A DNA stretch of 64,000 nt from Phycisphaerales bacterium Planc_01 (GTDB taxonomy: Bacteria; Planctomycetota; Phycisphaerae; Sedimentisphaerales; Anaerobacaceae), in contig LVBB01000044.1 of assembly GCA_001603075.1 (NCBI GenBank), positions 1 through 64,000 of the forward strand, read 5' to 3'. How positions within the stretch are numbered: the stretch's first letter is position 1; each line of letters starts with the position of its first letter. Both the position numbers and the translations under genes were made by a program. The notes below the pieces were generated by a model. It made no database searches. It had not been told where the DNA came from and saw only the letters and a list, made by a program, of their open reading frames with translations. Positions 1-64,000 of the stretch are shown here, piece after piece.

Positions 1-203
1 CGCCCATCCCATTCCCCTCACCGCCCCACCCTGCAAACCCCGGGCCGAACAGGATTGGGTACGTCCCCATGGCCGAGCGCCGTCGCGACCCAGGGACATG
101 GGCGACGTTGTGGGTACCCAGCGTCGCCTTCCCTTCACTATGTTCCTGGCCCAAAGCGAAAAATCCCAGGGGTCTGCGGGCAGAGCCCCCAGTCTCAAGA
201 AGC
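1..203. other. Intergenic stretch at window edge
   Basis: I see no gene here. The segment 56-120 contains the direct repeat TGGGTAC (56-62 and 111-117). The second copy forms the palindrome TGGGTACCCA (111-120). The two halves around CCCCATGG and CATGGGCGACG give an imperfect inverted repeat. It looks like a short dispersed intergenic repeat, but no second copy was noticed in the window. Confidence 0.35.
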
Positions 204-1619
204 TCACTGTCCTGCCGGATCGCTCGCCATGACTCCGAACGGCCGTGTTGCGCTTCGCGTGTTAATGCGCCCCGTCACCTGGAACTCGAATTGCACTGGC
301 TCGGGATTCGGCCCATGACCACCATAAGCGGCGAACTTGGCGCCGCAGCGGAGGCTGAAGCCTTTTGCAGTCGCCCGGTACTCGAAGTCCTTGCCGGTAT
401 AGGGGTCCTTGGGCAGGCCTGCGGGCATAGTCTGCGGCAACTGTCCGGTCCTGGCCTTGATGAGATAGACAGCTATCGCGGCTTGGACGGCGTGAACGCG
501 AGAGCGGGGAAAAGCGAGGCGACTATAGAGCTCCACGGCACCGTGGAGATCCGCCATAAGCAGCATCGGGCCACGAGCCATGTTGTTGCGTTCTTCGAGC
601 ATCAATCGCTGGATCTCACGTTCCCTCTCCTCAGGAGGCCTCTCACTTTCCCCGACCTCGAGGATGGTCTCAGCACCTGCCATTTGGAAGCTCGCTTTCA
701 TCGCCAATTGACCGAGCGCACGACTCTTGTCCCGAGGAGACCTTTCGCTTTCGAGGACCTCGATCACGGATTTGAAGACCTCCTCCCACGCCTGGCGGGC
801 ACGCTCCAGCACCTGGGCCCCAGTCAGTCCTTCCGGTGTTCTCTTGAGGGCAGCGCTTTCCATCGCACCGGCAAGCACATCCGGAGATGCCTGGAGGCAT
901 TGAACCTCCCAGTTAAGCCACTTCGTCAGAGTCTCTTGGGGTCGCCATTCCATTTCGCCACCGGCGGCGAGTTGCTGTTGCAGCCATGTGAGCGTCTCGC
1001 CATCCGGCGGCATCCTCCCCAGCACGTACCGAATCAGATCGAAAGCGCGGGCGTTAGTCGACTCAGCCTGTATGTACATGTTCAGCGTCTCATCGCCGAA
1101 ATGGCGAGCGATTCGACGCATGGTCAGAGCGTTCTCCAAGGCGGCCTGGTACTGGCCGTCGCACGCCAAGACCTTGCCCTGGACAACAAGGAAAGAGGTC
1201 AGGTCATGCACCCCAGCGATCACTCCAGTCGATGCACTCAACCGCTTTCTGCATACCAATCCCCAGTCGCAATCCGGCAGCTTGCTGGCCGCCGTAATCA
1301 ACTCAATCAAGAACTGGTAATCGGGCGATCGGACAAATGACGTGATAACCTCATTGGCATCGGAATCGGGCTCGAAGGTGGTCGAGACGATTCCGTAGAA
1401 GCCCCCTCCTCCTCCCCCGGGCGGCTTCAAGAACTGGGTTCTGAAGAGACATGCCTGGTAGTAGACCAGAGCGGCGTTTTGCGGAAGTCCGCAGGGAACT
1501 TGTCCTGCGGCGCCGGATGCCGCCAACACAGCAACCCCCGCAACGCATATTAGAAGCCTGTTCTTGATACTGCTCAAGGTTCCCACGATCATTTCCTCCG
1601 AATGTCTCCTCTTTACCAT
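204..1619 (-). CDS. Secreted protein of unknown function, Planctomycete type
   Basis: I do not recognise a named family. The 471-residue product has a basic N-terminus followed by a hydrophobic segment (about residues 24-43, ICVAGVAVLAASGAAG), consistent with a Sec signal peptide. The body is helical and charged, with a long glutamate/arginine-rich part around residues 255-330. The C-terminus carries L-P-x-D-P-Y-T-G-K-D-F-E-Y-R, a pattern often found at the end of Planctomycete secreted proteins (from general knowledge, not searched). A glycine run of six lies near residue 70. ATG 1619 is used because a GAGG sits 11 nt upstream. ATG 1592, ten codons later, has GGAGG but only about 2 nt away. 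It lies 44 nt downstream of the RHS fragment on the same strand. Confidence 0.6.
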   Translation of the reverse strand: MVKRRHSEEMIVGTLSSIKNRLLICVAGVAVLAASGAAGQVPCGLPQNAALVYYQACLFRTQFLKPPGGGGGGFYGIVSTTFEPDSDANEVITSFVRSPDYQFLIELITAASKLPDCDWGLVCRKRLSASTGVIAGVHDLTSFLVVQGKVLACDGQYQAALENALTMRRIARHFGDETLNMYIQAESTNARAFDLIRYVLGRMPPDGETLTWLQQQLAAGGEMEWRPQETLTKWLNWEVQCLQASPDVLAGAMESAALKRTPEGLTGAQVLERARQAWEEVFKSVIEVLESERSPRDKSRALGQLAMKASFQMAGAETILEVGESERPPEEREREIQRLMLEERNNMARGPMLLMADLHGAVELYSRLAFPRSRVHAVQAAIAVYLIKARTGQLPQTMPAGLPKDPYTGKDFEYRATAKGFSLRCGAKFAAYGGHGPNPEPVQFEFQVTGRINTRSATRPFGVMASDPAGQ

Positions 1620-1663
1620 TGTCGATAGTCCTCATCGAGTGCCACAAGAAGAATCCTTCAGTA

Positions 1664-2764
1664 TCATTTCGTTTCGCCGGGCACAACCACAAGGTTCTCC
1701 AGAAACGTCGTCGTCGCATCCGCCACCGACAACTGCAATGATATATACCAGTTGACCCGCTCCAAAGGCGAAGCATGGCCACTGTCCCAATACCCGCCGA
1801 AGGCCTTGCTTACTAACACTGGTTGCGCCAGGAGTGCCATGGCCCTGTGGCATGCCCCCAATGCTGCCTCAGCCGAATCGTATCCCACCACATCCCCCCA
1901 GTGCGAACCAGCGCCGCCCGTTGGGTTCTGAGGTGTCCCTATCGGGTAGACACCTTTTAGTTCAACCCAGTATGGCTTACCCCATAGATCCTTCTGCGCA
2001 TAGCCCCGTGACTCCCAGTCATCCGGATCGACTTCTTCGTTGCCATTAATATCGTTATAGTCCTTGACCTCAATGAATGCCCGCCAGCCTCCACCGACAG
2101 TCGTCGCTGCGCCAGCTGCCTGCCTAGCCATGCCGACGATTCCCCCGGCCACACCGCCCATCAACTCCTGTATCGTGTGAATGGCCACGTCCCTGCCGAC
2201 ATCGTGGACGAAACCGTACACTTCAGCGGCCTGCCCCAGTAACTCGCTCCCAATATCCTTGATGTGAGTCCAATTCACCGTCATCGTCGCACCCTGGAGG
2301 TACGAGGTCGTCTCGGGGCCCTGCGAGATGGCAAGGCGCCCGGTCGCTTGGGTCAGCATAGCCGTGCCCAACGCATCAACAGCATTTACTGGGCCGTTGC
2401 CACAGTAGGCGTACATATTCATGCCATCTCCATAGCCGATGGGGTCGGTTTGGAGGAAGCGGCCGAGGGTGGGGTTGTAGTATCGGGCGCGGTAGTAGTA
2501 GAGTCCGGTTTCGGGGTCGAAACGTCGGCCGGTGAAGGCGAAGGGGTTGGGGTGGTCCGGGTCGGCGGCGCCCGGCTGGCCGTAGACGTCGTACTCATAG
2601 ACCGCTTCCGATTGATGATTGCGGATTGATGATTGACGATTCGCATGATGTAGGGTGGGCCTCGGCCCACCAATCATCTGCGCGAACCACTCCGCGTCGC
2701 CTCGCGGCGTCGGTACAGTGGGCCGGATTGTGGGAACCTCTCCACGCATGGCTTCCCTTCGCAT
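1664..2764 (-). pseudogene. Orphan C-terminal RHS core with a variable tip; N-terminus missing
   Basis: From about position 2610 downwards the reading frame encodes a classical RHS repeat-associated core: Y-E-Y-D-V-Y-G, then GRRFDPETGLYYYRARYYNP, GRFLQTDPIGYGDGMNMYAY and N-A-V-D-A-L-G. About 230 variable residues follow and match nothing I recognise. Full RHS proteins have over a thousand residues of YD repeats before this core. Here none remain, and the frame runs upstream into a simple GATT-type repeat and a palindromic repeat (2614-2672), so the apparent first 50 residues are repeat-derived. In intact systems the variable tip is a toxin and the next gene an immunity protein. The following gene is large and secreted, which does not fit that role. 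I read this as a truncated, probably silent RHS tip. Confidence 0.7.
2614..2672. repeat. GATT-type simple repeat followed by a palindromic element
   Basis: Positions 2614-2648 are a run of GATTGATGATTG-like units. They are followed directly by gtagggtgggcctcggccca (2650-2669), whose core GTGGGCCTCGGCCCAC is a 6-bp stem hairpin. A further CCGCG/CGCGG hairpin follows at about 2692. The edge sequence tagggtggg also occurs at 5864 and 25664. The repeat marks the point where RHS homology stops. Confidence 0.6.
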
Positions 2765-2860
2765 ATCCGGCTATAGCTTACCGGAATCTCCCGACCCGTT
2801 CAAGGGGCGCATCGGGAATCTCACGGGTGGGGCCGGCACATCCATGGTGACGCCGGGCGC

Positions 2861-2891
2861 GATGGCGACGTCGGCGTGCTCCATGAGGTCC
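2861..2891 (-). pseudogene. Short relic of an aminotransferase C-terminal segment
   Basis: The 31 bases match positions 4755-4785 inside the neighbouring aminotransferase gene at 28 of 31 positions by eye. In the minus frame they read D-L-M-E-H-A-D-V-A-I-A-P-G, against D-L-M-E-H-A-E-V-A-I-S-P-G in the intact gene. No further alignable sequence was found on either side. It is either a scrap of a second aminotransferase or a short recombination scar. Chance similarity is unlikely but not excluded. Confidence 0.45.
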
Positions 2892-2995
2892 GCGTGGGAA
2901 TCAACAACGGGACCTCTGTTGCTGGCGGGTCTTGTTTTCGACGGTTCTCTCCACGGCGGATGGAATCGACCTGCTCGGTCCTGTCGCACCTTCCG

Positions 2996-3024
2996 TTGGC
3001 ATTCCCTGTACAGGTTGCTATACT
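2996..3024 (+). promoter_or_regulatory. Sigma70-like promoter of the antiporter gene
   Basis: TTGGCA (2996-3001), a 17-nt spacer and TATACT (3019-3024). The predicted transcript start near 3031 lies downstream of the earlier in-frame start options and supports ATG 3082. Confidence 0.55.
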
Positions 3025-3081
3025 CCGGGCGTCTCGCGGCGATGTGAGCGCGCGGGCCTTGTGGTGAGGTGGCAACAAGCG

Positions 3082-4560
3082 ATGATTGGATTGGTCCATG
3101 CCATAGCGACACCCTACCTGATCCTGGGCGTGTCGATCCTGCTGCTGGCCAGCATCCTGGCGAGCAAGGCCTCGGAGCGTCTGGGCGTGCCGGCCCTGCT
3201 GATGTTCCTGCTGGTCGGCATGCTGGCGGGCTCCGAAGGTCCCGGGGGGATTCATTTCGACGACCCGTACTTCGTGCGTCTTCTGGGCACCTTCGCGCTG
3301 GCGTACATTCTGTTTGCGGGCGGACTGGACACGGACTGGCCGAGCGTCCGGCCGGTGCTGCGCAGCGGCATGGTTCTGGCGACGCTGGGGGTCTTTCTGA
3401 CCGCAGTTTTCGTGGGGGCCTTTGCGGTCCTGGTCCTGGGATTCACCTGGCTGGAAGGACTGTTGCTCGGCTCGGTGATCTCCTCCACCGATGCGGCGGC
3501 CATCTTCGCGGTGCTCCGTTCCCGCCAGGTCAGCCTGAAGAGACAGCTCAAGCCGTTGCTCGAACTGGAATCCGCCAGCAACGACCCCATGGCCATCTTC
3601 CTGACGATCACGATGCTGAGCCTGCTGGGCGATCCGCCTTTGCCGTGGTGGTCCGCGATTCCCTCGCTCGCCCGACAGATGCTCATCGGCGGCGCCGTGG
3701 GGTTCCTGCTGGGCAAGGCCATGATCGGCGTCGTCAACCGCATTCGTCTGGAGTATGAAGGCCTCTATCCGGTCCTGACCATGGCCCTGGTCCTGTTGGT
3801 CTTCGGCGTGACGGAGGCGGTGCGCGGCAACGGCTTCCTGGCGGTCTACATTGCGGGCCTGGTGCTGGGCAACGCCGACTTCATCCACAAACGCAGCATC
3901 GAGCGATTCCATGATGGGCTTTCCTGGCTGGCCCAGATCGCGATGTTCCTGACTCTGGGCCTGCAGGTCTACCCGTCGCATCTGACCCCTCTGATCGGGT
4001 CCGGACTGCTGCTGTCGGCATTTCTGATGTTCGTGGCCCGGCCGTTGGCGGTGGGGGCCTGCCTGATCCGCAGCCGATTGACCTTCCGGGAGAAGCTGCT
4101 GGTCTCCTGGGCAGGACTGCGCGGGGCCGTGCCCATCGTGCTGGCGACGTTCCCGATGACAACGGGCATCCGGCAGGGCGAGATGATTTTCAATCTCGTC
4201 TTCTTCGTGGTCATTGCCTCGGTGCTTCTCCAGGGCCGATCGCTGACGCGTGTGGCACGCTGGCTGAAGCTGGACCGGCCTTTGCGGTCCAAATGGCGCA
4301 TGCCGCTGGAATTCGACCGGACGGAAGGGACCTTCCGCACCGCGATGGTGGAACTGATCGTCTCGGCCGATTCCGCGGCGGCAGGACAGCCGATCATTCA
4401 CGCGAAGCTGCCGCCGGGTGCGCTGGTCGCCATGATCGAGAGGAACGGCGAGTACATCGTCCCTAACGGCGGCACGGAGTTCCGGGCAGGCGACGTCGTG
4501 CTTGTTCTCGGAGACAGAGAGATCCTGGAGAAGGTCCGAAACCTGCTGACGTCTCCATAG
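3082..4560 (+). CDS. Potassium/proton antiporter, NhaP2/CvrA type (CPA1)
   Basis: This is a 492-residue inner-membrane cation/proton antiporter. The first 390 residues form about twelve hydrophobic helices with the features of the Na+/H+ exchanger fold: S-E-R-L-G-V-P-A near the start, the G-S-V-I-S-S-T-D-A-A-A acidic motif and the R-G-A-V-P-I segment. The last 80 residues are soluble and resemble a TrkA-C domain, ending with a G-D-x-V-L-V-L-G pattern. This is the arrangement of CvrA/NhaP2, which exchanges K+ for protons. I chose ATG 3082 because the promoter at 2996-3024 excludes the longer frame; GTG 3064 is the only serious alternative. It is convergent with the aminotransferase gene. Ion specificity is inferred from domain layout. 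Confidence 0.85.
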   Translation: MIGLVHAIATPYLILGVSILLLASILASKASERLGVPALLMFLLVGMLAGSEGPGGIHFDDPYFVRLLGTFALAYILFAGGLDTDWPSVRPVLRSGMVLATLGVFLTAVFVGAFAVLVLGFTWLEGLLLGSVISSTDAAAIFAVLRSRQVSLKRQLKPLLELESASNDPMAIFLTITMLSLLGDPPLPWWSAIPSLARQMLIGGAVGFLLGKAMIGVVNRIRLEYEGLYPVLTMALVLLVFGVTEAVRGNGFLAVYIAGLVLGNADFIHKRSIERFHDGLSWLAQIAMFLTLGLQVYPSHLTPLIGSGLLLSAFLMFVARPLAVGACLIRSRLTFREKLLVSWAGLRGAVPIVLATFPMTTGIRQGEMIFNLVFFVVIASVLLQGRSLTRVARWLKLDRPLRSKWRMPLEFDRTEGTFRTAMVELIVSADSAAAGQPIIHAKLPPGALVAMIERNGEYIVPNGGTEFRAGDVVLVLGDREILEKVRNLLTSP

Positions 4561-4592
4561 TCGGCGAACAGCCTCTATCGTTCTCCCGGACC

Positions 4593-5843
4593 TCAGGTTT
4601 CATCCGGCTGCCTGGCGGCTTTGGCCTTTCGGATGGGCTTTTCCTGGAGGAATCGGCTGATGTTTCGGATCGCCTGGCGGAGGCGCTGCTCGTTTTCGAC
4701 CAGGGCGATACGGAAATACCCTTCGCCGCTCTCGCCGAAGGCCCCGCCGGGACTGATCGCGACCTCGGCGTGCTCCATCAGGTCCATCGCGAAGCCGATC
4801 GTGCCTTTGCCCCGGAGGTGCTCGTCCGGCACGCGGGCCCAGACGAACATGCCGGCGCGAGGCTTGTCCACATGCCAGCCGATGCGATCGAGGGCCTCGC
4901 AGACGACGTCGCGCCGTGTGCGATAGACCTCGTTCTGGGCCACGATGGTCTCCTCGCAGTGCCGCATGGCGATGATGCCGGCGATCTGGACCGCCTGGAA
5001 GATGCCGTAGTCGTAATAGCCTTTGATCGTGGCCAGGTAGTCGATCATCTGCCGGTTGCCGGCGACGAACCCGACGCGGAAGCCGGCCATGTTGTAGGGC
5101 TTGCTCATCGTGGTGAACTCGACGCCGACGTCCTTGGCGCCCTTGGCGGAGAGGAAACTGGGGGCCTTGTAGCCGTCGAAGACGGTCTCGCCGTAGGCGA
5201 AGTCGTGAATGACCGCGAACTTGAACCGCTTGGCCAGATCGACGACGGTCTCGAAGAAACCCTCGTCGACCGTCATGGTGGTCGGGTTGTGCGGGTAGTT
5301 GAGGATCAGCAGCTTGGGTTTGGGGAACAGATGCTCGCAGACCATCGCGATGGTGTCGAGGAACTTCTGATCGTTGCCCAGCGGCACAGTGATGACGTTG
5401 CCTCCGGCCAGGGCCACCCCGTAATTGTGAATGGGAAAGGCCGGGTCGGGGACGATGGCGGTGTCGCCGGGACCGAGAAGGGCCAGACACATGTGGCTGA
5501 ACCCTTCCTTCGAGCCGATGCAGGCCAGGACCTCATGCTCCCAGTCGAGATCGACGTTCCATTTGCGGGCGTATTTCTTCGCCATCTCGTTGCGGAGGCC
5601 CTTGATGCCCTTGCTGGCGCTGTAGCGGTGGTTGCGCGGGTCGCGGGCGGCCTCGCAGAGCTTCTCGACAACCAGTTCCGGGGCCGGGTCCGACGGGTTG
5701 CCCATGCCCAGGTCGATGATGTCGGCGCCCTGTTGTCTCTTGGCGAGCTTGAGGGCGTTGAGTCGTCCGAACAGATAGGGTGGCAATCGGGTGATTCGTG
5801 TTGCCGGCTCGATCCGGTATTCCGCATTGATGTCGTTTTGCAT
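4593..5843 (-). CDS. PLP-dependent class I/II aminotransferase, AlaC / LL-DAP aminotransferase-like
   Basis: The 416-residue product is a fold-type I aminotransferase. It shows R-I-T-R-L-P-P-Y-L-F near the N-terminus, D-L-G-M-G-N-P-S-D, the N-Y-P-H-N-P-T loop and the PLP lysine in M-S-K-P-Y-N-M-A-G-F-R-V-G-F (Lys248). These are characteristic of the AlaC (YfdZ) glutamate-pyruvate aminotransferase group, which is close to LL-diaminopimelate aminotransferases. It probably works in alanine or aspartate-family amino acid synthesis in the cytoplasm. ATG 5843 follows AGGTTGGAG; longer frames would start at or upstream of the promoter at 5932-5960. The 5' leader contains a double-palindrome repeat. 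The exact substrate cannot be read from the sequence. Confidence 0.85.
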   Translation of the reverse strand: MQNDINAEYRIEPATRITRLPPYLFGRLNALKLAKRQQGADIIDLGMGNPSDPAPELVVEKLCEAARDPRNHRYSASKGIKGLRNEMAKKYARKWNVDLDWEHEVLACIGSKEGFSHMCLALLGPGDTAIVPDPAFPIHNYGVALAGGNVITVPLGNDQKFLDTIAMVCEHLFPKPKLLILNYPHNPTTMTVDEGFFETVVDLAKRFKFAVIHDFAYGETVFDGYKAPSFLSAKGAKDVGVEFTTMSKPYNMAGFRVGFVAGNRQMIDYLATIKGYYDYGIFQAVQIAGIIAMRHCEETIVAQNEVYRTRRDVVCEALDRIGWHVDKPRAGMFVWARVPDEHLRGKGTIGFAMDLMEHAEVAISPGGAFGESGEGYFRIALVENEQRLRQAIRNISRFLQEKPIRKAKAARQPDET

Positions 5844-5860
5844 GGCTCCAACCTGCTTCC

Positions 5861-5927
5861 GATAGGGTGGGTTCCGAACCCACTCGATTTCTGTTTCTGT
5901 GGTGGGCCGGCGACCCACGCAATAGCC
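5861..5927. repeat. Double-palindrome element in the aminotransferase 5' leader
   Basis: The element starts gatagggtg and contains two hairpins, GTGGGTTCCGAACCCAC and GTGGGCCGGCGACCCAC, separated by a T-rich spacer. It shares the tagggtggg edge and two-hairpin plan with the copies at 2650, 17294 and 25663. It lies between the predicted -10 box (5932-5937) and the start codon, so it would be transcribed as a structured leader. Confidence 0.6.
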
Positions 5928-5931
5928 CGGC

Positions 5932-5960
5932 ATTGTAGCATCCCGTCCGCCATTTGCAAA
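5932..5960 (-). promoter_or_regulatory. Sigma70-like promoter of the aminotransferase gene
   Basis: On the minus strand: TTTGCA (5960-5955), 17-nt spacer, TACAAT (5937-5932). Transcription would start near 5925, just upstream of the double-palindrome leader. Confidence 0.5.
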
Positions 5961-6234
5961 AACTTCCCGTTGCGGGAGTTCGCCTGTTTTCTCATCTCCT
6001 CTGTTTCCGCAGGCTCCTCGGACGCGCCCCGACCGATTCTGTCGTGCCGGCGGGTCTGTCGTGCGGCTTCGGCGCGTTGTCCTGCCATCTCGGTTTCGCG
6101 TCTTGTATCCTGTCAGTCAATGCGATACGCTGGCCCGATGAATGATGTGCAGGCGGGCAGGCGTCCGTCGTGAGGAGACCCACCCTGGCGGTGGCCGTCG
6201 GCAATGCTTCAGAAGGGAAGGAGGTGACGTCCGG

Positions 6235-9200
6235 ATGGATGTCGCCACGGATCGGTTGCGAAAACGAATGGACCAAGACAAGATGGAGGTATGCCGGACC
6301 AACGTGCGTCTGGCCGAAATGGAACAACTGTCCAGTCTGGACGGGGCGGTGTTGGCGATGTTCGCCCTGTCCTTTGGACCGCTGACCAGAAACGATCTGA
6401 TTGGCGCCCTGAGACAGGCGGGAGTGACGATGCCCGATGGTTCCCTGATTACCGCCCCGAAGGTTGGCCCTTCCATCAGAAAACTCCGGCAGAAGGACTG
6501 GATCGTAGAGGTGGGCTCGACCATTCCGGAGTGTCCCGCCGACGTCCGTGCCGACGCGATCGAGGCCGCCCGGAGCAAGGGCGAGCTGCGCCGTTTCGGA
6601 GAGGGCCTTCGAAGAGCCGTGCCGGCCGAGCTGACGCTCGACGCCTGGGAGTATCGGTGGCGCAGGCAGCGTTTCAAATCGTTTTCTCATGCGTGCCGCG
6701 ACGTGTTTCTCGCTCTGGAGAACGAAGACCACAAGGGATTGGATCGTCTGGCCGGGCTCTGCAAGGAGGACGAATACATCCAGTCCCTGGTTCCGGTGCT
6801 GTTGGTGGTCTGCTGCGATCCGTTCCGGCCGGAGTACATCGAACGCGCCGGTCCCTACCGCGACGAACTGCTGTATGGCGGCTTGCGAACTGCCATGTAC
6901 GGCTTGGACCTGGAGAATCCCGTCTTCGGGTACGTTCGGTCCAAGGTGCTGACCGAACGTCATTCCTTCGAGAAGTCCATCCTGGAGATCAGCATCAACC
7001 ATATCGCCGAGCGCGATATCATGGCCGGAGATATGGCCGGAGCCAGGGCCTTCCTGGAGGCCTTTCCCGATCTGGATACCCATATCATCCGGGGGATGCT
7101 GGAGCTGCTCTGTGGCGATCTGTCCGCCGCCCGAAAGGCATACGACCGCGCGTTGCAGCATGTGGGTAAGACCAAACGCGATCAAGTGGCGTATCTGGGC
7201 AGCTTTCCCGGCCTGTTGCACGTGCTGCTTCTGGTCCAATCCGAGGCCCCGCCAGCATCCGGACCAGACCGCCGGCAGGCGCGCACCTGGTTGAGCTGGA
7301 TGCTCAAGAGCGGATCGCACTGCTGCTACTACGGCGCCTATTTCTTCCTGGACGCTCTGCTGAGCTTTTACGAGGGCTGCGCCGATCCCGGTGGACCTGC
7401 GTGGCGCCCGTCGCATCGCCAGGGGTCGTCCCTGGTCTGTCTGGCTACGTGCCTGATGCAGATGTTGTATAGTCTCTACGCTTCGGATGCCAAGGCCCTC
7501 AAGGCCCGCAACGGCGAGGCGCTGGCGGATGTGGAGAGCCTGCTCGACCTATGGGATAAACAGGGCGCCCGCTGGCCCGTGATGCAGTTGTCGCGACTGA
7601 TGGACCGGCTCGGGGTCGCGCCGCCGCAGTACGCGGCCCGGGCCGAATCGTTCTTCGGGCAGAGCCCGGCATTCGATCTGTCCGAACTCTGGACCGTCAA
7701 GGAGATGTGGGAAAGCCAGATCGGCGCCCTGGAGCAACTCGTGCAGGAGAGCGAGTCGTCGGCCGGCGAGGTTTCTCAGAATACGCGTCGTCTGGGTTGG
7801 AGGCTTTCGGATGTCGGGCAAGGCATGATTTCGGTCACGCCGGTCGAGCAGAAGCGTACCAAGAAGGGTTCCTGGACGGGCGGCCGCGAGGTGGCCCTGC
7901 ACCGACTGATGAGTCCTGAGATCAGCGGATTGGATTACCTGACCGATCAGGACAAGACGACCCTGGCCGGCGCCGCCGGGCGGCGTTTGGGCGGATATTA
8001 TAGCTACAACTACGCTGTGGACCTGAACCCCGGCCCGGTCCTTCAACACCTTGTGGGCCATACGAACGTCTTCTGGGAGGGGGCTCCGGACATTCCGGTG
8101 GAGATCGTCCGAGGCGCGCCGGAGGTGCGTATCGTGCCCAGGGGCCGGAAGCTCAGCATCACGCTGGACCCTTACCCCGATCCCTATTACTGCGATGGCG
8201 TCTGGGCCATCGAGAGGGAATCTGCGAGCCGGCTGCGAATTGTCAAGTTCGATTCGGTGCACCGGAAGATGGCCGAGATCCTCGGGCCGACCGGCGTGAC
8301 GATCCCCAGGGACCGCTCGGAAGAGGCCCTCAAACGCCTGCAAGGATTGTCCCGGCACGTTGCGATCCAGTCCAACGTGGCGTTGGCCGGCGAGGAGGCC
8401 GAGGCCGTCGAGCCGGATTGCCGCCCACGACTGCGTTTGCAGCGGTTCGGAGAGGGTTTGCAGGTCCAGATGGTCGTCGTTCCCCTGGGCGGCGAATCGC
8501 AACGGGCGTTCACGCCGGGCGCGGGCAATTCGCACCTGCTCGAATGCGTTGCCGGGCGGACCGTCCAGACCCGCCGCGATCTCAAGAAGGAAACCGTCCG
8601 TGCAGCGGAGGCGGTCGCTGCCGTTGCGATGCTGGAGGCGGGACCGGATTGCGACTACACGTGGACGTTCGGCGATCCCTTCGAGGCGCTCGAACTGCTG
8701 GAACAACTCCAGGACATCTCGCCCGAACTGCTGGCAGTCGAGTGGCCCAAGGGTGATCCGATTACCGTGCGGCCGATCTCTGCCAAACAGTTCCAGTTCT
8801 CGATCCGCTCGGCCCAGAGCTGGTTCGAAGTCGAGGCCGCCGTGCAGATCGATCGCGACGTGATGATCAGGATGCAGACGCTCCTCGACCAGATCGAGAG
8901 CGCCAACGGTCGGTTCATCGCCATCGGCAAGGACCAGTACATCGCGCTGACGCGCCAGCTCCGAAAGCAGTTGCAGGGGCTCTCGATGAGTGGCCAGTCC
9001 GTCCGCAAAGGCGCGGCCCTTCGCATCCACCCGCTGGCGGCGATCGCGCTGGAGCAGTGGAAGGACGAGGTGGGCAGGTTCAAGGCCGACGCCGCTTTCA
9101 ACGACTGGGTCGAGCGTTTCCGCGCGATCGAGTCGTATCATGCGGAGATTCCCTCGACGCTCCAGGCGACGCTGCGTCCCTATCAGCAGGACGGATTCCT

Positions 9201-10554
9201 CTGGCTGGCTCGCCTGGCCGAATGGGGGGCCGGCGGCTGTCTGGCCGACGACATGGGCCTGGGCAAGACCATCGAGGCCCTGGCCCTGATCCTGCACCGT
9301 GCGGCCCGGGGGCCGACGCTGGTGGTGGCCCCCACGAGCGTCTGCGCCAACTGGGTGAGCGAGACACAGCGGTTCGCCCCGACGCTACGCCCGATTCGGT
9401 TCGGGATCGACGACCGCGGCCGTCGCGGGCAAGTGCTCGGAAACGTCGGGCCGTTCGATCTGGTGATCTGCTCCTATACGCTGCTCCAGCAGGAGGCCGA
9501 GGCGATCAAGGATGTGCACTTCGCGACGATGGTGCTGGACGAGGCACAGGCGATCAAGAATGCCGCGACGAAACGCTCTTCGGCGGCAATGGGGCTGGCG
9601 GGCGATTTCCGCATGATCTGCACGGGTACGCCCATCGAGAACCGGCTCGCCGAGCTGTGGAACCTGTTCCGCTTCATCAATCCCGGCCTGCTCGGCTCCG
9701 AGGACCGCTTCCGCGACCGGTTCGTGCGCCCCATCGAGATTGATCGCGATTCTTCCGCGCGCGCGACGCTCAAGGCCCTGGTCCAGCCGTTCATCCTCCG
9801 ACGCACCAAATCGCAGGTGCTCGAAGACCTGCCCGCGCGCACCGAGGTGATGCGACTGGTGGAGCTGACCGAAGAGGAACGGGCCCTGCACGAGTCGTTG
9901 CGCCGCCGCGCGCTGGAGCGGCTCGAAGGGGTTCGTGACATGGACAAGGGCCAGGCCCATATCCAGGTGCTGGCCGAGCTGATGAAGCTGCGGCGCTGCT
10001 GCTGCAACCCGCGCCTGGTGGTCCCGGACTGCGGCCTGCCCGGCTCGAAATTGGAGGCCTTTGCCGAACTGGTCGACGAGCTGCTCGAAAACCAGCACAA
10101 GGCCCTGGTCTTCTCGCAATTCGTCGATCACCTCAGCCTGCTGCGCGAGCACTTAGACGCCCGGAAGATCGGCTATCAGTATCTCGACGGCAGCACGCCC
10201 GCGCGGACCCGCCAAAAGCGGATCGACGCCTTCCAGAACGGCGACGGCGATCTGTTCCTGATTTCGCTGAAGGCCGGCGGGCTCGGCCTGAACCTCACCG
10301 CCGCCGATTACGTGATTCACATGGACCCGTGGTGGAATCCCGCCGTCGAGGACCAGGCCAGCGATCGCGCCCATCGCATCGGCCAGACCCGCCCGGTGAC
10401 GGTCTATCGCCTCGTCGCCGCCGAGACCATCGAGGAGAAGATCGTCCAGCTTCACCACGCCAAGCGCGACCTGGCCGACTCCCTGCTCGAAGGCACCGAC
10501 GCCGCACACGCCCTGACCGCCGACGACCTCATCAACCTGCTCCGCACCCGCTGA
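6235..10554 (+). CDS. SNF2/Rad54-family DEAD/H helicase with a large N-terminal extension
   Basis: The 1439-residue protein ends in a complete SNF2 ATPase. Motif I is D-D-M-G-L-G-K-T (Lys1011), motif II D-E-A-Q (Asp1102), motif III C-T-G-T-P-I-E-N-R, and motif VI D-R-A-H-R-I-G-Q-T around residue 1380. Such enzymes translocate on double-stranded DNA and remodel protein-DNA complexes. The first roughly 830 residues are unusual. They open with a region resembling a winged helix (S-S-L-D-G-A-V-L-A-M-F to about residue 90) and continue with helical, TPR-like sequence around residues 230-330. No nuclease motif was seen. ATG 6235 follows a near-perfect AAGGAGGTGAC. A separately promoted toxin-antitoxin pair follows. 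Its role in repair, transcription or defence is open. Confidence 0.85.
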   Translation: MDVATDRLRKRMDQDKMEVCRTNVRLAEMEQLSSLDGAVLAMFALSFGPLTRNDLIGALRQAGVTMPDGSLITAPKVGPSIRKLRQKDWIVEVGSTIPECPADVRADAIEAARSKGELRRFGEGLRRAVPAELTLDAWEYRWRRQRFKSFSHACRDVFLALENEDHKGLDRLAGLCKEDEYIQSLVPVLLVVCCDPFRPEYIERAGPYRDELLYGGLRTAMYGLDLENPVFGYVRSKVLTERHSFEKSILEISINHIAERDIMAGDMAGARAFLEAFPDLDTHIIRGMLELLCGDLSAARKAYDRALQHVGKTKRDQVAYLGSFPGLLHVLLLVQSEAPPASGPDRRQARTWLSWMLKSGSHCCYYGAYFFLDALLSFYEGCADPGGPAWRPSHRQGSSLVCLATCLMQMLYSLYASDAKALKARNGEALADVESLLDLWDKQGARWPVMQLSRLMDRLGVAPPQYAARAESFFGQSPAFDLSELWTVKEMWESQIGALEQLVQESESSAGEVSQNTRRLGWRLSDVGQGMISVTPVEQKRTKKGSWTGGREVALHRLMSPEISGLDYLTDQDKTTLAGAAGRRLGGYYSYNYAVDLNPGPVLQHLVGHTNVFWEGAPDIPVEIVRGAPEVRIVPRGRKLSITLDPYPDPYYCDGVWAIERESASRLRIVKFDSVHRKMAEILGPTGVTIPRDRSEEALKRLQGLSRHVAIQSNVALAGEEAEAVEPDCRPRLRLQRFGEGLQVQMVVVPLGGESQRAFTPGAGNSHLLECVAGRTVQTRRDLKKETVRAAEAVAAVAMLEAGPDCDYTWTFGDPFEALELLEQLQDISPELLAVEWPKGDPITVRPISAKQFQFSIRSAQSWFEVEAAVQIDRDVMIRMQTLLDQIESANGRFIAIGKDQYIALTRQLRKQLQGLSMSGQSVRKGAALRIHPLAAIALEQWKDEVGRFKADAAFNDWVERFRAIESYHAEIPSTLQATLRPYQQDGFLWLARLAEWGAGGCLADDMGLGKTIEALALILHRAARGPTLVVAPTSVCANWVSETQRFAPTLRPIRFGIDDRGRRGQVLGNVGPFDLVICSYTLLQQEAEAIKDVHFATMVLDEAQAIKNAATKRSSAAMGLAGDFRMICTGTPIENRLAELWNLFRFINPGLLGSEDRFRDRFVRPIEIDRDSSARATLKALVQPFILRRTKSQVLEDLPARTEVMRLVELTEEERALHESLRRRALERLEGVRDMDKGQAHIQVLAELMKLRRCCCNPRLVVPDCGLPGSKLEAFAELVDELLENQHKALVFSQFVDHLSLLREHLDARKIGYQYLDGSTPARTRQKRIDAFQNGDGDLFLISLKAGGLGLNLTAADYVIHMDPWWNPAVEDQASDRAHRIGQTRPVTVYRLVAAETIEEKIVQLHHAKRDLADSLLEGTDAAHALTADDLINLLRTR

Positions 10555-10592
10555 CCGTAGCGAGGCCGACAGGATTGCGGAGAACGACCGTG

Positions 10593-10621
10593 TTGACAAC
10601 ACACCCGTTGCAGGGCACAAT
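10593..10621 (+). promoter_or_regulatory. Sigma70-like promoter of the brnT-antitoxin operon
   Basis: TTGACA (10593-10598), 17-nt spacer, CACAAT (10616-10621). The expected transcript start falls within a few bases of the brnT ATG at 10630, so the first gene may be read from a leaderless message. Confidence 0.55.
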
Positions 10622-10629
10622 CGACATCC

Positions 10630-10920
10630 ATGAAGATCAGGGGAGTCATCTGGCTGGATTCGGTCATTGAGAAGATCGAAAGTAAGCATGGTGTCTCTTG
10701 CGACGAAGTGTGCCAAGTCCTTCAAGGACGTGCGGCGTGGCGTTTCGTAGAGAACGGGCATCGTCGCGCCGAGAACGTGTATGCCGCTCTTGGCCGGACC
10801 GAGGCTGGAAGGTGCTTGGTTGTGTTCTCTATTCAGAAACCAGATTACCGAGCGCTGATCCTGACGGCGCGCGATATGACTGTGGCTGAGAGAAGACGCT
10901 ATGAAAAAAAGCAACGATAA
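10630..10920 (+). CDS. brnT: BrnT-family ribonuclease toxin
   Basis: The 96-residue product has the BrnT layout: W-L-D-S-V-I-E-K-I-E-S-K-H-G-V near the N-terminus, a strand with E-N-V-Y-A-A-L-G-R-T-E-A-G-R-C-L-V-V-F, and the C-terminal signature A-R-D-M-T-V-A-E-R-R-R-Y-E-K-K. BrnT toxins are small RelE-like ribonucleases that stop translation and are neutralised by the product of the next gene, which usually represses the operon too. No Shine-Dalgarno precedes ATG 10630 and the promoter lies just upstream, which suggests leaderless initiation. The antitoxin frame begins 20 bases before this gene ends. Function is inferred from family. Confidence 0.8.
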   Translation: MKIRGVIWLDSVIEKIESKHGVSCDEVCQVLQGRAAWRFVENGHRRAENVYAALGRTEAGRCLVVFSIQKPDYRALILTARDMTVAERRRYEKKQR

Positions 10921-11209
10921 CAAGAGACGTGTCACTCGCAGGAAGAGCAGCGTCTCAGAGGCCCGAACGTATGCCGAGATCGGGGATTTCTGGGATGAGC
11001 ATGAGTTGTCGGACTACTGGGATGCGACCCGGCCCGTTCGTGCCGACATCCAGCTTCAATCCGAGGAGTCTCTCTATGCCGTCGAAAAAGGCTTGTCGGA
11101 CACCATCCGTCGTGCCGCCAAGGAGAGGGGCGTTTCTCCCCATACTCTCATCAATCTCTGGCTCCAGGAGAAGGTCCAGAAGCTCAAACTGGGGCCCGGA
11201 CGCGGGTAG
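10901..11209 (+). CDS. CopG/BrnA-type antitoxin
   Basis: The 102-residue protein starts with a very basic segment (K-K-S-N-D-N-K-R-R-V-T-R-R-K). It then shows the CopG_antitoxin signature F-W-D-E-H-E-L-S-D-Y-W-D and ends in a ribbon-helix-helix-like region where L-S-D-T-I-R-R-A-A-K-E-R-G-V-S precedes L-I-N-L-W-L-Q-E-K. Proteins of this family bind BrnT-type toxins through the N-terminal part and operator DNA through the helices. It overlaps brnT by 20 nt, and GAGAGAAGA inside brnT provides a ribosome-binding site. Operator repeats were not identified. Confidence 0.8.
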   Translation: MKKSNDNKRRVTRRKSSVSEARTYAEIGDFWDEHELSDYWDATRPVRADIQLQSEESLYAVEKGLSDTIRRAAKERGVSPHTLINLWLQEKVQKLKLGPGRG

Positions 11210-11304
11210 AAGAGCGGGCCAGTGCAGTTCGAGGAACGGGGTGTTTTCACAGATGCCGGAATGAGCGACCAACGGGTGTTGTCCTGCCTGAGAAGGAGGA
11301 TTCC

Positions 11305-12828
11305 ATGCAGACAAATCGACGTGAGTTTCTGAGAATGACGGCGGCGGCAGCCTTGTCGGCGGGGTTGGGCGCGGGGCAGACACGAGGGGCCGGCGGCGGC
11401 AGGGCGATCCCGCGATGGCGGGGGTTCAACCTGCTGGAGAAGTTCTATCGCAACGACCCGTTCCGCGAGAGCGACTTTCAGTGGATCAGCGAATGGGGCT
11501 TCGACTTCGTTCGCCTGCCGATGGACTACCGGCAATGGACCGATGCCAACGATCCGTACGCGCTGAAGGAGCCGGTGCTCGAACACATCGACCGGGCCAT
11601 CGAGCTCGGTCGCAAGTATGGAATCCACGTCTCCTTGAATCTGCACAACGCGCCGGGATATAGCGTCAACGCCGCGGCAAAGCACACGCTGGACCTGTGG
11701 AAGGACGCCGAGGCCCAGAAGCAGTTCGCATTCCAATGGTCGAATTTCGCGAAGCGCTATCGTGATGTTCCGTCGGCGCAACTGAGTTTCAATCTCGTCA
11801 ACGAGCCGGCGAATATCGACGAGGCCAGCTATGTCCGGGCGGTGCGCGGGGCCATCGACGGCATCCGTGCGGCCGATCCCGACCGGCTGATCATCACAGA
11901 CGGCCTGAACTGGGGCCGCGATCCGGTCCGCGCGCTGGCCGCCGAGGGCGTCGCCCAGTCCACTCGTGGCTACGAGCCGTTCGGCCTGACGCACTACAAG
12001 GCCAGTTGGGCCTCCGGCGCCGACCGGTTCCCGCTGCCCCAGTGGCCGGTCCCGCAGGTCAACGGCCATCTGCACGGTCCGGGCAATCGCGAGTTGCACT
12101 CGTCGCTGGTCATCGAGGGCCGCTTCGAGCGGGAGACGGCCCTGCGCGTTCGCGTGGGCCAGGTCTCCACTCGCGCGCGTCTGCGCGTGCAGGCGGACGA
12201 CCGCACGATCTTCGAGAAGGACTTCCGTCCGGGCCCGGGCGCCGGCGAGTGGACCGAGGTCGTCTTCGCCGAGCGGTGGAACACCTATCAGAACATCTAC
12301 GATCGGGACTACACGGCGGTGGTGCCGGCCGGCGCGAAGCTCGTGCGACTGGTCAACGCCGACGGCGACTGGCTCACGCTCAGAGAGATCGGCCTGCGTC
12401 CGAGCGGGGCGCAGGATGAGCCGGAACACGTCCTGAAGATAACGGACGCGACGTGGGGCCGGCCGACACGGGAGCCGGTGAGATACGATCCCACGGGCGA
12501 GGGTCCGGCCTTCATCACCCCGCGCATGCAGGACCGCCGGTGGCTATATGAGGATCGCGTGCTGCCGTGGAAGAAGGTCGCCGATTCCGGCGTGGGCGTG
12601 CACGTGGGGGAGTGGGGGGCGTATCGGTATACGCCGCACGATGTCGTGCTCCGATGGGCACGCGACCAACTCTCCGTCTGGGCCGAAGCCGGCTTCGGCT
12701 GGGCCCTCTGGAACTTCCGTGGCTCCTTCGGCATCCTCGATTCCGACCGCGCCGACGTCCAATACGAGGACTTCCGAGGCCGCAAGCTCGACCGCAAGTT
12801 CCTCACCCTGCTGCGCGAATTTGCCTGA
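11305..12828 (+). CDS. Tat-exported glycoside hydrolase family 5 enzyme with an inserted beta-rich domain
   Basis: The 507-residue protein begins with a twin-arginine signal (N-R-R-E-F-L-R-M, then an alanine-rich stretch). The catalytic barrel follows GH5: R-W-R-G-F-N-L-L-E near residue 35, the acid/base in L-V-N-E-P (Glu167) and the nucleophile in H-V-G-E-W-G (Glu436). The two glutamates are about 270 residues apart, far more than the roughly 100-130 usual for GH5. The extra sequence, about residues 245-385, has the strand-rich look of a carbohydrate-binding sandwich. ATG 11305 follows AAGGAGGA. Expected activity is endo-acting on a beta-linked glucan or mannan. It faces the saccharolytic genes on the other strand and ends 18 nt from GH97. 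Confidence 0.8.
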   Translation: MQTNRREFLRMTAAAALSAGLGAGQTRGAGGGRAIPRWRGFNLLEKFYRNDPFRESDFQWISEWGFDFVRLPMDYRQWTDANDPYALKEPVLEHIDRAIELGRKYGIHVSLNLHNAPGYSVNAAAKHTLDLWKDAEAQKQFAFQWSNFAKRYRDVPSAQLSFNLVNEPANIDEASYVRAVRGAIDGIRAADPDRLIITDGLNWGRDPVRALAAEGVAQSTRGYEPFGLTHYKASWASGADRFPLPQWPVPQVNGHLHGPGNRELHSSLVIEGRFERETALRVRVGQVSTRARLRVQADDRTIFEKDFRPGPGAGEWTEVVFAERWNTYQNIYDRDYTAVVPAGAKLVRLVNADGDWLTLREIGLRPSGAQDEPEHVLKITDATWGRPTREPVRYDPTGEGPAFITPRMQDRRWLYEDRVLPWKKVADSGVGVHVGEWGAYRYTPHDVVLRWARDQLSVWAEAGFGWALWNFRGSFGILDSDRADVQYEDFRGRKLDRKFLTLLREFA

Positions 12829-12846
12829 GCGGGGTAAGAGGTCTTC

Positions 12847-14832
12847 TCATGGGGTCGTGGCCGGTTCAAGAATGACGGCCAGGCCGCCGCGAGGTTCCAT
12901 CGCCACGTGCAGGACATCGGCGGCGGTGGCCTGTATCACCGTTCGCCGGGCATCGCGCGAGCCTTTGACATCGGAGAAGATCGTAGCGCGGTAGGGGACT
13001 CGCTCGTTGAGGAAATCGAACGGCAGTTCGACCAGCCGGGCGTCTTCGTCGTTCATCCCACCGATGAACCACCGGCGTCCGCTGCGTCGGGCGATGACCA
13101 CGCAGTCACCCGGCTCGGCTCGCAGGACGCGCACGTCGTCCCAGACGGTCGGCACCTTTTCGAGAAACTCCATCTCCGGGCCGAACTGGTTGCGGCTGCC
13201 GTAGACGTTGCGCACCGACTGCCTCGCCCCGTGGTAGACCACGAGCTGGGCCATCTCGAACAGCTTGGTCCGGCCGTCCTGGCCGCTGTAGAGCGTCGGC
13301 GTGTGGTCGTGGGCGCCGACCAGGTGCCGCGTGAACGGCAGCATCAGCTCGTGTGTGACCGGGGGGTTGGTCTCGCGTCCGCCGCCGCCTTCCTGGGTCA
13401 GCAGGTTCGGATAGGTGCGGCGCATCCCGTCGGCGATGTAGCCGTCGTGGATGTTCAGGACCAGCTTGTGCTCAGCGGCGATCGCGACGAGCCGGCGCAG
13501 CCATTGGACGTCGTCCTGGCTGTCGCACGCGACGAAGCCCGGCTTGAGCGCCGTGACGCCCCAGCTTGCGAGGGTTTTCCACACCAGTTCCACGTTGTGA
13601 TCGCCGTACGGTTTCAGCGTGCCGCCGTTGACGTAGAGCGAGAGCCCGACGCCTTTGGACTTGCCGTACCGGATGACCTCAGGCATGTCGAGATCGATGT
13701 GGCTGAGCGAGCCGTAGAACCGCTCCATGAACTGCAGGTACGGCACGTAGCCGCTGGCAACGGTCATGGGGTTGCCATTGGTGTTCTTGATCCAGTCGTG
13801 GCCTTCGAGCCGCTTGCGGGTGCTCTCGGGCATGTGCTCTTTGAAGTGGGCGATGGCTTCGTCGCTCCACTTGCGTTCGGTGCCGTACCAGCTCCAGTCG
13901 ATGTGAACGTAGCCGATGTTGTGCTCGGCGGCAAAGTCCATGTTCCTCTTGAGGTTCTCTGTCTCGATGGGCCCGCAGTTGTCGATGAAGATGCCCGGCT
14001 CGATCCACGAGGGGTCGTCGATCGCACACGGTGGATTGAGATTCTCCACGAGCATGCGCCGCTCGATCAGCCCGGCGACGTTCGGCGCCAGGATGAAGCC
14101 GCGCCAAGTGAGTGTTTGCGGCGTGGCCAGCGTGAGCTTGCCCTTGCGAAAGTGCGGTTGCAGGGTACGGCCGTCCTTCTGCTTGAGCACGCACGGCGGC
14201 TGGTTCGCCACGTGCGCTTCGAACAGCGACGCCATCGCAGCGTCGCCCAGCTCGATCGTCAGCGGAATCATCGCTGATTTGCACTCACTGATCGGCGTGG
14301 GCGTCTCGCTGTAGTGCGCCTCGGTCCACGGGATCGGATAGGCCCCGAAGTTGTCGGCGAAACGGAACTCCGTTGCCTCATTCGAAACCGTTGCGCCGTT
14401 CAGCGCCGGCTGCTCAGGCAGCACATAGCGGAACGCGACGCCCTCGTCGTAGGTGCGAAACTCGATGTGCATACGACGCTTCGACTCGGCCCGTTCCTCT
14501 AACTCGATGGTCAAATGGTGGTAGCAGTCGCGAACGATCTCGCGTTCGCCGACGACCGGCTTCCAGCGCGTGTCGGCCGATCCGGTCTGCGTCCCGACGA
14601 TTTCGAACGCGCCGAACGGCTGCTCGTCGAGGTTCAGGCCCAGCGCCGAATCGCGAATCACGGCTTGGCCGGCACAGGTCACGTCATACCGAGGCGCCCC
14701 ATCGACGAGCGTTACCGACACCACGTTTTGGCCGTCGGGCGAGACGCACGTCAGGAACTCGTTCGCTCCGCTCCGAGACGCGCCTGTGCAAACGAGCAAT
14801 ACCACGACAAGAACGCAAGGTCGCTGGAACAT
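12847..14832 (-). CDS. Glycoside hydrolase family 97 (alpha-glucosidase/alpha-galactosidase type)
   Basis: The 661-residue secreted protein has a signal peptide (V-L-V-V-V-L-L-V-C-T-G) and the three-part GH97 plan. There is an N-terminal beta-sandwich with S-P-D-G-Q-N-V-V-S-V, a barrel with G-Y-V-H-I-D-W-S-W-Y, and a C-terminal sandwich. R-R-T-Y-P-N-L-L-T-Q-E-G and G-A-H-D-H-T-P-T are conserved family features. Retaining GH97 enzymes carry an Asp nucleophile in a K-V-D-F-type strand. Here that strand reads L-K-P-G-F-V, with Gly in the Asp position, so it may belong to the inverting, SusB-like group. ATG 14832 follows GGAGG. The beta-helix gene ends 54 nt upstream on the same strand. Confidence 0.85.
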   Translation of the reverse strand: MFQRPCVLVVVLLVCTGASRSGANEFLTCVSPDGQNVVSVTLVDGAPRYDVTCAGQAVIRDSALGLNLDEQPFGAFEIVGTQTGSADTRWKPVVGEREIVRDCYHHLTIELEERAESKRRMHIEFRTYDEGVAFRYVLPEQPALNGATVSNEATEFRFADNFGAYPIPWTEAHYSETPTPISECKSAMIPLTIELGDAAMASLFEAHVANQPPCVLKQKDGRTLQPHFRKGKLTLATPQTLTWRGFILAPNVAGLIERRMLVENLNPPCAIDDPSWIEPGIFIDNCGPIETENLKRNMDFAAEHNIGYVHIDWSWYGTERKWSDEAIAHFKEHMPESTRKRLEGHDWIKNTNGNPMTVASGYVPYLQFMERFYGSLSHIDLDMPEVIRYGKSKGVGLSLYVNGGTLKPYGDHNVELVWKTLASWGVTALKPGFVACDSQDDVQWLRRLVAIAAEHKLVLNIHDGYIADGMRRTYPNLLTQEGGGGRETNPPVTHELMLPFTRHLVGAHDHTPTLYSGQDGRTKLFEMAQLVVYHGARQSVRNVYGSRNQFGPEMEFLEKVPTVWDDVRVLRAEPGDCVVIARRSGRRWFIGGMNDEDARLVELPFDFLNERVPYRATIFSDVKGSRDARRTVIQATAADVLHVAMEPRGGLAVILEPATTP

Positions 14833-14886
14833 GGTTCCTCCAAGGTTGAGATTCGGTGTCTTCCTTCAGGCGTTGCCGATGCAGCG

Positions 14887-17136
14887 TCACCACACTTTCA
14901 GGGGGATTCTGCCTTCGCCTGGATTCTCGAACGGGCCAGGGAAGGGTCTCGCCGGGTCTCGTCTCTTGCCGAAATAATCGGTGTCGACGGCCAAGGGCGT
15001 GCCGTCGGGGTTTTCATAGGGCGCCTTTGAGACTACCGCCGATCCCAGGCGATTCGTCGTTACCGGCGCCGTCTTCGCGGCCTGCCACGACGGATCGACG
15101 GTGATGTGCAGGTGCACGGACGTGCCTTCTTCGGCGATTTGAATCTTGGGATCGGATTGCGTCTTTGCGATGGGGTTCTCTTCTGCGACGCAGGGCTCGG
15201 CTCCATTGAGATAGACGTTGCCCTCGGCGAAGATCGGACGCGTCGCCTTGTTGTAGACGGCCAGGCTACTGGGGCCGACGAACACGTTGTTGTGGAATCG
15301 GTTGTCGCCGCCGGCGATGTTCAGCAGGCCCGCGACCTCGGTGGAGTGAGGTTTGTGGAACGGCGTCTCGCGATTCAGCTCGGGATGCGGCGCGATGCGG
15401 CCGGCGAAGAGGTTGTGGACGTAGGCTCCACCCTGCGAGACGTCCAGCAGCGAACGGTTCGAAAGAAAGATGTTGTTGTCGACGAGGAAGGGGCCATGAT
15501 TGACCTCGACGAAAAGGTCTTCCGATGAGTTGTTGTCGTGCAGCAGGTTCCGGGTGACGCGCGTGCCCTGCGCCATCCAGTCGAGCCAGATGCCGCGGCA
15601 GGTGCGGTAGATATGGTTACGGCTGATCTCGGTGTCGATGGCTGCGTGAATCTTGATGCCCGCCATCTCGGCGCCTGTGAACAACTGGCGGATGTGGATG
15701 TCGTGAATGTCGTTGTTGGTGATCGTGCAGAAGACCGCGCCGAGGCTGCCGACGAGGCCCGCCTGCTCGCAATGGGATATTTCGTTGTTGCGCACGATGT
15801 GGTGACCGATGTTCTCTTTCGACCAGCCGCGTTCCAGTCCCCGCTCGATGGTCTTGACGTAGCCCTCGGCGGTGTTGGCCGAGGTGTTGTCCCACTGATC
15901 GCCGTGCTTGCCGAGCGTGATTCCCACGCACGTCGAATAGCGGATGTCACAATCCTCGATGATCCAGCCCTTGCTCCAGTGGGTGCCGATCAGGCCGATC
16001 TGCTCGGCTGTCGGTGGCGCCCAGGGCGTGGCGGCGTGCATCATGGCAAAGCCGCGCACCGCGAGGTAGTTGACGCCCGGCTCAGCGGGATAGAACACCG
16101 TTTGACGCACGTTGATCTCGACTTCGGCCTCGTTGGGATTGACGTCCTGGAACTGCGCCCAGATCGTCGTGTTCGTCTCGTCTACTTGAGCGAACCAGAG
16201 CCGGACATCCGACGGCTGCGACTGCCGTCCCCGGAACGCGAGATACAGCGTTCGGATTCCGCCTACCGGCTGGATCTGGACGTCGAACGAACGCCACGAT
16301 TGCCATCCGCCGGTGTTCGGGACTTGGCACGTGCCCAGCAGTTTCCCATCGGGCGCATCCAGACGAACCTCGATGGTCCCGCCGCTCGTCTCGGACGCGG
16401 CGCGAATCTCCAGTTGTGTGGTGCCGTCCCGGCCGAAGTCGACTCGCTCGTAGCGGACCCAGTCACCGTCATTGATCCAGCCGATGCATTGACCGCCTTC
16501 CGAGCAGTCCGCTGTCTGAATACCCTGCTGCGCCGTGAAAGAAGCGGCAGGAACTCTCCCGGCTTCCGCGCCGGCCGGCCGCAGCCAGGCGACGTTCAGC
16601 AGGTGCTGCCCGTCCCCAGGCGCGTAGCCGGAGGCCTGACCGATGGGTTTGAGCACATCGTCGAGCCTGGCTGCTTCGATGAGCCAGTGCCCGTTGAGGT
16701 AGACCGCGCCGGTGTGGTGGTCGCGCCCCTTGCCCTCGAACCAGTCGCCGTGGATCAGGTCGCGGTACGGATTGAAGTCGCCGAAGAAGCTATTGGCGAT
16801 TGTGACCTTCCACGTGTCGTTCTGCACCTTCTGCCAGCCTTTGACGACCTCAGAGCCTTTGATGACGACCTTCTCGCCGGGTGCGGCCCGATACACGATA
16901 CGTTCAGTGTCAGATGTTCCGCCCCGGGCCGGGGTCACCCGTTCGCGATACGTCCCCTCATGCACCGTGACGACGTCGCCCGGCCGCGCGACCTGGGCCG
17001 CCTTCGAGATCGTCCGGAACGGCTGCGCCGAAGAGCCGGCGTTCTCGTCGTTGCCCCCGACCGAGACATGATACTCCCGCGCCGAAACCACGGAAGCGAG
17101 CAGTGCCGCACAGAATAGCATGTGAAAAGCCTTCAT
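14887..17136 (-). CDS. Secreted right-handed beta-helix protein with an inserted CBM6-like module
   Basis: The 749-residue protein has a signal peptide and then Y-H-V-S-V-G-G-N-D-E-N-A-G, the DUF1565-type opening of parallel beta-helix proteins. Residues about 193-320 look like a family 6 carbohydrate-binding module, with G-W-I-N-D-G-D-W-V-R-Y-E-R-V-D-F. After that, N-N-D-I-H-D-I-H, I-S-R-N-H-I-Y-R and H-N-N-V-F-V-G-P mark helix turns up to about residue 640. Such proteins are polysaccharide lyases, epimerases or GH-like enzymes; the sequence alone does not decide which. ATG 17136 follows GGGAGGA. It probably acts in the periplasm or outside the cell with the neighbouring hydrolases. Confidence 0.75.
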   Translation of the reverse strand: MKAFHMLFCAALLASVVSAREYHVSVGGNDENAGSSAQPFRTISKAAQVARPGDVVTVHEGTYRERVTPARGGTSDTERIVYRAAPGEKVVIKGSEVVKGWQKVQNDTWKVTIANSFFGDFNPYRDLIHGDWFEGKGRDHHTGAVYLNGHWLIEAARLDDVLKPIGQASGYAPGDGQHLLNVAWLRPAGAEAGRVPAASFTAQQGIQTADCSEGGQCIGWINDGDWVRYERVDFGRDGTTQLEIRAASETSGGTIEVRLDAPDGKLLGTCQVPNTGGWQSWRSFDVQIQPVGGIRTLYLAFRGRQSQPSDVRLWFAQVDETNTTIWAQFQDVNPNEAEVEINVRQTVFYPAEPGVNYLAVRGFAMMHAATPWAPPTAEQIGLIGTHWSKGWIIEDCDIRYSTCVGITLGKHGDQWDNTSANTAEGYVKTIERGLERGWSKENIGHHIVRNNEISHCEQAGLVGSLGAVFCTITNNDIHDIHIRQLFTGAEMAGIKIHAAIDTEISRNHIYRTCRGIWLDWMAQGTRVTRNLLHDNNSSEDLFVEVNHGPFLVDNNIFLSNRSLLDVSQGGAYVHNLFAGRIAPHPELNRETPFHKPHSTEVAGLLNIAGGDNRFHNNVFVGPSSLAVYNKATRPIFAEGNVYLNGAEPCVAEENPIAKTQSDPKIQIAEEGTSVHLHITVDPSWQAAKTAPVTTNRLGSAVVSKAPYENPDGTPLAVDTDYFGKRRDPARPFPGPFENPGEGRIPLKVW

Positions 17137-17293
17137 AGTGGTCCTCCCTGGGGGTCACCCCATGTTAGCCTGGATGCTCGGATCTTCGCCGGCTTGTCCG
17201 CAGGCGGCGCGCCTATGCTACCATCATCCCGGCCGGGCGTCGAGCAATTCAAGGAGACTCGGGGCCTTTGGTGCGACCGGATCCTGGCCGCTG

Positions 17294-17351
17294 TGTAGGC
17301 CGAGCGTCCTCGCTCGTCCTTGGGGTGTCGTGCGGGGCCGCACGACCTACA
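17294..17351. repeat. Double-palindrome intergenic element
   Basis: The element is bounded by TGTAGG and CCTACA. It holds two hairpins, CGAGCGTCCTCGCTCG (17301-17316) and CGTGCGG/CCGCACG (17329-17344), separated by a short spacer. The plan matches the elements at 5861 and 25663, although the stems differ in sequence. It lies in the 296-nt gap between the oxidoreductase and beta-helix genes. No other feature was seen in that gap. Confidence 0.6.
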
Positions 17352-17432
17352 GGTGGCCGGGAATGAATCGCGGGTCGTTCGCAAGCTCTTCAATGCGTTC
17401 CTTGTCCATGTCTTGTGTGTCGATGGTCGCGT

Positions 17433-18848
17433 TCAATACTCACGGTCTTTCAGGAGGCCGGGTTGAGGCGCGGGGTACAGGCCGTCGGCGCCGGCCCGCA
17501 CGGGCGCGGGCGAATCGGCCGTCAGCTTGTCCACGTCGCGGGCGAACTCCTCCTCGCAGTTGAGCATTTCATCGTAAGTCACCATTTGCCCCGTGTGGAC
17601 GGCCCGGCGGGCCATCGCGGTGACGAGGCTGGCCTCAGCGCCGCGTTTGGCTTCGTTGAAAGGCGTGTCGTTGCGAATCGCGTCGATCAGGTGGTCCCAT
17701 TCGAGTTGATAGGGATTCGGCTCGGGCTGGGGAAACGCCCAGGTGAGATTGGCCCTGGCGAAGTCGTGACTCTTGTAGATGCGGCACTTGGCCGGCGTGT
17801 GCATGTGGGTCGAGATCACGGCCGCGCCCTTGGTCCCGTGGGCGTAGCTGGCGAATTCGCCGCGACAGCCCGCCATGGCGCGGACGTAGATGAACAACTT
17901 GGCGCCGTCGGCGAAGGTGCATTCAGCGTCGTAATGGTCGAAGTTCTGATCGACGTTTCCATCGCGATAGCAGCGACCGCCGGAGCCCTGAGCCTTGACC
18001 GGCCAGGCGCCCTTCATCCAGCAGCATTCGTCCACGTTGTGCGCAATGATGTCCTGGAAGAGGCCGCCGCTGGCCCACATGAAGCCCAGATAGTGCCGAA
18101 TCTGCCAGAGCAACTCGCTGAGGTTGCTGTGGTTGGGACCTGTGAACCCCGCCGGACCGTGTTGCCGGTAGGTGCGCAGCGTCAGCAGGTCTCCGATCTG
18201 GCCGGACTGGATGCGGTCGTAGAGTTCCCAGCGGGCCTTGCAGTGGCGGCACATCAGCCCGACGCCCACCTTGAGGTTCTTCTTCTGCGATTCTTCGGCA
18301 AGCTCGAGCATCTTGCGCGTGCTCGGTCCATCGACCGTCACCGGCTTTTCCATGAAGACGTTGATCCCTTTCTGGATCGCATAGCGGAAGTGGACCCAGC
18401 GGAACGCCACGGGTGTCGTCAGGATCACGACGTCGCCCGGGCGGAGGCAGTCGATGGCCTTCTTGTATGCGTCCAGTCCGACGAATCGTCGCTCCGGCGG
18501 CACGTCGATCTGGTCGGCCCGATAGCCCATCACCCAGATATCGGCGGAGCCTTCCGTCCTTGGAACGCTGGCGGCTTCGATCAGACCGTTGTAGCTGTGC
18601 TGGAGGCGTTCTTCGAAGACGTCGGCCATGGCGAACAGCTTGACCGGGCCGTTCTTGACCGCCATGGCGTTGGCCGCCGCGCCGGAGCCGCGTCCGCCGC
18701 AGCCGACCAGCGCCACGCGGATCAAGGAATCCTCGCTCGCATACGCACGCGGCGACAATGCGCCCAGCAGCGCCGAAGCCGTCACGATCTGACCGCTGCT
18801 CTTGAGAAACGCACGACGGGACGAAAGCTTTGCCTTGGTGTTCTTCAT
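17433..18848 (-). CDS. Gfo/Idh/MocA-family oxidoreductase with Tat signal
   Basis: The 471-residue protein begins with a twin-arginine leader (S-S-R-R-A-F-L-K-S-S-G-Q), so it is predicted to be exported folded with its cofactor. The Rossmann fold follows as V-A-L-V-G-C-G-G-R-G-S-G, and the family motif M-E-K-P-V-T-V-D lies near residue 165. Members use NAD(P) to oxidise, reduce or, through a transient oxidation, hydrolyse sugars and glycosides. Exported versions are very common in Planctomycetes. ATG 18848 is preceded by AGGAGAG at a 9-nt spacing; a TTG seven codons earlier is rejected. The previous gene ends 29 nt upstream, so it probably shares that transcript. The substrate is unknown. Confidence 0.85.
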   Translation of the reverse strand: MKNTKAKLSSRRAFLKSSGQIVTASALLGALSPRAYASEDSLIRVALVGCGGRGSGAAANAMAVKNGPVKLFAMADVFEERLQHSYNGLIEAASVPRTEGSADIWVMGYRADQIDVPPERRFVGLDAYKKAIDCLRPGDVVILTTPVAFRWVHFRYAIQKGINVFMEKPVTVDGPSTRKMLELAEESQKKNLKVGVGLMCRHCKARWELYDRIQSGQIGDLLTLRTYRQHGPAGFTGPNHSNLSELLWQIRHYLGFMWASGGLFQDIIAHNVDECCWMKGAWPVKAQGSGGRCYRDGNVDQNFDHYDAECTFADGAKLFIYVRAMAGCRGEFASYAHGTKGAAVISTHMHTPAKCRIYKSHDFARANLTWAFPQPEPNPYQLEWDHLIDAIRNDTPFNEAKRGAEASLVTAMARRAVHTGQMVTYDEMLNCEEEFARDVDKLTADSPAPVRAGADGLYPAPQPGLLKDREY

Positions 18849-18877
18849 GATCGATTCTCTCCTGTCCAATCAGTCGT

Positions 18878-20419
18878 CTACCACCATTTCGGATTGTCTT
18901 GCAGAAACTGCATGACGGCCTGGTACTTGGGGGCCTCGGCGGGGTCCTGGCCGTGGTATTCGAGCAGGCCCCAGGAGCCCCACTTGGAGTAGGTGCCCAT
19001 CGAGCTGAAGATGGCCATCAGGGTGCCGCCGGACTGTTTCCAGCCGGCGAGGTAGTCGAGGTAGAGGGCCTTCATGTGCGGGTGGCGATTGGCGGCATGG
19101 AACAGTTGCATCATCTTCTCATTGTTTTCCGCGCCGCCGTGGCCGACGAGGTGCTGGCCGCCTTCGTAGGCGACCAGGCGCAGGCCGCGCTGCCTGGCGA
19201 GTTCCGCCTGGCGGGCCATCGTCTTGTTGCCCTCGGCGATGAACTCGGCACATCGGTCGAGTACCTCGTCTACGGTCATCTGCGCGACCTCATCCTGTCG
19301 CCTGGGGTCGCCAAGGGCGTTGCCGAAGTAGGGGGCGATGCCCAGGACATCGGCGTGCCGGTACGCATCCTCGAAGTCCATCACCTGCTCGCTGGTCCAG
19401 GGGTTGGCGCTCTGCGCGGCCAGCACGCGGACGAGGCGCTCGACGCCGCCGAAAACCTCTTCCCAGATGCGGAAGATCTCGATGGAACGCTTCGAGTAGT
19501 ATCGTAGTTGGGCCTGATAGTCGTTGTCGCTGAGGCCCAGTTCCTTGCCCCTGTCGCGACAGTAGCGGGCCTGGGCGAAGATGCTGTTCCAGCATTCGTT
19601 CGAGTACTCGATGTAGATCTTCAGGCCGGGATCGAGCCGGGCCTTGACCATCTCGGCGAAGCTCCGCACGTAGTCGTCGCTCGCCATATGCGGCATGCAG
19701 AACCATGGATCGGCGCCGAGCGTGTTGCTCAGGCGGATCATGTACTCCAACGCGACGCCCGCGTCGGTGCCCTGCGTCTGAAACGTCGGCGTGGCGCGGT
19801 CCGCCCAGTCGGTTTGCTCCGAGCCGTTGGTGCGCTGGAAGTCCATGAAGCGAAGGGTACTGAATCGCTCCCATCGCTTGAGGAAGTCCGGATGGAAGGG
19901 CTGTTCGTCGTACGTCTCTTCGAAGCCGGGCAGGATCACGCGGATGTGGCGAACCGGGTCGCTCGGATTGGTCTCTGTGACGCGCAGCGTCAGCAGGTTC
20001 TGGTCCGCCTTGACGCGGATGCGTACCCGGCCGGGCCGCTCCTCGACCGTTTCGACGCCATAGGCGAATGCGATTTTGCCCCGGCCGTCGTACAGGCAGG
20101 TGTAGATGCCTTCGGGGTAGCCAAGCGCGGGCTGGCTCAGGACAATCGAGTCGGCGAACTGCCCCCCCCCGGCCAGCGAGCGGACGTAGCCGTCGTCGGT
20201 CAGATCGAGCGGGCCGCCCTGGGCGTAACCCTTGCCGGGGGCCTGGCTCTTGAAGGTCTGCGAGTGCTTGAACAGATCGACGAAGACGATCTCCGACGAC
20301 CAGTACGTCACGCCGCCCAGGTTGATGCCCAATGACGCGTTGTCGTTCGGCGCCGCGCCGGCGGCACAGGCCGCGTGGCCTGCGGCCAGCAGGGTGATGC
20401 ACAGGAGTCTTGCTCTCAT
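18878..20419 (-). CDS. Secreted putative clan GH-A glycoside hydrolase, family not recognised
   Basis: The 513-residue protein has a signal peptide (L-L-C-I-T-L-L-A-A-G-H-A-A-C-A). It belongs to a type often labelled cellulose-binding protein in Planctomycetes, with L-G-A-D-P-W-F-C-M-P-H-M-A-S-D-D-Y followed by I-Y-I-E-Y-S-N-E-C-W-N. The asparagine-glutamate pair (Glu275) looks like the acid/base of a clan GH-A barrel, and L-V-A-Y-E-G-G-Q-H (Glu419) like the nucleophile at the end of strand 7. Residues 20-200 are probably a non-catalytic beta-domain. ATG 20419 follows GAGGAAGAG. It lies 22 nt after the rhamnosidase gene and is likely cotranscribed. Catalytic activity is a prediction. Confidence 0.65.
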   Translation of the reverse strand: MRARLLCITLLAAGHAACAAGAAPNDNASLGINLGGVTYWSSEIVFVDLFKHSQTFKSQAPGKGYAQGGPLDLTDDGYVRSLAGGGQFADSIVLSQPALGYPEGIYTCLYDGRGKIAFAYGVETVEERPGRVRIRVKADQNLLTLRVTETNPSDPVRHIRVILPGFEETYDEQPFHPDFLKRWERFSTLRFMDFQRTNGSEQTDWADRATPTFQTQGTDAGVALEYMIRLSNTLGADPWFCMPHMASDDYVRSFAEMVKARLDPGLKIYIEYSNECWNSIFAQARYCRDRGKELGLSDNDYQAQLRYYSKRSIEIFRIWEEVFGGVERLVRVLAAQSANPWTSEQVMDFEDAYRHADVLGIAPYFGNALGDPRRQDEVAQMTVDEVLDRCAEFIAEGNKTMARQAELARQRGLRLVAYEGGQHLVGHGGAENNEKMMQLFHAANRHPHMKALYLDYLAGWKQSGGTLMAIFSSMGTYSKWGSWGLLEYHGQDPAEAPKYQAVMQFLQDNPKWW

Positions 20420-20441
20420 CGTCTCTTCCTCAAGATCGTCC

Positions 20442-23174
20442 TCAGCGGGACAGCCTGGAGTGGAATTCAAAGGTCCCCGACTCGACCTCGAACACGACGC
20501 AGTCATCTTCCAGACGGACGAACCGGACGCAATCGCCCGAGTGAATCGTGCTCGGTCCTTCCTTGGCGAACTGCTCCTTGTCGCAGGGGACGTACACGGT
20601 GGCGGTGGTGTTCGTCGGGACGGCGACTTTCAGGGTGAAACGGTCGCCCTTGATGTCCCATGCGCTCTTGATCGTGCCGTACATCGATTCGTGCTCGGCC
20701 CGCACCCAGGTGATATCGCCGAGCCGTTGCGGCTTGATGACGATGTGCTTGAATCCGACCACGTCGGGACTGAGATTGATTCCCGCCAACGCCTGATAGA
20801 ACCAGGCGCTGATGTGCCCGAACATGATGTGATTGCGCGACTCGCTGCCGTCCCACTTTTCCCAGAGCGTGGTGGCGCCCTGTTCGATCCAATGCCCCCA
20901 GCTCGGGTAGGTCGTCTGCGTCGCCATCTTATAGACGACGTCGGTCCGGCCGTTGGCGGTCAGCGCGTCGATCAGGTATTTGGTGCCGAGGATGCCGGCG
21001 TCGAGGTGATTGTCGTTCTGTTCGATGATCGCGACGAGCCTATCGACGACCCGCTGTCGCTCGGCGGGGTGGACGAGCCCGTGATAGAGCGCGCAGCTCA
21101 TCGCGGTCTGCGTGCCGCCGGCGTAGAGGCCGGTCTTCGGGTCGAAGAACGCCCTGTTGAAGGCGTCGCGGATGCCCATGGCGAGATCGGCGTAGTGGCG
21201 GGCGTCGTCGGTTTTGCCCAGCATCGCCGCGACCTTCGAGACGATCAGCGCATCGCGGTAGTAGTAGCCGGTGGAGGTGACCTTGGCGGGTGTCTCCGTT
21301 TTGGCGGGCACCCAGTCGCCCAGGCCGATCGAGACGATGCCATTGTCGGCCTTGCTGGTGAGGTAGTCCACATAGCGTTTGAACCGCTCGTAGTGCTCGG
21401 TGAGGATTCGCGTGTCGTCGCGGTATTGGTACAGGTACCAGGGGATCAGCAGATACGCGCTGTCCCAGGCGGGCCCGTTGCCCCAGGCGTAGCCCCAGCC
21501 GGCGGTCGGGACGATGCCGGGCAACTCGCCGCTGTCGCGCTGCTCGTCCTTGAAGTCGGTCATCCACTTGGTGTAGGCGGCCGCCGCGTCGAAGTTGTAG
21601 AGCCCCAGTTCGGCCGCCAGATGGGCGTCGCCCGTCCAGCCGTTCTTCTCGCGGTGTGGACAATCGGTGGGGTAGCCGTGGTAGTTGCCGACATAGGACC
21701 AGAGCGTGCATCGTTGGATCTTGTTGAACAGGTCGTTGGAGCACTCGAAGAGACCGGCCTGATTGAATGCGGTGTGGACGATGCGGCCCTGGATCGTATC
21801 GGCGTCGGGCTTGCCGGGCAGGCCGGTCACCTGGACGTACTGGAAGCCGTGATAGACGAATCGCGGCTCCCACGTTTCCGTGCCTTCGCCCTTGAGGATG
21901 TAGGTGTCGGTCTGAAACGGTGTGCTCTTGGTGTGTACCGCGATGTCCTTCTGGTCGATGGTCCCGTCGTCGGCGAGGCGCTCGGCGTACTGCATCACCA
22001 CCTTCATCCCGGCCGAACCGGAGACCTTCAGCCGGGCCCAGCCGGCGATGTTCTGCCCGAGGTCGAAGACGTACACGCCGGGTTTGGGCTCGGCGATCTT
22101 TACCGGCCTGAGCGTACCCGTGACCTGAATCGGCGGCATCATCTGGGCGCTGAGCGTGCCCTTGGGACCGGGGGCGACTTTCGCCAGCGACCAGTTCGCG
22201 TCGCTGATGCCGGCGGTATTCCAACCGGGGATCTCACGCCGGGCGTCGTAGGTTTCCCCCTGGCGGATGCAGTTGAACGTGATCGGACTCGGCGCGACCC
22301 GCCATGTCTCGTCGCTGAGGATCGTTCGTATGGAGCCGTCGGCGAACGTCACTTCAAGCTGGCACCGCAGCGTCGGCCGGGCCCGCCAGGCGGCCTTGTT
22401 GAAGTCCCACGCCGCTTGGGCGTCCATGTCGTACCAGCCGTTGCCCAGGACGACCGCGATGGCGTTGAACTCGCTCTTGAAGTGCTCGGTGACATCGTAG
22501 GTGACATAGAGCGCGCGCCGGTCGTAGCGTGTGAACGCCGGGTCCAGGACGTGGTCGCCCACCTTGCGGCCGTTCAGGTGCGCTTCGTGGTAGCCGAGCC
22601 CGCAGAGATAGAGCCGTGCCTGTCGGATCGGCTTGGACAGAACGAACGTCTTGCGGAAGATCGGCGCCGGCGGCATGCCCTGGTCGTCCGTGTCCGGCGC
22701 GGCGATCCATTTGCCCTGCCAGTCGTCGGGTTCGAGCAGGCCCATCTCCCACGTCGCGACGGCGCTGAACGGACTGGGCTTGTCGTCCTTGTCCCAGACG
22801 CGGATCTTCCAATAGCAACGCGCGCGCGACGTCAGCGGTCGGCCGGCATAGGCGACCTGGATCGACTGGTCTGATGTCACCTTGCCCGTGTTCCACAGGT
22901 CGGCGCGATTGTCTCTGAGCAGTTCTTCATTGCTGGCAACGAGGATCTGGTAGGCGATCTGCTTCTGGCCTCGCCACGCCGATTGGAGCTTCCAGCTCAG
23001 ACGCGGCTGCGTCACGTCGATGCCGAGCGGATCGCAGAGGTATTCGCATCGCAGATCGGTCACCCGCACATCACTGCTCAGTGTGGGCAGGGGCAGGTTG
23101 ACGGTCGGCAGGTTCAGCGCCGTGGCGGAGACCGCCGCGATCTGGATCAGGAGCATGGTTGCCACTTGCGTCAT
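20442..23174 (-). CDS. Alpha-L-rhamnosidase, glycoside hydrolase family 78
   Basis: The 910-residue protein is a full-length GH78 enzyme with a short hydrophobic leader. N-terminal beta-domains contain R-C-E-Y-L-C-D-P-L-G-I-D, P-R-L-S-W and Y-Q-I-L-V-A-S, typical of bacterial rhamnosidases. The (alpha/alpha)6 barrel carries D-C-P-H-R-E-K-N-G-W-T-G-D, which holds the general acid glutamate, and later H-W-I-E-Q-G-A-T-T-L-W-E with the second glutamate. The enzyme releases terminal alpha-linked L-rhamnose from polysaccharides or glycosides with inversion. ATG 23174 follows GGAGGT by 9 nt. It is the first gene of the minus-strand saccharolytic run. A weak promoter-like pair (acgcaa/attgtg on the plus strand, 23222-23250) lies upstream. 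Confidence 0.9.
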   Translation of the reverse strand: MTQVATMLLIQIAAVSATALNLPTVNLPLPTLSSDVRVTDLRCEYLCDPLGIDVTQPRLSWKLQSAWRGQKQIAYQILVASNEELLRDNRADLWNTGKVTSDQSIQVAYAGRPLTSRARCYWKIRVWDKDDKPSPFSAVATWEMGLLEPDDWQGKWIAAPDTDDQGMPPAPIFRKTFVLSKPIRQARLYLCGLGYHEAHLNGRKVGDHVLDPAFTRYDRRALYVTYDVTEHFKSEFNAIAVVLGNGWYDMDAQAAWDFNKAAWRARPTLRCQLEVTFADGSIRTILSDETWRVAPSPITFNCIRQGETYDARREIPGWNTAGISDANWSLAKVAPGPKGTLSAQMMPPIQVTGTLRPVKIAEPKPGVYVFDLGQNIAGWARLKVSGSAGMKVVMQYAERLADDGTIDQKDIAVHTKSTPFQTDTYILKGEGTETWEPRFVYHGFQYVQVTGLPGKPDADTIQGRIVHTAFNQAGLFECSNDLFNKIQRCTLWSYVGNYHGYPTDCPHREKNGWTGDAHLAAELGLYNFDAAAAYTKWMTDFKDEQRDSGELPGIVPTAGWGYAWGNGPAWDSAYLLIPWYLYQYRDDTRILTEHYERFKRYVDYLTSKADNGIVSIGLGDWVPAKTETPAKVTSTGYYYRDALIVSKVAAMLGKTDDARHYADLAMGIRDAFNRAFFDPKTGLYAGGTQTAMSCALYHGLVHPAERQRVVDRLVAIIEQNDNHLDAGILGTKYLIDALTANGRTDVVYKMATQTTYPSWGHWIEQGATTLWEKWDGSESRNHIMFGHISAWFYQALAGINLSPDVVGFKHIVIKPQRLGDITWVRAEHESMYGTIKSAWDIKGDRFTLKVAVPTNTTATVYVPCDKEQFAKEGPSTIHSGDCVRFVRLEDDCVVFEVESGTFEFHSRLSR

Positions 23175-23381
23175 GGTCGTGTACCTCCAGTACCGGATTG
23201 GAAAGACTCCTCAGGACCGCCATTGTGGCGCAAGGCGCCGCCGAACGCAAGGTTCAATCGTGCGCAGGCGGACTGTGGGCGTGGGGGCGACGGGTGGTAG
23301 CCTCAATCCCGCAGGGCTTGGGGATGGCAGGCGTCTGGGCCGTGAGCGGCCAGACGTGACTTGCGGGACGAATGGCAGAGG

Positions 23382-24422
23382 TTACTGGGGGGCCGGCGGG
23401 CGGCGGCGTTCGACGAGCAGGACGCCCTTGGCGGCGGCCAGGCGGACGCTGTTGGATTGGTCCTGGAGCATATCGGGCAGATGACGCAGCAGGCTGGACG
23501 TGCCGATCTCGCCGATGGCCAGAGCGGTCCAGACGCGGACGCGCTCGGCGCTGGTCGGGTCCATGTTGGCCAGGAGGTTCTTGCTGATGACGGCCTGGAC
23601 CTCGCGCTCGCCGATGGTCTGGCCGAGCTTGCCGAGCTGAGCGGCCGCGGCCAGACGCACCTCGAGCACGGCGTCGTCGAGCAGCGTGATGATTGCGTTC
23701 TTGGCCTCTTCGGTGCCCAGGGCGCCCATCCCGCGAATGCCGACGATCCGGTCGTCGGCATAGGCGCTGATCAACTGCGTCCAGAGCTTCGGGTAGATCC
23801 GCGCGTCCTTGAGCATGGCGATCGACTCGACGGTCTGGAGCAGTACCTTGTCGGCCGAGTCCTTTCGCTGCAGGATCCAATAAAGGTAGCGCAAGGCTTC
23901 CTGCTGGCCGCTCTTGCCGAGCAGCAGGGCGGCGTTGGCCCGAACCGTCTGGTCTTCGCTGGCGACCGCGTCGCGGATCACCTGGAAATAGGCCGGCTGG
24001 CCGAGTCTCATCAAGGCGTAGGCGGCGGCCAGTCGAACGTTCTGGTCCTGATCGTTCAGCAGGATGCCCACGTCCTCGCGGGCCAGGTTGTACTGGAGAT
24101 CGCCCACCGCCAGGGCCGCGAGAAATCGCACGGGGATGGCCGGGTCCTGGAGCAGCCTCTGGGCCCTCGGCATCATCTGCACCTCGCCGGTCGTCGCGAT
24201 TACCTCCACCGCATTGGACCGGATGCGCGGGTCCGGATGGGCCAGGCCGTCAAGCACGATCTGTCGCGCCACCGTTGGGGGGTCGCCCGGGATAGGCTGG
24301 AACGGAGGCGAGGTGTATTCCGGCATGGCCGGGGGGCTCTGAGCCGCTGGTTGACACCCACAGACGGCGGCGAACAGGCAACCGACGGCGAAGATCCGGC
24401 ATGATGCGCGTGCGTGCTGCAT
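23382..24422 (-). CDS. HEAT-repeat lipoprotein
   Basis: The 346-residue protein has a lipoprotein signal ending in L-F-A-A-V-C-G-C, so it should be lipid-anchored. From about residue 50 it is built of HEAT-like helical pairs, recognisable as D-P-R-I-R-S-N-A-V-E-V-I-A, N-V-R-L-A-A-A-Y-A-L-M-R-L-G and L-E-V-R-L-A-A-A-A-Q-L-G-K-L-G. These arrays make curved scaffolds for protein contacts; no enzyme motif is present. It starts 36 nt after the lnt gene and is probably cotranscribed with it, so the enzyme that finishes lipoproteins and one of its likely substrates sit together. The partner is unknown. Confidence 0.75.
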   Translation of the reverse strand: MQHARASCRIFAVGCLFAAVCGCQPAAQSPPAMPEYTSPPFQPIPGDPPTVARQIVLDGLAHPDPRIRSNAVEVIATTGEVQMMPRAQRLLQDPAIPVRFLAALAVGDLQYNLAREDVGILLNDQDQNVRLAAAYALMRLGQPAYFQVIRDAVASEDQTVRANAALLLGKSGQQEALRYLYWILQRKDSADKVLLQTVESIAMLKDARIYPKLWTQLISAYADDRIVGIRGMGALGTEEAKNAIITLLDDAVLEVRLAAAAQLGKLGQTIGEREVQAVISKNLLANMDPTSAERVRVWTALAIGEIGTSSLLRHLPDMLQDQSNSVRLAAAKGVLLVERRRPPAPQ

Positions 24423-24458
24423 ATCGAGAACCCTGAAATCCTGGACCGTTCCTCTGGA

Positions 24459-26261
24459 TCAGGCCGCTCTCTTCGACGGCCTTCGGGTCCTGCGCCGAGC
24501 CAGGCCAACACTGGCGGGCCCGACCAGGACGGCAACGAACGCGACGGCACAGCCGGTGTCCAGCCACTGGCCATGCCGGCTGTAGAACGTCACCCTGTTG
24601 TCTATCGGCATTTTGTCGAGGAACCATCCGGGCATTCCGGTTCGTTGCATCGCTTCCGGAGGGAATCCCTCGCTCGAAGCGATTGGTGCGTTGCGGATGC
24701 GGCCGGAAGAATCGATCAGGCAACTGATGCCTGTGTTGACGCTGCGCAGGATGGGAAGGCGGTTCTCCACCGCTCGAAACGCGCAAATTGCGGCGTGCTG
24801 GGGCAGTTCGGTGCTCGGAATCACGCGGGGCGGGTCATCCAGGAAGCGAACGAACCAGCCGTCGTTGCTGATGTTGACCAGCCAATCGACCTGTTTTCGG
24901 CCCTTCTTGTCGAGGGCGAAATTCCGGGCAACGTAGGGGATTGCGTCCTCATAACAGATGATCGTGCCGAAACGGTACGTCGATCCGGACGCCGGCGGTG
25001 CGACGTTCGGCCCGCCATCGTGAATCGGCGCGATCACCTCATAAACCGTATAGGACGTGCCGTGTTCGAGAGAGTAGTCGTAGTTGTACTGCTCGGGGGC
25101 GAAGCGTTTGAGCTGCTGGTAGAGCCAGTTGAAGCTGCGTCGGAAGGGGATGTATTCGCCGAACAGGACCAGGTGAATCTTGTCATATCGCTGCGGATCG
25201 CGCGTGCCATCGGGCCGATAAAGATAGGCGGAGTTGTATTGGCCCAGAAACAGTTCGCCCTGGGGGTCCTTCATGACCTCGCCGCCGTAGGCGCCGACGA
25301 GCAGATAGGCGGTGTCCCTGGCGTGGTTGATGAGGGCCTCGTGGAAGGCCATGTCCTCTTCGGGCGCCGGCGAGAGGTAGGGCCAGAGCTCCGGCTGCAG
25401 GAAGGCCTGGACCATCGTCTCGGGCCAGACGATCAGTTCGGCGCCGGCGGCGGCCGCCGCCCGGCTCATCACCATCAGATCGTCGAACAGTTGATCGCTG
25501 GCACTGAAGCTGCGCTTGACCGATTGCGGCACGTTCGACTGCAGCGCTGCCACCAGCGGGCCGTCCGTAACGACCTCGGCCGTCTGCCTGATGCGCCAGT
25601 GTCCGTAGGTGGCGGTTCCAGCCACGGCCAGAACTGTCGCCACCGTTCCGATGGCGATTCGCGTAGGGTGGGCACCGCACACCTTTTCTTTGGCCACGTT
25701 GTCGAGCTGGTGTGCAATGCACACCCTGCGAGTTGAAATCCACCATTGGACCCAGTCCACCACAACGCCATTGACGGTGGCGACGAGGAAGGAAACGCCC
25801 GCGACACCGAAGAGGTCGGAGATCTGGATGAACGTCAGGTTGGCGTATTGGCTATGACCGAGCAGCCGCCAGTAGAAGCCGCCCAGGGGGAAGCCCTGGA
25901 GCCGCTCGGCGCCGACAACGAGGATGGGCAGTGCCAGCGTCATCGGGACGTTCCACATCCTTGCCCAGCGAATCGCCAGGGCCAGCAGGGGCCAGAGCAC
26001 GGCTACGTACACGCCCATCGCGAACCAGCCGGGGATGGTGATGGGTGCGATCCAGTAGATATTTGCCAGCCAGTACGCCGTGCCGACCAGCCATGCGAGA
26101 ACCGCCAGCGTCCGCTGCCGGATCTCAGGTCGGCACACCAGTGCGAACGGCGCGATCGCAACCCACGCGAGGAACGACCCATTGACGGGCGCTTGGATTG
26201 CGCTCAGCAGCAAAGCCGAGACCGCCAGTGGCAGGGTCAGTGACAGAAGGCTCTTTCTCAT
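24459..26261 (-). CDS. lnt: Apolipoprotein N-acyltransferase
   Basis: The 600-residue membrane enzyme transfers the third acyl chain to lipoproteins. The N-terminal 180 residues hold several transmembrane helices and the rest a nitrilase-type domain. The catalytic triad is visible: Glu281 in V-W-P-E-T-M, Lys361 in Y-D-K-I-H-L-V, Cys436 in I-I-C-Y-E-D-A. A last helix ends the protein, as usual. Residues about 178-200 are encoded by a double-palindrome repeat (25663-25730) lying in frame in a loop near the predicted membrane-domain boundary. ATG 26261 is used because the promoter at 26357-26384 is downstream of longer starts; the ribosome-binding site is weak. Confidence 0.9.
   Translation of the reverse strand: MRKSLLSLTLPLAVSALLLSAIQAPVNGSFLAWVAIAPFALVCRPEIRQRTLAVLAWLVGTAYWLANIYWIAPITIPGWFAMGVYVAVLWPLLALAIRWARMWNVPMTLALPILVVGAERLQGFPLGGFYWRLLGHSQYANLTFIQISDLFGVAGVSFLVATVNGVVVDWVQWWISTRRVCIAHQLDNVAKEKVCGAHPTRIAIGTVATVLAVAGTATYGHWRIRQTAEVVTDGPLVAALQSNVPQSVKRSFSASDQLFDDLMVMSRAAAAAGAELIVWPETMVQAFLQPELWPYLSPAPEEDMAFHEALINHARDTAYLLVGAYGGEVMKDPQGELFLGQYNSAYLYRPDGTRDPQRYDKIHLVLFGEYIPFRRSFNWLYQQLKRFAPEQYNYDYSLEHGTSYTVYEVIAPIHDGGPNVAPPASGSTYRFGTIICYEDAIPYVARNFALDKKGRKQVDWLVNISNDGWFVRFLDDPPRVIPSTELPQHAAICAFRAVENRLPILRSVNTGISCLIDSSGRIRNAPIASSEGFPPEAMQRTGMPGWFLDKMPIDNRVTFYSRHGQWLDTGCAVAFVAVLVGPASVGLARRRTRRPSKRAA
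25663..25730. repeat. Double-palindrome element inserted in frame within lnt
   Basis: It begins gtagggtgggcaccgcacac and ends with the hairpin GGTGTGCAATGCACACC (25709-25725) followed by ctgcg. The two ends form an imperfect outer inverted repeat, GTAGGGTG against CACCCTGC. The unit is about 68 nt and keeps the lnt frame open. Copies with the same edge or plan lie at 2650, 5861 and 17294. Confidence 0.65.
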
Positions 26262-26356
26262 CGAAGACGGCAGTCCATGCCAAACCGGCGCAGTCCGATC
26301 CCGCGTGCGATTGCTGCGCCGCACAGAATTCGGTTCTTCAGATCGATCATGGGCGT

Positions 26357-26384
26357 ATTCTACCGTCGCGCGGGACACTGGCAA
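26357..26384 (-). promoter_or_regulatory. Sigma70-like promoter of lnt
   Basis: On the minus strand: TTGCCA (26384-26379), 16-nt spacer, TAGAAT (26362-26357). It lies just downstream of the strong hairpin that ends the LamG gene transcript. Confidence 0.55.
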
Positions 26385-26428
26385 GCCCAATCGTCGCGTC
26401 GCTCAGGCGCCCGTCGCCGGATGGAACC

Positions 26429-26457
26429 GGGGCCTGGATCGAATCGATCCAGGCCCC
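26429..26457 (-). terminator. Strong hairpin after the LamG protein gene
   Basis: Each 14-nt arm (GGGGCCTGGATCGA and its exact complement) pairs around a single central base, so the palindrome is perfect. It sits 76 nt past the stop codon of the LamG gene and before the lnt promoter. There is no U-run, so termination efficiency is uncertain. Confidence 0.55.
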
Positions 26458-26532
26458 ATACGGTGCTTGGCCTCTGCGCCGAGTCGCCGGGTGTGTGTTG
26501 GAACACCTTGGCTCACGGGCGGAGCGTTCGTC

Positions 26533-29448
26533 TTATTCGGTGTCGACAGGACGTCCGAACCAGATGTCGTCGATGTAGATCAGGCCGGCGCCCCCGACGG
26601 TCGGGCTGTTGCGATTTCCGACACCGATCGCCATCGTCTCGACCCTCGTCAGGTTGACGCCGGCAAGGTCGCTGAGGTCGATTCGCCACGGCTGCCACTG
26701 CGGTCGTGCGGTGACAGCGGCATCAGGATGCGTCACCACGGCGACCGCTCCGGAGGCGTCTTCCAGCGCGACGTAGAGGGGCCCCGGCGTGCTGCCTTCC
26801 GGCTGCGTCGCGCCGATGCCGCTGACCTGCCACTGGCCTGTCACGTTGCCCGTTGTGGAGATGTTCGAGAATTCCGCAACCGTCGAGATCGCCGCGTCAT
26901 GGCTCGTTACCGCCAGGCCGATGTAGACGTTGGCGGTCATGGAAATGGAGACCGGGGTCGTGGACGCGATTTCGACCCATGTGACGCCGTCGGCGGACCG
27001 CTGCGCCGTGAACGTATTGCCTGCACGGATCAGCTTCACCCAGTAGGGGGCCACGATCCCCGCCGCATCGCTGTTGTAGCTGGTGGTGTTGGCCACCGGA
27101 CGGCGCTGGAACGAAATCCCGTTGGCCGGTGTGACGGCGACAAAGGCGTGCGTTGAGCCGGGTTCGAGGCTCTCGCGGATCATCACGCCGGCCTTGGCCC
27201 AGTCGTGGCTGTGGGCGATGCTGTCGACGCGAGCGACGATAGTCCCGTCGCCGCTGAGGCTCCTGTAGACGTAGCGGAACTGATCGGTACTGTCCCAGAT
27301 GTCCGTGCCGATGGCGCTGATGATGATGTTGCCGGCCGGGCTCTCGAAGAACCCCGGAGCGCTGCCGTAAACGTGCACGACGAGGGCGTCGGCCCCGTTG
27401 ACGGTCCAGTCCCGGGCCGTCTCGAAGCTTCGCGCCGTCTCGGAGTACCAGGGCGAGGTCGTGTTGTCGTACGCCAGGGGCATGGACTGGTGCCCTCCAT
27501 GAACGATCGTTCGCTCGGCAAAGGGGGCTTCCAGATGGCCGACGAACGATCCGGTGCCATTCTCCCAGCCGTCGATCCATGTCTGGAAGATGCCCTGCCC
27601 GGCGTCGAGATCGTCGGTGTAGCTCTCGAAATCATCGATCACGACGTACGGCTGTGTGGAGAAGCTCCACAGCGGGCCCGCCCAGACAGCCGGTGTTGCG
27701 TCCGCGTTGATCTCGTCGACCTTCCAGTAATAGGTGGTTCCGAGGTCGAGAGCCCCGAGGTCGTAGCCGGTCTGGCCGACCGTGTCGATCAGGGCTGTTC
27801 CATCGATCACACCTGTCTCATCCGTGCCGAAATAGAGGTTGTGCGAAGCCGCCTCGCGGCCGGCCCGCCAGTGCAGGACGACGTTCGGGTTCACGTCCGT
27901 CGCGCCGTCGGCCGGCTGGGGCTGCCGGGCCTGGACGGGGACGTAGAAGAAGCGGACTTCGCTGAGCCCGTACTGGCCGAGAGCGCCCCAGCCGCTGACG
28001 GCGGTCAGCCGGACGAACCGAGCCGCGACACCGCCAAGGTCCACCGTCGTGTTGTGTGCGTAGTTGGCCGTAGAGGGGCCTTTGGCGAACTCGACCTCGC
28101 CCAGCGCCGTCCACTCGATGCCGTCCGTCGAGCATTCCACGAGGACCTGCCGAAGCCCGAATCCGAGGACGGCCTCAAACTGCACGTTGTAGTTCCAGAC
28201 CCACAACTCGTGGAGCTTGTAGAGGCGATCGAATTCGTACTGAATCCAGACAGGCCCGGCGGCCTCTGGGGCGGTCAGCCACATGTCTCTATCGGTCAGC
28301 GAGTGCCGATCCTCGTCGTTCAGTCCGGAGCCGTTGACGGTGTTCTCGGGTCCGGCGCCCTCGACGGCGGGCACGTTGCTGGTGGCGACGACCCCCTGGA
28401 TCGGATAGGCCAGCGGCTCGGTGGTGAATGCCCATGTGGCGCCCTTGTAGATAGCGAAATCGGGTGCGCCGTTGACTTCATCGACGCGCCAATAGTAGGT
28501 CTGTCCGATGTCGAGCAAACCCGGCGGGTCATAGCTGTTGGCGTCCTGGCCCTGGCTGGCGAGCAGGCCCATCGGGTTGGTCCGGCTGGCCTCGTTGACG
28601 TCGTCGAACACCGTACCGAAATAGACGTCGTGTGTCCGGGCAAACTCACCCGGCGTCCAGCTCAGAACGACGTCGCGAACGACATCGGTGGCCCCATCGG
28701 CAGGGCTGGGGTTCTCAGCGATGGGCTCGTACGTGCCTTCCATGACGCCGGCCAGCTCCGTCGCCGACAGGGCCCGGTTGTAGATCCGCGCATCGTCGAG
28801 GCGGCCGACCAGCAGGTGGGTCGGCACAGCCAGGTCGCGCCCGGCCCCGAGAAGAAGCCGGCCGTTGCTGGACTCGATCCGGCCCGACGCACCGGCCGTG
28901 ATCAGGGCCGCGCCGTCGAGGTAGATGGTCTTCGTCTGGCCGTCGTAGGTGGCGGCGGTATGGTGCCATTCTCTGTCAAACAGGGCCGCGGCGGCATTGG
29001 TGGCTGTGGCCGTCCATTCCGTCGGCGCCCCCGTCGTCTTGAAGCCGAGCTGCTGGTTGGGCCGGTTGTAATACAGAGCGAACGTGTCGATATTGGGACC
29101 GCCCCGCATGATGATGCCCGACCAGTCGGGATAGGTGAAGTCGGGGTCGGCCCGGACCCAGGCGGCCAGCGTCACGGCGCTGGTGACGTTGAAGACCGTG
29201 CTGCTGCCGCAGTCGATGTAGTCACCGCTGCCGTCCAGAAGCACCGCTCCCCGCAGGATGCCGTCGGCGACGAAGGTCGCGCTGCCCTGCAGGGCGCCAT
29301 GGTTGCCGTTTCCCGAGGAGTCGAAGGCCGTTGCTCCCGAACCCTCGTCGAATTTCCACCAGCCGATGAGGCTGGGATCGGCCGCCTGGACGACGCCGGT
29401 CAGGACGACGGTCGCTGCGGCAAGCATGAAGATGCGATGGCTGAACAT
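26533..29448 (-). CDS. Large secreted LamG / discoidin-type modular protein
   Basis: The 971-residue protein has a signal peptide cut near A-D-P-S. Residues about 25-225 form a LamG/concanavalin-like lectin domain (L-I-G-W-W-K-F-D-E-G-S-G, then G-R-L-D-D-A-R-I-Y-N-R-A-L-S). A Fn3-like segment with Y-Y-W-R-V-D-E-V-N-G follows. Residues about 350-510 resemble an F5/8 type C (discoidin) domain ending in G-L-S-E-V-R-F-F. A second Fn3-like segment (Y-Y-W-K-V-D-E-I-N) and two further beta-domains, one like DUF1349, complete it. No catalytic motif or PEP-CTERM tail was found. It is probably a carbohydrate-binding surface protein. ATG 29448 follows AAGGAGGA, and a promoter lies at 29634-29662. Confidence 0.75.
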   Translation of the reverse strand: MFSHRIFMLAAATVVLTGVVQAADPSLIGWWKFDEGSGATAFDSSGNGNHGALQGSATFVADGILRGAVLLDGSGDYIDCGSSTVFNVTSAVTLAAWVRADPDFTYPDWSGIIMRGGPNIDTFALYYNRPNQQLGFKTTGAPTEWTATATNAAAALFDREWHHTAATYDGQTKTIYLDGAALITAGASGRIESSNGRLLLGAGRDLAVPTHLLVGRLDDARIYNRALSATELAGVMEGTYEPIAENPSPADGATDVVRDVVLSWTPGEFARTHDVYFGTVFDDVNEASRTNPMGLLASQGQDANSYDPPGLLDIGQTYYWRVDEVNGAPDFAIYKGATWAFTTEPLAYPIQGVVATSNVPAVEGAGPENTVNGSGLNDEDRHSLTDRDMWLTAPEAAGPVWIQYEFDRLYKLHELWVWNYNVQFEAVLGFGLRQVLVECSTDGIEWTALGEVEFAKGPSTANYAHNTTVDLGGVAARFVRLTAVSGWGALGQYGLSEVRFFYVPVQARQPQPADGATDVNPNVVLHWRAGREAASHNLYFGTDETGVIDGTALIDTVGQTGYDLGALDLGTTYYWKVDEINADATPAVWAGPLWSFSTQPYVVIDDFESYTDDLDAGQGIFQTWIDGWENGTGSFVGHLEAPFAERTIVHGGHQSMPLAYDNTTSPWYSETARSFETARDWTVNGADALVVHVYGSAPGFFESPAGNIIISAIGTDIWDSTDQFRYVYRSLSGDGTIVARVDSIAHSHDWAKAGVMIRESLEPGSTHAFVAVTPANGISFQRRPVANTTSYNSDAAGIVAPYWVKLIRAGNTFTAQRSADGVTWVEIASTTPVSISMTANVYIGLAVTSHDAAISTVAEFSNISTTGNVTGQWQVSGIGATQPEGSTPGPLYVALEDASGAVAVVTHPDAAVTARPQWQPWRIDLSDLAGVNLTRVETMAIGVGNRNSPTVGGAGLIYIDDIWFGRPVDTE

Positions 29449-29633
29449 GTCGATCCTCCTTCAGAAATGGGTATGTGCCCGCCTCGGTGACGCGCCGGAG
29501 CGTATGTGGACGGACTCTGCGGACGGTGCCGCAATCGAACCTCCGATTCCAGATTGCCCTTCACCACCATGCCGACAGTGCCGCGCGCCGCCGAAGGGGA
29601 CGCGCGAAAGCTCGGCCGCGTTGCGACGACCTG

Positions 29634-29662
29634 ATTCTACCGGATCGAAGCTGTCCTTTCAA
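29634..29662 (-). promoter_or_regulatory. Sigma70-like promoter of the LamG gene
   Basis: On the minus strand: TTGAAA (29662-29657), 17-nt spacer, TAGAAT (29639-29634). It gives a leader of about 180 nt in the gap after dprA. Confidence 0.55.
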
Positions 29663-29696
29663 TCCTATCGTCGGTGCGTGCGTCGTGGGCGAGAGT

Positions 29697-30851
29697 CTAT
29701 CGACGTTTGAAGAGATTGCCGGGCAACTGCCGGATGAGCCCCTTGAGGCGAAGTGTCATCAGAGTGGCGTTGACCGTTCCGGGGGCCAGATCGGTCCGGT
29801 CGATGACCTGGTCGGTGTGGAGCGGTTCGGTGCCGAGAGAGTCGTAGACCTTCTTCTCATGGCCCTTGAGGGTAAGCGGGGCCGTCTCGAACAAGGGCGC
29901 CTCGGCCTTGGCCGCCGCGTCCGTGGCGGCCTCCGTGGTGTGCTCTTTGAGTTGCTCGCCCACGTAGCCCAGGGCCTCCATGACATCCTCGACCGATTCG
30001 ATGAGCTTGGCACCCTGTTTGATGAGCTGGTTCGGCCCTTTGGCGAGGGGCGAATCGATCTTGCCCGGCACCGCCATGACCTCGCGGTTGCTGTCGAGCG
30101 CCGTCTTGGCGGTGATCAGCGCCCCACTGCGCAGGCCCGCCTCGATGACGATCGTTCCCAGAGACAGCCCCGCGATGATGCGGTTTCGCGGCGGGAAGTT
30201 CTCGCTCAGTGGCTCGTATGGAAGCGGAAGCTCTGAAATGCAGGCGCCGCTTTGGCTGACGAGATCGAAGAGCCTGGCATTCTCCGGCGGAAAGACATTG
30301 GCCAGCCCGCAGCCCTGGACAGCGATGGTTCGGCCCTCGGCGGCCAGGGCCCCGTGGTGGGCGGCAGTGTCGATTCCGCGAGCCAGGCCGGAGACGATGG
30401 TAAAGCCTGATGCGGCGAGAAGATGCGATAGACGAGAGGCCTGCTCGGTTCCGTAGATGCTCGCCCGCCTGGACCCCACGACGGCGATGGCCAGGTTGTC
30501 CTGGCGGCCCAGTGTCCCCTTGACGTACAGGACCGGCGGCGGATCGTAGATCTGCTTGAGCAAGGGCGGATAGCGCGGGTCGGCCATGTGGACGATCCAG
30601 ACGCCGAGCTTCTCGGCCCGTTCCAGCTCGGCGCGAGTATCGAACCGGTCTCGTGTGGCGACGATCCGCTCGGCGGTCTTGGGACCGATCCCCTCGATCC
30701 GCGCGAGGCCGCCGGCCGAGGCGCCCAGGGCCGCATCGACCGAGCCATAGAATTTGAGCAATCTGGCGAACGCAACCGGCCCGACTCCGTCGGCGCGGAT
30801 CAGCTTCATCCATCTGTCGATCTCGGGCGAATTCTGCGGAATCTGCGTCAT
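29697..30851 (-). CDS. dprA: DNA processing protein DprA (Smf)
   Basis: The 384-residue cytoplasmic protein binds single-stranded DNA entering during transformation and loads RecA. The N-terminal 80 residues hold a SAM/HhH-like region (I-E-G-I-G-P-K-T-A-E-R-I). The Rossmann-fold core shows V-V-G-S-R-R-A-S-I-Y-G, S-G-L-A-R-G-I-D-T-A-A-H, G-C-G-L-A-N-V-F-P-P-E-N and F-P-P-R-N-R-I-I-A-G-L-S. The last 65 residues are the DprA winged helix (V-Y-D-S-L-G-T-E-P-L-H-T-D-Q-V). ATG 30851 follows AAGGA at a good distance; the frame runs open further upstream without support. All expected domains are present. Confidence 0.92.
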   Translation of the reverse strand: MTQIPQNSPEIDRWMKLIRADGVGPVAFARLLKFYGSVDAALGASAGGLARIEGIGPKTAERIVATRDRFDTRAELERAEKLGVWIVHMADPRYPPLLKQIYDPPPVLYVKGTLGRQDNLAIAVVGSRRASIYGTEQASRLSHLLAASGFTIVSGLARGIDTAAHHGALAAEGRTIAVQGCGLANVFPPENARLFDLVSQSGACISELPLPYEPLSENFPPRNRIIAGLSLGTIVIEAGLRSGALITAKTALDSNREVMAVPGKIDSPLAKGPNQLIKQGAKLIESVEDVMEALGYVGEQLKEHTTEAATDAAAKAEAPLFETAPLTLKGHEKKVYDSLGTEPLHTDQVIDRTDLAPGTVNATLMTLRLKGLIRQLPGNLFKRR

Positions 30852-30934
30852 GATCGTTGTCCTTGGATCCGGCTGTAGGGGTCCATCCCCAAGTAGTGGT
30901 CTGCGTCCAGACCCGCCAAAGCCGGACAAAACGC

Positions 30935-30963
30935 TCGACGTCTCGCGGTCCGTATGGGATAAT
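30935..30963 (+). promoter_or_regulatory. Possible promoter of the STAS gene
   Basis: TCGACG (30935-30940), 17-nt spacer, GATAAT (30958-30963), 38 nt upstream of the STAS start codon. The -35 box is poor. Confidence 0.35.
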
Positions 30964-31001
30964 CCCTCCAGAGTTGATTTGCCCGGCAGGCTTGGAGGAC
31001 T

Positions 31002-31367
31002 ATGAAGAAGGCGAAGATAGAGATTGGCAGTGAAGGTCGCGTCGCGATTGTCTCGTTCACGAGCAGTTGCCTCAGCGACGTCGAGGAGATCACGGACGCC
31101 TCGGCCCGGATCCGACAGTACGTCCAGGCCAATCCGCCACACGAGATCATCTTCGATTTCTCCGGCGTCAAGTTCTTCTCCTCGCAGGTCCTGGGGCTGC
31201 TGCTGGAGGCCCGAGGCTACGTCAAGCCGCACGGCGGCCAGGTGGCCGTCTGCGCCCTGGATTCCCAGTTGCAGCGCGTTTTCCGAATCACCAATCTCGA
31301 CCGCATCTTCACCTTCTACCCCGACCGCCAGGCCGCTCTTGCCGCATCGCCGGCCCTCGACGGGTAG
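31002..31367 (+). CDS. STAS-domain protein (anti-sigma factor antagonist-like)
   Basis: The 121-residue protein is a single STAS domain, with the strand-helix core H-E-I-I-F-D-F-S-G-V-K-F-F-S-S-Q-V-L-G-L-L-L-E-A. In SpoIIAA-type regulators the loop carries D-S-S-G with a phosphorylated serine. Here it is F-S-S-Q, so one serine could still be modified but the acidic residue and glycine are missing. It may act in a partner-switching cascade controlling a sigma factor, or as a simpler binding module. No kinase or anti-sigma gene is adjacent. GGAGGA precedes ATG 31002. It is convergent with the large subtilase gene. Confidence 0.8.
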   Translation: MKKAKIEIGSEGRVAIVSFTSSCLSDVEEITDASARIRQYVQANPPHEIIFDFSGVKFFSSQVLGLLLEARGYVKPHGGQVAVCALDSQLQRVFRITNLDRIFTFYPDRQAALAASPALDG

Positions 31368-31423
31368 AATCGGCGATCATTTATGCCTCCACACCTCCGT
31401 CGCAGGCCGCCGGCCTGGGGGTT

Positions 31424-34400
31424 TCAGTCAAGAGTTCCATAACTCATCGAGTACGACTGGCCGTCCTGTCCGACTCGGACAGTCACGGTGGCCGGCTCCG
31501 AGAAACCGCCCGTTGGAGCAATCCCTCCGTCGCCAACGCGAAACGTGAAGCGATCGACGCCCGCGAAGCCGGCGGTAGGGCGGTAGACGACCTGGTTGCC
31601 GAAGGCTTTGACTCTGGTCTGTACGGCGATCGGTGTTCCATCGGGGTGCTCCAGCGTGCCGCGTTCCGGAAGGCTGAGAATCTCATAGGTCAGCACGCCG
31701 GGGTGTTCGGGCAGCCCATCGTCGGTTCCGTCGAGCGTGACGGTCACGGGAACGTTCGGGGTTGTACTGATCTGCATATCATGGGCCTCGGGCCGAATCC
31801 CGACGGGTACCGGTGGCCAGAGCGGTTCGGCGTCGGGATTCGGCGCGTAGGTGATCTCGAGCCTGGCGGCGCGGTCGTCATACGCATCGTTGCAGGCGAA
31901 GAACGCCAGGTCCTGCCCGTGGTCATCGGCGGGAAGATAGAGGATGGTCAGGGCATTGCCACGCGACCAGTCGCGCCGGTCCACAATCTCCTGAATGACC
32001 GCGCTGATGTCGGGGCTGGGGCAATACACCCCGCGTGTCCAGACGTCGGATGGCTGCCAGGTCCAACGGACCGAGGCGGCTGTGGTGGGCAGCGAGAAGA
32101 GGCGTCGGCCGGCGCCCGTGAAGTCCGGGGCATCGCCCACGGCCTCGGCCGAGACAAGGCCGTCGACGGAACGCACGATCGCGCCCGTGTCCATGCAGAG
32201 CAGGAGCCGGGCGTTGACGATCTCGCTGTGAGGCGGGATGTCGATATTTCGGAATCGCATGCCGCTGCCGTACTTGCCGATGCTGAGCGTTTCTGAGAAG
32301 ACGACTGGATTGCCGGCGGCCCCAAACGCGTCGTCGGCGGCCGCAACGACCTGGAACCGGCGCGTGACCATGTGCCTGACTCGAACCCTCACCGTGGCTG
32401 TGTTCGACGTCCCTCCGCGCGGGCGGGTGCCTCCATCGTCGGCGTAGAATGTGAAGCCGTCGTCACCGGCAAAGCCTGCGTCCGGCGTGTAGACGACCTG
32501 ATCGTCCGAATCGACGAACGTTGTCGGTTCGCTGACCGGAACGCCGCAGACGCTCAGCGTGCCATGCGCGGGAAGCGAGGCGATCGTATAGCTCAGCGGC
32601 ATCGGCAGCCCGTCGTCCTGACACGGCAGGGCGATCGTCAGTGGCTGGCCCGACGACCCGTAGAGCTCCATATCCTGGGCCGTTGGAGGGGTCTGGCCCG
32701 GCTGTGGCGGAGCGGGCGGCGCCGGCGGCTCGTCGGACGGTGGTGCAAAGACGATCTCCAGCTTCGGCGCCAGGTCCGGATTGTAGTCCCAGGAGTAGAA
32801 ATGCGGACTGTGACCACCTTGTTCCTGACCTACGTACAGCAGAACGATGGCGTTGCCGCTGGAGAAGCCAGGACGGTCGGTGACTTCCTGGATCACCTCG
32901 GCGATGTTGGGACCTGTGTGCCAACGATACCCGGAGTCCTCTCCGGGCCAGTCCCAGCGTACGAACGCCTCCGTTCGAGGCCGGTCCCCTATCTCGGGAT
33001 TGCTCATCCCGAAATCAAGGGCGTCGTCGGCCGCTTCGGCGTGGACGACGGCTCTGCCCGCATAGTGACCACTGCCATGGAGGCTCAATTGGGCGCGGAA
33101 GATCGTGCTGCCGTGCGGGACGGCGACGCCCTGGAAACGCACGGCAGTGGTGTATTGTCCAAGATCGAGGAATCTGCCGGATGCAAGCTGGTAGCCGCGT
33201 CCACCGAACGCATCGTCGTTGGAGGCACAGACTTGGTACACGATTGTGACCAGGTTCCTGACGGTGATCGTCGCTGTGGCGATGTTGGACAAGCCTCCCG
33301 CCGGGCGCGTACCGCCGTCGTCCACATAGAACGTGAACTCGTCGGCCCCTGTGAATCCGGCGCGGGCCCGATAGACCACTTGGTCGGCGTGATCTGCCAG
33401 CGTCCCTGGTTGGGTGATTACGCTGCCGTCCAGAGTCTCCAGGGCGCCGTGCTTGGGCAGCGAGGCCGACGCGTACGTCAGCGCGCCCGGCGGATCGGGA
33501 AGGCTGTCGTCCTGTGCCGCCAGGGTGATGGTTGTTGGCTGCGCCGGCGATGCGAAAGCTGTCACGTCGTGGGCCTTTGGTGGTCGGCCGCGAAAGAGCG
33601 GCTGGTTCGAGATCAGCGAGTAATACTGCTCGTCGTATCTCAGGTTGCCCTTACACGAAATCCGGACCTCGTAGAGTCCTCGCTCGCTCGGTGTCAGGAG
33701 GCAGACCTGCTCGACGTTGTCGCGGGTATTGTCGCCTGTCTTGGCCGGCGATGTCGGTTCGGCGGGGTTCAGGATATACGGATAGTAGACCGTCGATCCA
33801 TCGGGGCCGATTACGCGCAGGTCCAGATCGTGAATCAACCGGCTGGTCGGATCGTCCGAGAGTGTTGTACCGACGCCCGGCGGGTCCGTCCAGCAGAGCG
33901 TCACGCGGATCGGTTCGTCGGTGTCGGCAACGAAACCGACCCGATGCTCGTTGGGTCCACGCCAATCGAACATGCCTTCGCGGATCGTCTCGCCGCGCGA
34001 GTCCTCGGAGGGCCTCGTGATGGTCTCGACGGCGGCTCGGGTGTTCATCAGTCCCCAGCCGTACTCGTAATCGGGTCCCGGCCGTCCGACGTCGTCGGCG
34101 GTGTGGATGATGAGGCCCTTGAGTGTGCTGGCCCGCATCGACCGGCCCGGGAAGAGTCGGCTGTAGTGCTGGATGAGCAATGCCGCCGAGCCGGCGGCGT
34201 TGGGACTGGCCATGCTGGTGCCGCTGTATGCGTCGTAGGCATCATCAGACGAGTCCGTAGCCGAGTAGACTCCGACGCCCGCTGCGACGATGTCCGGCTT
34301 GACGCGTCCGTCGTCCGTCGGCCCCCAACTGCTGAAATCCGTCATGGCCGCACAGGACAGGTCGCGGATCCCCTCTGAAACGGAGCCGTGTACGGCCCCC

Positions 34401-35476
34401 ACGGTCATGATGTTCTTGGCTACGGCGGCGAAGGAGATCGTGTCGTACCCGCCTTTCGCCTGGCCGTCGCCCAGGGGGCAGGTTTGCTCGCTGTAGACGA
34501 TCTCGTGCCAGCCGCCGCCGGCGCGGTAGTAGACGGTCTCGCCTTCGGTCGGGCTGTCTCCCCGGTCGTTTCCCGCCGCGGCAAAGGCCAGGTAATAGGG
34601 GTGATGGTGCGCCAGTTGATCCCAGGTCGATGCAACGCTGCTATAGCGGCCGAACCAGTTGTCGTGGAATCCGGGTCCCATCGAGCCACCCCACCAATGC
34701 CATCCGATGCGGCCGCTCAATGCCTTTGTGGCGTGGTATTCCCAGCCGGCCAGGATGCCGTAGGAGTGGTTCGAAAGGAAGATCGCGTTGGACTGTCCGG
34801 GCAACCTCGCGGCGCGCGTCGTCATCGTCCCCGTATCGTCGTTCCAGTTGTAGGATTCGATGCGCACACCCGGGGCCATGCCTTTGGCCGAGGGGACCAC
34901 GCCCGTCGCCCCAATCGTCCCGGCCACGTGCGTCGAGTGGGCGGATGTGACGAACGAGTTGCGGATCATGACGCGGGATTGCCCGTCGGGCCCCTGGAAT
35001 TCCTGGTGTGTCTTTCGTACGCCGGCGGCGTCCCACACCCCCACAATCAGGCCGTCACCGTCGAGGTTCCACGGCAGGATGTCCCTGACGCGATCGGTCT
35101 GGAGGGCTACCGCGGCGTTGATGTTGGCTGTGACATAATAGACGGGCCTGCCGTCGGACAAGGCCATCAACTCGCAGGTTCGTTGCCCGTTGTCACAACG
35201 GATGGGCGCGCGGTGCCGGAGGGCCCACTCGATTGCCTCGGCTTTCTGTGCCCGGCTTCGGGCGGCAAGCCGGGCTGCGTACGCCTCATGGGCCGCCGGT
35301 CCAGTCAGAACCGTCGGCTCTTCGGCGTTCGCCCGCCGAGGCCCCCGGTCGCTGCCAATCACCGTCAGGGACAACAGGATTGCCACCGCCGCGATGGGTA
35401 CGCCGATGCGTTTCGTTCGGACCTGGGCAGCCCGGCGTGTCGGATGATGATGTCCCCGATCGGTCTGGATCTGCAT
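31424..35476 (-). CDS. Secreted subtilisin-like serine peptidase with cadherin-like and DNRLRE-like repeats
   Basis: The 1350-residue protein has a basic leader and one hydrophobic segment (V-P-I-A-A-V-A-I-L-L-S-L). The S8 catalytic residues are Asp149 (V-G-V-W-D-A-A-G), His183 (H-S-T-H-V-A-G-T) and Ser421 (S-G-T-S-M-A-S-P). A jelly-roll P-like domain follows, up to about residue 610. The rest alternates cadherin-like modules (P-x-x-x-D-x-x, then L-T-Y and F-T-F-Y-V-D-D-G-G-T-R-P; three copies) with DNRLRE-like modules (D-D-A-F-G then V-P-H-G-S-T-I; two copies), ending with a cadherin-like one. ATG 35476 is preceded by GAGGAG and by a strong promoter. Longer frames start upstream of that promoter. 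It should be a large extracellular or surface protease. Confidence 0.88.
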   Translation of the reverse strand: MQIQTDRGHHHPTRRAAQVRTKRIGVPIAAVAILLSLTVIGSDRGPRRANAEEPTVLTGPAAHEAYAARLAARSRAQKAEAIEWALRHRAPIRCDNGQRTCELMALSDGRPVYYVTANINAAVALQTDRVRDILPWNLDGDGLIVGVWDAAGVRKTHQEFQGPDGQSRVMIRNSFVTSAHSTHVAGTIGATGVVPSAKGMAPGVRIESYNWNDDTGTMTTRAARLPGQSNAIFLSNHSYGILAGWEYHATKALSGRIGWHWWGGSMGPGFHDNWFGRYSSVASTWDQLAHHHPYYLAFAAAGNDRGDSPTEGETVYYRAGGGWHEIVYSEQTCPLGDGQAKGGYDTISFAAVAKNIMTVGAVHGSVSEGIRDLSCAAMTDFSSWGPTDDGRVKPDIVAAGVGVYSATDSSDDAYDAYSGTSMASPNAAGSAALLIQHYSRLFPGRSMRASTLKGLIIHTADDVGRPGPDYEYGWGLMNTRAAVETITRPSEDSRGETIREGMFDWRGPNEHRVGFVADTDEPIRVTLCWTDPPGVGTTLSDDPTSRLIHDLDLRVIGPDGSTVYYPYILNPAEPTSPAKTGDNTRDNVEQVCLLTPSERGLYEVRISCKGNLRYDEQYYSLISNQPLFRGRPPKAHDVTAFASPAQPTTITLAAQDDSLPDPPGALTYASASLPKHGALETLDGSVITQPGTLADHADQVVYRARAGFTGADEFTFYVDDGGTRPAGGLSNIATATITVRNLVTIVYQVCASNDDAFGGRGYQLASGRFLDLGQYTTAVRFQGVAVPHGSTIFRAQLSLHGSGHYAGRAVVHAEAADDALDFGMSNPEIGDRPRTEAFVRWDWPGEDSGYRWHTGPNIAEVIQEVTDRPGFSSGNAIVLLYVGQEQGGHSPHFYSWDYNPDLAPKLEIVFAPPSDEPPAPPAPPQPGQTPPTAQDMELYGSSGQPLTIALPCQDDGLPMPLSYTIASLPAHGTLSVCGVPVSEPTTFVDSDDQVVYTPDAGFAGDDGFTFYADDGGTRPRGGTSNTATVRVRVRHMVTRRFQVVAAADDAFGAAGNPVVFSETLSIGKYGSGMRFRNIDIPPHSEIVNARLLLCMDTGAIVRSVDGLVSAEAVGDAPDFTGAGRRLFSLPTTAASVRWTWQPSDVWTRGVYCPSPDISAVIQEIVDRRDWSRGNALTILYLPADDHGQDLAFFACNDAYDDRAARLEITYAPNPDAEPLWPPVPVGIRPEAHDMQISTTPNVPVTVTLDGTDDGLPEHPGVLTYEILSLPERGTLEHPDGTPIAVQTRVKAFGNQVVYRPTAGFAGVDRFTFRVGDGGIAPTGGFSEPATVTVRVGQDGQSYSMSYGTLD

Positions 35477-35603
35477 GGGTGCCGTTCTCCTCTCAATACA
35501 GCCCGCCAGTGTGTCGCTTCTTTCCGAGCAATGGGCGTCTCCCGTCGTATGCTCTGGGGCGGGGTACACACGCATCCCGCTTCCGACGGTCTCCATCACC
35601 TGC

Positions 35604-35632
35604 ATTGTACGGGGATTTGCATGCGGTGTCAA
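35604..35632 (-). promoter_or_regulatory. Near-consensus promoter of the large subtilase gene
   Basis: On the minus strand: TTGACA (35632-35627), 17-nt spacer, TACAAT (35609-35604), giving a leader of about 120 nt. It is divergent from the promoter at 35653-35682. The 35477-35835 gap holds these two promoters and nothing else that I recognise. Confidence 0.7.
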
Positions 35633-35652
35633 TCCCGAATTGCCGCTTGCTG

Positions 35653-35682
35653 TTGACTCGATACCGGGCAAACGGGTATGAT
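35653..35682 (+). promoter_or_regulatory. Promoter of the first tandem subtilase gene
   Basis: TTGACT (35653-35658), 18-nt spacer, TATGAT (35677-35682). Its -35 box lies 20 bp from the divergent -35 box, so a regulator bound between them could control both peptidase genes. Confidence 0.6.
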
Positions 35683-35835
35683 GGATGTGAGGTCGCGCTG
35701 GTTGTTCGATGGTCTTGAGCGAGTGTTTGGGATCGCGGGAGTTCGTGACAGAATTGGGGGACATCACTTTCGATGCCTATGCGGCCGAAGGTGCGTTTGA
35801 CGTACGATCAGATTCGTCTTGGAACAGGAGGGAGC

Positions 35836-38163
35836 ATGAAATCACTGTCTTTTTGTAACCACCGCTATTCCTGCATTTTGCGGCATTTCGATGCGGCTGC
35901 CATTCACTCGTCTGCGGCTGCCCTGCTGTTGTCGGCGGGCGTGGCGTTCCTGGCCTGGGCCGCTCCGGCCGTCGGTGCGGCTGGGCCGTTCGTGCCGCCG
36001 GCAGCGCCGGCGGTGGCGCCGGTGATCAGCGGCGTCTATCCCAACGACCTGGACGGCAATCGGATCGACGACGATCTGGACGAACTCGACGCGGCCCAAT
36101 CGTCGTCGGGATTGTTCGAGGCGGGTCGGTCCCTCGCGCCGCTTTCGGGTGCACGTGTCGTCGATGTCGAATTGATCTTTGACGAGCCGGTCACGCAGGG
36201 GCAAATCGATTCCTTCACCCGATTGGGTGGCGAGATCACCTACATGTTCCGGGCCGTCTCGTACGGCTGGAACGGCCGCATCGCCCGGGATCGCGTCGCG
36301 TCTCTGCCTTCCGCCATGGGGCCGTCGCTCGTTCTGGTGACGCCGAAGGTTCGACAGGTTCGCCTCCACATGGATCACGCCACGCAGACCGGGCGGGTGC
36401 GACCGGTCTGGCAGCCGGGATTCGCCGCCAGTGTCGCGGGATTCCGGGGCGATCCCAATACCACCATCGCCATCGTCGATACGGGAGTGGATGCCGCACA
36501 CATGGATCTGGCAGGGCGTTGTGTCTACTGGAACGACATCAGCGGTGACTACGAACCCGATCCGGTCGACTACAACGGACACGGCAGCCTCGTCGCGGGG
36601 GTGGCCGTGGGTACGGGCGACAGTGGCGGCGCCGAGCCGTTCGAGCTGCGTTATACCTATTCGGTGGACGCGTTCAGTTGGCTTCACGTTGTCGAGCCGA
36701 TCCATCTGCCGGCCGGGCCGGTCACCGTGACCTCCTCGGCCCGGTGGGATGGGCCGAGCGCCTGGCTGGACCACATCCGGTGGCGCAAGGGGACCCTGGT
36801 CGACAGTCCGCAGTGGATCGGGACCGGGGCGGAAGGGCCCGGCGGGCTGACCATCACCCACACGTTCGAGGCCGACCCGGAGTACCTGTTCGCTCCGATT
36901 CTGGCCGACTACGACGACCGCTACCTCTACAACGTCTCCGTCGTCACTCGCGTGTCGCCATATCCAGCGGTGGGTGACGGGTTCAATACGTTTTCCGGGG
37001 TTGCACCGGGTTGCATGTTCGCCGCCGTCAAGTTTGCCATGCGCAGCGGGACAACGTTCGAGGATGGTGTGGATACGGCGATCGACGATCTGGTGGCGCG
37101 CCGCAGCGAGAAGAACATCAAGATCATCAACGTCAGCGCCGGACTGGTCGATAGTTGGGGACTGCCCGCTCAGAGCGTCTCCCTGCGGGACAAGGTTTCC
37201 TCGGCGGTTCGCAGCGGTGTGATTGTTGTGGCGGCGGCGGGAAATAGCGCCGCCGATCCCTATGAACAGACCCGGCGGATGTCCGACCCGGCCCGCACCG
37301 CCCTGGCCATCACCGTCGGCGCCTCCAACGACGACAACGCCCTGACCGATTACTCCACGTACGGGTTCGCCAACCCGCGGTCGTATACGGCCGAGGATTT
37401 CAAGCCCGATCTCATCGCGCCGGGAGGTTCGTACTACCACACCGGCATCATGTCCGTCGACAGCGGCTCGACGGACGGCGGACTCGGCCCGGATATCGAG
37501 CCCGACGACTACACGGCGTCGGAAGGCACGTCCTTTGCCAGCCCGTACGTGGCGGGCTGCGCGGCCCTGGTCATCGAGGCCATGGAACGCCAGGGGACTC
37601 GGTGGGATTTCCATTCCGACCGCCATCCGAGACAAGTCAAGATGCTCCTGTGTGCGACGGCCTGTGAGACGAATGCCCCGCGTGAAAACGGACAATCGAA
37701 CCCGACGTTGCAGCGGGCCTCCGGCGGTCCGGACGGCTTTCCGGTCGGCAAAGACCGGTTTGAAGGATACGGTCTGATCAACGCGGATGCGGCGGTCGAG
37801 GCCCTTAGCCTGTCGTATACCCCCGCGACCTCGATCCGCGAGGAACTGGGATCGGGCCCCGGCGATCGTCGAGTCTGGGCCCGGACGGTCCATCTGGCCG
37901 CCGGGACCGCCTTGGACGTGATCCTGGACAACCCGGTCGAGGGAGATTTCGATCTCTATCTCTACCGCATGACTCCCAGCGCCTCGGGGACCCCGGTCCT
38001 GCTGGCCTCCAGCGCGAATCCGGGGGCCGGCGCCGGTGAATCACTCACCTACACGTCCGGCTCCGAGGCGGCCGCGCTGCTGGTAGTCAAACGGGTCTCC
38101 GGCTCCGGCCCGTTCGATCTGCACTCCGTGCAGACCGAGCCTGTGGCTGTCCTGCCCCAGTAG
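35836..38163 (+). CDS. Secreted subtilisin-like peptidase, tandem copy 1
   Basis: The 775-residue preproprotein has a hydrophobic leader, then D-L-D-G-N-R-I-D-D-D-L-D-E, a calcium-loop-like motif near residue 71. Residues about 108-180 resemble an I9-type inhibitory propeptide. The S8 domain has Asp215 (I-V-D-T-G-V-D), His249 (N-G-H-G-S-L-V-A-G), Asn470 (A-A-A-G-N-S) and Ser566 (E-G-T-S-F-A-S-P). About 315 residues separate His and Ser, including an inserted strand-rich block (about 268-375). The C-terminal 100 residues resemble a PPC domain (D-F-D-L-Y-L-Y). ATG 35836 follows AGGAGGGAG. The neighbouring gene at 38464 is a clear paralogue. Confidence 0.88.
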   Translation: MKSLSFCNHRYSCILRHFDAAAIHSSAAALLLSAGVAFLAWAAPAVGAAGPFVPPAAPAVAPVISGVYPNDLDGNRIDDDLDELDAAQSSSGLFEAGRSLAPLSGARVVDVELIFDEPVTQGQIDSFTRLGGEITYMFRAVSYGWNGRIARDRVASLPSAMGPSLVLVTPKVRQVRLHMDHATQTGRVRPVWQPGFAASVAGFRGDPNTTIAIVDTGVDAAHMDLAGRCVYWNDISGDYEPDPVDYNGHGSLVAGVAVGTGDSGGAEPFELRYTYSVDAFSWLHVVEPIHLPAGPVTVTSSARWDGPSAWLDHIRWRKGTLVDSPQWIGTGAEGPGGLTITHTFEADPEYLFAPILADYDDRYLYNVSVVTRVSPYPAVGDGFNTFSGVAPGCMFAAVKFAMRSGTTFEDGVDTAIDDLVARRSEKNIKIINVSAGLVDSWGLPAQSVSLRDKVSSAVRSGVIVVAAAGNSAADPYEQTRRMSDPARTALAITVGASNDDNALTDYSTYGFANPRSYTAEDFKPDLIAPGGSYYHTGIMSVDSGSTDGGLGPDIEPDDYTASEGTSFASPYVAGCAALVIEAMERQGTRWDFHSDRHPRQVKMLLCATACETNAPRENGQSNPTLQRASGGPDGFPVGKDRFEGYGLINADAAVEALSLSYTPATSIREELGSGPGDRRVWARTVHLAAGTALDVILDNPVEGDFDLYLYRMTPSASGTPVLLASSANPGAGAGESLTYTSGSEAAALLVVKRVSGSGPFDLHSVQTEPVAVLPQ

Positions 38164-38250
38164 ATCGGAGCATCGTGGCAGCGTGCCCACTCCAGAGCGA
38201 TACCTTTGCTGCGAACGGGAGATGTCCCCGTGACGCTGGCGAAATTCAGG

Positions 38251-38282
38251 TTGACCTGGAGGGGCAAAAAGCGTAGTATAAT
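38251..38282 (+). promoter_or_regulatory. Possible promoter of the second tandem subtilase gene
   Basis: TTGACC (38251-38256) lies 20 nt before TATAAT (38277-38282); with TAGTAT (38274-38279) as the -10 box the spacing is 17. Either way the 300-nt gap between the tandem genes probably gives independent transcription. Confidence 0.4.
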
Positions 38283-38463
38283 GGACGGGGCCGTGGGCGA
38301 TCTGTGTCACGGCCTGCGTATCTGTGAAAGAAAGCGTGAGAACGGGGGGGCTATCCGTGGCGAGGAGGCCGTATTTCGGGTCCGACGGGTTCTGCGTTCG
38401 GAGATGGTCCGAGATTCGTGACGGTATTGCATCCATTCTGTTTCATAGTGCAGCGGAGGGAGT

Positions 38464-41400
38464 ATGAGTCTGTTCAGTTCAGGCGAGAATCGGTCTACAG
38501 ATGGCACGTCCCATAGGTGTGCGAGTCGTTTCTATCGGTCTTCGTGCGTCATGGTGTGCTTGGGGCTGTTCCTGGACGCGGTGGCCGGGATGGCAAGGGG
38601 GCAGTCTCTGACGCCGCCGCCACGGCCCGATGTGCCGCCGGTGATCAGTGGAGCGTATCCGGGCGATTTGGATGGCAATCGTATCGACGATGAGCTGGAG
38701 GGCCGTATCGAGTTGTCGACGGGACCTTCCTCACTGTATCAGGCGGGCAAGTCGCTCGGTGCAGAACTGGCGAGCGAGAAACTGGTCGATGTCGAGTTGG
38801 TCTTTGACGAGCCGGTGACACAGGAGCAGATCGACGCGTTTCTTGCCATGGGTGGTCAGATCAGCTACCTGTACCAAGCCGTCTCCTATGGATGGAACGG
38901 GCGCATTGCGCTGGGTCGGGTTGAGGCGTTGCCCGCTGTCATGGGGCCGACGTTGGTTCTGGTGACTCCGGCGGCCAGGCCGGTCCAGTTGTATATGGAT
39001 CTTGCTTCACAACTCGGCCGTGTTCGTCCTGTCTGGCAGGCGGGGTTTGCCGGCTATGCCGCGGGATTCCAGGGCGATTCGAACACGACCATTGGCTTCA
39101 TCGACACCGGCATCGACAGTGCGCACGCCGATCTCTGCGGACGCTGTGTCTTCTGGGATGACGTCAGTGGCGAGCCGGAGCCCGATCCCGTTGATTACTA
39201 TGGGCACGGAAGCCGCGTGGCTGGCGTGGCCGTGGGAACGGGCCACAGCGCCGGGGCTGACAGGTCGGAGTTGAGGTACACCTACGTCGAGGACTGGCCG
39301 AGTTGGGCCCATCTCGTCGATCCGATTTCCCTGCCTGCCGGTTCGGTGACGGTGACTTCCTGGGCTTGGTGGAGCGGCCCGATCGCTTGGCTGGATCATG
39401 TGTCCTGGCAGAGAGGCAATGCCGAAATGCAGGGTCTCGAATGGATCGGAAGCGGGCGGGAAGGCTATTCCGGAATTTCCTTGACCAACACATTCTATGC
39501 GACCGCCCAGAAGATGTACTCGCCCGTGTTGGCCAACTACAACGATTCGGTTTTGGACGCCGTGGTTGTCACGACGTCGGTGACCGCTTATCCCGGCCTG
39601 GCCGATGGCTTCAACAAGTTCAGCGGTGTTGCCCCGGGCTGCAACTACGCGGCGATCAAGATCGCCACACGGGACGGAATGGTGTCCGATGACGGGTTCG
39701 CGATAGGGATCGACAGGATGGTGGTTCATCGCGTTGCTCGCAAGATTAAAGTGGTCAACATCAGCGGCGGCCTCACAGATGACTGGGGGTTTCCCATCGA
39801 AGGCGTTTCTCTCCGCGACAAGGTCATGTCGGCGGTTCGCAGCGGTGTGATTGTCGTCGCGGCCGCTGGAAACAGCGCCAATGAGTCGATCGAACTCTTG
39901 CGTCAGATGGCCGATCCGGCTCGGGCGGCTCTGGCCATCACTGTCGGAGCGTCGAACGACGAGAATTGCCTGACGGACTACTCCGGATACGGATTCCTCA
40001 GTCCGCGTCAGTACGCATCCGAAGACTTCAAGCCCGATCTCATCGCCCCGGGAGGTGATTACTACTACACGACCATCATGTCCATTGATAGCGGAACGTG
40101 CGATGGATTGAACAACCTCGACAAGGTCCCCGACGACTACAGCAGTGGGACCGGCACATCCTTCTCAAGTCCTTTCGTCGCAGGTTGTGCCGCTCTTGTG
40201 ATTGAGGCTCTGGAGCGGACAGGAATCGAGTGGGATTTCACTTCGGACCGGCATCCTCGGCTGGTGAAGATGCTGCTGTGCGCCACCGCGACTGAGACCA
40301 ATGCCGCTCGACAGGGGGGCGATCGCAACCCCACGCTGGAGCGCGATGCCGATGGTCCGGACGGTTTCGCGGTCGGCAAGGATCGCTATGAAGGATATGG
40401 CCTGATCAATGCCGATGCGGCGATTGAGGCCGTCGGTTCTGCATACGCGCCTGGATCGTCAGTCAGCGTGGAGTTGGGCGGCGGGGTGGCAGGGCGGCGG
40501 GCCTGGGCCAGTAGGGTCAGTCTCACGGCGGGGTGCGGTATTGATGTGTCGCTGAGCAATCCGGCCGGGGCCGATTTTGACCTGTATCTCTACAGCATGA
40601 CACCGAGCAGTACAGGGACCCCTGTCATTCTGGCGTCGAGCACGACCGACCAGGCGGGCGCCGCCGAGTCGATCAGCTACACCCCACAGACCGACACCAC
40701 CGCTCTGCTGGTGGTCAAGCGTGTCTCGGGTATGGGAACGTTCCAACTCGAATCTGTGCAAGCCGGTCCGCCGATCGCCCAGAACGGGGCCATCAGCACG
40801 GGTGTGGGTTCCCCCGTGACCGTAACGCTCGTCGCTGTTGATGACGGTTCGCCCAATCCACCGGGGCAACTCACATACACCATTATGTCTTTGCCTCAAC
40901 ACGGCAGGCTGGAGCGTCTCGGCGGCTCGCCTATCACGACGGCTCCGGCGATGCTGACCCAAGGAGTCAATCAGGTCATCTATCGGCCGAACGAAACCTG
41001 GCTCGGAGATGACAGCTTCACGTTCCGGGCTGACGATGGGGGTGTTGCGCCATTCGGCGGACACTCGAACGTGGCGATGGTGCGCATTTCGGTTGTCAGC
41101 CAGGTGACATCCGTCTACAAGATCGGCGCCGGCGACGATGATGCGTACGGCAGCCAGTGGAGCGCGTATCAGGACGTGAGCGATCGTGCGCTGGCATTAG
41201 GCGAATTCACGCCCGCCATGCGTTTCTGTGGCCTCGGGATTCCTCAAGGCGCCAGCATTCTGAGCGCTACGCTGAGGATATGTGCGCACCCGGGTGGACT
41301 CGCAGGACGAGTCGCAGCCCGCCTTCGAGCGGAAGCGGCAGACAACCCTGGTCCCTTCAGCAGTTCGCGACGCATCAATGCGCTGACGCTGACCCAGGCG

Positions 41401-41631
41401 GCTCAGGATTGGAGTTGGGACAGCACGCCGTGGGTGGCCCACGGGTGGTACGATAGCCCCGATATCAGTTCGCTGATCCAGGAGGTCGTCGATCGGCCCG
41501 GGTGGGCGCCGGGCAATGCGCTGGTGATTGCGTATGTTGCACAGGACTTCAGTGGCATCGACCGGCTGTTCTGGGCCTACGAAGGCGACCCTGCCAAGGC
41601 GGCGGAGTTGGTGATCGTCTATCAGCCTTGA
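38464..41631 (+). CDS. Secreted subtilisin-like peptidase, tandem copy 2, with extra C-terminal modules
   Basis: The 1055-residue protein is colinear with the gene at 35836 over its first 760 residues. They share the leader, D-L-D-G-N-R-I-D-D-E-L, the I9-like propeptide, Asp214 (I-D-T-G-I-D), His248 (Y-G-H-G-S), Ser566 (T-G-T-S-F-S-S-P), the same inserted block between His and Ser, and the PPC-like domain. It then adds a cadherin-like module (about 770-880, D-S-F-T-F-R-A-D-D-G-G) and a DNRLRE-like module (about 885-1055, D-D-D-A-Y-G-S to the end). Both additions resemble the repeats of the divergent subtilase. ATG 38464 follows GGAGGGAG. It probably arose by tandem duplication plus module exchange. 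Confidence 0.88.
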   Translation: MSLFSSGENRSTDGTSHRCASRFYRSSCVMVCLGLFLDAVAGMARGQSLTPPPRPDVPPVISGAYPGDLDGNRIDDELEGRIELSTGPSSLYQAGKSLGAELASEKLVDVELVFDEPVTQEQIDAFLAMGGQISYLYQAVSYGWNGRIALGRVEALPAVMGPTLVLVTPAARPVQLYMDLASQLGRVRPVWQAGFAGYAAGFQGDSNTTIGFIDTGIDSAHADLCGRCVFWDDVSGEPEPDPVDYYGHGSRVAGVAVGTGHSAGADRSELRYTYVEDWPSWAHLVDPISLPAGSVTVTSWAWWSGPIAWLDHVSWQRGNAEMQGLEWIGSGREGYSGISLTNTFYATAQKMYSPVLANYNDSVLDAVVVTTSVTAYPGLADGFNKFSGVAPGCNYAAIKIATRDGMVSDDGFAIGIDRMVVHRVARKIKVVNISGGLTDDWGFPIEGVSLRDKVMSAVRSGVIVVAAAGNSANESIELLRQMADPARAALAITVGASNDENCLTDYSGYGFLSPRQYASEDFKPDLIAPGGDYYYTTIMSIDSGTCDGLNNLDKVPDDYSSGTGTSFSSPFVAGCAALVIEALERTGIEWDFTSDRHPRLVKMLLCATATETNAARQGGDRNPTLERDADGPDGFAVGKDRYEGYGLINADAAIEAVGSAYAPGSSVSVELGGGVAGRRAWASRVSLTAGCGIDVSLSNPAGADFDLYLYSMTPSSTGTPVILASSTTDQAGAAESISYTPQTDTTALLVVKRVSGMGTFQLESVQAGPPIAQNGAISTGVGSPVTVTLVAVDDGSPNPPGQLTYTIMSLPQHGRLERLGGSPITTAPAMLTQGVNQVIYRPNETWLGDDSFTFRADDGGVAPFGGHSNVAMVRISVVSQVTSVYKIGAGDDDAYGSQWSAYQDVSDRALALGEFTPAMRFCGLGIPQGASILSATLRICAHPGGLAGRVAARLRAEAADNPGPFSSSRRINALTLTQAAQDWSWDSTPWVAHGWYDSPDISSLIQEVVDRPGWAPGNALVIAYVAQDFSGIDRLFWAYEGDPAKAAELVIVYQP

Positions 41632-41806
41632 GGAGAAGGACCCTCAATGGTGGCTGTAATGGCTCGGAGCGACAATCCTCGCCACTGGTGTGTCCGAAAA
41701 TGGTCGTTCGCCTTTGGTCTTCATCAGATGAAAGGCCTCCGGTCGCTGTCTGACGTGGCGACAACGAACCCGTGAACGCCCTGACATCGCCAGCGTAACA
41801 TTTTGG

Positions 41807-41835
41807 TTGAACGGCCTGTGGCGTCCACCGATAAT
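41807..41835 (+). promoter_or_regulatory. Sigma70-like promoter of the ACT-domain gene
   Basis: TTGAAC (41807-41812), 17-nt spacer, GATAAT (41830-41835). It predicts a leader of about 100 nt. The 312-nt gap 41632-41943 shows no other recognisable feature. Confidence 0.5.
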
Positions 41836-41943
41836 GCGATGGATTCCCGTGGGACCGTTCCGCACGGGAACAGGTGTGGATACGACATTGGCCTCTCGGC
41901 GTGAACAGATGACGGACGCGATCTCTGTTGGAAAGGCAAGAGC

Positions 41944-42393
41944 ATGTACATGGCATCGCAGTTTTCGGTTTTCATGGTGAACAAGCCCGGCGTGCTGGCC
42001 CGAGTCCTGGGCGATTTCGCCAAGGCCAAGATCAATATCACGGCCATCACCATGATGGATTCGGCCGAGCACGGCGTGATGCGGGTCGTATTTGAGAAGC
42101 CGGAGGCGGCCAGAGAGGTTCTGGCAAAGCTGAACATGCCCTACAATGAGACGGACGTCTTATGCGTCGACTTGGCCAACAAGTCGGGCGCCCTGGCGGT
42201 TGTGGCTGAGAAGCTCTCCAAGGGGCACATCAACATCTCCTATGCCTACTGCACCGCCGGCGGCAAAGGCGGGCGCACGACCGGGGTGCTGAAGGTTTCC
42301 GATGTCAAGAAGGCGATGAAGCTCCTGCAGAACCACAACAAGGCCAGCAAGGTCGAGACCACCGCCCGTCGGCCCAACGCCACGCGCGGTTGA
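41944..42393 (+). CDS. Tandem ACT-domain protein
   Basis: The 149-residue cytoplasmic protein consists of two ACT domains. The first starts Q-F-S-V-F-M-V-N-K-P-G-V-L-A-R-V and the second V-L-C-V-D-L-A-N-K-S-G-A-L-A-V-V. Both have the usual glycine at the end of the first strand that helps bind an amino acid. Stand-alone tandem ACT proteins are thought to sense amino acids, but no enzyme domain is fused here, so its target is unknown. The C-terminus is basic. ATG 41944 follows GAAAGG; ATG 41950 is also possible. A strong hairpin follows the gene. Confidence 0.75.
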   Translation: MYMASQFSVFMVNKPGVLARVLGDFAKAKINITAITMMDSAEHGVMRVVFEKPEAAREVLAKLNMPYNETDVLCVDLANKSGALAVVAEKLSKGHINISYAYCTAGGKGGRTTGVLKVSDVKKAMKLLQNHNKASKVETTARRPNATRG

Positions 42394-42456
42394 GGGCGCG
42401 ATGGTGCGCCGTTCATCAGGTTGTGGTTTACGCCGCCCCTTGTGACGCATGTGCGG

Positions 42457-42481
42457 GCCCGTGCCGGTCGCCGGCACGGGC
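42457..42481 (+). terminator. Strong GC hairpin after the ACT gene
   Basis: An 11-bp stem (GCCCGTGCCGG with its exact complement) closes a 3-nt loop, 64 nt past the ACT stop codon. No U-run follows. It is the likely transcript end before the mur cluster. The rest of the 258-nt gap holds nothing I recognise. Confidence 0.5.
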
Positions 42482-42651
42482 AACGCGGCCTGCGTCCTGT
42501 GGAACCAGCGAAGGTTGTCGCCATCGGTACAAAGCTTCCGATTTACCCTGTTTTTCTGGCATCGCACCGCGATTTGGCTTCCTTTAACGAGCGGTTCCTG
42601 CTAAACTGCGGCGGTGTTCGTTAGGGAAGATATTCGACAAGAAGGGATGCA

Positions 42652-44124
42652 ATGAGTCGAGCCGAAACTCGGACCTGTCCGACGACAATCAGGGCGGCCC
42701 ATCGCTATGAGGTGGTCAATGCCGTGAATCGACCGAAAATTGCGGGTGCGCGGTTTCATTTCATCGGGGTCGGCGGCGTCGGCATGAGCGGCCTGGCGCA
42801 GTTCCTTATCGAGAAGCACGCGATCGTTACGGGGTCGGATCAGGCGGCCGGAGCGGCTACGGCGCGCCTTGCACGCGGCGGCGCCGAGATCCGTATCGGC
42901 CACAGCGCCGAGAACATCGGGCCCGGTACGGAGGTCGTGGTCGTCTCGGCGGCGGTCCGGCAGGACAATCCGGAATTGCAGCAGGCGCACCGTCAGGGCT
43001 GTCGTGTGGTCAAGTATGCCCAGCTACTCGGCGAGTTGATGGATCATTTCCAGGGGATCGCCGTCAGCGGCACGCACGGCAAGAGCACCACGAGCGGCTG
43101 GCTGGCCTATGGCCTGCGGCAGGTGGGTGTGGACGTCAGTTTCGTGGTCGGTGCCGACGTTGGCCAGTTGGGGGCCTCCTCCGGCAGCGGCGAGAGCGGC
43201 TTCTTCGTCGCCGAGGCCTGTGAATACGACCGCAGTTTCCTGAACCTGAGGCCTCAGATTGCGTGCATTCTGAACATCGAGGCCGATCACCTGGATTGCT
43301 ATCGCGACGAGGCCGACATCATCGATGCGTTCTGCCAGTTCGCGTGGGGCACCAGGCCCGATGGACTGATCGTGGCCAACGGTCGCGATGCGAACGTTGC
43401 CAAGGTCATCGAGCGGCTGGGGTGCCAGCGGCAGATTGTGACGTTTGGTTTCGGCACCCGATGCACATTCTATCCTCGCGACATCGAACCCTGCGGGGGA
43501 TCGTATCGTTTCGACGTCTACCAGGAAGGTCGTCGCCTTGGATCGACGTCACTGTCGGTTCCAGGTCGGCACAACATCCTCAATTCGCTGGCGGTGATCG
43601 CGGTGGCCGTCAGCATCGGTGTCGAGCCGGAGGCGATCCTCGGCGTGCTCGATCGGTTCACCGGTGTCGATCGGCGCCTGATGCTCAAGGGGCAAGTCAA
43701 CGGCGTGACCGTTCTGGACGACTACGCCCATCACCCCACGGAGATTCGAGCAGGCCTCAAGGCCATACGGGAGAAGTACCACCCCCGGCGGCTCTGGTGT
43801 GTATACCAGGCCCACCAGTACAGCCGAACCCGAATCTTCCTGGATGAATTTGCGGCGAGTTTTGGTCAGGCGGACAAAGCGATCATCCCGGAGATCTACT
43901 TCGTTCGTGACTCGGAGATCAGCCGGCGCGAGGTGAACGCGAACATCCTGGCGGACCGGATTCGCGCTGAGGGGACCGATGCCGAGTACATCGGGACCTT
44001 CGACGCCGTGTGTGATTGCCTGGAAAAGGAACTCGGGCCCGGTGATCTGGTGGTCACGATGGGTGCCGGTGATGTGTGGAAGGTGGCAGATGAATATCTT
44101 CGACGACTTGGCGGGCATCGTTGA
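42652..44124 (+). CDS. murC: UDP-N-acetylmuramate--L-alanine ligase
   Basis: The 490-residue enzyme adds L-alanine to UDP-MurNAc with ATP, the first peptide step of peptidoglycan synthesis. The three Mur ligase domains are present. Domain 1 has H-F-I-G-V-G-G-V-G-M-S-G-L-A. Domain 2 has the ATP loop S-G-T-H-G-K-S-T-T-S (Lys144) and L-N-I-E-A-D-H-L-D. Domain 3 has D-D-Y-A-H-H-P-T-E-I. About 25 residues precede the usual N-terminus. ATG 42652 has GAAGGGA upstream. The murB start lies 35 nt inside its end, so the two are translationally coupled. Confidence 0.95.
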   Translation: MSRAETRTCPTTIRAAHRYEVVNAVNRPKIAGARFHFIGVGGVGMSGLAQFLIEKHAIVTGSDQAAGAATARLARGGAEIRIGHSAENIGPGTEVVVVSAAVRQDNPELQQAHRQGCRVVKYAQLLGELMDHFQGIAVSGTHGKSTTSGWLAYGLRQVGVDVSFVVGADVGQLGASSGSGESGFFVAEACEYDRSFLNLRPQIACILNIEADHLDCYRDEADIIDAFCQFAWGTRPDGLIVANGRDANVAKVIERLGCQRQIVTFGFGTRCTFYPRDIEPCGGSYRFDVYQEGRRLGSTSLSVPGRHNILNSLAVIAVAVSIGVEPEAILGVLDRFTGVDRRLMLKGQVNGVTVLDDYAHHPTEIRAGLKAIREKYHPRRLWCVYQAHQYSRTRIFLDEFAASFGQADKAIIPEIYFVRDSEISRREVNANILADRIRAEGTDAEYIGTFDAVCDCLEKELGPGDLVVTMGAGDVWKVADEYLRRLGGHR

Positions 44125-44971
44125 GCCGAACCATCCGATGGCGCCGTACACGTGGTATCGTCTCGGCGGTCCGGCCGACTATTTCATTCGGCCGCAAACG
44201 GTCGAACAGCTTCAGGATGTCGTCCGGCGTTGCGGCGACAATCGCATCCGCATCCACGTGATGGGGCTCGGCTCGAACCTGCTGATCAGCGATGAGGGGG
44301 TGCGCGGCGCGGTGGTCAAGTTGGAGGGGCCCGTCTTCGGCGCGACGCAGTTCGACGGACCGCACCTGACCGCCTGGGCGGGGGCCGAGCTGAGCAAGCT
44401 TGTGCTCGACTGCGTCGAGAAGGGGCTCTCCGGCCTGGAGGTTCTGACGGGCATTCCCGGATCGATCGGCGGCGCCGTGAAAATGAATGCCGGCGGGCAG
44501 TTCGGCGACATCGGTTCGGTCGTGGACTCGGTGACGCTGATGGACGGCCAGGGGACGGTCTTCGAGAGGAGCAAGCCGGAACTGATTTTCGACTATCGCA
44601 GCGTCAATATCCGGGCTTCGATGATTCTGAATGCGAAACTGACGCTTAGCCAGGCCGATCCCGAGGAGATCATGCGGACGGTCAAAGAGAGCTGGATCTA
44701 CAAGAAGAACAATCAGCCGCTCAACACGAGAAACTGCGGGTGCGTTTTCAAGAACCCGCCGGGCGCGTCGGCCGGGGCGCTGATCGATCGCGCCGGTCTG
44801 AAGGGATTCCAGATCGGTGGGGCGGCGGTCAGCGACAAGCACGCCAACTTCATCGTGGCCACCAAGGGCTGCACGAGCCGGGACGTCCTGCGACTCATCG
44901 AAGCGGTCCGTCAGAAGGTCCGCGAACACGCAGACGTCGAGTTGCAGACCGAGATCGAAATCTGGAAATAG
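44090..44971 (+). CDS. murB: UDP-N-acetylenolpyruvoylglucosamine reductase
   Basis: The 293-residue FAD enzyme reduces UDP-GlcNAc-enolpyruvate to UDP-MurNAc. It shows T-W-Y-R-L-G-G-P-A-D, the FAD-binding V-M-G-L-G-S-N-L-L and G-I-P-G-S-I-G-G-A-V-K-M-N, and F-D-Y-R-S. It is a type II MurB by length and by the tail Q-T-E-I-E-I-W. The proton-donor motif normally G-S-x-F-x-N-P reads G-C-V-F-K-N-P here, so the catalytic serine is replaced by Cys218. ATG 44090 overlaps murC by 35 nt and follows AAGGTGG. Cysteine could still donate a proton, so I expect an active enzyme. Confidence 0.93.
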   Translation: MNIFDDLAGIVEPNHPMAPYTWYRLGGPADYFIRPQTVEQLQDVVRRCGDNRIRIHVMGLGSNLLISDEGVRGAVVKLEGPVFGATQFDGPHLTAWAGAELSKLVLDCVEKGLSGLEVLTGIPGSIGGAVKMNAGGQFGDIGSVVDSVTLMDGQGTVFERSKPELIFDYRSVNIRASMILNAKLTLSQADPEEIMRTVKESWIYKKNNQPLNTRNCGCVFKNPPGASAGALIDRAGLKGFQIGGAAVSDKHANFIVATKGCTSRDVLRLIEAVRQKVREHADVELQTEIEIWK

Positions 44972-45070
44972 GACGGCGACAGAACTGTGCTTCGGGCAGA
45001 TCGGTGATGGCGTGGTGACAGGGATACGCCAGTGACCGAGTTGTGCAAGGCCTCAGGAGTTGAGGAATTC

Positions 45071-46030
45071 ATGAAGGTAGCGGTCTTACAGGGAGGTATC
45101 GGTCGCGAACGCGAGGTCAGCCTTGAGAGTGGTCGGTGCATCGCCGAGACGCTTCGCAGAGAGGGGGTGGAGGTCGTCCCTTCGGACATCACGCCCGAGG
45201 ACATGACCGTGTTGGACAGGCCCGGTATCGATGTGTTCTTTGTGGCCCTGCACGGCCAGTTCGGCGAGGACGGCCGGCTCCAGCAGATCCTTGAGGACCG
45301 GGGACTGGTCTACACGGGCAGCGGCCCGCAGGCCAGTCGGACGGCGTTCGACAAGATCGCCAGCAAGAATCGCTTTGCTTCGGCCGGCGTGGCGGTGGCG
45401 CCCACGGTCGAGGTCGGTGCGGCGATGTCCCGCCGCGAGATCGAGAATCGACTGAAGGATCTGGGGGGGCGATTCGTCGTCAAGCCGGTCCGGCAGGGCA
45501 GCAGCGTCGGCGTCTTCATCGTCGATGGGCCCGCCGAAGCGGCTGCCCGTGCCGTGGAGGTCTGTGAAGAGTTCGGCGACGGCATGATTGAGCCGTTCGT
45601 CTGCGGCCGCGAGATCACAGTGGGGGTCCTCGGACGACAGACCCTGCCGATCATCGAGATTCGCAGCAAGACCGGGTTCTACGACTACCAGGCCAAGTAC
45701 GTGGACGAGCGGACCGAGTACCTGTTCGATACGATTGGCGACGCCGATCTGAGGGCCCGGATCGACCGGGATGCGATGGTCTGTTTCGACGCCCTTGGCT
45801 GTCGGGACTTCGCCCGGGTCGATTTCATCCTCACCGATGACGGTGTGCCCTACGCCCTTGAGATCAACACGATTCCGGGCTTCACGACCCATTCGCTGCT
45901 GCCCAAGGCAGCGGCCAGGGCCGGCGTTTCCATGGGGCGGCTGTGCGTGGGTATCGTCGCGGCGAGTTTTTGTCGAAAACCTGTGCAGCAAAACGTCCAA
46001 ACGGTCGATTCTGATAGTATCTGCTTCTGA
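45071..46030 (+). CDS. ddl: D-alanine--D-alanine ligase
   Basis: The 319-residue ATP-grasp enzyme makes the D-Ala-D-Ala dipeptide of peptidoglycan. Recognisable elements are G-R-E-R-E-V-S-L-E-S-G near the N-terminus, A-L-H-G-Q-F-G-E-D-G, V-V-K-P-V-R-Q-G-S-S-V-G-V, A-K-Y-V-D-E-R-T-E-Y and the metal-binding E-I-N-T-I-P-G-F-T. ATG 45071 follows AGGAGTTGAGGA; a GTG 13 codons earlier is possible but adds residues outside the family alignment. It lies 99 nt after murB and before ftsQ, in the usual dcw order. The C-terminal 20 residues are variable. Confidence 0.95.
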   Translation: MKVAVLQGGIGREREVSLESGRCIAETLRREGVEVVPSDITPEDMTVLDRPGIDVFFVALHGQFGEDGRLQQILEDRGLVYTGSGPQASRTAFDKIASKNRFASAGVAVAPTVEVGAAMSRREIENRLKDLGGRFVVKPVRQGSSVGVFIVDGPAEAAARAVEVCEEFGDGMIEPFVCGREITVGVLGRQTLPIIEIRSKTGFYDYQAKYVDERTEYLFDTIGDADLRARIDRDAMVCFDALGCRDFARVDFILTDDGVPYALEINTIPGFTTHSLLPKAAARAGVSMGRLCVGIVAASFCRKPVQQNVQTVDSDSICF

Positions 46031-46088
46031 AATCCAGGGGCGGATACGGCTCGTAACAACCCACATTGTGCAGCAGTTGAGGCGGTCA

Positions 46089-47006
46089 GTGGCCAAAAAG
46101 AAGCAGAAAATCAGTCTTCGAGAGCGATTCAGTGCATGGCGTGGTGCGCGGACAAAGAAACAGGTCGAGGCCAGAAAGCAGACCCTGACCACGGCCGTCA
46201 AGGTGGCGGCGGTCATGTTCGTTCTGGTGGCGGCCGGGGCATTTCTTCGCTACGCCGAAGGCTATGTCAGTTTGGCCAGGCCGACGGAAGAAGGACACCT
46301 CGTGCTCGTCGGGGTACCGGGGTGGGTCAACTGGGACCTGAAGGCGCGGGTCGTGGCCGCGGCCGGAGGTGACCGGTTCCCGATCGGCGAAGAGACCGCC
46401 GAGGTGGTGGCCCGCAATCTGGCCAGAATGTCGTGGCTGGACGATGTTGAGGTGAACGTTACGCACGACGCCGTACGCGTCCGGGCCCGGTGGCGAAAGC
46501 CTGTCGCGGTGATCGAAAGGGGTTCATCGAGATTCTATGTCGACGCCGATCTCGTGGTGCTGGACCACATGCCCATGGCGCACCTGCCGATTGTGGAGGT
46601 CAAAGGCGTCTCGCTGGGGCTACCCCCATCGCCGGGCGCCGTCTTCGATCGGGACGATCTGGCGGCAGCGGTCAAACTGATCGTTCTGCTGAACCGCATG
46701 GACGCCGAGGTCGCGCCCAAGACGCCGCTGCTCGATCAGATCGCCAATGTCGATGTGAGCAACTACAAAGGACGAAGGAACCACCGCGATCCGCACCTCG
46801 TGCTCGTCAGTAAGGACAACACCCTGATCTACTGGGGTGCGGAAATCGGGGAGTGGGCCAAGCATCTCGAGGCGAAGGACGAGCAGAAGCTGGCCAAACT
46901 GTATACCTACTACAAGGAGTCCGGCTCGCTCAGCGCCGGGGTCAAATACATCAATCTCTACGATCCTCAGGACAAGGTCCCGCAGCCGATTGACAGGTAC
47001 CGGTAG
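46089..47006 (+). CDS. ftsQ: Cell division protein FtsQ/DivIB-like
   Basis: The 305-residue protein is predicted to be bitopic. It has a basic cytoplasmic tail (A-K-K-K-Q-K), one transmembrane segment (V-A-A-V-M-F-V-L-V-A-A-G-A-F-L), then a periplasmic part. A POTRA-like start is followed by E-E-T-A-E-V-V-A-R-N-L-A-R-M-S-W-L-D-D-V-E-V and R-W-R-K-P-V-A-V-I, typical of FtsQ. The protein connects early and late divisome parts. The start is GTG 46089 with TTGAGGCGG upstream. Its position after ddl supports the call, but ftsA and ftsZ do not follow. The next gene is convergent and overlaps its 3' end by 56 nt. Confidence 0.8.
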   Translation: MAKKKQKISLRERFSAWRGARTKKQVEARKQTLTTAVKVAAVMFVLVAAGAFLRYAEGYVSLARPTEEGHLVLVGVPGWVNWDLKARVVAAAGGDRFPIGEETAEVVARNLARMSWLDDVEVNVTHDAVRVRARWRKPVAVIERGSSRFYVDADLVVLDHMPMAHLPIVEVKGVSLGLPPSPGAVFDRDDLAAAVKLIVLLNRMDAEVAPKTPLLDQIANVDVSNYKGRRNHRDPHLVLVSKDNTLIYWGAEIGEWAKHLEAKDEQKLAKLYTYYKESGSLSAGVKYINLYDPQDKVPQPIDRYR

Positions 47007-47436
47007 GGAAGGTGGCCAGAGCCGTCGCCAGGTCGGCGTACTGGTAGGGGACCTCGTGCCGGCGGCAGATGCTCTTGAGCTTTCGCAGGACGGTTTCGGT
47101 CAGTTCGGCCTGGAATTCCCCGTCGCCGTCGCAGCAGAAGATGCGGCACCCCGTGAACCGATGTCGGTGGATCGTGCATCGTTCCTCCTCCTGGTAGGGG
47201 CAACGGTCGCCGGGCATCTGCTTGAGGTTCGAGGTGTCCAGTTTGGCGGCGAGATAGATCAGCTCGGGCGGGGTTACGAAGAGCAAGTGGTCGTATCCGG
47301 CGAAGTCGCAGCAGGCCCCGCAGGCCGCACACCTCCCGGCCAGTTCACGGTCCTGCTGGAGTTGCATGTCGATCCAGTCGTAGAGAACCGCTACTTCTGC
47401 GACGACTCGGCGATATCGTTCTGATTCAGCCACCAT
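46951..47436 (-). CDS. YkgJ-family cysteine-cluster protein
   Basis: The 161-residue protein carries the CxxCxxCC-type cluster C-A-A-C-G-A-C-C-D-F and a later set, C-P-Y, C-T-I-H, G-C-R-I-F-C-C. This is the YkgJ pattern thought to hold a zinc or iron-sulfur site. The biochemical role of the family is unknown. ATG 47436 lies 46 nt inside the end of the upstream YkgJ gene, so translation is coupled. It ends 56 nt inside the convergent ftsQ; the last 20 residues are less typical, but no earlier stop exists. It resembles its upstream neighbour distantly and may form a heteromer with it. Confidence 0.75.
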   Translation of the reverse strand: MVAESERYRRVVAEVAVLYDWIDMQLQQDRELAGRCAACGACCDFAGYDHLLFVTPPELIYLAAKLDTSNLKQMPGDRCPYQEEERCTIHRHRFTGCRIFCCDGDGEFQAELTETVLRKLKSICRRHEVPYQYADLATALATFPTGTCQSAAGPCPEDRRD

Positions 47437-47867
47437 TGTCTGTTTCTCTTGATTCGTTCGATTTGCCTGGCGCTGTAATGCCGTCCCCGGTTGATCCCCG
47501 GGCACCGCAGGCCGGCGCTGTTCCAGGCGTTGGGCCCCGAGAGGTTGTCCGACCAGAACGGCCACGTTCGGCACTGACTCGGTCGGACCGGGTAGATCAC
47601 ACACTGTTTGCGGCCGCCAATCGTCCTGAGAAAGATACAGTCCCTGGTCGTTTCGTGTTCGATGATCGTGGTGCGCAGGCCCACCCGCCGCAGGTATTTC
47701 TGCCGCAACTGCCCCGGCGTGGTCTTCAGGTGCCTGGCGATCAGCTCGATCTCCGGCCGCGTCACCCAGATATACCCTTCTCCCGGCCCCGAGCAGCACG
47801 CCCCACACCCTGTGCACTCAAAGTACAACCCCGCCGCATACCACTTTTGAACGGTTCCCTTGTTCAC
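47391..47867 (-). CDS. YkgJ-family cysteine-cluster protein, upstream copy
   Basis: The 158-residue protein has C-T-G-C-G-A-C-C-S-G near the N-terminus. Further on come C-I-F-L-R-T-I-G-G-R-K-Q-C-V-I-Y and R-P-S-Q-C-R-T-W-P-F-W, the full YkgJ/UPF0153 signature with clustered cysteines and aromatic residues. Metal binding is likely; function is unknown. I chose GTG 47867 because it overlaps the TGA of the PIN-like toxin gene as GTGA with AGGAGG 10 nt upstream; ATG 47888 is an alternative. The preceding pair is a toxin-antitoxin system, an unusual operon partner for this family. Confidence 0.75.
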   Translation of the reverse strand: MNKGTVQKWYAAGLYFECTGCGACCSGPGEGYIWVTRPEIELIARHLKTTPGQLRQKYLRRVGLRTTIIEHETTRDCIFLRTIGGRKQCVIYPVRPSQCRTWPFWSDNLSGPNAWNSAGLRCPGINRGRHYSARQIERIKRNRQWWLNQNDIAESSQK

Positions 47868-48223
47868 TGCTCCTTGGCCTCCTGCCATGTGCTCACGACG
47901 GTGTCTCGCATGGTCACAAGCAGGTCGGGCCACTGAGCGGGGCAGAACAAATCAATGGCCTCGATCACACGTTCAGTGATGCGCCGACGGTTCGGTTGTC
48001 CAAGCCGCACGATCAGAATGCCGCAGTGCTTTCGGTACCTTCGACGCGCGAACCCTTTGTCGGTTGTGACCAACAGCCGGCTCTCTCGCTGGGCCTTCTC
48101 CCATAGCCTCTCGTCCGACAGGCCTTCCTCCTCCGTGCCGCGAATGTCCGCCACTTCGTGGCCCTTCTCACGCAAATGCTCCACGCAGATCACGGGGATG
48201 TTTTCATCCACGAGTATTCTCAC
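47864..48223 (-). CDS. DUF5615 PIN-like toxin
   Basis: The 119-residue protein has the DUF5615/Mut7-C-like PIN signature. It starts with V-R-I-L-V-D-E-N-I-P, continues with L-R-E-K-G-H-E-V, then L-L-V-T-T-D-K-G-F-A and ends with the strand I-L-I-V-R-L. The aspartates of the first and third motifs would bind the metal of a ribonuclease site. Such proteins are toxins paired with DUF433 antitoxins, as here. GTG 48223 overlaps the antitoxin stop as GTGA. The downstream YkgJ gene repeats this arrangement, so at least three genes are translationally coupled. Confidence 0.78.
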   Translation of the reverse strand: MRILVDENIPVICVEHLREKGHEVADIRGTEEEGLSDERLWEKAQRESRLLVTTDKGFARRRYRKHCGILIVRLGQPNRRRITERVIEAIDLFCPAQWPDLLVTMRDTVVSTWQEAKEQ

Positions 48224-48450
48224 GTTGTCGCGTCCGCGATAGGAGATATCTCTTCTTCTGCCAGGGAGGCGGCATAATCGAGGCACGCGAAGACGTCCTC
48301 CTGCGTCAGTGACGGGTACTCTCGCAGGAGATCCTCAATGGCATCGCCGTTGGCGAGCATGCGCACGATCTGGTGGACCGGAATCCTCGTGCCTTTCACA
48401 CACGCCTGTCCATGACAAATATTGGGGTCTGTCTTGATTCGTTCGTTCAT
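48220..48450 (-). CDS. DUF433-family antitoxin
   Basis: The 76-residue protein matches the DUF433 pattern: I-K-T-D-P-N-I-C-H-G-Q-A-C-V-K-G-T-R-I-P-V, then L-A-N-G-D-A-I-E-D-L-L-R-E-Y-P and L-T-Q-E-D-V. It probably forms a winged-helix-like DNA-binding antitoxin that neutralises the PIN-like toxin encoded next and autoregulates the operon. ATG 48450 follows AGGAGCAGG. It is the first gene of the four-gene run ending at 46951. No operator repeat was identified upstream. Confidence 0.78.
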   Translation of the reverse strand: MNERIKTDPNICHGQACVKGTRIPVHQIVRMLANGDAIEDLLREYPSLTQEDVFACLDYAASLAEEEISPIADATT

Positions 48451-48585
48451 ACTACCTGCTCCTGCGTTCGCGACGTTCCGATGGATCGCTCGAAACCACG
48501 ATCATTGTACCGAATTTCATGAGCGAATTCCAGTGGACCCGACGCGCGAGACAATGGCGCAAGATGGCCGCGTCTGACTGCTGCG

Positions 48586-50253
48586 CTACCATTTCAGGAC
48601 GGCGCCGGTGTCGGCGCTGGTGGCCATGGCGGCGTACTTGCCGAGACAGCCTTCCTTGATTCGGGGTTCCATCGGTTTCCAGGCCTTCTTGCGTTCGGCC
48701 CATTCGGCGTCGGAGAGTTTGGCGTTCATCGTGTTGTTGGGGATGTCGATCTCGACGACGTCCCCGTTTCTGAGCAGACCGATGGGGCCGCCGACGGCGG
48801 CCTCGGGGCTGACGTGCCCGATGCAGGCGCCGCGGGTGCCGCCGCTGAACCGCCCGTCGGTAATCAGGGCGACCGACTCGCCCAGCCCGGCGCCCATGAT
48901 GTAGCTGGTCGGGCTGAGCATCTCCTGCATGCCCGGCCCGCCCTTGGGGCCTTCGTAGCGGATGATGACGACGTCGCCGGCCTTGACCTTGCCGGCCAGG
49001 ATGCCCTCGCAGGCCTCTTCCTGGCTCTCGAAGATGACCGCCGGGCCGGTGTGCGTCAGCATGGCCCTGGCGACCCCGGCGCTCTTGACGACGCTGCCCT
49101 TGGGGGCCAGATTGCCGCGCAGGATCGACAAACCGCCCGTCTTGGAGTAGGCGTTGGCCAGCGGGTGGATCACCTCGGTATCCTCGATCTTCGCGCTGGC
49201 GATGTTTTCGCCCAGCGTCTTGCCCGTGACGGTCAGGCAATCGAGGTTCAACAGCCCCGGCACCTTGCTGATCTCGTTGAGGATCGCGCTGATCCCGCCG
49301 GCACGGTCGACGTCCTCGATGTGAACGGCGCTGGACGGCGAGACCTTGCAGATGTTTGGACACTTGGTGCTGATGGCGTTGATGCGGTCCAGGTCGTAGG
49401 CGATCTTCGCCTCGCTGGCGATGGCCAGCGTATGGAGGACCGTGTTGGTCGAGCCGCCCATCGCCATGTCGAGGGCCAGCGCGTTGTCCATCGCCTTGTC
49501 ACTGATAACGTCGAGCGGCTTGATGTCTTTCTTCACCAGTTCGACGATCTGTCTGCCGGCGGCCTTGTACAGGTCCTGCCGCTTCGGATCGACCGCGAGG
49601 ATCGTGCCGTTGCCGGGCAGGGCCATGCCGATCGCCTCGGACAGGCAGTTCATCGAATTGGCGGTGAACATGCCCGAGCAACTGCCCTGAGTGGGGCAGC
49701 CGGCGCATTCGAGCTCCTTGAGTTCTTCTTCGCTGATCTTGCCGGCGTTGAACTGGGCGACGCCCTCGAAGATGCTGATCAGGTCCACCGTCTTGCCGGC
49801 CTTGGTCTTGCCCGCCTTCATCGGGCCGCCCGAGACGAACAACGTCGGCACGTTCAGGCGCACGGCACCCATGAACATGCCGGGGATGATCTTGTCGCAG
49901 TTGGGAATGCAGATCAGGCCGTCGAAGCAGTGGGCCCGCACCATCGTCTCGACCGAATCGGCGACGATTTCACGTGAGGCCAGCGAGTACTTCATGCCTG
50001 TATGGCCCATCGCGACGCCGTCGCAGACGGCGATCGTATTGAACTCAAAGGGCACGCCGCCGGCTTGGCGGATCGCCTCTTTCACGACGCGGGCCACCTC
50101 GTTGAGATGGACGTGGCCCGGCACGACCTCACAGAAGCTGTTGGCCACGCCGATGAACGGTTTGTCGATATCGGCATCCTTCAAGCCGCACGCACGAAGC
50201 AGGCCGCGATGGGGCGCCCGCTGGAAGCCCTTTTTGACGGTGTCGCTTCTCAT
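48586..50253 (-). CDS. ilvD: Dihydroxy-acid dehydratase
   Basis: The 555-residue iron-sulfur enzyme dehydrates 2,3-dihydroxy-isovalerate and -methylvalerate in branched-chain amino acid synthesis. Conserved parts include [39 protein letters not shown] and [15 protein letters not shown]. Length is normal. ATG 50253 has GGAG 9 nt upstream; the open frame extends 21 codons further but without support. It is divergent from the lipoprotein operon. I looked for a leader peptide or T-box before it and saw none. Confidence 0.95.
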
Positions 50254-50340
50254 TTCTGTCTTCTCCAAAGCCATCGATACAAACAGTGAGGCCAAAACCA
50301 TAAGTTTAGCCCGCATCCGGGGATGAATAAAGGAAAATCG

Positions 50341-50368
50341 TTGTCTGGTCTCAGAGGGTTTCTATAAT
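50341..50368 (+). promoter_or_regulatory. Sigma70-like promoter of the lipoprotein-to-uppP operon
   Basis: TTGTCT (50341-50346), 16-nt spacer, TATAAT (50363-50368). It is 60 nt upstream of ATG 50428. No other convincing promoter was seen before position 56922. Confidence 0.55.
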
Positions 50369-50427
50369 TGGGTTTCGGGTTACGATAGAGAAAGGTGCGA
50401 CGGTCCAACGCATGGGTAGGGGCCCCA

Positions 50428-51519
50428 ATGAGACGAAGAACGGTTGATTATGTTGTCGCGGGTGTTGCTCTTTGTCTGCTCGCGTCTCTGGCGGGCTGTC
50501 AGAGCGCGCCGACGGAGGCCGACTCGTCCGTCGAGCCGGTCAGGCTCGATGCACACGCTCCGGCGGCCGTGCCGGACCTGTGCCTGGCCGACGAGGACAG
50601 TGGCCCGATGGAATCTGAGGCCGATGTCGATCTGGCGCTCACGTTCGTTCCGGGCCGAACCGTCACCTATGGAGTGACTACGGAGACGCAGGCCTCCGTC
50701 CGGTGGGAAGGGGATGAATCCAGCAAGCCGGACAGCTTTCGAGGCGGCGCGATCGGCAACCGTGTCGAGATCACGTTCGAACAGCGTGTCGAGCGCGTCA
50801 ACGACAACGGCAACGCCGTGATCAAGGTCACGATCCTTGCCCTGAAGTATCTGGGCCGCTCGCGGGAAACGGTGGTTCTCGACTTCGACAGTTCGCGTGA
50901 CGAGGACCGCCAGCGTCCTCTGTCCGAACTGATCGGCCGCGGCTACGAGGTGGAGATGACCCCGAGGGGGGCGGTCGTGTCGGTCCAGGGCCTTGACGGG
51001 GTCCGCGACTCCGTTGAAGGCAGTTCACCGGACCACCAGACGGCCCTGAAGCTGATCAGCGACAAGGAGATCCGGGATCGACATGAGGTCCCGGCCCTGA
51101 CGGCCCTGGAAGACGAGATGGTCCGCCCGGGCGGCACGTGGAGCAATGTCAAGCTGTTCTCATTCGGGCGAATGGGCGCCAGAGCGTACGAGCGGCTCTA
51201 CAGCCTCGATCGGGTCGAGTCAGAAGGTGGCCGTCGTCTCGCACACGTGACGATGAAAGGCATTCCCTCCTCTGCGGCGGCGGTGCAGTTGCATCAGGGG
51301 CAGACGGACGCCGTCCCGGCGGGCTTGTTCGACCATGTGGACAGCTACCGGGGGCATCTGTCTGTCGATCTGGAAGCAGGAGCGATCGAGGCATATGTCG
51401 AGCAGTTCCGCACGGAGTGGGTGGCGGTGGACCAGGAGGCGGTCCAGAGCGGTGCCGATCGTCCAGCCGCCGTGAGGATGGACCGGACAGTGTCGTACAG
51501 ACTGGAACGGATTCGATAG
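50428..51519 (+). CDS. Lipoprotein of unknown function, member of an adjacent related pair
   Basis: The 363-residue protein has a lipoprotein signal ending L-L-A-S-L-A-G-C-Q. The mature part begins with a strand pair containing L-T-F-V-P-G-R-T-V-T-Y and continues as a beta-rich domain with V-E-I-T-F-E-Q-R-V-E-R-V and R-G-A-V-V-S-V-Q-G-L-D-G-V. The next gene encodes a clearly related lipoprotein with D-F-E-P-G-R-T-L-R-Y at the same place. I do not recognise a characterised family; it resembles beta-sandwich envelope proteins common in Planctomycetes. ATG 50428 is preferred because the GTG at 50395 would extend the leader unusually. It opens a tightly packed operon. Confidence 0.65.
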   Translation: MRRRTVDYVVAGVALCLLASLAGCQSAPTEADSSVEPVRLDAHAPAAVPDLCLADEDSGPMESEADVDLALTFVPGRTVTYGVTTETQASVRWEGDESSKPDSFRGGAIGNRVEITFEQRVERVNDNGNAVIKVTILALKYLGRSRETVVLDFDSSRDEDRQRPLSELIGRGYEVEMTPRGAVVSVQGLDGVRDSVEGSSPDHQTALKLISDKEIRDRHEVPALTALEDEMVRPGGTWSNVKLFSFGRMGARAYERLYSLDRVESEGGRRLAHVTMKGIPSSAAAVQLHQGQTDAVPAGLFDHVDSYRGHLSVDLEAGAIEAYVEQFRTEWVAVDQEAVQSGADRPAAVRMDRTVSYRLERIR

Positions 51520-52514
51520 TGCGACCGGATGACAAGCAGAATACGGCATCGAGAACGAACCGTTTCATCGGTTTGCTCATGGTCCTGTCGCTTGCGGCCG
51601 GCTGTCAGACCGCTGACGTGGGCGGCGAACGCATCTTCCTGACCGTGGATTTCGAGCCGGGCCGCACGCTGCGATACAGGTTCGTTGCGAATCGAGATAT
51701 GCTACTCGACTGGGACCCCAACGCCGGCAGCGAGGACCGGATCGAGAGGCGGTTCGAGCGTCTGGAGATGATCACGGCGTACACCCCTGTGGCCGTGGAC
51801 CCCTATGGGGTCAGCACGATCCGGGCCGTATGTGAGTCGGTGACGGTCGAGCGCAGCGGACGCCAATACGGTGCCGACGCGGCCGAAGCCGCAAGTGGAA
51901 AGACGTTCTCGTTTGCCATCGATTCGCGAGGCAAGGTCGTCGATAGAGCGGAACTGGATGCCCTCGTAAAGGAGATGGGCGACAGGGCGTTTCGCTCCGG
52001 CCCCTCGGGCGGACGCATCAAGAACCCCGACATGATCGGGGATTTTGTCGCAGGCCAGTACTTCCTGTGGGATGCGGTGGCGAGCGTGGAACGCCCGGCC
52101 GCGGGCGTGGCCGTCGGCCAATCCTGGCCGTCGAAGCTGCCGGTGCCCCTGCCGATGGTCCTGCGCAAGGCCCGCGATGTTGTCTACCGGCTCAGCGAAA
52201 TCCGACATGATGACGAACGGCTTGCGATCATCGAGAGCACTTATGCGCCTGCCGAGGCGGCGCCAAGCGATTGGCCCGTCCCCTATTCCGGACGGTTCCA
52301 GGCGAGCGGGACCTTTGGCTTTCTCGGCAGCTATCAGGTGCTTGCGCTCGAAGGGACCGGACGGGAGTCCTTCGACCTGGACGCCGGGTGCCTTCTCGCA
52401 AGCGACCAGAAATACACCATACGAATGAAGGCGTCGCTGCCGCCGATGGGGATTCGGGCCGACCCGCATGTCGCCGTCGAGCAGACGCTGACGACGAGAC
52501 TGCTGGCCCCATAA
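51519..52514 (+). CDS. Lipoprotein of unknown function, second of the pair
   Basis: The 331-residue protein has a lipoprotein signal, L-L-M-V-L-S-L-A-A-G-C-Q, after a polar start. Its mature N-terminus (L-T-V-D-F-E-P-G-R-T-L-R-Y-R-F-V) and central S-F-A-I-D-S-R-G-K-V-V-D-R-A parallel the preceding lipoprotein, and both end in a strand before a short tail. The start is a GTG sharing its first base with the TAG of the previous gene (TAGTG), so the two are coupled. The function is unknown; co-expression suggests that they act together at the same membrane. Confidence 0.6.
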   Translation: MRPDDKQNTASRTNRFIGLLMVLSLAAGCQTADVGGERIFLTVDFEPGRTLRYRFVANRDMLLDWDPNAGSEDRIERRFERLEMITAYTPVAVDPYGVSTIRAVCESVTVERSGRQYGADAAEAASGKTFSFAIDSRGKVVDRAELDALVKEMGDRAFRSGPSGGRIKNPDMIGDFVAGQYFLWDAVASVERPAAGVAVGQSWPSKLPVPLPMVLRKARDVVYRLSEIRHDDERLAIIESTYAPAEAAPSDWPVPYSGRFQASGTFGFLGSYQVLALEGTGRESFDLDAGCLLASDQKYTIRMKASLPPMGIRADPHVAVEQTLTTRLLAP

Positions 52515-52526
52515 AGGCCGCATCGA

Positions 52527-53063
52527 ATGCATTTGGAGGCATTGCACTTGGAACGCAACAACATCTGGGCGCCGTGGCGCATTCCCTACATCCGTGGACT
52601 GGACAAGGGCGATGGCTGCTTCCTCTGTCGCGATTTCGCCCACCCCGAGGCCGACGACGAAAACCTGCTATTGTGGCGGACCGAGAGGAGCCTGGTCGTG
52701 CTGAATCGCTACCCTTACAACAACGGACACCTGCTCGTCTCGCCCGCCCGGCACATCGCCGACCTCGACGACGCCCGAGAGGAAGAGATGACCGAACTGA
52801 TGAAGCTTGTTCGCGAATCGCAGCGGGCCCTGTCGATGACGATCAATCCGCACGGGTTCAACGTGGGTCTGAACTTCGGCCGTTGCGCCGGCGCCGGCCT
52901 GCCGGGCCACATGCACATCCACGTCGTGCCACGCTGGGACGGCGACACGAATTTCATGAACGTTTGCAGCGATACCGACGTCGTCAGCCAGTCCCTGGTG
53001 GACCTGCTGGCGGAGCTGAAGGTCGTCAGCGCCGAGCACGGCCTGCCTGGATTGCAGAAATGA
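52527..53063 (+). CDS. HIT-domain nucleotide hydrolase/phosphorylase
   Basis: The 178-residue protein has the histidine triad G-H-M-H-I-H-V-V-P-R-W (His128, 130 and 132), with W-A-P-W-R-I-P-Y-I and C-F-L-C near the start, as in bacterial Ap4A phosphorylase-like HIT proteins. Such enzymes split dinucleoside polyphosphates or related nucleotides. The cysteine pair may bind zinc. It starts 12 nt after the second lipoprotein gene and its TGA overlaps the ATG of the dGTPase-like gene (ATGA), so both nucleotide-handling genes are coupled. The exact substrate is unclear. Confidence 0.85.
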   Translation: MHLEALHLERNNIWAPWRIPYIRGLDKGDGCFLCRDFAHPEADDENLLLWRTERSLVVLNRYPYNNGHLLVSPARHIADLDDAREEEMTELMKLVRESQRALSMTINPHGFNVGLNFGRCAGAGLPGHMHIHVVPRWDGDTNFMNVCSDTDVVSQSLVDLLAELKVVSAEHGLPGLQK

Positions 53064-54157
53064 CCGGCGGACTTCGATCATATGCCGTGACGGAAGCGGC
53101 AAGCAAGGGCCGGGCCTATGCCGAGGCGCCGCACCGATATCGCTCGGCGTTCGAGCGGGACCGCGACCGGATCATTCACAGCTCGGCGTTCCGCCGGCTC
53201 GAAGGCAAGACGCAGGTCTTCACGCCGGGGCTCGACGATTACTATCGCACGCGTCTGACCCACACGATCGAGGTCGCCCAGATCGGCCGGACCATCGCCA
53301 GGGCGTTGGGACTCAACGAGGCGCTGACCGAGGCGATCTGCCTGGCGCACGATCTCGGACATCCGCCGTTCGGGCACGCTGGCGAGGCGGCCCTCAACGG
53401 GCTGATGGCCGACTACGGCGGGTTTGAGCACAACGCCCAGTCGCTGCGCATCGTCGAACTGCTCGAACACCCCTATCCGGCGTTCATGGGCCTGAACCTC
53501 ATGTACGAGACCCGCCTGGGCCTGGCCAAGCACAAGAGCCGCTACGATGTCCCCCAGGGCGACCCGTTCGCCGAGGCCAACGGCACCCTGGAAGGCCAGG
53601 TCGTGGACCTCGCCGACCGCATCGCCTACAACTGCCACGATCTCGAAGACGGGATGAAGGCCCGCCTGCTCGACAGCGAGCAGATGCGGCACATCGAAAT
53701 CTTCGCCGAAGCGCAACGCCAGGTCGACGCCGACGCGATCGAGGACCGGACGATCCGCCGGACCCGTACGGCTAAGGCGATCATCGACACCCTGGTGGGC
53801 GACTGCATCGCCACCAGCGCCGCCAACGTCGCCGCCGCCAGGATCGCCACCCCGTGCGATGCGTGCGCCAGGCCGCAAAACGTGATCGGCCTGTCCCCCC
53901 CGTGCGACCGCAAGCTGGAAGTCCTGGAGACGTTTCTGCTGGAGCGGTTTTATCACCACGAATCCCTCATCCGCAACGCCGAGGACGCCCGCCGGCGGCT
54001 GGCCCAAATCTTCGAGCGGCTGTGCGCCGCGCCCGACCTGATGCCGGGCTATTTCCAGCGATTCATCCCGCAGCACGGCCTCCCACGCGCCGTCTGCGAC
54101 TACATCGCCGGCATGACCGACCGCTATTGCCTCAAACTGCTCGAGGAGCCTTGCTGA
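53060..54157 (+). CDS. Deoxyguanosinetriphosphate triphosphohydrolase-like HD protein
   Basis: The 365-residue protein shows the dGTPase signatures. These are Y-R-S-A-F-E-R-D-R-D-R-I-I-H-S-S-A-F-R-R-L, the HD residues in L-T-H-T-I-E-V-A-Q-I-G-R and A-H-D-L-G-H-P-P-F-G-H, N-A-Q-S-L-R, and D-L-A-D-R-I-A-Y-N-C-H-D. The enzyme removes tripolyphosphate from dNTPs in the cytoplasm. Odd here is C-D-A-C followed by another cysteine (Cys266, Cys269, Cys282) in a segment that is normally R-P-L-x-x-F-S. ATG 53060 overlaps the HIT gene stop by 4 nt. The substrate range of this short, Type II-like group varies. Confidence 0.88.
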   Translation: MTGGLRSYAVTEAASKGRAYAEAPHRYRSAFERDRDRIIHSSAFRRLEGKTQVFTPGLDDYYRTRLTHTIEVAQIGRTIARALGLNEALTEAICLAHDLGHPPFGHAGEAALNGLMADYGGFEHNAQSLRIVELLEHPYPAFMGLNLMYETRLGLAKHKSRYDVPQGDPFAEANGTLEGQVVDLADRIAYNCHDLEDGMKARLLDSEQMRHIEIFAEAQRQVDADAIEDRTIRRTRTAKAIIDTLVGDCIATSAANVAAARIATPCDACARPQNVIGLSPPCDRKLEVLETFLLERFYHHESLIRNAEDARRRLAQIFERLCAAPDLMPGYFQRFIPQHGLPRAVCDYIAGMTDRYCLKLLEEPC

Positions 54158-54195
54158 ACTGAGGTGACCCAAAGACAATTCGGAGGGAGACCGAA

Positions 54196-55491
54196 ATGTG
54201 TGACAAAAGGATGAGACTGGGTTTTGTAGGCCTGACCGTTCTGGCCGTCGGCCTTCAGGTTGGCCTGGGGCAAGCCCGATTCGACATGCAGATCAAGACC
54301 GTTGTCGTGGTGGATGCCAACGGGGTCCCGGTGCCGGATGCGCGTGTCTATCAGGGGGAATGTCTGGTGTGGGACAGTCGGATGCGGACCGTGTGTCTGA
54401 CAGAGGAGTCGCCTTGGCAACGCACCGATGCGGAGGGGGCCTTCTCCTTTGAATTTGTCAGGCAGGGGGCCGGACGTCCTTTCTTCGTCACAGACGCTTC
54501 CTTCGAGCAGATGGCGTGTTTCCATATTTCTCGCAGGGACCCAAACGAGAGCTACACAGTGCGGCTTTCCGAGCCGGCCCGCATCACGGGAACCATCAAG
54601 AGCAAAGACGTCCCTTTGTCGGGTGTCCATGTGACGCTTTCATATCTCGTACGCGGCAGGGCGCTGTATCCTTTGCTCTCGGCGGAGGAGGACTTCGAGG
54701 CGCCCGTGCACGAGATGAGCCTTGATCTCCTCTGCCCGGCCGGGTGCGATCTGAGTCTTCAGATCGAGGCGGGGGGGCTTGGTGCCAAGCCGCATCACAA
54801 GGACCAGATGATTGCCCCTCTGAAGCCAGGTCAGGTGTTGGAGATCGGCGCGATTGAATTCCGCCCCGTCAGTGGGTACAAGGCCTTCGGCGGGCCGGCC
54901 CCGGAACTTCAGGTGGGCGAATGGGTCAAGGGCAAGCCCGTGACCCTGGCCGAGTTGAGAGGCAAGGTCGTATTGCTCGATTTCTGGGGCCTGTGGTGCG
55001 GCCCTTGTCGCAAGGCGATGCCTAAGCTGGTGGAACTGCACAAGAAACACGCTCGGCGTGGACTCGTCATCATCGCAGTTCATGATGCTTCGCAGAGCAA
55101 GGCCTCGCTGTTGGACGCGGGTCAGGATTCTGTGGACCTCTCGACTGTTCCTTTCCGCGTGGCCGTTGACGCCGCGCCGCAGGAGGGGGATCAATCCCTG
55201 CTTGCTGGCCGAGGAAGGACGATCGATGCCTATGGGGTGACCGGTTTCCCGACCCTCATTCTCGTCGACAAGGACGGGCTCGCTCATCCAGTGCGAAGGA
55301 TCGAGGCCCTTGAATCGCTGTTCGGCGGACGCTCGACGTCCAGGCCGATTACATTGTTCGGACGGCCGACGCCGGACGACCGTTCCCTGTTCGTTGAGAT
55401 CGGCGTTGCGGTGGGCCTGATCGTGGTTCTGGTCCTGGTCCTGGGCGTTCTATGGTTCCGCAGGTCACGGTTCGAAGAACGCGAGTCCTGA
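54196..55491 (+). CDS. TlpA/ResA-like thioredoxin protein with a C-terminal membrane anchor
   Basis: The 431-residue protein has an N-terminal signal segment, then a carboxypeptidase-regulatory-like beta domain (V-V-V-D-A-N-G-V-P-V-P-D-A-R-V-Y near residue 37). The thioredoxin fold follows, starting at A-P-E-L-Q-V-G and with the active site W-C-G-P-C (Cys268 and Cys271). A hydrophobic helix at the C-terminus (V-A-V-G-L-I-V-V-L-V-L-V-L-G-V-L) is followed by R-R-S-R. A membrane anchor behind the redox domain is uncommon for TlpA proteins, which are usually anchored at the N-terminus. It should reduce disulfides on the outer face of the membrane. ATG 54196 follows GGAGGGAG. Confidence 0.8.
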   Translation: MCDKRMRLGFVGLTVLAVGLQVGLGQARFDMQIKTVVVVDANGVPVPDARVYQGECLVWDSRMRTVCLTEESPWQRTDAEGAFSFEFVRQGAGRPFFVTDASFEQMACFHISRRDPNESYTVRLSEPARITGTIKSKDVPLSGVHVTLSYLVRGRALYPLLSAEEDFEAPVHEMSLDLLCPAGCDLSLQIEAGGLGAKPHHKDQMIAPLKPGQVLEIGAIEFRPVSGYKAFGGPAPELQVGEWVKGKPVTLAELRGKVVLLDFWGLWCGPCRKAMPKLVELHKKHARRGLVIIAVHDASQSKASLLDAGQDSVDLSTVPFRVAVDAAPQEGDQSLLAGRGRTIDAYGVTGFPTLILVDKDGLAHPVRRIEALESLFGGRSTSRPITLFGRPTPDDRSLFVEIGVAVGLIVVLVLVLGVLWFRRSRFEERES

Positions 55492-55548
55492 TCTCTACGG
55501 GGAATATGCCTTTACTTGTGTGGGTCGCTGCGGTATGGTTCCGGCACT

Positions 55549-56043
55549 ATGAGACGGTTGATTGCATCGTGTTTTGGGTTGGGGTGGCTGCCGGTTGCGC
55601 CGGGGACGTGGGGGTCGCTGCCGCCGGTGGTGGCGTTTGCGGTGCTGGGGCACCTCGATGTGTCGGGTGCGGCTGTCGCGGCGGTGATGGCGGCGTTTGT
55701 CTTCGCCGGTTCGGTGGCGTGCGTGGCGTGTGTTCCCGCTGTGGCGGCCCTGGCGGGTAAGACTGATCCCGGCGAGGTCGTCGTCGATGAGGTGGCCGGC
55801 CAGGCGCTGGTTTTCCTCGTCATCCCGTGGTTGCTGCCGGCCGACGTGTCGTTGAAACAATGCTGTCTGGTAGCGGCAATGGGGTTTCTCCTGTTTCGGG
55901 CTTTCGATATCACAAAGCCCTGGCCGATACGAAAGCTGGAGTCGTTGCCCGATGGCTGGGGGGTGCTGGCCGACGATCTGCTTGCCGGTGTCTTTGCGGC
56001 GGTGGTCCTTGCGGTTGTTGTGAAGCTATGGATGGCCACCTGA
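55549..56043 (+). CDS. pgpA: Phosphatidylglycerophosphatase A
   Basis: The 164-residue membrane enzyme dephosphorylates phosphatidylglycerol phosphate. It has four hydrophobic stretches and the family motifs G-W-L-P-V-A-P-G-T-W-G-S, D-P-G-E-V-V-V-D-E-V-A-G-Q and F-R-A-F-D-I-T-K-P-W-P-I. The acidic residues of the second motif are the expected active site. ATG 55549 is chosen; the longer frame would add 11 atypical residues. It starts 57 nt after the thioredoxin gene and 39 nt before uppP, so lipid phosphatases of two kinds are made together. Confidence 0.9.
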   Translation: MRRLIASCFGLGWLPVAPGTWGSLPPVVAFAVLGHLDVSGAAVAAVMAAFVFAGSVACVACVPAVAALAGKTDPGEVVVDEVAGQALVFLVIPWLLPADVSLKQCCLVAAMGFLLFRAFDITKPWPIRKLESLPDGWGVLADDLLAGVFAAVVLAVVVKLWMAT

Positions 56044-56082
56044 TCGCATTGACGAGGCAGGCCGGCACGTTCTGGAGATGGA

Positions 56083-56922
56083 ATGGATATCCTGACAGCG
56101 ATCTTCCTCGGTATCGTCCAAGGCATCACCGAGTTTCTTCCTGTCTCGTCGTCGGGCCATCTGGTCCTGTTCGAGACGCTGTTTGGCTTCGATGCCGAGA
56201 GCCCGGAGATGCTGCTGTTCGACCTGGCGACCCACGTCGGCACGGTGGCGGCAGTTCTGATCGTGTTTCGCAGACCTTTATGCCGGTTTCTGAAGCATCC
56301 GGCCTCGCTCGGCGGGGACGGATCCGACGGGCCGGGCGCATCGGCGGCTCTGTCGTTGACCCGCCTGATTCTGATGATCGTGGCCGCCAATATCGCCACT
56401 GCGGCCCTTGTGTTGCCCCTCAAGAAGCTCTTCACCGATGCACGGGGCAGCCTGTTTGTCGTGGCCCTGATGTGGGCGGTCACCGGAACGCTCCTGTGGC
56501 TGACCGACCGGAAGAAGACCAGCCCGTACGATCTGGCGAGTTTCGGGCTCAAGAGCGCCGTTCTCGTCGGCCTGGCCCAGGGTGTCGCGGTGCTGCCGGG
56601 GATCTCGCGCAGCGGGGCGACCATCAGCGTGGCGGTCTTGTTGGGCCTGCAACGCGGCCGGGCGGTCGAGTTCAGTATGCTGATCGGAATACCGGCGATT
56701 CTTGGTGCGACCCTGGTGGAGACGGTGGGGCATTGGCGGAATCTCGGAGGGGAAGGCGTTTCCCTCCCTGCAGCTCTGGCCGGGGCCATCTCGGCGGCCG
56801 TGGTAGGCGTCGGCGCGCTGGAACTGCTGCTTGTCGTCTCCAAGCGGGCCAAACTGCGGTATTTCGGATTCTACTGCTATGCCATGACCGCCGGAAGCAT
56901 GGTCTATCTTCTGGTTCAATAG
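56083..56922 (+). CDS. uppP: Undecaprenyl-diphosphatase
   Basis: The 279-residue integral membrane protein recycles the undecaprenyl carrier used for peptidoglycan export. The two inverted repeat motifs are present: G-I-V-Q-G-I-T-E-F-L-P-V-S-S-S-G-H near the N-terminus and L-P-G-I-S-R-S-G-A-T-I-S near residue 175. It has about eight transmembrane helices and usual BacA length. Loss or excess alters bacitracin sensitivity in other bacteria. It ends the run that begins at 50428. Confidence 0.95.
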   Translation: MDILTAIFLGIVQGITEFLPVSSSGHLVLFETLFGFDAESPEMLLFDLATHVGTVAAVLIVFRRPLCRFLKHPASLGGDGSDGPGASAALSLTRLILMIVAANIATAALVLPLKKLFTDARGSLFVVALMWAVTGTLLWLTDRKKTSPYDLASFGLKSAVLVGLAQGVAVLPGISRSGATISVAVLLGLQRGRAVEFSMLIGIPAILGATLVETVGHWRNLGGEGVSLPAALAGAISAAVVGVGALELLLVVSKRAKLRYFGFYCYAMTAGSMVYLLVQ

Positions 56923-57121
56923 GTGATACACCAGGATTGCGACGGGGTATTCCGCGTTGTGGAAACTGGGGAGATTTGGCCGGATGGGTCGGAAATCTGT
57001 GGGAAACCGCGTATTTCGACCGTATAATTGGTATGGACCGGCGGGAGTTCCGTTGTTCGGAAACCTCCACGGATCGGTCTGAGATTGTGACAAGGCAGAG
57101 TATATGGAGGGTTCGGCCCCC

Positions 57122-57883
57122 ATGTCAGCGAATAGCTATAGCTCTCTCTGTGACGACTTCTATGTTGACCTCTACGTCAACACGGAGTTGGATTTGCCCA
57201 CGGAGCGGGACACGATATTGACCTTCTTCGATCGCATCCAGAAACAGTTTCCCGCGATGGGACGGTTCCTGCGTCGCGACAACAACGATTACTACCTCGA
57301 AGAGGACCACGCCGCAGGGACATATCGCTGGATCAGCCTCGAAGGAGACCGCATTGGATCGGGGATGGCCAATCCCTCGACCTTCGAAGAGGCCTACCGC
57401 CAGGACCGCCTGGTCCTGGAGCTGATGCCCTACATGCTCGGCGTCACGCCTCTCGACGTCGATTCGATCGACCTTTCGTTCGCCATGGATTTCGATTGTG
57501 CCGGTCACCACGACGAAGTCATCGCCGAGGCCCTCTTCGGAGCCAGCGCGTTCAACTGCCTGCTCGACCTGCCCCAGAGCAAGCCGGTCGTCTTCTCGCC
57601 CTCAATGGTCGTGTCTCTCTCGGACGATCTGCGGACCCAGGCCAGGGTCAGCATCGAGTCCAAGACGAGCGTCTACGAACCGGGAGAGAAAGAGCCGAGC
57701 CGTGAAGATTCCATCACGCTCTCGGTGACCGTCCGGCAGTACCCCAACCCCGAAGAGAGATTCGACGCGCTGGCCTCGTTCGAGAAGCAGTGTCACTTGG
57801 CCGAAGGCCTGATGGCAGAAAGGATCGTGCATTACTTCGTTCAGCCCTTGACGGAGGTCATCGCACAGCGACGCTCGACGTAG
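57122..57883 (+). CDS. Conserved-looking protein of unknown function
   Basis: I do not recognise this 253-residue protein. It is acidic, has no signal peptide or membrane segment and looks like a mixed alpha/beta cytoplasmic protein: F-Y-V-D-L-Y-V-N-T-E-L-D-L-P-T-E-R at the start, R-R-D-N-N-D-Y-Y-L-E-E-D in the middle, and V-F-S-P-S-M-V-V-S-L-S-D-D-L-R later. ATG 57122 has GGAGG 11 nt upstream; that GGAGG lies inside the longer frame starting at 57104. A TATAAT at 57023-57028 is the only promoter-like box upstream. The next gene begins 18 nt downstream with a good ribosome-binding site, so they form a pair. Confidence 0.6.
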   Translation: MSANSYSSLCDDFYVDLYVNTELDLPTERDTILTFFDRIQKQFPAMGRFLRRDNNDYYLEEDHAAGTYRWISLEGDRIGSGMANPSTFEEAYRQDRLVLELMPYMLGVTPLDVDSIDLSFAMDFDCAGHHDEVIAEALFGASAFNCLLDLPQSKPVVFSPSMVVSLSDDLRTQARVSIESKTSVYEPGEKEPSREDSITLSVTVRQYPNPEERFDALASFEKQCHLAEGLMAERIVHYFVQPLTEVIAQRRST

Positions 57884-57901
57884 TTCAATAAGGAGAGGAG
57901 C

Positions 57902-58363
57902 ATGGCCATTGAGGCGCCCCTGAGCCGCTACAAGCGAACCAACTTCAAAATCTACATTGTTGTCTGTCTGGTCCTGGCCGCGTGGTTTGCCTACGACGGC
58001 TATATCAGCGAGAGCTTCATTCAGGAGCACAGCGACGAAGAGGGCAATCCGAATGCGATTCTGGTCCTGAATCAGAAGGCCCCGCCCGTCCTGGTGGGCG
58101 TGGCGGTGCTCATCGGGGCCTATTTCTTCGTGGTCAGGGGCCGCAAACTGGTGGCCGACGAGAAAGAACTCATCATTGCCGGGCGCAAGAGGATTCCCTA
58201 CGATGCCATCGAGGCGATCGACAAGACCCATTTCGAGCAGAAGGGCTTCTTCACGATCGTCTACAGGAACGCCGGCGGCACCGAGGTGCGTCAGAGAGTC
58301 AGCGACCGTCAGTACGACAATCTGGCGCCGGTTCTGGATCACCTTGTGGCGCAGATCACGTGA
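57902..58363 (+). CDS. Small membrane protein with a PH-like tail, unknown function
   Basis: The 153-residue protein has two transmembrane segments (I-Y-I-V-V-C-L-V-L-A-A-W-F-A-Y and L-V-G-V-A-V-L-I-G-A-Y-F-F-V) separated by an acidic loop. A soluble tail follows in which L-V-A-D-E-K-E-L-I-I-A-G-R-K-R-I-P-Y-D-A-I resembles a bacterial PH-like domain. AAGGAGAGGAGC precedes ATG 57902. It is probably cotranscribed with the unknown gene before it. No enzymatic motif is visible; a membrane scaffold role is a guess. Confidence 0.65.
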   Translation: MAIEAPLSRYKRTNFKIYIVVCLVLAAWFAYDGYISESFIQEHSDEEGNPNAILVLNQKAPPVLVGVAVLIGAYFFVVRGRKLVADEKELIIAGRKRIPYDAIEAIDKTHFEQKGFFTIVYRNAGGTEVRQRVSDRQYDNLAPVLDHLVAQIT

Positions 58364-58399
58364 GGTCCTGTTGGATGGGGCTGGCGCCGGCGAGACGGC

Positions 58400-59200
58400 C
58401 TATGTCGGGTGGTAGGCGAGACGGTCGTGTCCCGCTTGCTTCTCGGGGCGGTTTGGCCACTTCAAGACGTCGAAGACATACTCGCTGGCCTGACGAATCA
58501 TGACGCTTGGCATGCAGGGACACATCTCGAACGATGCGGTAATTTCGTTGTCGTATCGGCCCAGGAGGTCCAGGAGGTAGTCCCAGTTCTCTCGCGGAAT
58601 GCCGCCATGCAGGCCCGGCGGTTCGTGATCGTCGGCCTTGCCGTAGTTGTCCGTCAGATGCAGGTGCGTCACGCGAGGGGCCAGCGCATCGACATACTCG
58701 CGGAATGAGTGCTCGCGATCGATGTGGGCAACCCCCGTGTCCAGGCAGTAGCGAACCGAATCGAACTTCCGTCCGAGGTGGAGCAGGGTCGGCAGCGGGC
58801 CGGTTTCGAGGCACACAGTCACGCCGTTGGCTTCGGCCATTTGGACCACTTCGGCGGTGAAGCCTGTCCCGTTGAGTTCGGGACCGCCGGGGATGCCGAG
58901 GCTGCCGGGCTCGGTGACGACGTTGGCGCCGAGCAGAGCGGCGCACTGAATCTGCTCCTCCCACTGTTCGAGAGTCGGGCTGTCGGTCCGCGAACGCAGA
59001 CAGACCAGCATGCCTTCGGTGGCACTTCGCAGTCGCGCCCAGTTGCGGCGTTCGTATCGGCACTCATTCTGTCCTCGCAGGTTCGGCCACAGCTCGATGC
59101 CAAAGCCCAGCGATCGCAGGTAGTCGCACTCCTGCTCGAACGAGAGCGGGTGCTCGCGCCACCAGAAAACCATTGTTGAAACCACATACCTGATCTGCAT
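58400..59200 (-). CDS. Sugar phosphate isomerase/epimerase family TIM-barrel protein
   Basis: The 266-residue protein is an AP-endonuclease-2-like barrel. It starts with I-R-Y-V-V-S-T-M-V-F-W, then G-F-G-I-E-L-W-P, G-V-T-V-C-L-E-T-G-P-L-P, Y-C-L-D-T-G-V-A-H-I and V-T-H-L-H-L-T-D-N-Y-G-K, ending with S-F-E-M. The glutamate, aspartate and two histidines in these strands would bind a divalent metal. The family interconverts ketoses and related sugars; the substrate is not evident. ATG 59200 has only a weak ribosome-binding site. In the 341-nt gap 59201-59541, only the divergent promoter at 59496 is convincing. Confidence 0.8.
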   Translation of the reverse strand: MQIRYVVSTMVFWWREHPLSFEQECDYLRSLGFGIELWPNLRGQNECRYERRNWARLRSATEGMLVCLRSRTDSPTLEQWEEQIQCAALLGANVVTEPGSLGIPGGPELNGTGFTAEVVQMAEANGVTVCLETGPLPTLLHLGRKFDSVRYCLDTGVAHIDREHSFREYVDALAPRVTHLHLTDNYGKADDHEPPGLHGGIPRENWDYLLDLLGRYDNEITASFEMCPCMPSVMIRQASEYVFDVLKWPNRPEKQAGHDRLAYHPT

Positions 59201-59495
59201 GAGGCCATCCCGTTCTTGCGAGAAATCCCTTGTCTGGCAGGAGTTGTTATCGAACGAAACGGCCGGCGAGTTGAACGTTTCTCGCAGATTCCGACATGCG
59301 GGCGGGCTTCCCGACGCCGCGTGGGGCGGACCTGCATGATTGGTGTTGCGCCATGTCTGATAATCCAATCGGCCTGGTCTCTGCGGGGCCGGCGGTCGTG
59401 GGCGTTCTTTCCGCATTCCGAGCCCAATGCCCGATTCGGCCGCCAAAAAAGGCGCGAACGCCCTTGGCCCGGGCGGGGTAAGCTCCAAAAAGGCA

Positions 59496-59524
59496 TTGGA
59501 CCGTCCGCCCGACGCCATTATAAT
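59496..59524 (+). promoter_or_regulatory. Promoter of the NifU-like gene
   Basis: TTGGAC (59496-59501), 17-nt spacer, TATAAT (59519-59524). Transcription should start near 59531, leaving about 25 nt before ATG 59557. Confidence 0.65.
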
Positions 59525-59556
59525 GATCGAAATTTCTGTCCATGGAGATATCACAT

Positions 59557-59826
59557 ATGTCGCAAGAAAGTCAGCCCAACGGCGCCGGCGCCGAGAAGAG
59601 CTTTGAGGAGAAGGTGACCGAGGTCATCGAGATGGTCCGTCCCGCCTTGCAGGGCCACGGCGGCGATGTCCAACTGGTGGGCATCAACGACGACAAGACC
59701 GTCAGCCTGCGGTTGCAGGGCGCCTGCCAGGGCTGTCCCGGGGCCGCCATGACGATGAAGATGGGCATCGAGCGCATCCTGAAGGAGAAAGTGCCCGAGG
59801 TCAAAGGCGTCGTCGCCGTCGCATAG
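59557..59826 (+). CDS. NifU C-terminal domain (Nfu-type) iron-sulfur scaffold
   Basis: The 89-residue protein is a single Nfu domain: V-I-E-M-V-R-P-A-L-Q-G-H-G-G-D-V-Q-L-V, then L-Q-G-A-C-Q-G-C-P-G-A-A-M-T-M-K. The C-x-x-C pair carries a 4Fe-4S cluster between two monomers and passes it to target proteins. The start at 59557 has GGAG 9 nt upstream. ATG 59542 is in frame but lies only about 11 nt from the predicted transcript start. It is a stand-alone gene with its own promoter, convergent with a HEAT-repeat gene. Confidence 0.9.
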   Translation: MSQESQPNGAGAEKSFEEKVTEVIEMVRPALQGHGGDVQLVGINDDKTVSLRLQGACQGCPGAAMTMKMGIERILKEKVPEVKGVVAVA

Positions 59827-59900
59827 CCGAGGGGGGCTATCGAGGTTTCGCCCATGCCATATGGGGTGTCCGGTCCGTCCACCGGTCATCGAGTCTGTCG

Positions 59901-61490
59901 TCAGGGGCTGCGCGCGGGCTTCTGTTGATCGACCGTGGCCGGAGAGATGCGTTTCATCGCGCGGATCGCGGCGTTTCTCACGTCGGGGTCGTCATGGCGG
60001 ACGTATTTCGCGAGTGCGGGCACGGCGTCTTGGGCCGCCGGTCCCATCTGGCCGAGTACACTGATGATTCCTGTCTGTACGGCTTGGTCCACTGCCTTGT
60101 CGAGGCGCCCGATCAGCGCGGCAATCTCCTGCGAACCGATGTCCAGGCATGAGCGCGGGCCGAGAGCGGACTGTGCCTTCCTGCGCACGCGAGGATCGTC
60201 ATCGGCAAGAGCGTCGAGGACGATGTCGAATCGGGCTTTCACAGCACGATCAAGCCACTGGTTAGCCAGGGTGCAGGCGGCCATGTAGCGGACATGCTCG
60301 TTCGGGTCGTCCTGCGCGCTTAGGAGAACCTCGATGCCCTCCGAACCGCACTCGTGCAGCAGTCGGAAAGCGGCTCGTTCGCGGCGGTCTTCGTCATCGG
60401 CCTTGAGGTCCATGAGAAGCGCGGGGATCTGCTCGCGGATCCTCCTCATGTCTTGCTGGGCGAAAGCCAGCATGGTTCTGGCATATGACTTGAAATAGGA
60501 GTCGCTCTCGGCGATGCGCCGCAAATATCCTTCTGCGCGGAATGGGTTCGATTTGTGCATGCAGTCGATCGCCAGTGTCAGTCCTGCAAGATCGCGTTGG
60601 ATTGATGGGCGATTCGATTCAGCCATCTGCTCCGACTCTGGCTGGGAGGGACAACTCAGTAGCGCCCCCATCGTCACGACGAGGAAAATGCCATCGGAAT
60701 GGATCGTGGCAGAGCCTGCCGCTGAATTGGGATCGATCTTGCCATGCTCGAACCTCCACAATTCGTGGCGGATCCAGTCCTTCATCAGATTGATGGCGAG
60801 CACGTCCTGCGGCTCATGGGATTCTCCCGTGGCGTCCTCCAAGGTCTTCATCGCCTGTCGGAGTCTTTCGGCAGCCGTCGCGTTGTTGCCGGCTATCCGG
60901 CAGGCGATATCTGCCAGATGCAGACAGCACAGCGAGTCGTGAACCTCGCGCCACTTCAGATCGTCTGTGTTCCCGAGTATCGTTTCGTATGCCTGTGTGG
61001 CCTCGTTGGCATCACCGATCCGTGTCGCAAGGGCGCCGATTCGGTAACGGCCCGATATCTTCAGAGGCACATCTGGGCCCTCGATACGCTCATCAGGATA
61101 CTCCGCGACGGCCTTCTTGATTATCTCGATGGCCCGCTGCGGGCGGTCGAGAACACTCGCGGCTGACGCGCACAGGGAGTAAGCCCTGGCGGTGGGGCTC
61201 GGCAGGGTGAGCATTGTCTCGAGCAGGGCCTCGCATTCTTCGCGCGAGGAAGTACTCTTGACGGCATGGTACCGCAGCAGGACGCGTTCCAGTCTGTCGT
61301 GCAGTTGACGCTCTCTTCGGGCATCGGGCTCGTTCATGCGTCTGAGGACCGCGTCAAGTTTCTCTCTTTCCTGCTGCGCAGAGTAGCCAGGCGGTTGAGG
61401 ATCAGGTATTCCCTGCAAAGAGGGCGGGAGTGCTCCCACCGTGAGCAACACGAAGACCAACGTGAACGAACCCTGCTTCAGACTGCTCAT
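59901..61490 (-). CDS. Secreted or membrane-anchored HEAT-repeat protein
   Basis: The 529-residue protein has a hydrophobic leader (L-V-F-V-L-L-T-V-G-A-L) followed by a charged helical region. The first half includes TPR-like pairs (A-L-A-T-R-I-G-D-A-N-E-A-T-Q-A-Y-E-T-I-L). The second half has HEAT repeats with the acidic turn D-P-x-V-R: D-D-P-N-E-H-V-R-Y-M-A-A, D-D-P-R-V-R-R-K-A-Q-S-A-L, and at the end H-D-D-P-D-V-R-N-A-A-I-R-A-M. No catalytic motif is seen. ATG 61490 begins just before the leader. It follows mtnA by 62 nt on the same strand and may be read from the same transcript. Confidence 0.65.
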   Translation of the reverse strand: MSSLKQGSFTLVFVLLTVGALPPSLQGIPDPQPPGYSAQQEREKLDAVLRRMNEPDARRERQLHDRLERVLLRYHAVKSTSSREECEALLETMLTLPSPTARAYSLCASAASVLDRPQRAIEIIKKAVAEYPDERIEGPDVPLKISGRYRIGALATRIGDANEATQAYETILGNTDDLKWREVHDSLCCLHLADIACRIAGNNATAAERLRQAMKTLEDATGESHEPQDVLAINLMKDWIRHELWRFEHGKIDPNSAAGSATIHSDGIFLVVTMGALLSCPSQPESEQMAESNRPSIQRDLAGLTLAIDCMHKSNPFRAEGYLRRIAESDSYFKSYARTMLAFAQQDMRRIREQIPALLMDLKADDEDRRERAAFRLLHECGSEGIEVLLSAQDDPNEHVRYMAACTLANQWLDRAVKARFDIVLDALADDDPRVRRKAQSALGPRSCLDIGSQEIAALIGRLDKAVDQAVQTGIISVLGQMGPAAQDAVPALAKYVRHDDPDVRNAAIRAMKRISPATVDQQKPARSP

Positions 61491-61552
61491 TTCCGCTCTT
61501 CTCTTCGCACGAAGTCTCCCGCCGATAGCCTGCCGAATCACTCGTCAAGCGA

Positions 61553-62599
<1,047 letters not shown>

Positions 62600-62636
62600 C
62601 CATTTGACTGCTTGTGGGATCGTAGGACGGTTCTCC

Positions 62637-63740
62637 TTATCGGTCGACGCGAGCGCCGCTGCCTTTCATAACTTTCTCGACTTCGGCCAGGCTGGCGGTC
62701 GTCGTATCGCCCGGTGTGGTCATCGCCATCGCGCCGTGCGCGGCGCCGTAGTTGACCGTCTCGCTCGGGCTCTTGCCTTCCATCAGCCCATAGATCAGGC
62801 CCGAGGCAAAACTGTCGCCCCCGCCGACGCGGTCGTAGATCTCCAGGCCCTCGCGCAGGACCGCGTCATAGAACTGTCCGTCTATGTAGAGGACCGCCCC
62901 CCAGTCGTTGATCGAGGCGGTCCTGGCGTTGCGCAGCGTGGTGGCGACCGCCTTGAAGTTCGGGAACTCCTTGACCGCCGCTTCGATCATCCGTTTGAAA
63001 TTCGTCGGATCGAGCTTGCTGAAGCTCTTGTCCAGGCCCTTGACCTCGAAGCCGAGGGCGGCGGTGAAGTCCTCCTCGTTGCCGATCATCACATCGACGT
63101 GCGAGGCGATGGCCCGGTTTACCTCGCGGGCCTTGGCCTGCCCGCCGATGTCCTTCCAGAGCGAGTTGCGGAAGTTCAGGTCGTACGAGACGACCGTGCC
63201 GTGCTTCTTGGCGGCGGTGACCGCTTCGAGGATCACGTCCCGCGTGGTCTCCGAAAGCCCGGCGAAGATGCCTCCGGTATGGAACCAGCGGATGCCGTCG
63301 CGGCCGAAGATCGTGTCCCAGTCGATGTCCCCTTTCTTCAGTTGCGACGCGGCGCTGTGGGCCCGGTCGCTGCATCCGACGGCGGCGCGGACGCCGAAGC
63401 CGCGCTCAGTGAAGTTCAGTCCGACGCGGACCTTGCGCCCGATCCCGTCATAGGGGACCCACCGAATGTATTCGGTGCTCACGCCGCCCTGAAAGATCAG
63501 ATCTTCGAGCAGGCGACCGACGGGGTTGTCCACGTTGGCGGTGACGACGGCGGCCCGCTTGCCGAAGCAGCGTTTCAGGCCGCGGGCGACGTTGTATTCG
63601 CCGCCGCCTTCCCAGACGCGGAAATGGCGCGTCGTGTGGATGCGCTCCTCGCCCGGGTCGAGGCGGATCATGATCTCGCCCAGCGAGAGGATGTCGTACT
63701 TGCATTTGGATGCCGGTTTGAGGTCCAACGCCGCCATCAA
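62637..63740 (-). CDS. PfkB-family sugar kinase, 2-dehydro-3-deoxygluconokinase-like
   Basis: The 367-residue kinase has the PfkB features S-L-G-E-I-M-I-R-L-D, W-E-G-G-G-E-Y-N-V-A-R-G-L and the catalytic D-R-V-G-G-G-D-S-F-A-S-G. Closest in kind is the KDG kinase group, which phosphorylates 2-keto-3-deoxygluconate from uronate breakdown; ribose-type substrates cannot be excluded. AAGGAGAG precedes two adjacent ATG codons (63740 and 63737). It starts 21 nt after an incomplete gene and is followed by mtnA. A role in catabolising acidic sugars would fit the polysaccharide-degrading genes elsewhere in the window. Confidence 0.82.
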   Translation of the reverse strand: MMAALDLKPASKCKYDILSLGEIMIRLDPGEERIHTTRHFRVWEGGGEYNVARGLKRCFGKRAAVVTANVDNPVGRLLEDLIFQGGVSTEYIRWVPYDGIGRKVRVGLNFTERGFGVRAAVGCSDRAHSAASQLKKGDIDWDTIFGRDGIRWFHTGGIFAGLSETTRDVILEAVTAAKKHGTVVSYDLNFRNSLWKDIGGQAKAREVNRAIASHVDVMIGNEEDFTAALGFEVKGLDKSFSKLDPTNFKRMIEAAVKEFPNFKAVATTLRNARTASINDWGAVLYIDGQFYDAVLREGLEIYDRVGGGDSFASGLIYGLMEGKSPSETVNYGAAHGAMAMTTPGDTTTASLAEVEKVMKGSGARVDR

Positions 63741-63761
63741 GGCTCTCCTTCTTCCAAGTGG

Positions 63762-64000
63762 TTAGGCTTTGTAGATTTTGCCTTCGCGATAGTCCTGCCA
63801 TGCCGGCTCGAACGCTTTTCGCTCGGTCGGCACGGGTCGCGGTGTCACCGTGGTGCACTTGAACAGGTCGGCGGCCTTCGGATCGAGCTCGATTCGCAGG
63901 ATCGACTTACGCAGCTTCTCATTCTCCGGCTTGAACCGCAGCGGGGCTCCGGTCGCCTGGTCGATTACGTCGGCGTGGATCTCCACACCGTCGGGGGCCA
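63762..64000 (-). CDS. C-terminus of an unidentified gene cut by the window end
   Basis: Only the last 78 or so codons are present; the frame stays open to the window edge, so the true start lies beyond 64000. The visible part reads A-P-D-G-V-E-I-H-A-D-V-I-D, then R-F-K-P-E-N-E-K-L-R-K-S-I-L-R-I-E-L and ends Q-D-Y-R-E-G-K-I-Y-K-A. I cannot name a family from it. It is separated from the PfkB gene by 21 nt and is probably in the same operon, so a role in the same sugar pathway is likely but unproven. Confidence 0.55.
   Translation of the reverse strand, partial: APDGVEIHADVIDQATGAPLRFKPENEKLRKSILRIELDPKAADLFKCTTVTPRPVPTERKAFEPAWQDYREGKIYKA

Follow-up and report, generated by a model that had tools for sequence, protein, structure and literature searches.

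A short palindromic repeat lies inside the gene for apolipoprotein N-acyltransferase (lnt) in the DNA analysed here, and it raises the question of how such an element came to be read as part of an essential envelope enzyme and why it has remained there. Within the window, by which we mean the whole 64,000-nucleotide stretch that was analysed, the gene and the element are laid out as follows.

24459–26390, minus strand: lnt, apolipoprotein N-acyltransferase, a 643-codon ORF counted from TTG, assigned from Pfam, NCBIfam, and orthologues
25662–25730, no strand: REPIN, made up of two GTAG-tagged hairpins in inverted orientation and read in frame within lnt, defined by repeat matches, pattern, fold, and consensus
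25663–25683, plus strand: left REP hairpin, GTAG followed by GGTGGGCACCGCACACC
25684–25708, no strand: 25-nt spacer separating the two REPs
25709–25729, minus strand: right REP hairpin, inverted, GGTGTGCAATGCACACCCTGC
25659–25730, minus strand: 24 element-derived codons, RRVCIAHQLDNVAKEKVCGAHPTR (residues 221–244), low-confidence or disordered in the structural model

The encoded protein was assigned to the Lnt family by its matches to the Pfam models LNT_N (residues 58–208) and CN_hydrolase (residues 280–566) and to NCBIfam TIGR00546 (212.4 bits against a cut-off of 132.9), and by conservation of the catalytic Glu, Lys, and Cys in an alignment. Because these residues are conserved and the dN/dS between congeners is approximately 0.2–0.25 outside the insert, we conclude that the enzyme has been kept. 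The genome contains only one lnt match, a second match being a REP-derived stretch. The likely start codon is the ATG at codon 44 (window position 26261), and the ORF is without a stop codon across the element, such that residues 221–244 counted from the TTG correspond to residues 178–201 counted from the ATG. The initial annotation had placed the element at 25663–25730 with its reading frame unbroken, which is essentially what was found, and its residue numbering agrees with the ATG start. Judged from the open frame, the protein would be made with the insert. An AlphaFold2 model of Lnt (mean pLDDT 85, pTM 0.86) matches the Escherichia coli and Pseudomonas aeruginosa Lnt structures (PDB 8b0p, 5n6h, and 5n6m; Foldseek E-value 1.4e-23), which share the same fold and the same catalytic residues; in these solved enzymes approximately nine residues join the two helices where the window Lnt has the repeat-derived loop. 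The model places the insert, with a pLDDT of about 50, between helices 191–226 and 242–273. The loop therefore adjoins the nitrilase part of the protein, as had been noted, although it joins the last two transmembrane helices preceding that domain and is not at the boundary itself. We take the loop to be cytoplasmic, following the established topology of Lnt.

The element is 69 nt long, its hairpin is preceded by GTAG, and the two REPs lie in inverted orientation and together form one larger hairpin, which is the plan of a REPIN, an inverted doublet of hairpins with a spacer (PMC3116915). In the window the tag of the right REP reads GCAG, and GTAG is retained in the congeners G001 and G005; the change is synonymous in lnt. 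Folded as DNA, the element reaches −21.2 kcal/mol (z = −3.8), with none of 200 shuffled sequences as good, and the RNA fold is approximately −62 kcal/mol over the 132-nt region. The window contains a single match to TAGGGTGGG-N40..70-CCCTGC, where 0.00 were expected. The insert-derived peptide of the window Lnt includes, for example, VCIAHQLDNVAK, and G001 has a form of its own.

When the window's own 5.65-Mb genome (G000) was searched by BLAST, the lnt element gave about 53 matches scattered over many contigs, which identifies it as one copy of a dispersed multicopy family. Full doublets are 73–80% identical to it and many single hairpins 86–100%, and the consensus of the aligned doublets, CGTAGGGTGTGCAccGCACACC-N-AGGTGTGCGnTGCACACCCTACG, consists of a hairpin, a spacer, and the same hairpin inverted. 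The initial annotation had named a lack of genomic copies as a ground for rejecting its reading, and such copies exist. It had also described intergenic copies of the same plan. This is correct for the window but thinly supported, as a repeat search there gave one clean single hairpin and one degenerate doublet:

2650–2671, plus strand: clean single REP hairpin, GTAGGGTGGGCCTCGGCCCACC
5862–5919, plus strand: degenerate REP doublet just upstream of an aminotransferase gene

A collection of phages searched for the element gave no match. Single REP hairpins are clustered on contigs C159 (8.9 kb), C30, and C122 of the genome, tens to approximately 1400 bp apart and often near contig ends.

Several Y1_Tnp proteins are encoded in the genome. 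One of the corresponding genes, on contig C139 (140175–140534), matches the RAYT family NCBIfam NF047646 with 187.5 bits (cut-off 80) and has REPs lying approximately 31 and 49 bp beyond its two ends, and a second RAYT-type gene, on contig C34 (83.9 bits), is likewise close to REPs; the genome thus carries a RAYT gene flanked by its cognate REPs. The lnt element is a GTAG-type REPIN, that is, a RAYT-associated non-autonomous mobile palindrome, and the RAYT of this genome is its probable mobiliser. In its tag, short hairpin, inverted doublets, and dispersal, and in the REP-flanked RAYT gene, the system resembles the GTAG REPs and REPINs with their RAYT/TnpA-REP enzymes described by Bertels and Rainey in 2011 (PMC3116915) and in PMC3733652 (2013). 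The palindromic elements (RPEs) of Rickettsia, which lie in frame in conserved genes and are translated (PMC10969869), had been offered as an analogy. The analogy is right in principle, as in both systems in-frame palindromes are translated as extra residues; judged against published descriptions of RPEs, of which some are about 150 bp long, the present element is not an RPE, being GTAG-tagged, 69 nt long, planctomycete, and found in a genome that also encodes a RAYT. PMC3733652 assigns RPE-4 and RPE-6 to the intragenic CGTC repeats.

Orthologues of lnt were compared in 61 and then 89 genomes, and were found in 80 of the 89 genomes of the family; these relatives are uncultured Sedimentisphaerales/Phycisphaerae (Planctomycetota), represented largely by metagenome-assembled genomes. 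In 50 of the 80 orthologues the segment between the two helices is short (36–38 residues), reading like ...AELIIAARQKKIFKISNFLKTALV..., and the REPIN insert is confined to three members of the genus, namely the window genome, G001, and G005. An alignment with orthologues from the same order, which had been suggested as the check on an insertion bounded by the element, thus shows mostly short loops in the same family and order and an element-bounded insert in one genus. The copy in G005 has perfect ends, CTCGTAGGG...CCCTACGAG. The element encodes 24 residues (about 23 had been estimated), and the net gain over short-loop orthologues is approximately 18, less than 24 since part of the native loop has been lost. 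Since the short-loop orthologues are all diverged and native loop residues have been lost, no exact insertion junction or nucleotide-level empty site was found among them.

Copies of the same REP/REPIN family were also identified in frame in lpxK (TIGR00682), queA (PF02547), and a gene with a CoaB-type DFP domain (PF04127). Long ORFs across REP copies were rejected as an indicator of coding, as they are mostly spurious in GC-rich DNA; genes were kept only if Pfam domains surrounded the insert and orthologues were available for comparison, and the in-frame copies counted are a minimum for the genome.

L244:261–1373, contig C144: queA with an in-frame REPIN
L243:762–1433, contig C109: DFP/CoaB-type gene with a single in-frame REP (RRVCTAHRSK)
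L024:1203–2315, contig C24: lpxK with an in-frame REPIN after LTRGYKA

For queA, the site is filled in the window genome and G005 and empty in G002, G003, and G004. For coaB, it is filled in the window genome and G001, degenerate in G002, and empty in G005 and G004. For lpxK, it is filled in the window genome and G002, reduced to a shortened in-frame relic in G001, and empty in G003–G005. This mosaic of filled and empty sites is the best evidence that the family is mobile, and the congeners that make it up show in-frame remodelling after insertion. In other family members, lpxK has different long inserts at this position, and LpxK may be a second hotspot.

The first hotspot is the Lnt loop itself. 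In frame in the same loop are GATTGCGGATTTCAG... in G029, GGGTGGCAGCC... in G002, CCCCGCCTACGCGGGG... in G014, and TGTCATCCTGAGCG... in G018 and G026 (separate clades on the tree). G093 and L229, which belong to different lineages, both carry CCGCCTTCGCTGAAGC... there. In five members of genus g32 (G036, G106, G108, G104, and G109) the loop is occupied by near-perfect GTAG doublets whose stems are different again. Dispersal was examined by searching nine genomes with ten inserts concatenated into one query, the counts being minima taken from the best 40 candidates per genome. The inserts of G002, G029, G036, G014, G018, G026, G109, and G093 proved to be dispersed repeats of the genomes that carry them or, in some cases, of sister genomes as well; the loop copies of G104, G106, G108, and L229 were identified by sequence alone. 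G004 has a long loop, and its insert was part of the joined query and was left out of the dispersed-repeat tally. The loop insert of G107, considered as a further repeat, is single-copy in its genome and was also left out. At least six repeat families have been captured in the loop. From repeat type and position on the tree, we judge that palindromic repeats were acquired about nine times, as a minimum, and at least 12 changes of repeat class are needed on a quick tree, on which sister species differ. Loops of this kind with unrelated DNA, which the initial annotation expected to argue against its reading, do occur in several species; as they are filled with other dispersed palindromic repeats, they do not refute insertion, and they reveal a hotspot that the annotation did not foresee. 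Tandem heptanucleotide repeats (e.g. TTCTACA and CTCGATG) are found in frame in the Lnt loop of G031, G111, G110, G072, and L229, although seven is not a multiple of three.

The concentration of palindromes in the loop was quantified by scoring inverted repeats within the conserved core of 91 lnt genes and keeping the best one from each. Ten of the 11 inverted repeats that score at least 14 fall in the loop, which makes up 4.2% of the core; with a generous 6%, the binomial p-value is approximately 6e-12, which overstates the enrichment because the rows are non-independent, although several lineages contribute. The one exception, in G083 (L138), is a ATACGCAATACGCAATACG-type palindrome in the loop that joins membrane helices one and two of Lnt (approximately nt 71–156 of the ORF). 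As a control, none of 30 orthologues of the aminotransferase gene at window 4596–5819 reaches an inverted-repeat score of 11. This gene was chosen before its orthologues were looked at, and as it is more conserved than lnt, what it controls for is the background level of palindromes rather than tolerance. The Lnt loop is a hotspot, a recurrent in-frame landing site for unrelated mobile repeats.

Very probably, then, a mobile REPIN inserted in frame into an ancestral lnt, was translated, and was kept through the tolerance of a loop that repeatedly captures repeats. The sequence of events would be that a GTAG-type REPIN, of the kind that RAYTs are thought to move, entered lnt in the ancestor of at least three Sedimentisphaerales congeners, landing in a stop-free frame in the loop that joins the final two helices ahead of the nitrilase domain. 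It would have been translated as approximately 24 loosely ordered residues and retained because the loop tolerates extra residues while the enzyme is under purifying selection. More generally, the palindrome would insert widely; copies that break essential genes would be lost, and tolerated in-frame copies in loops would stay and be translated. The permissive Lnt loop would keep collecting and exchanging repeats, with a turnover that would be fast, since sister species carry different repeats. That the loop might tolerate extra residues had been raised at the outset, and it remains the best explanation in light of the low pLDDT of the insert, the short-loop orthologues, and the recurrent filling. 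Loops and linkers have likewise been argued to be possible sites of tolerance for in-frame REPs (PMC3733652). The insert itself is presumably neutral.

It is improbable, by contrast, that the insert has a selected function, whether as a basic cytoplasmic peptide (a possible metal site through CxxH, or a topology signal) or as a ribosome-pausing mRNA hairpin between the helices. Between the window genome and G005 the insert differs by four synonymous and no nonsynonymous changes, all in the arms, which fits in-frame translation and, given such small numbers, may hint at constraint on the arms or the peptide; the spacer of the G001 insert has three nonsynonymous and no synonymous changes. Every palindromic insert peptide tested has a net charge of 0 to +5, but the other open frames that these elements offer are in many cases equally basic, and a comparison of the frame used by each insert with the most basic or most hydrophilic open frame gave no consistent signal beyond the absence of stops. 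Strong hairpins of unrelated families do occur at the same codons; however, non-palindromic heptamer repeats fill the loop too, most orthologues are without an insert, and the peptides of different families have no common sequence, the two CxxH motifs in the peptide of the window copy not being retained in other copies. We likewise give a small chance to the idea that the loop is a standing landing pad that recruits useful repeat peptides or mRNA hairpins, for example to make translation pause ahead of the periplasmic domain or to act as a basic tether in the cytoplasm; were it true, an essential membrane enzyme would be drawing exchangeable parts from mobile repeats.

A target preference of RAYT-like transposases, such as for single-stranded or CT-containing DNA, in place of loop tolerance, is an unlikely cause of the hotspot. 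TnpA-REP enzymes cleave at CT beside REPs (PMC8266576), and the lnt copy of G005 is bounded by CT...AG, but a single preference would not predict that at least six unrelated families, some of them not GTAG REPs, and tandem heptamers share one loop. That lnt is decaying or mis-assembled, such that the insert means little, is very unlikely: the related genomes are largely metagenome assemblies, but the same insert lies in open lnt frames of three separate assemblies, and the sole lnt match in the genome has intact active-site residues and is under purifying selection. Finally, that there was no insertion and a native loop resembles the repeat by chance or convergence is hardly credible, since, even with a junction that cannot be drawn and diverged flanking loop residues, the 69-nt doublet matches a genome-wide family (E-value 1.7e-9 to the next full copy) and orthologues exist without it.

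In-frame REPs and RPEs are already known, and the multi-family hotspot in Lnt is what is new. Intragenic GTAG and CGTC repeats encoding 20–30 residues are reported from several species in PMC3733652, including different REPs that two Xanthomonas species carry at nearly the same position in recB; many unrelated families in one Lnt loop go beyond that single example there. The main text of PMC3733652 does not include lnt as a target, and in the main texts of the part of the literature covered we found nothing linking in-frame REPs or RPEs to lnt. Mobile palindromes thus become protein in a lineage far from Rickettsia, here as part of an essential envelope enzyme, and a RAYT in the same genome offers an explanation of how they move. 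One loop filled by unrelated families offers a testable natural experiment on the tolerance and remodelling of inserted selfish DNA, and Lnt, lpxK, queA, and coaB provide filled, partly deleted, and empty states within one genus.

Elsewhere in the window (35994–40094), a gene-sized unit is present in two tandem copies, 2.6 kb apart and 72–88% alike in stretches.
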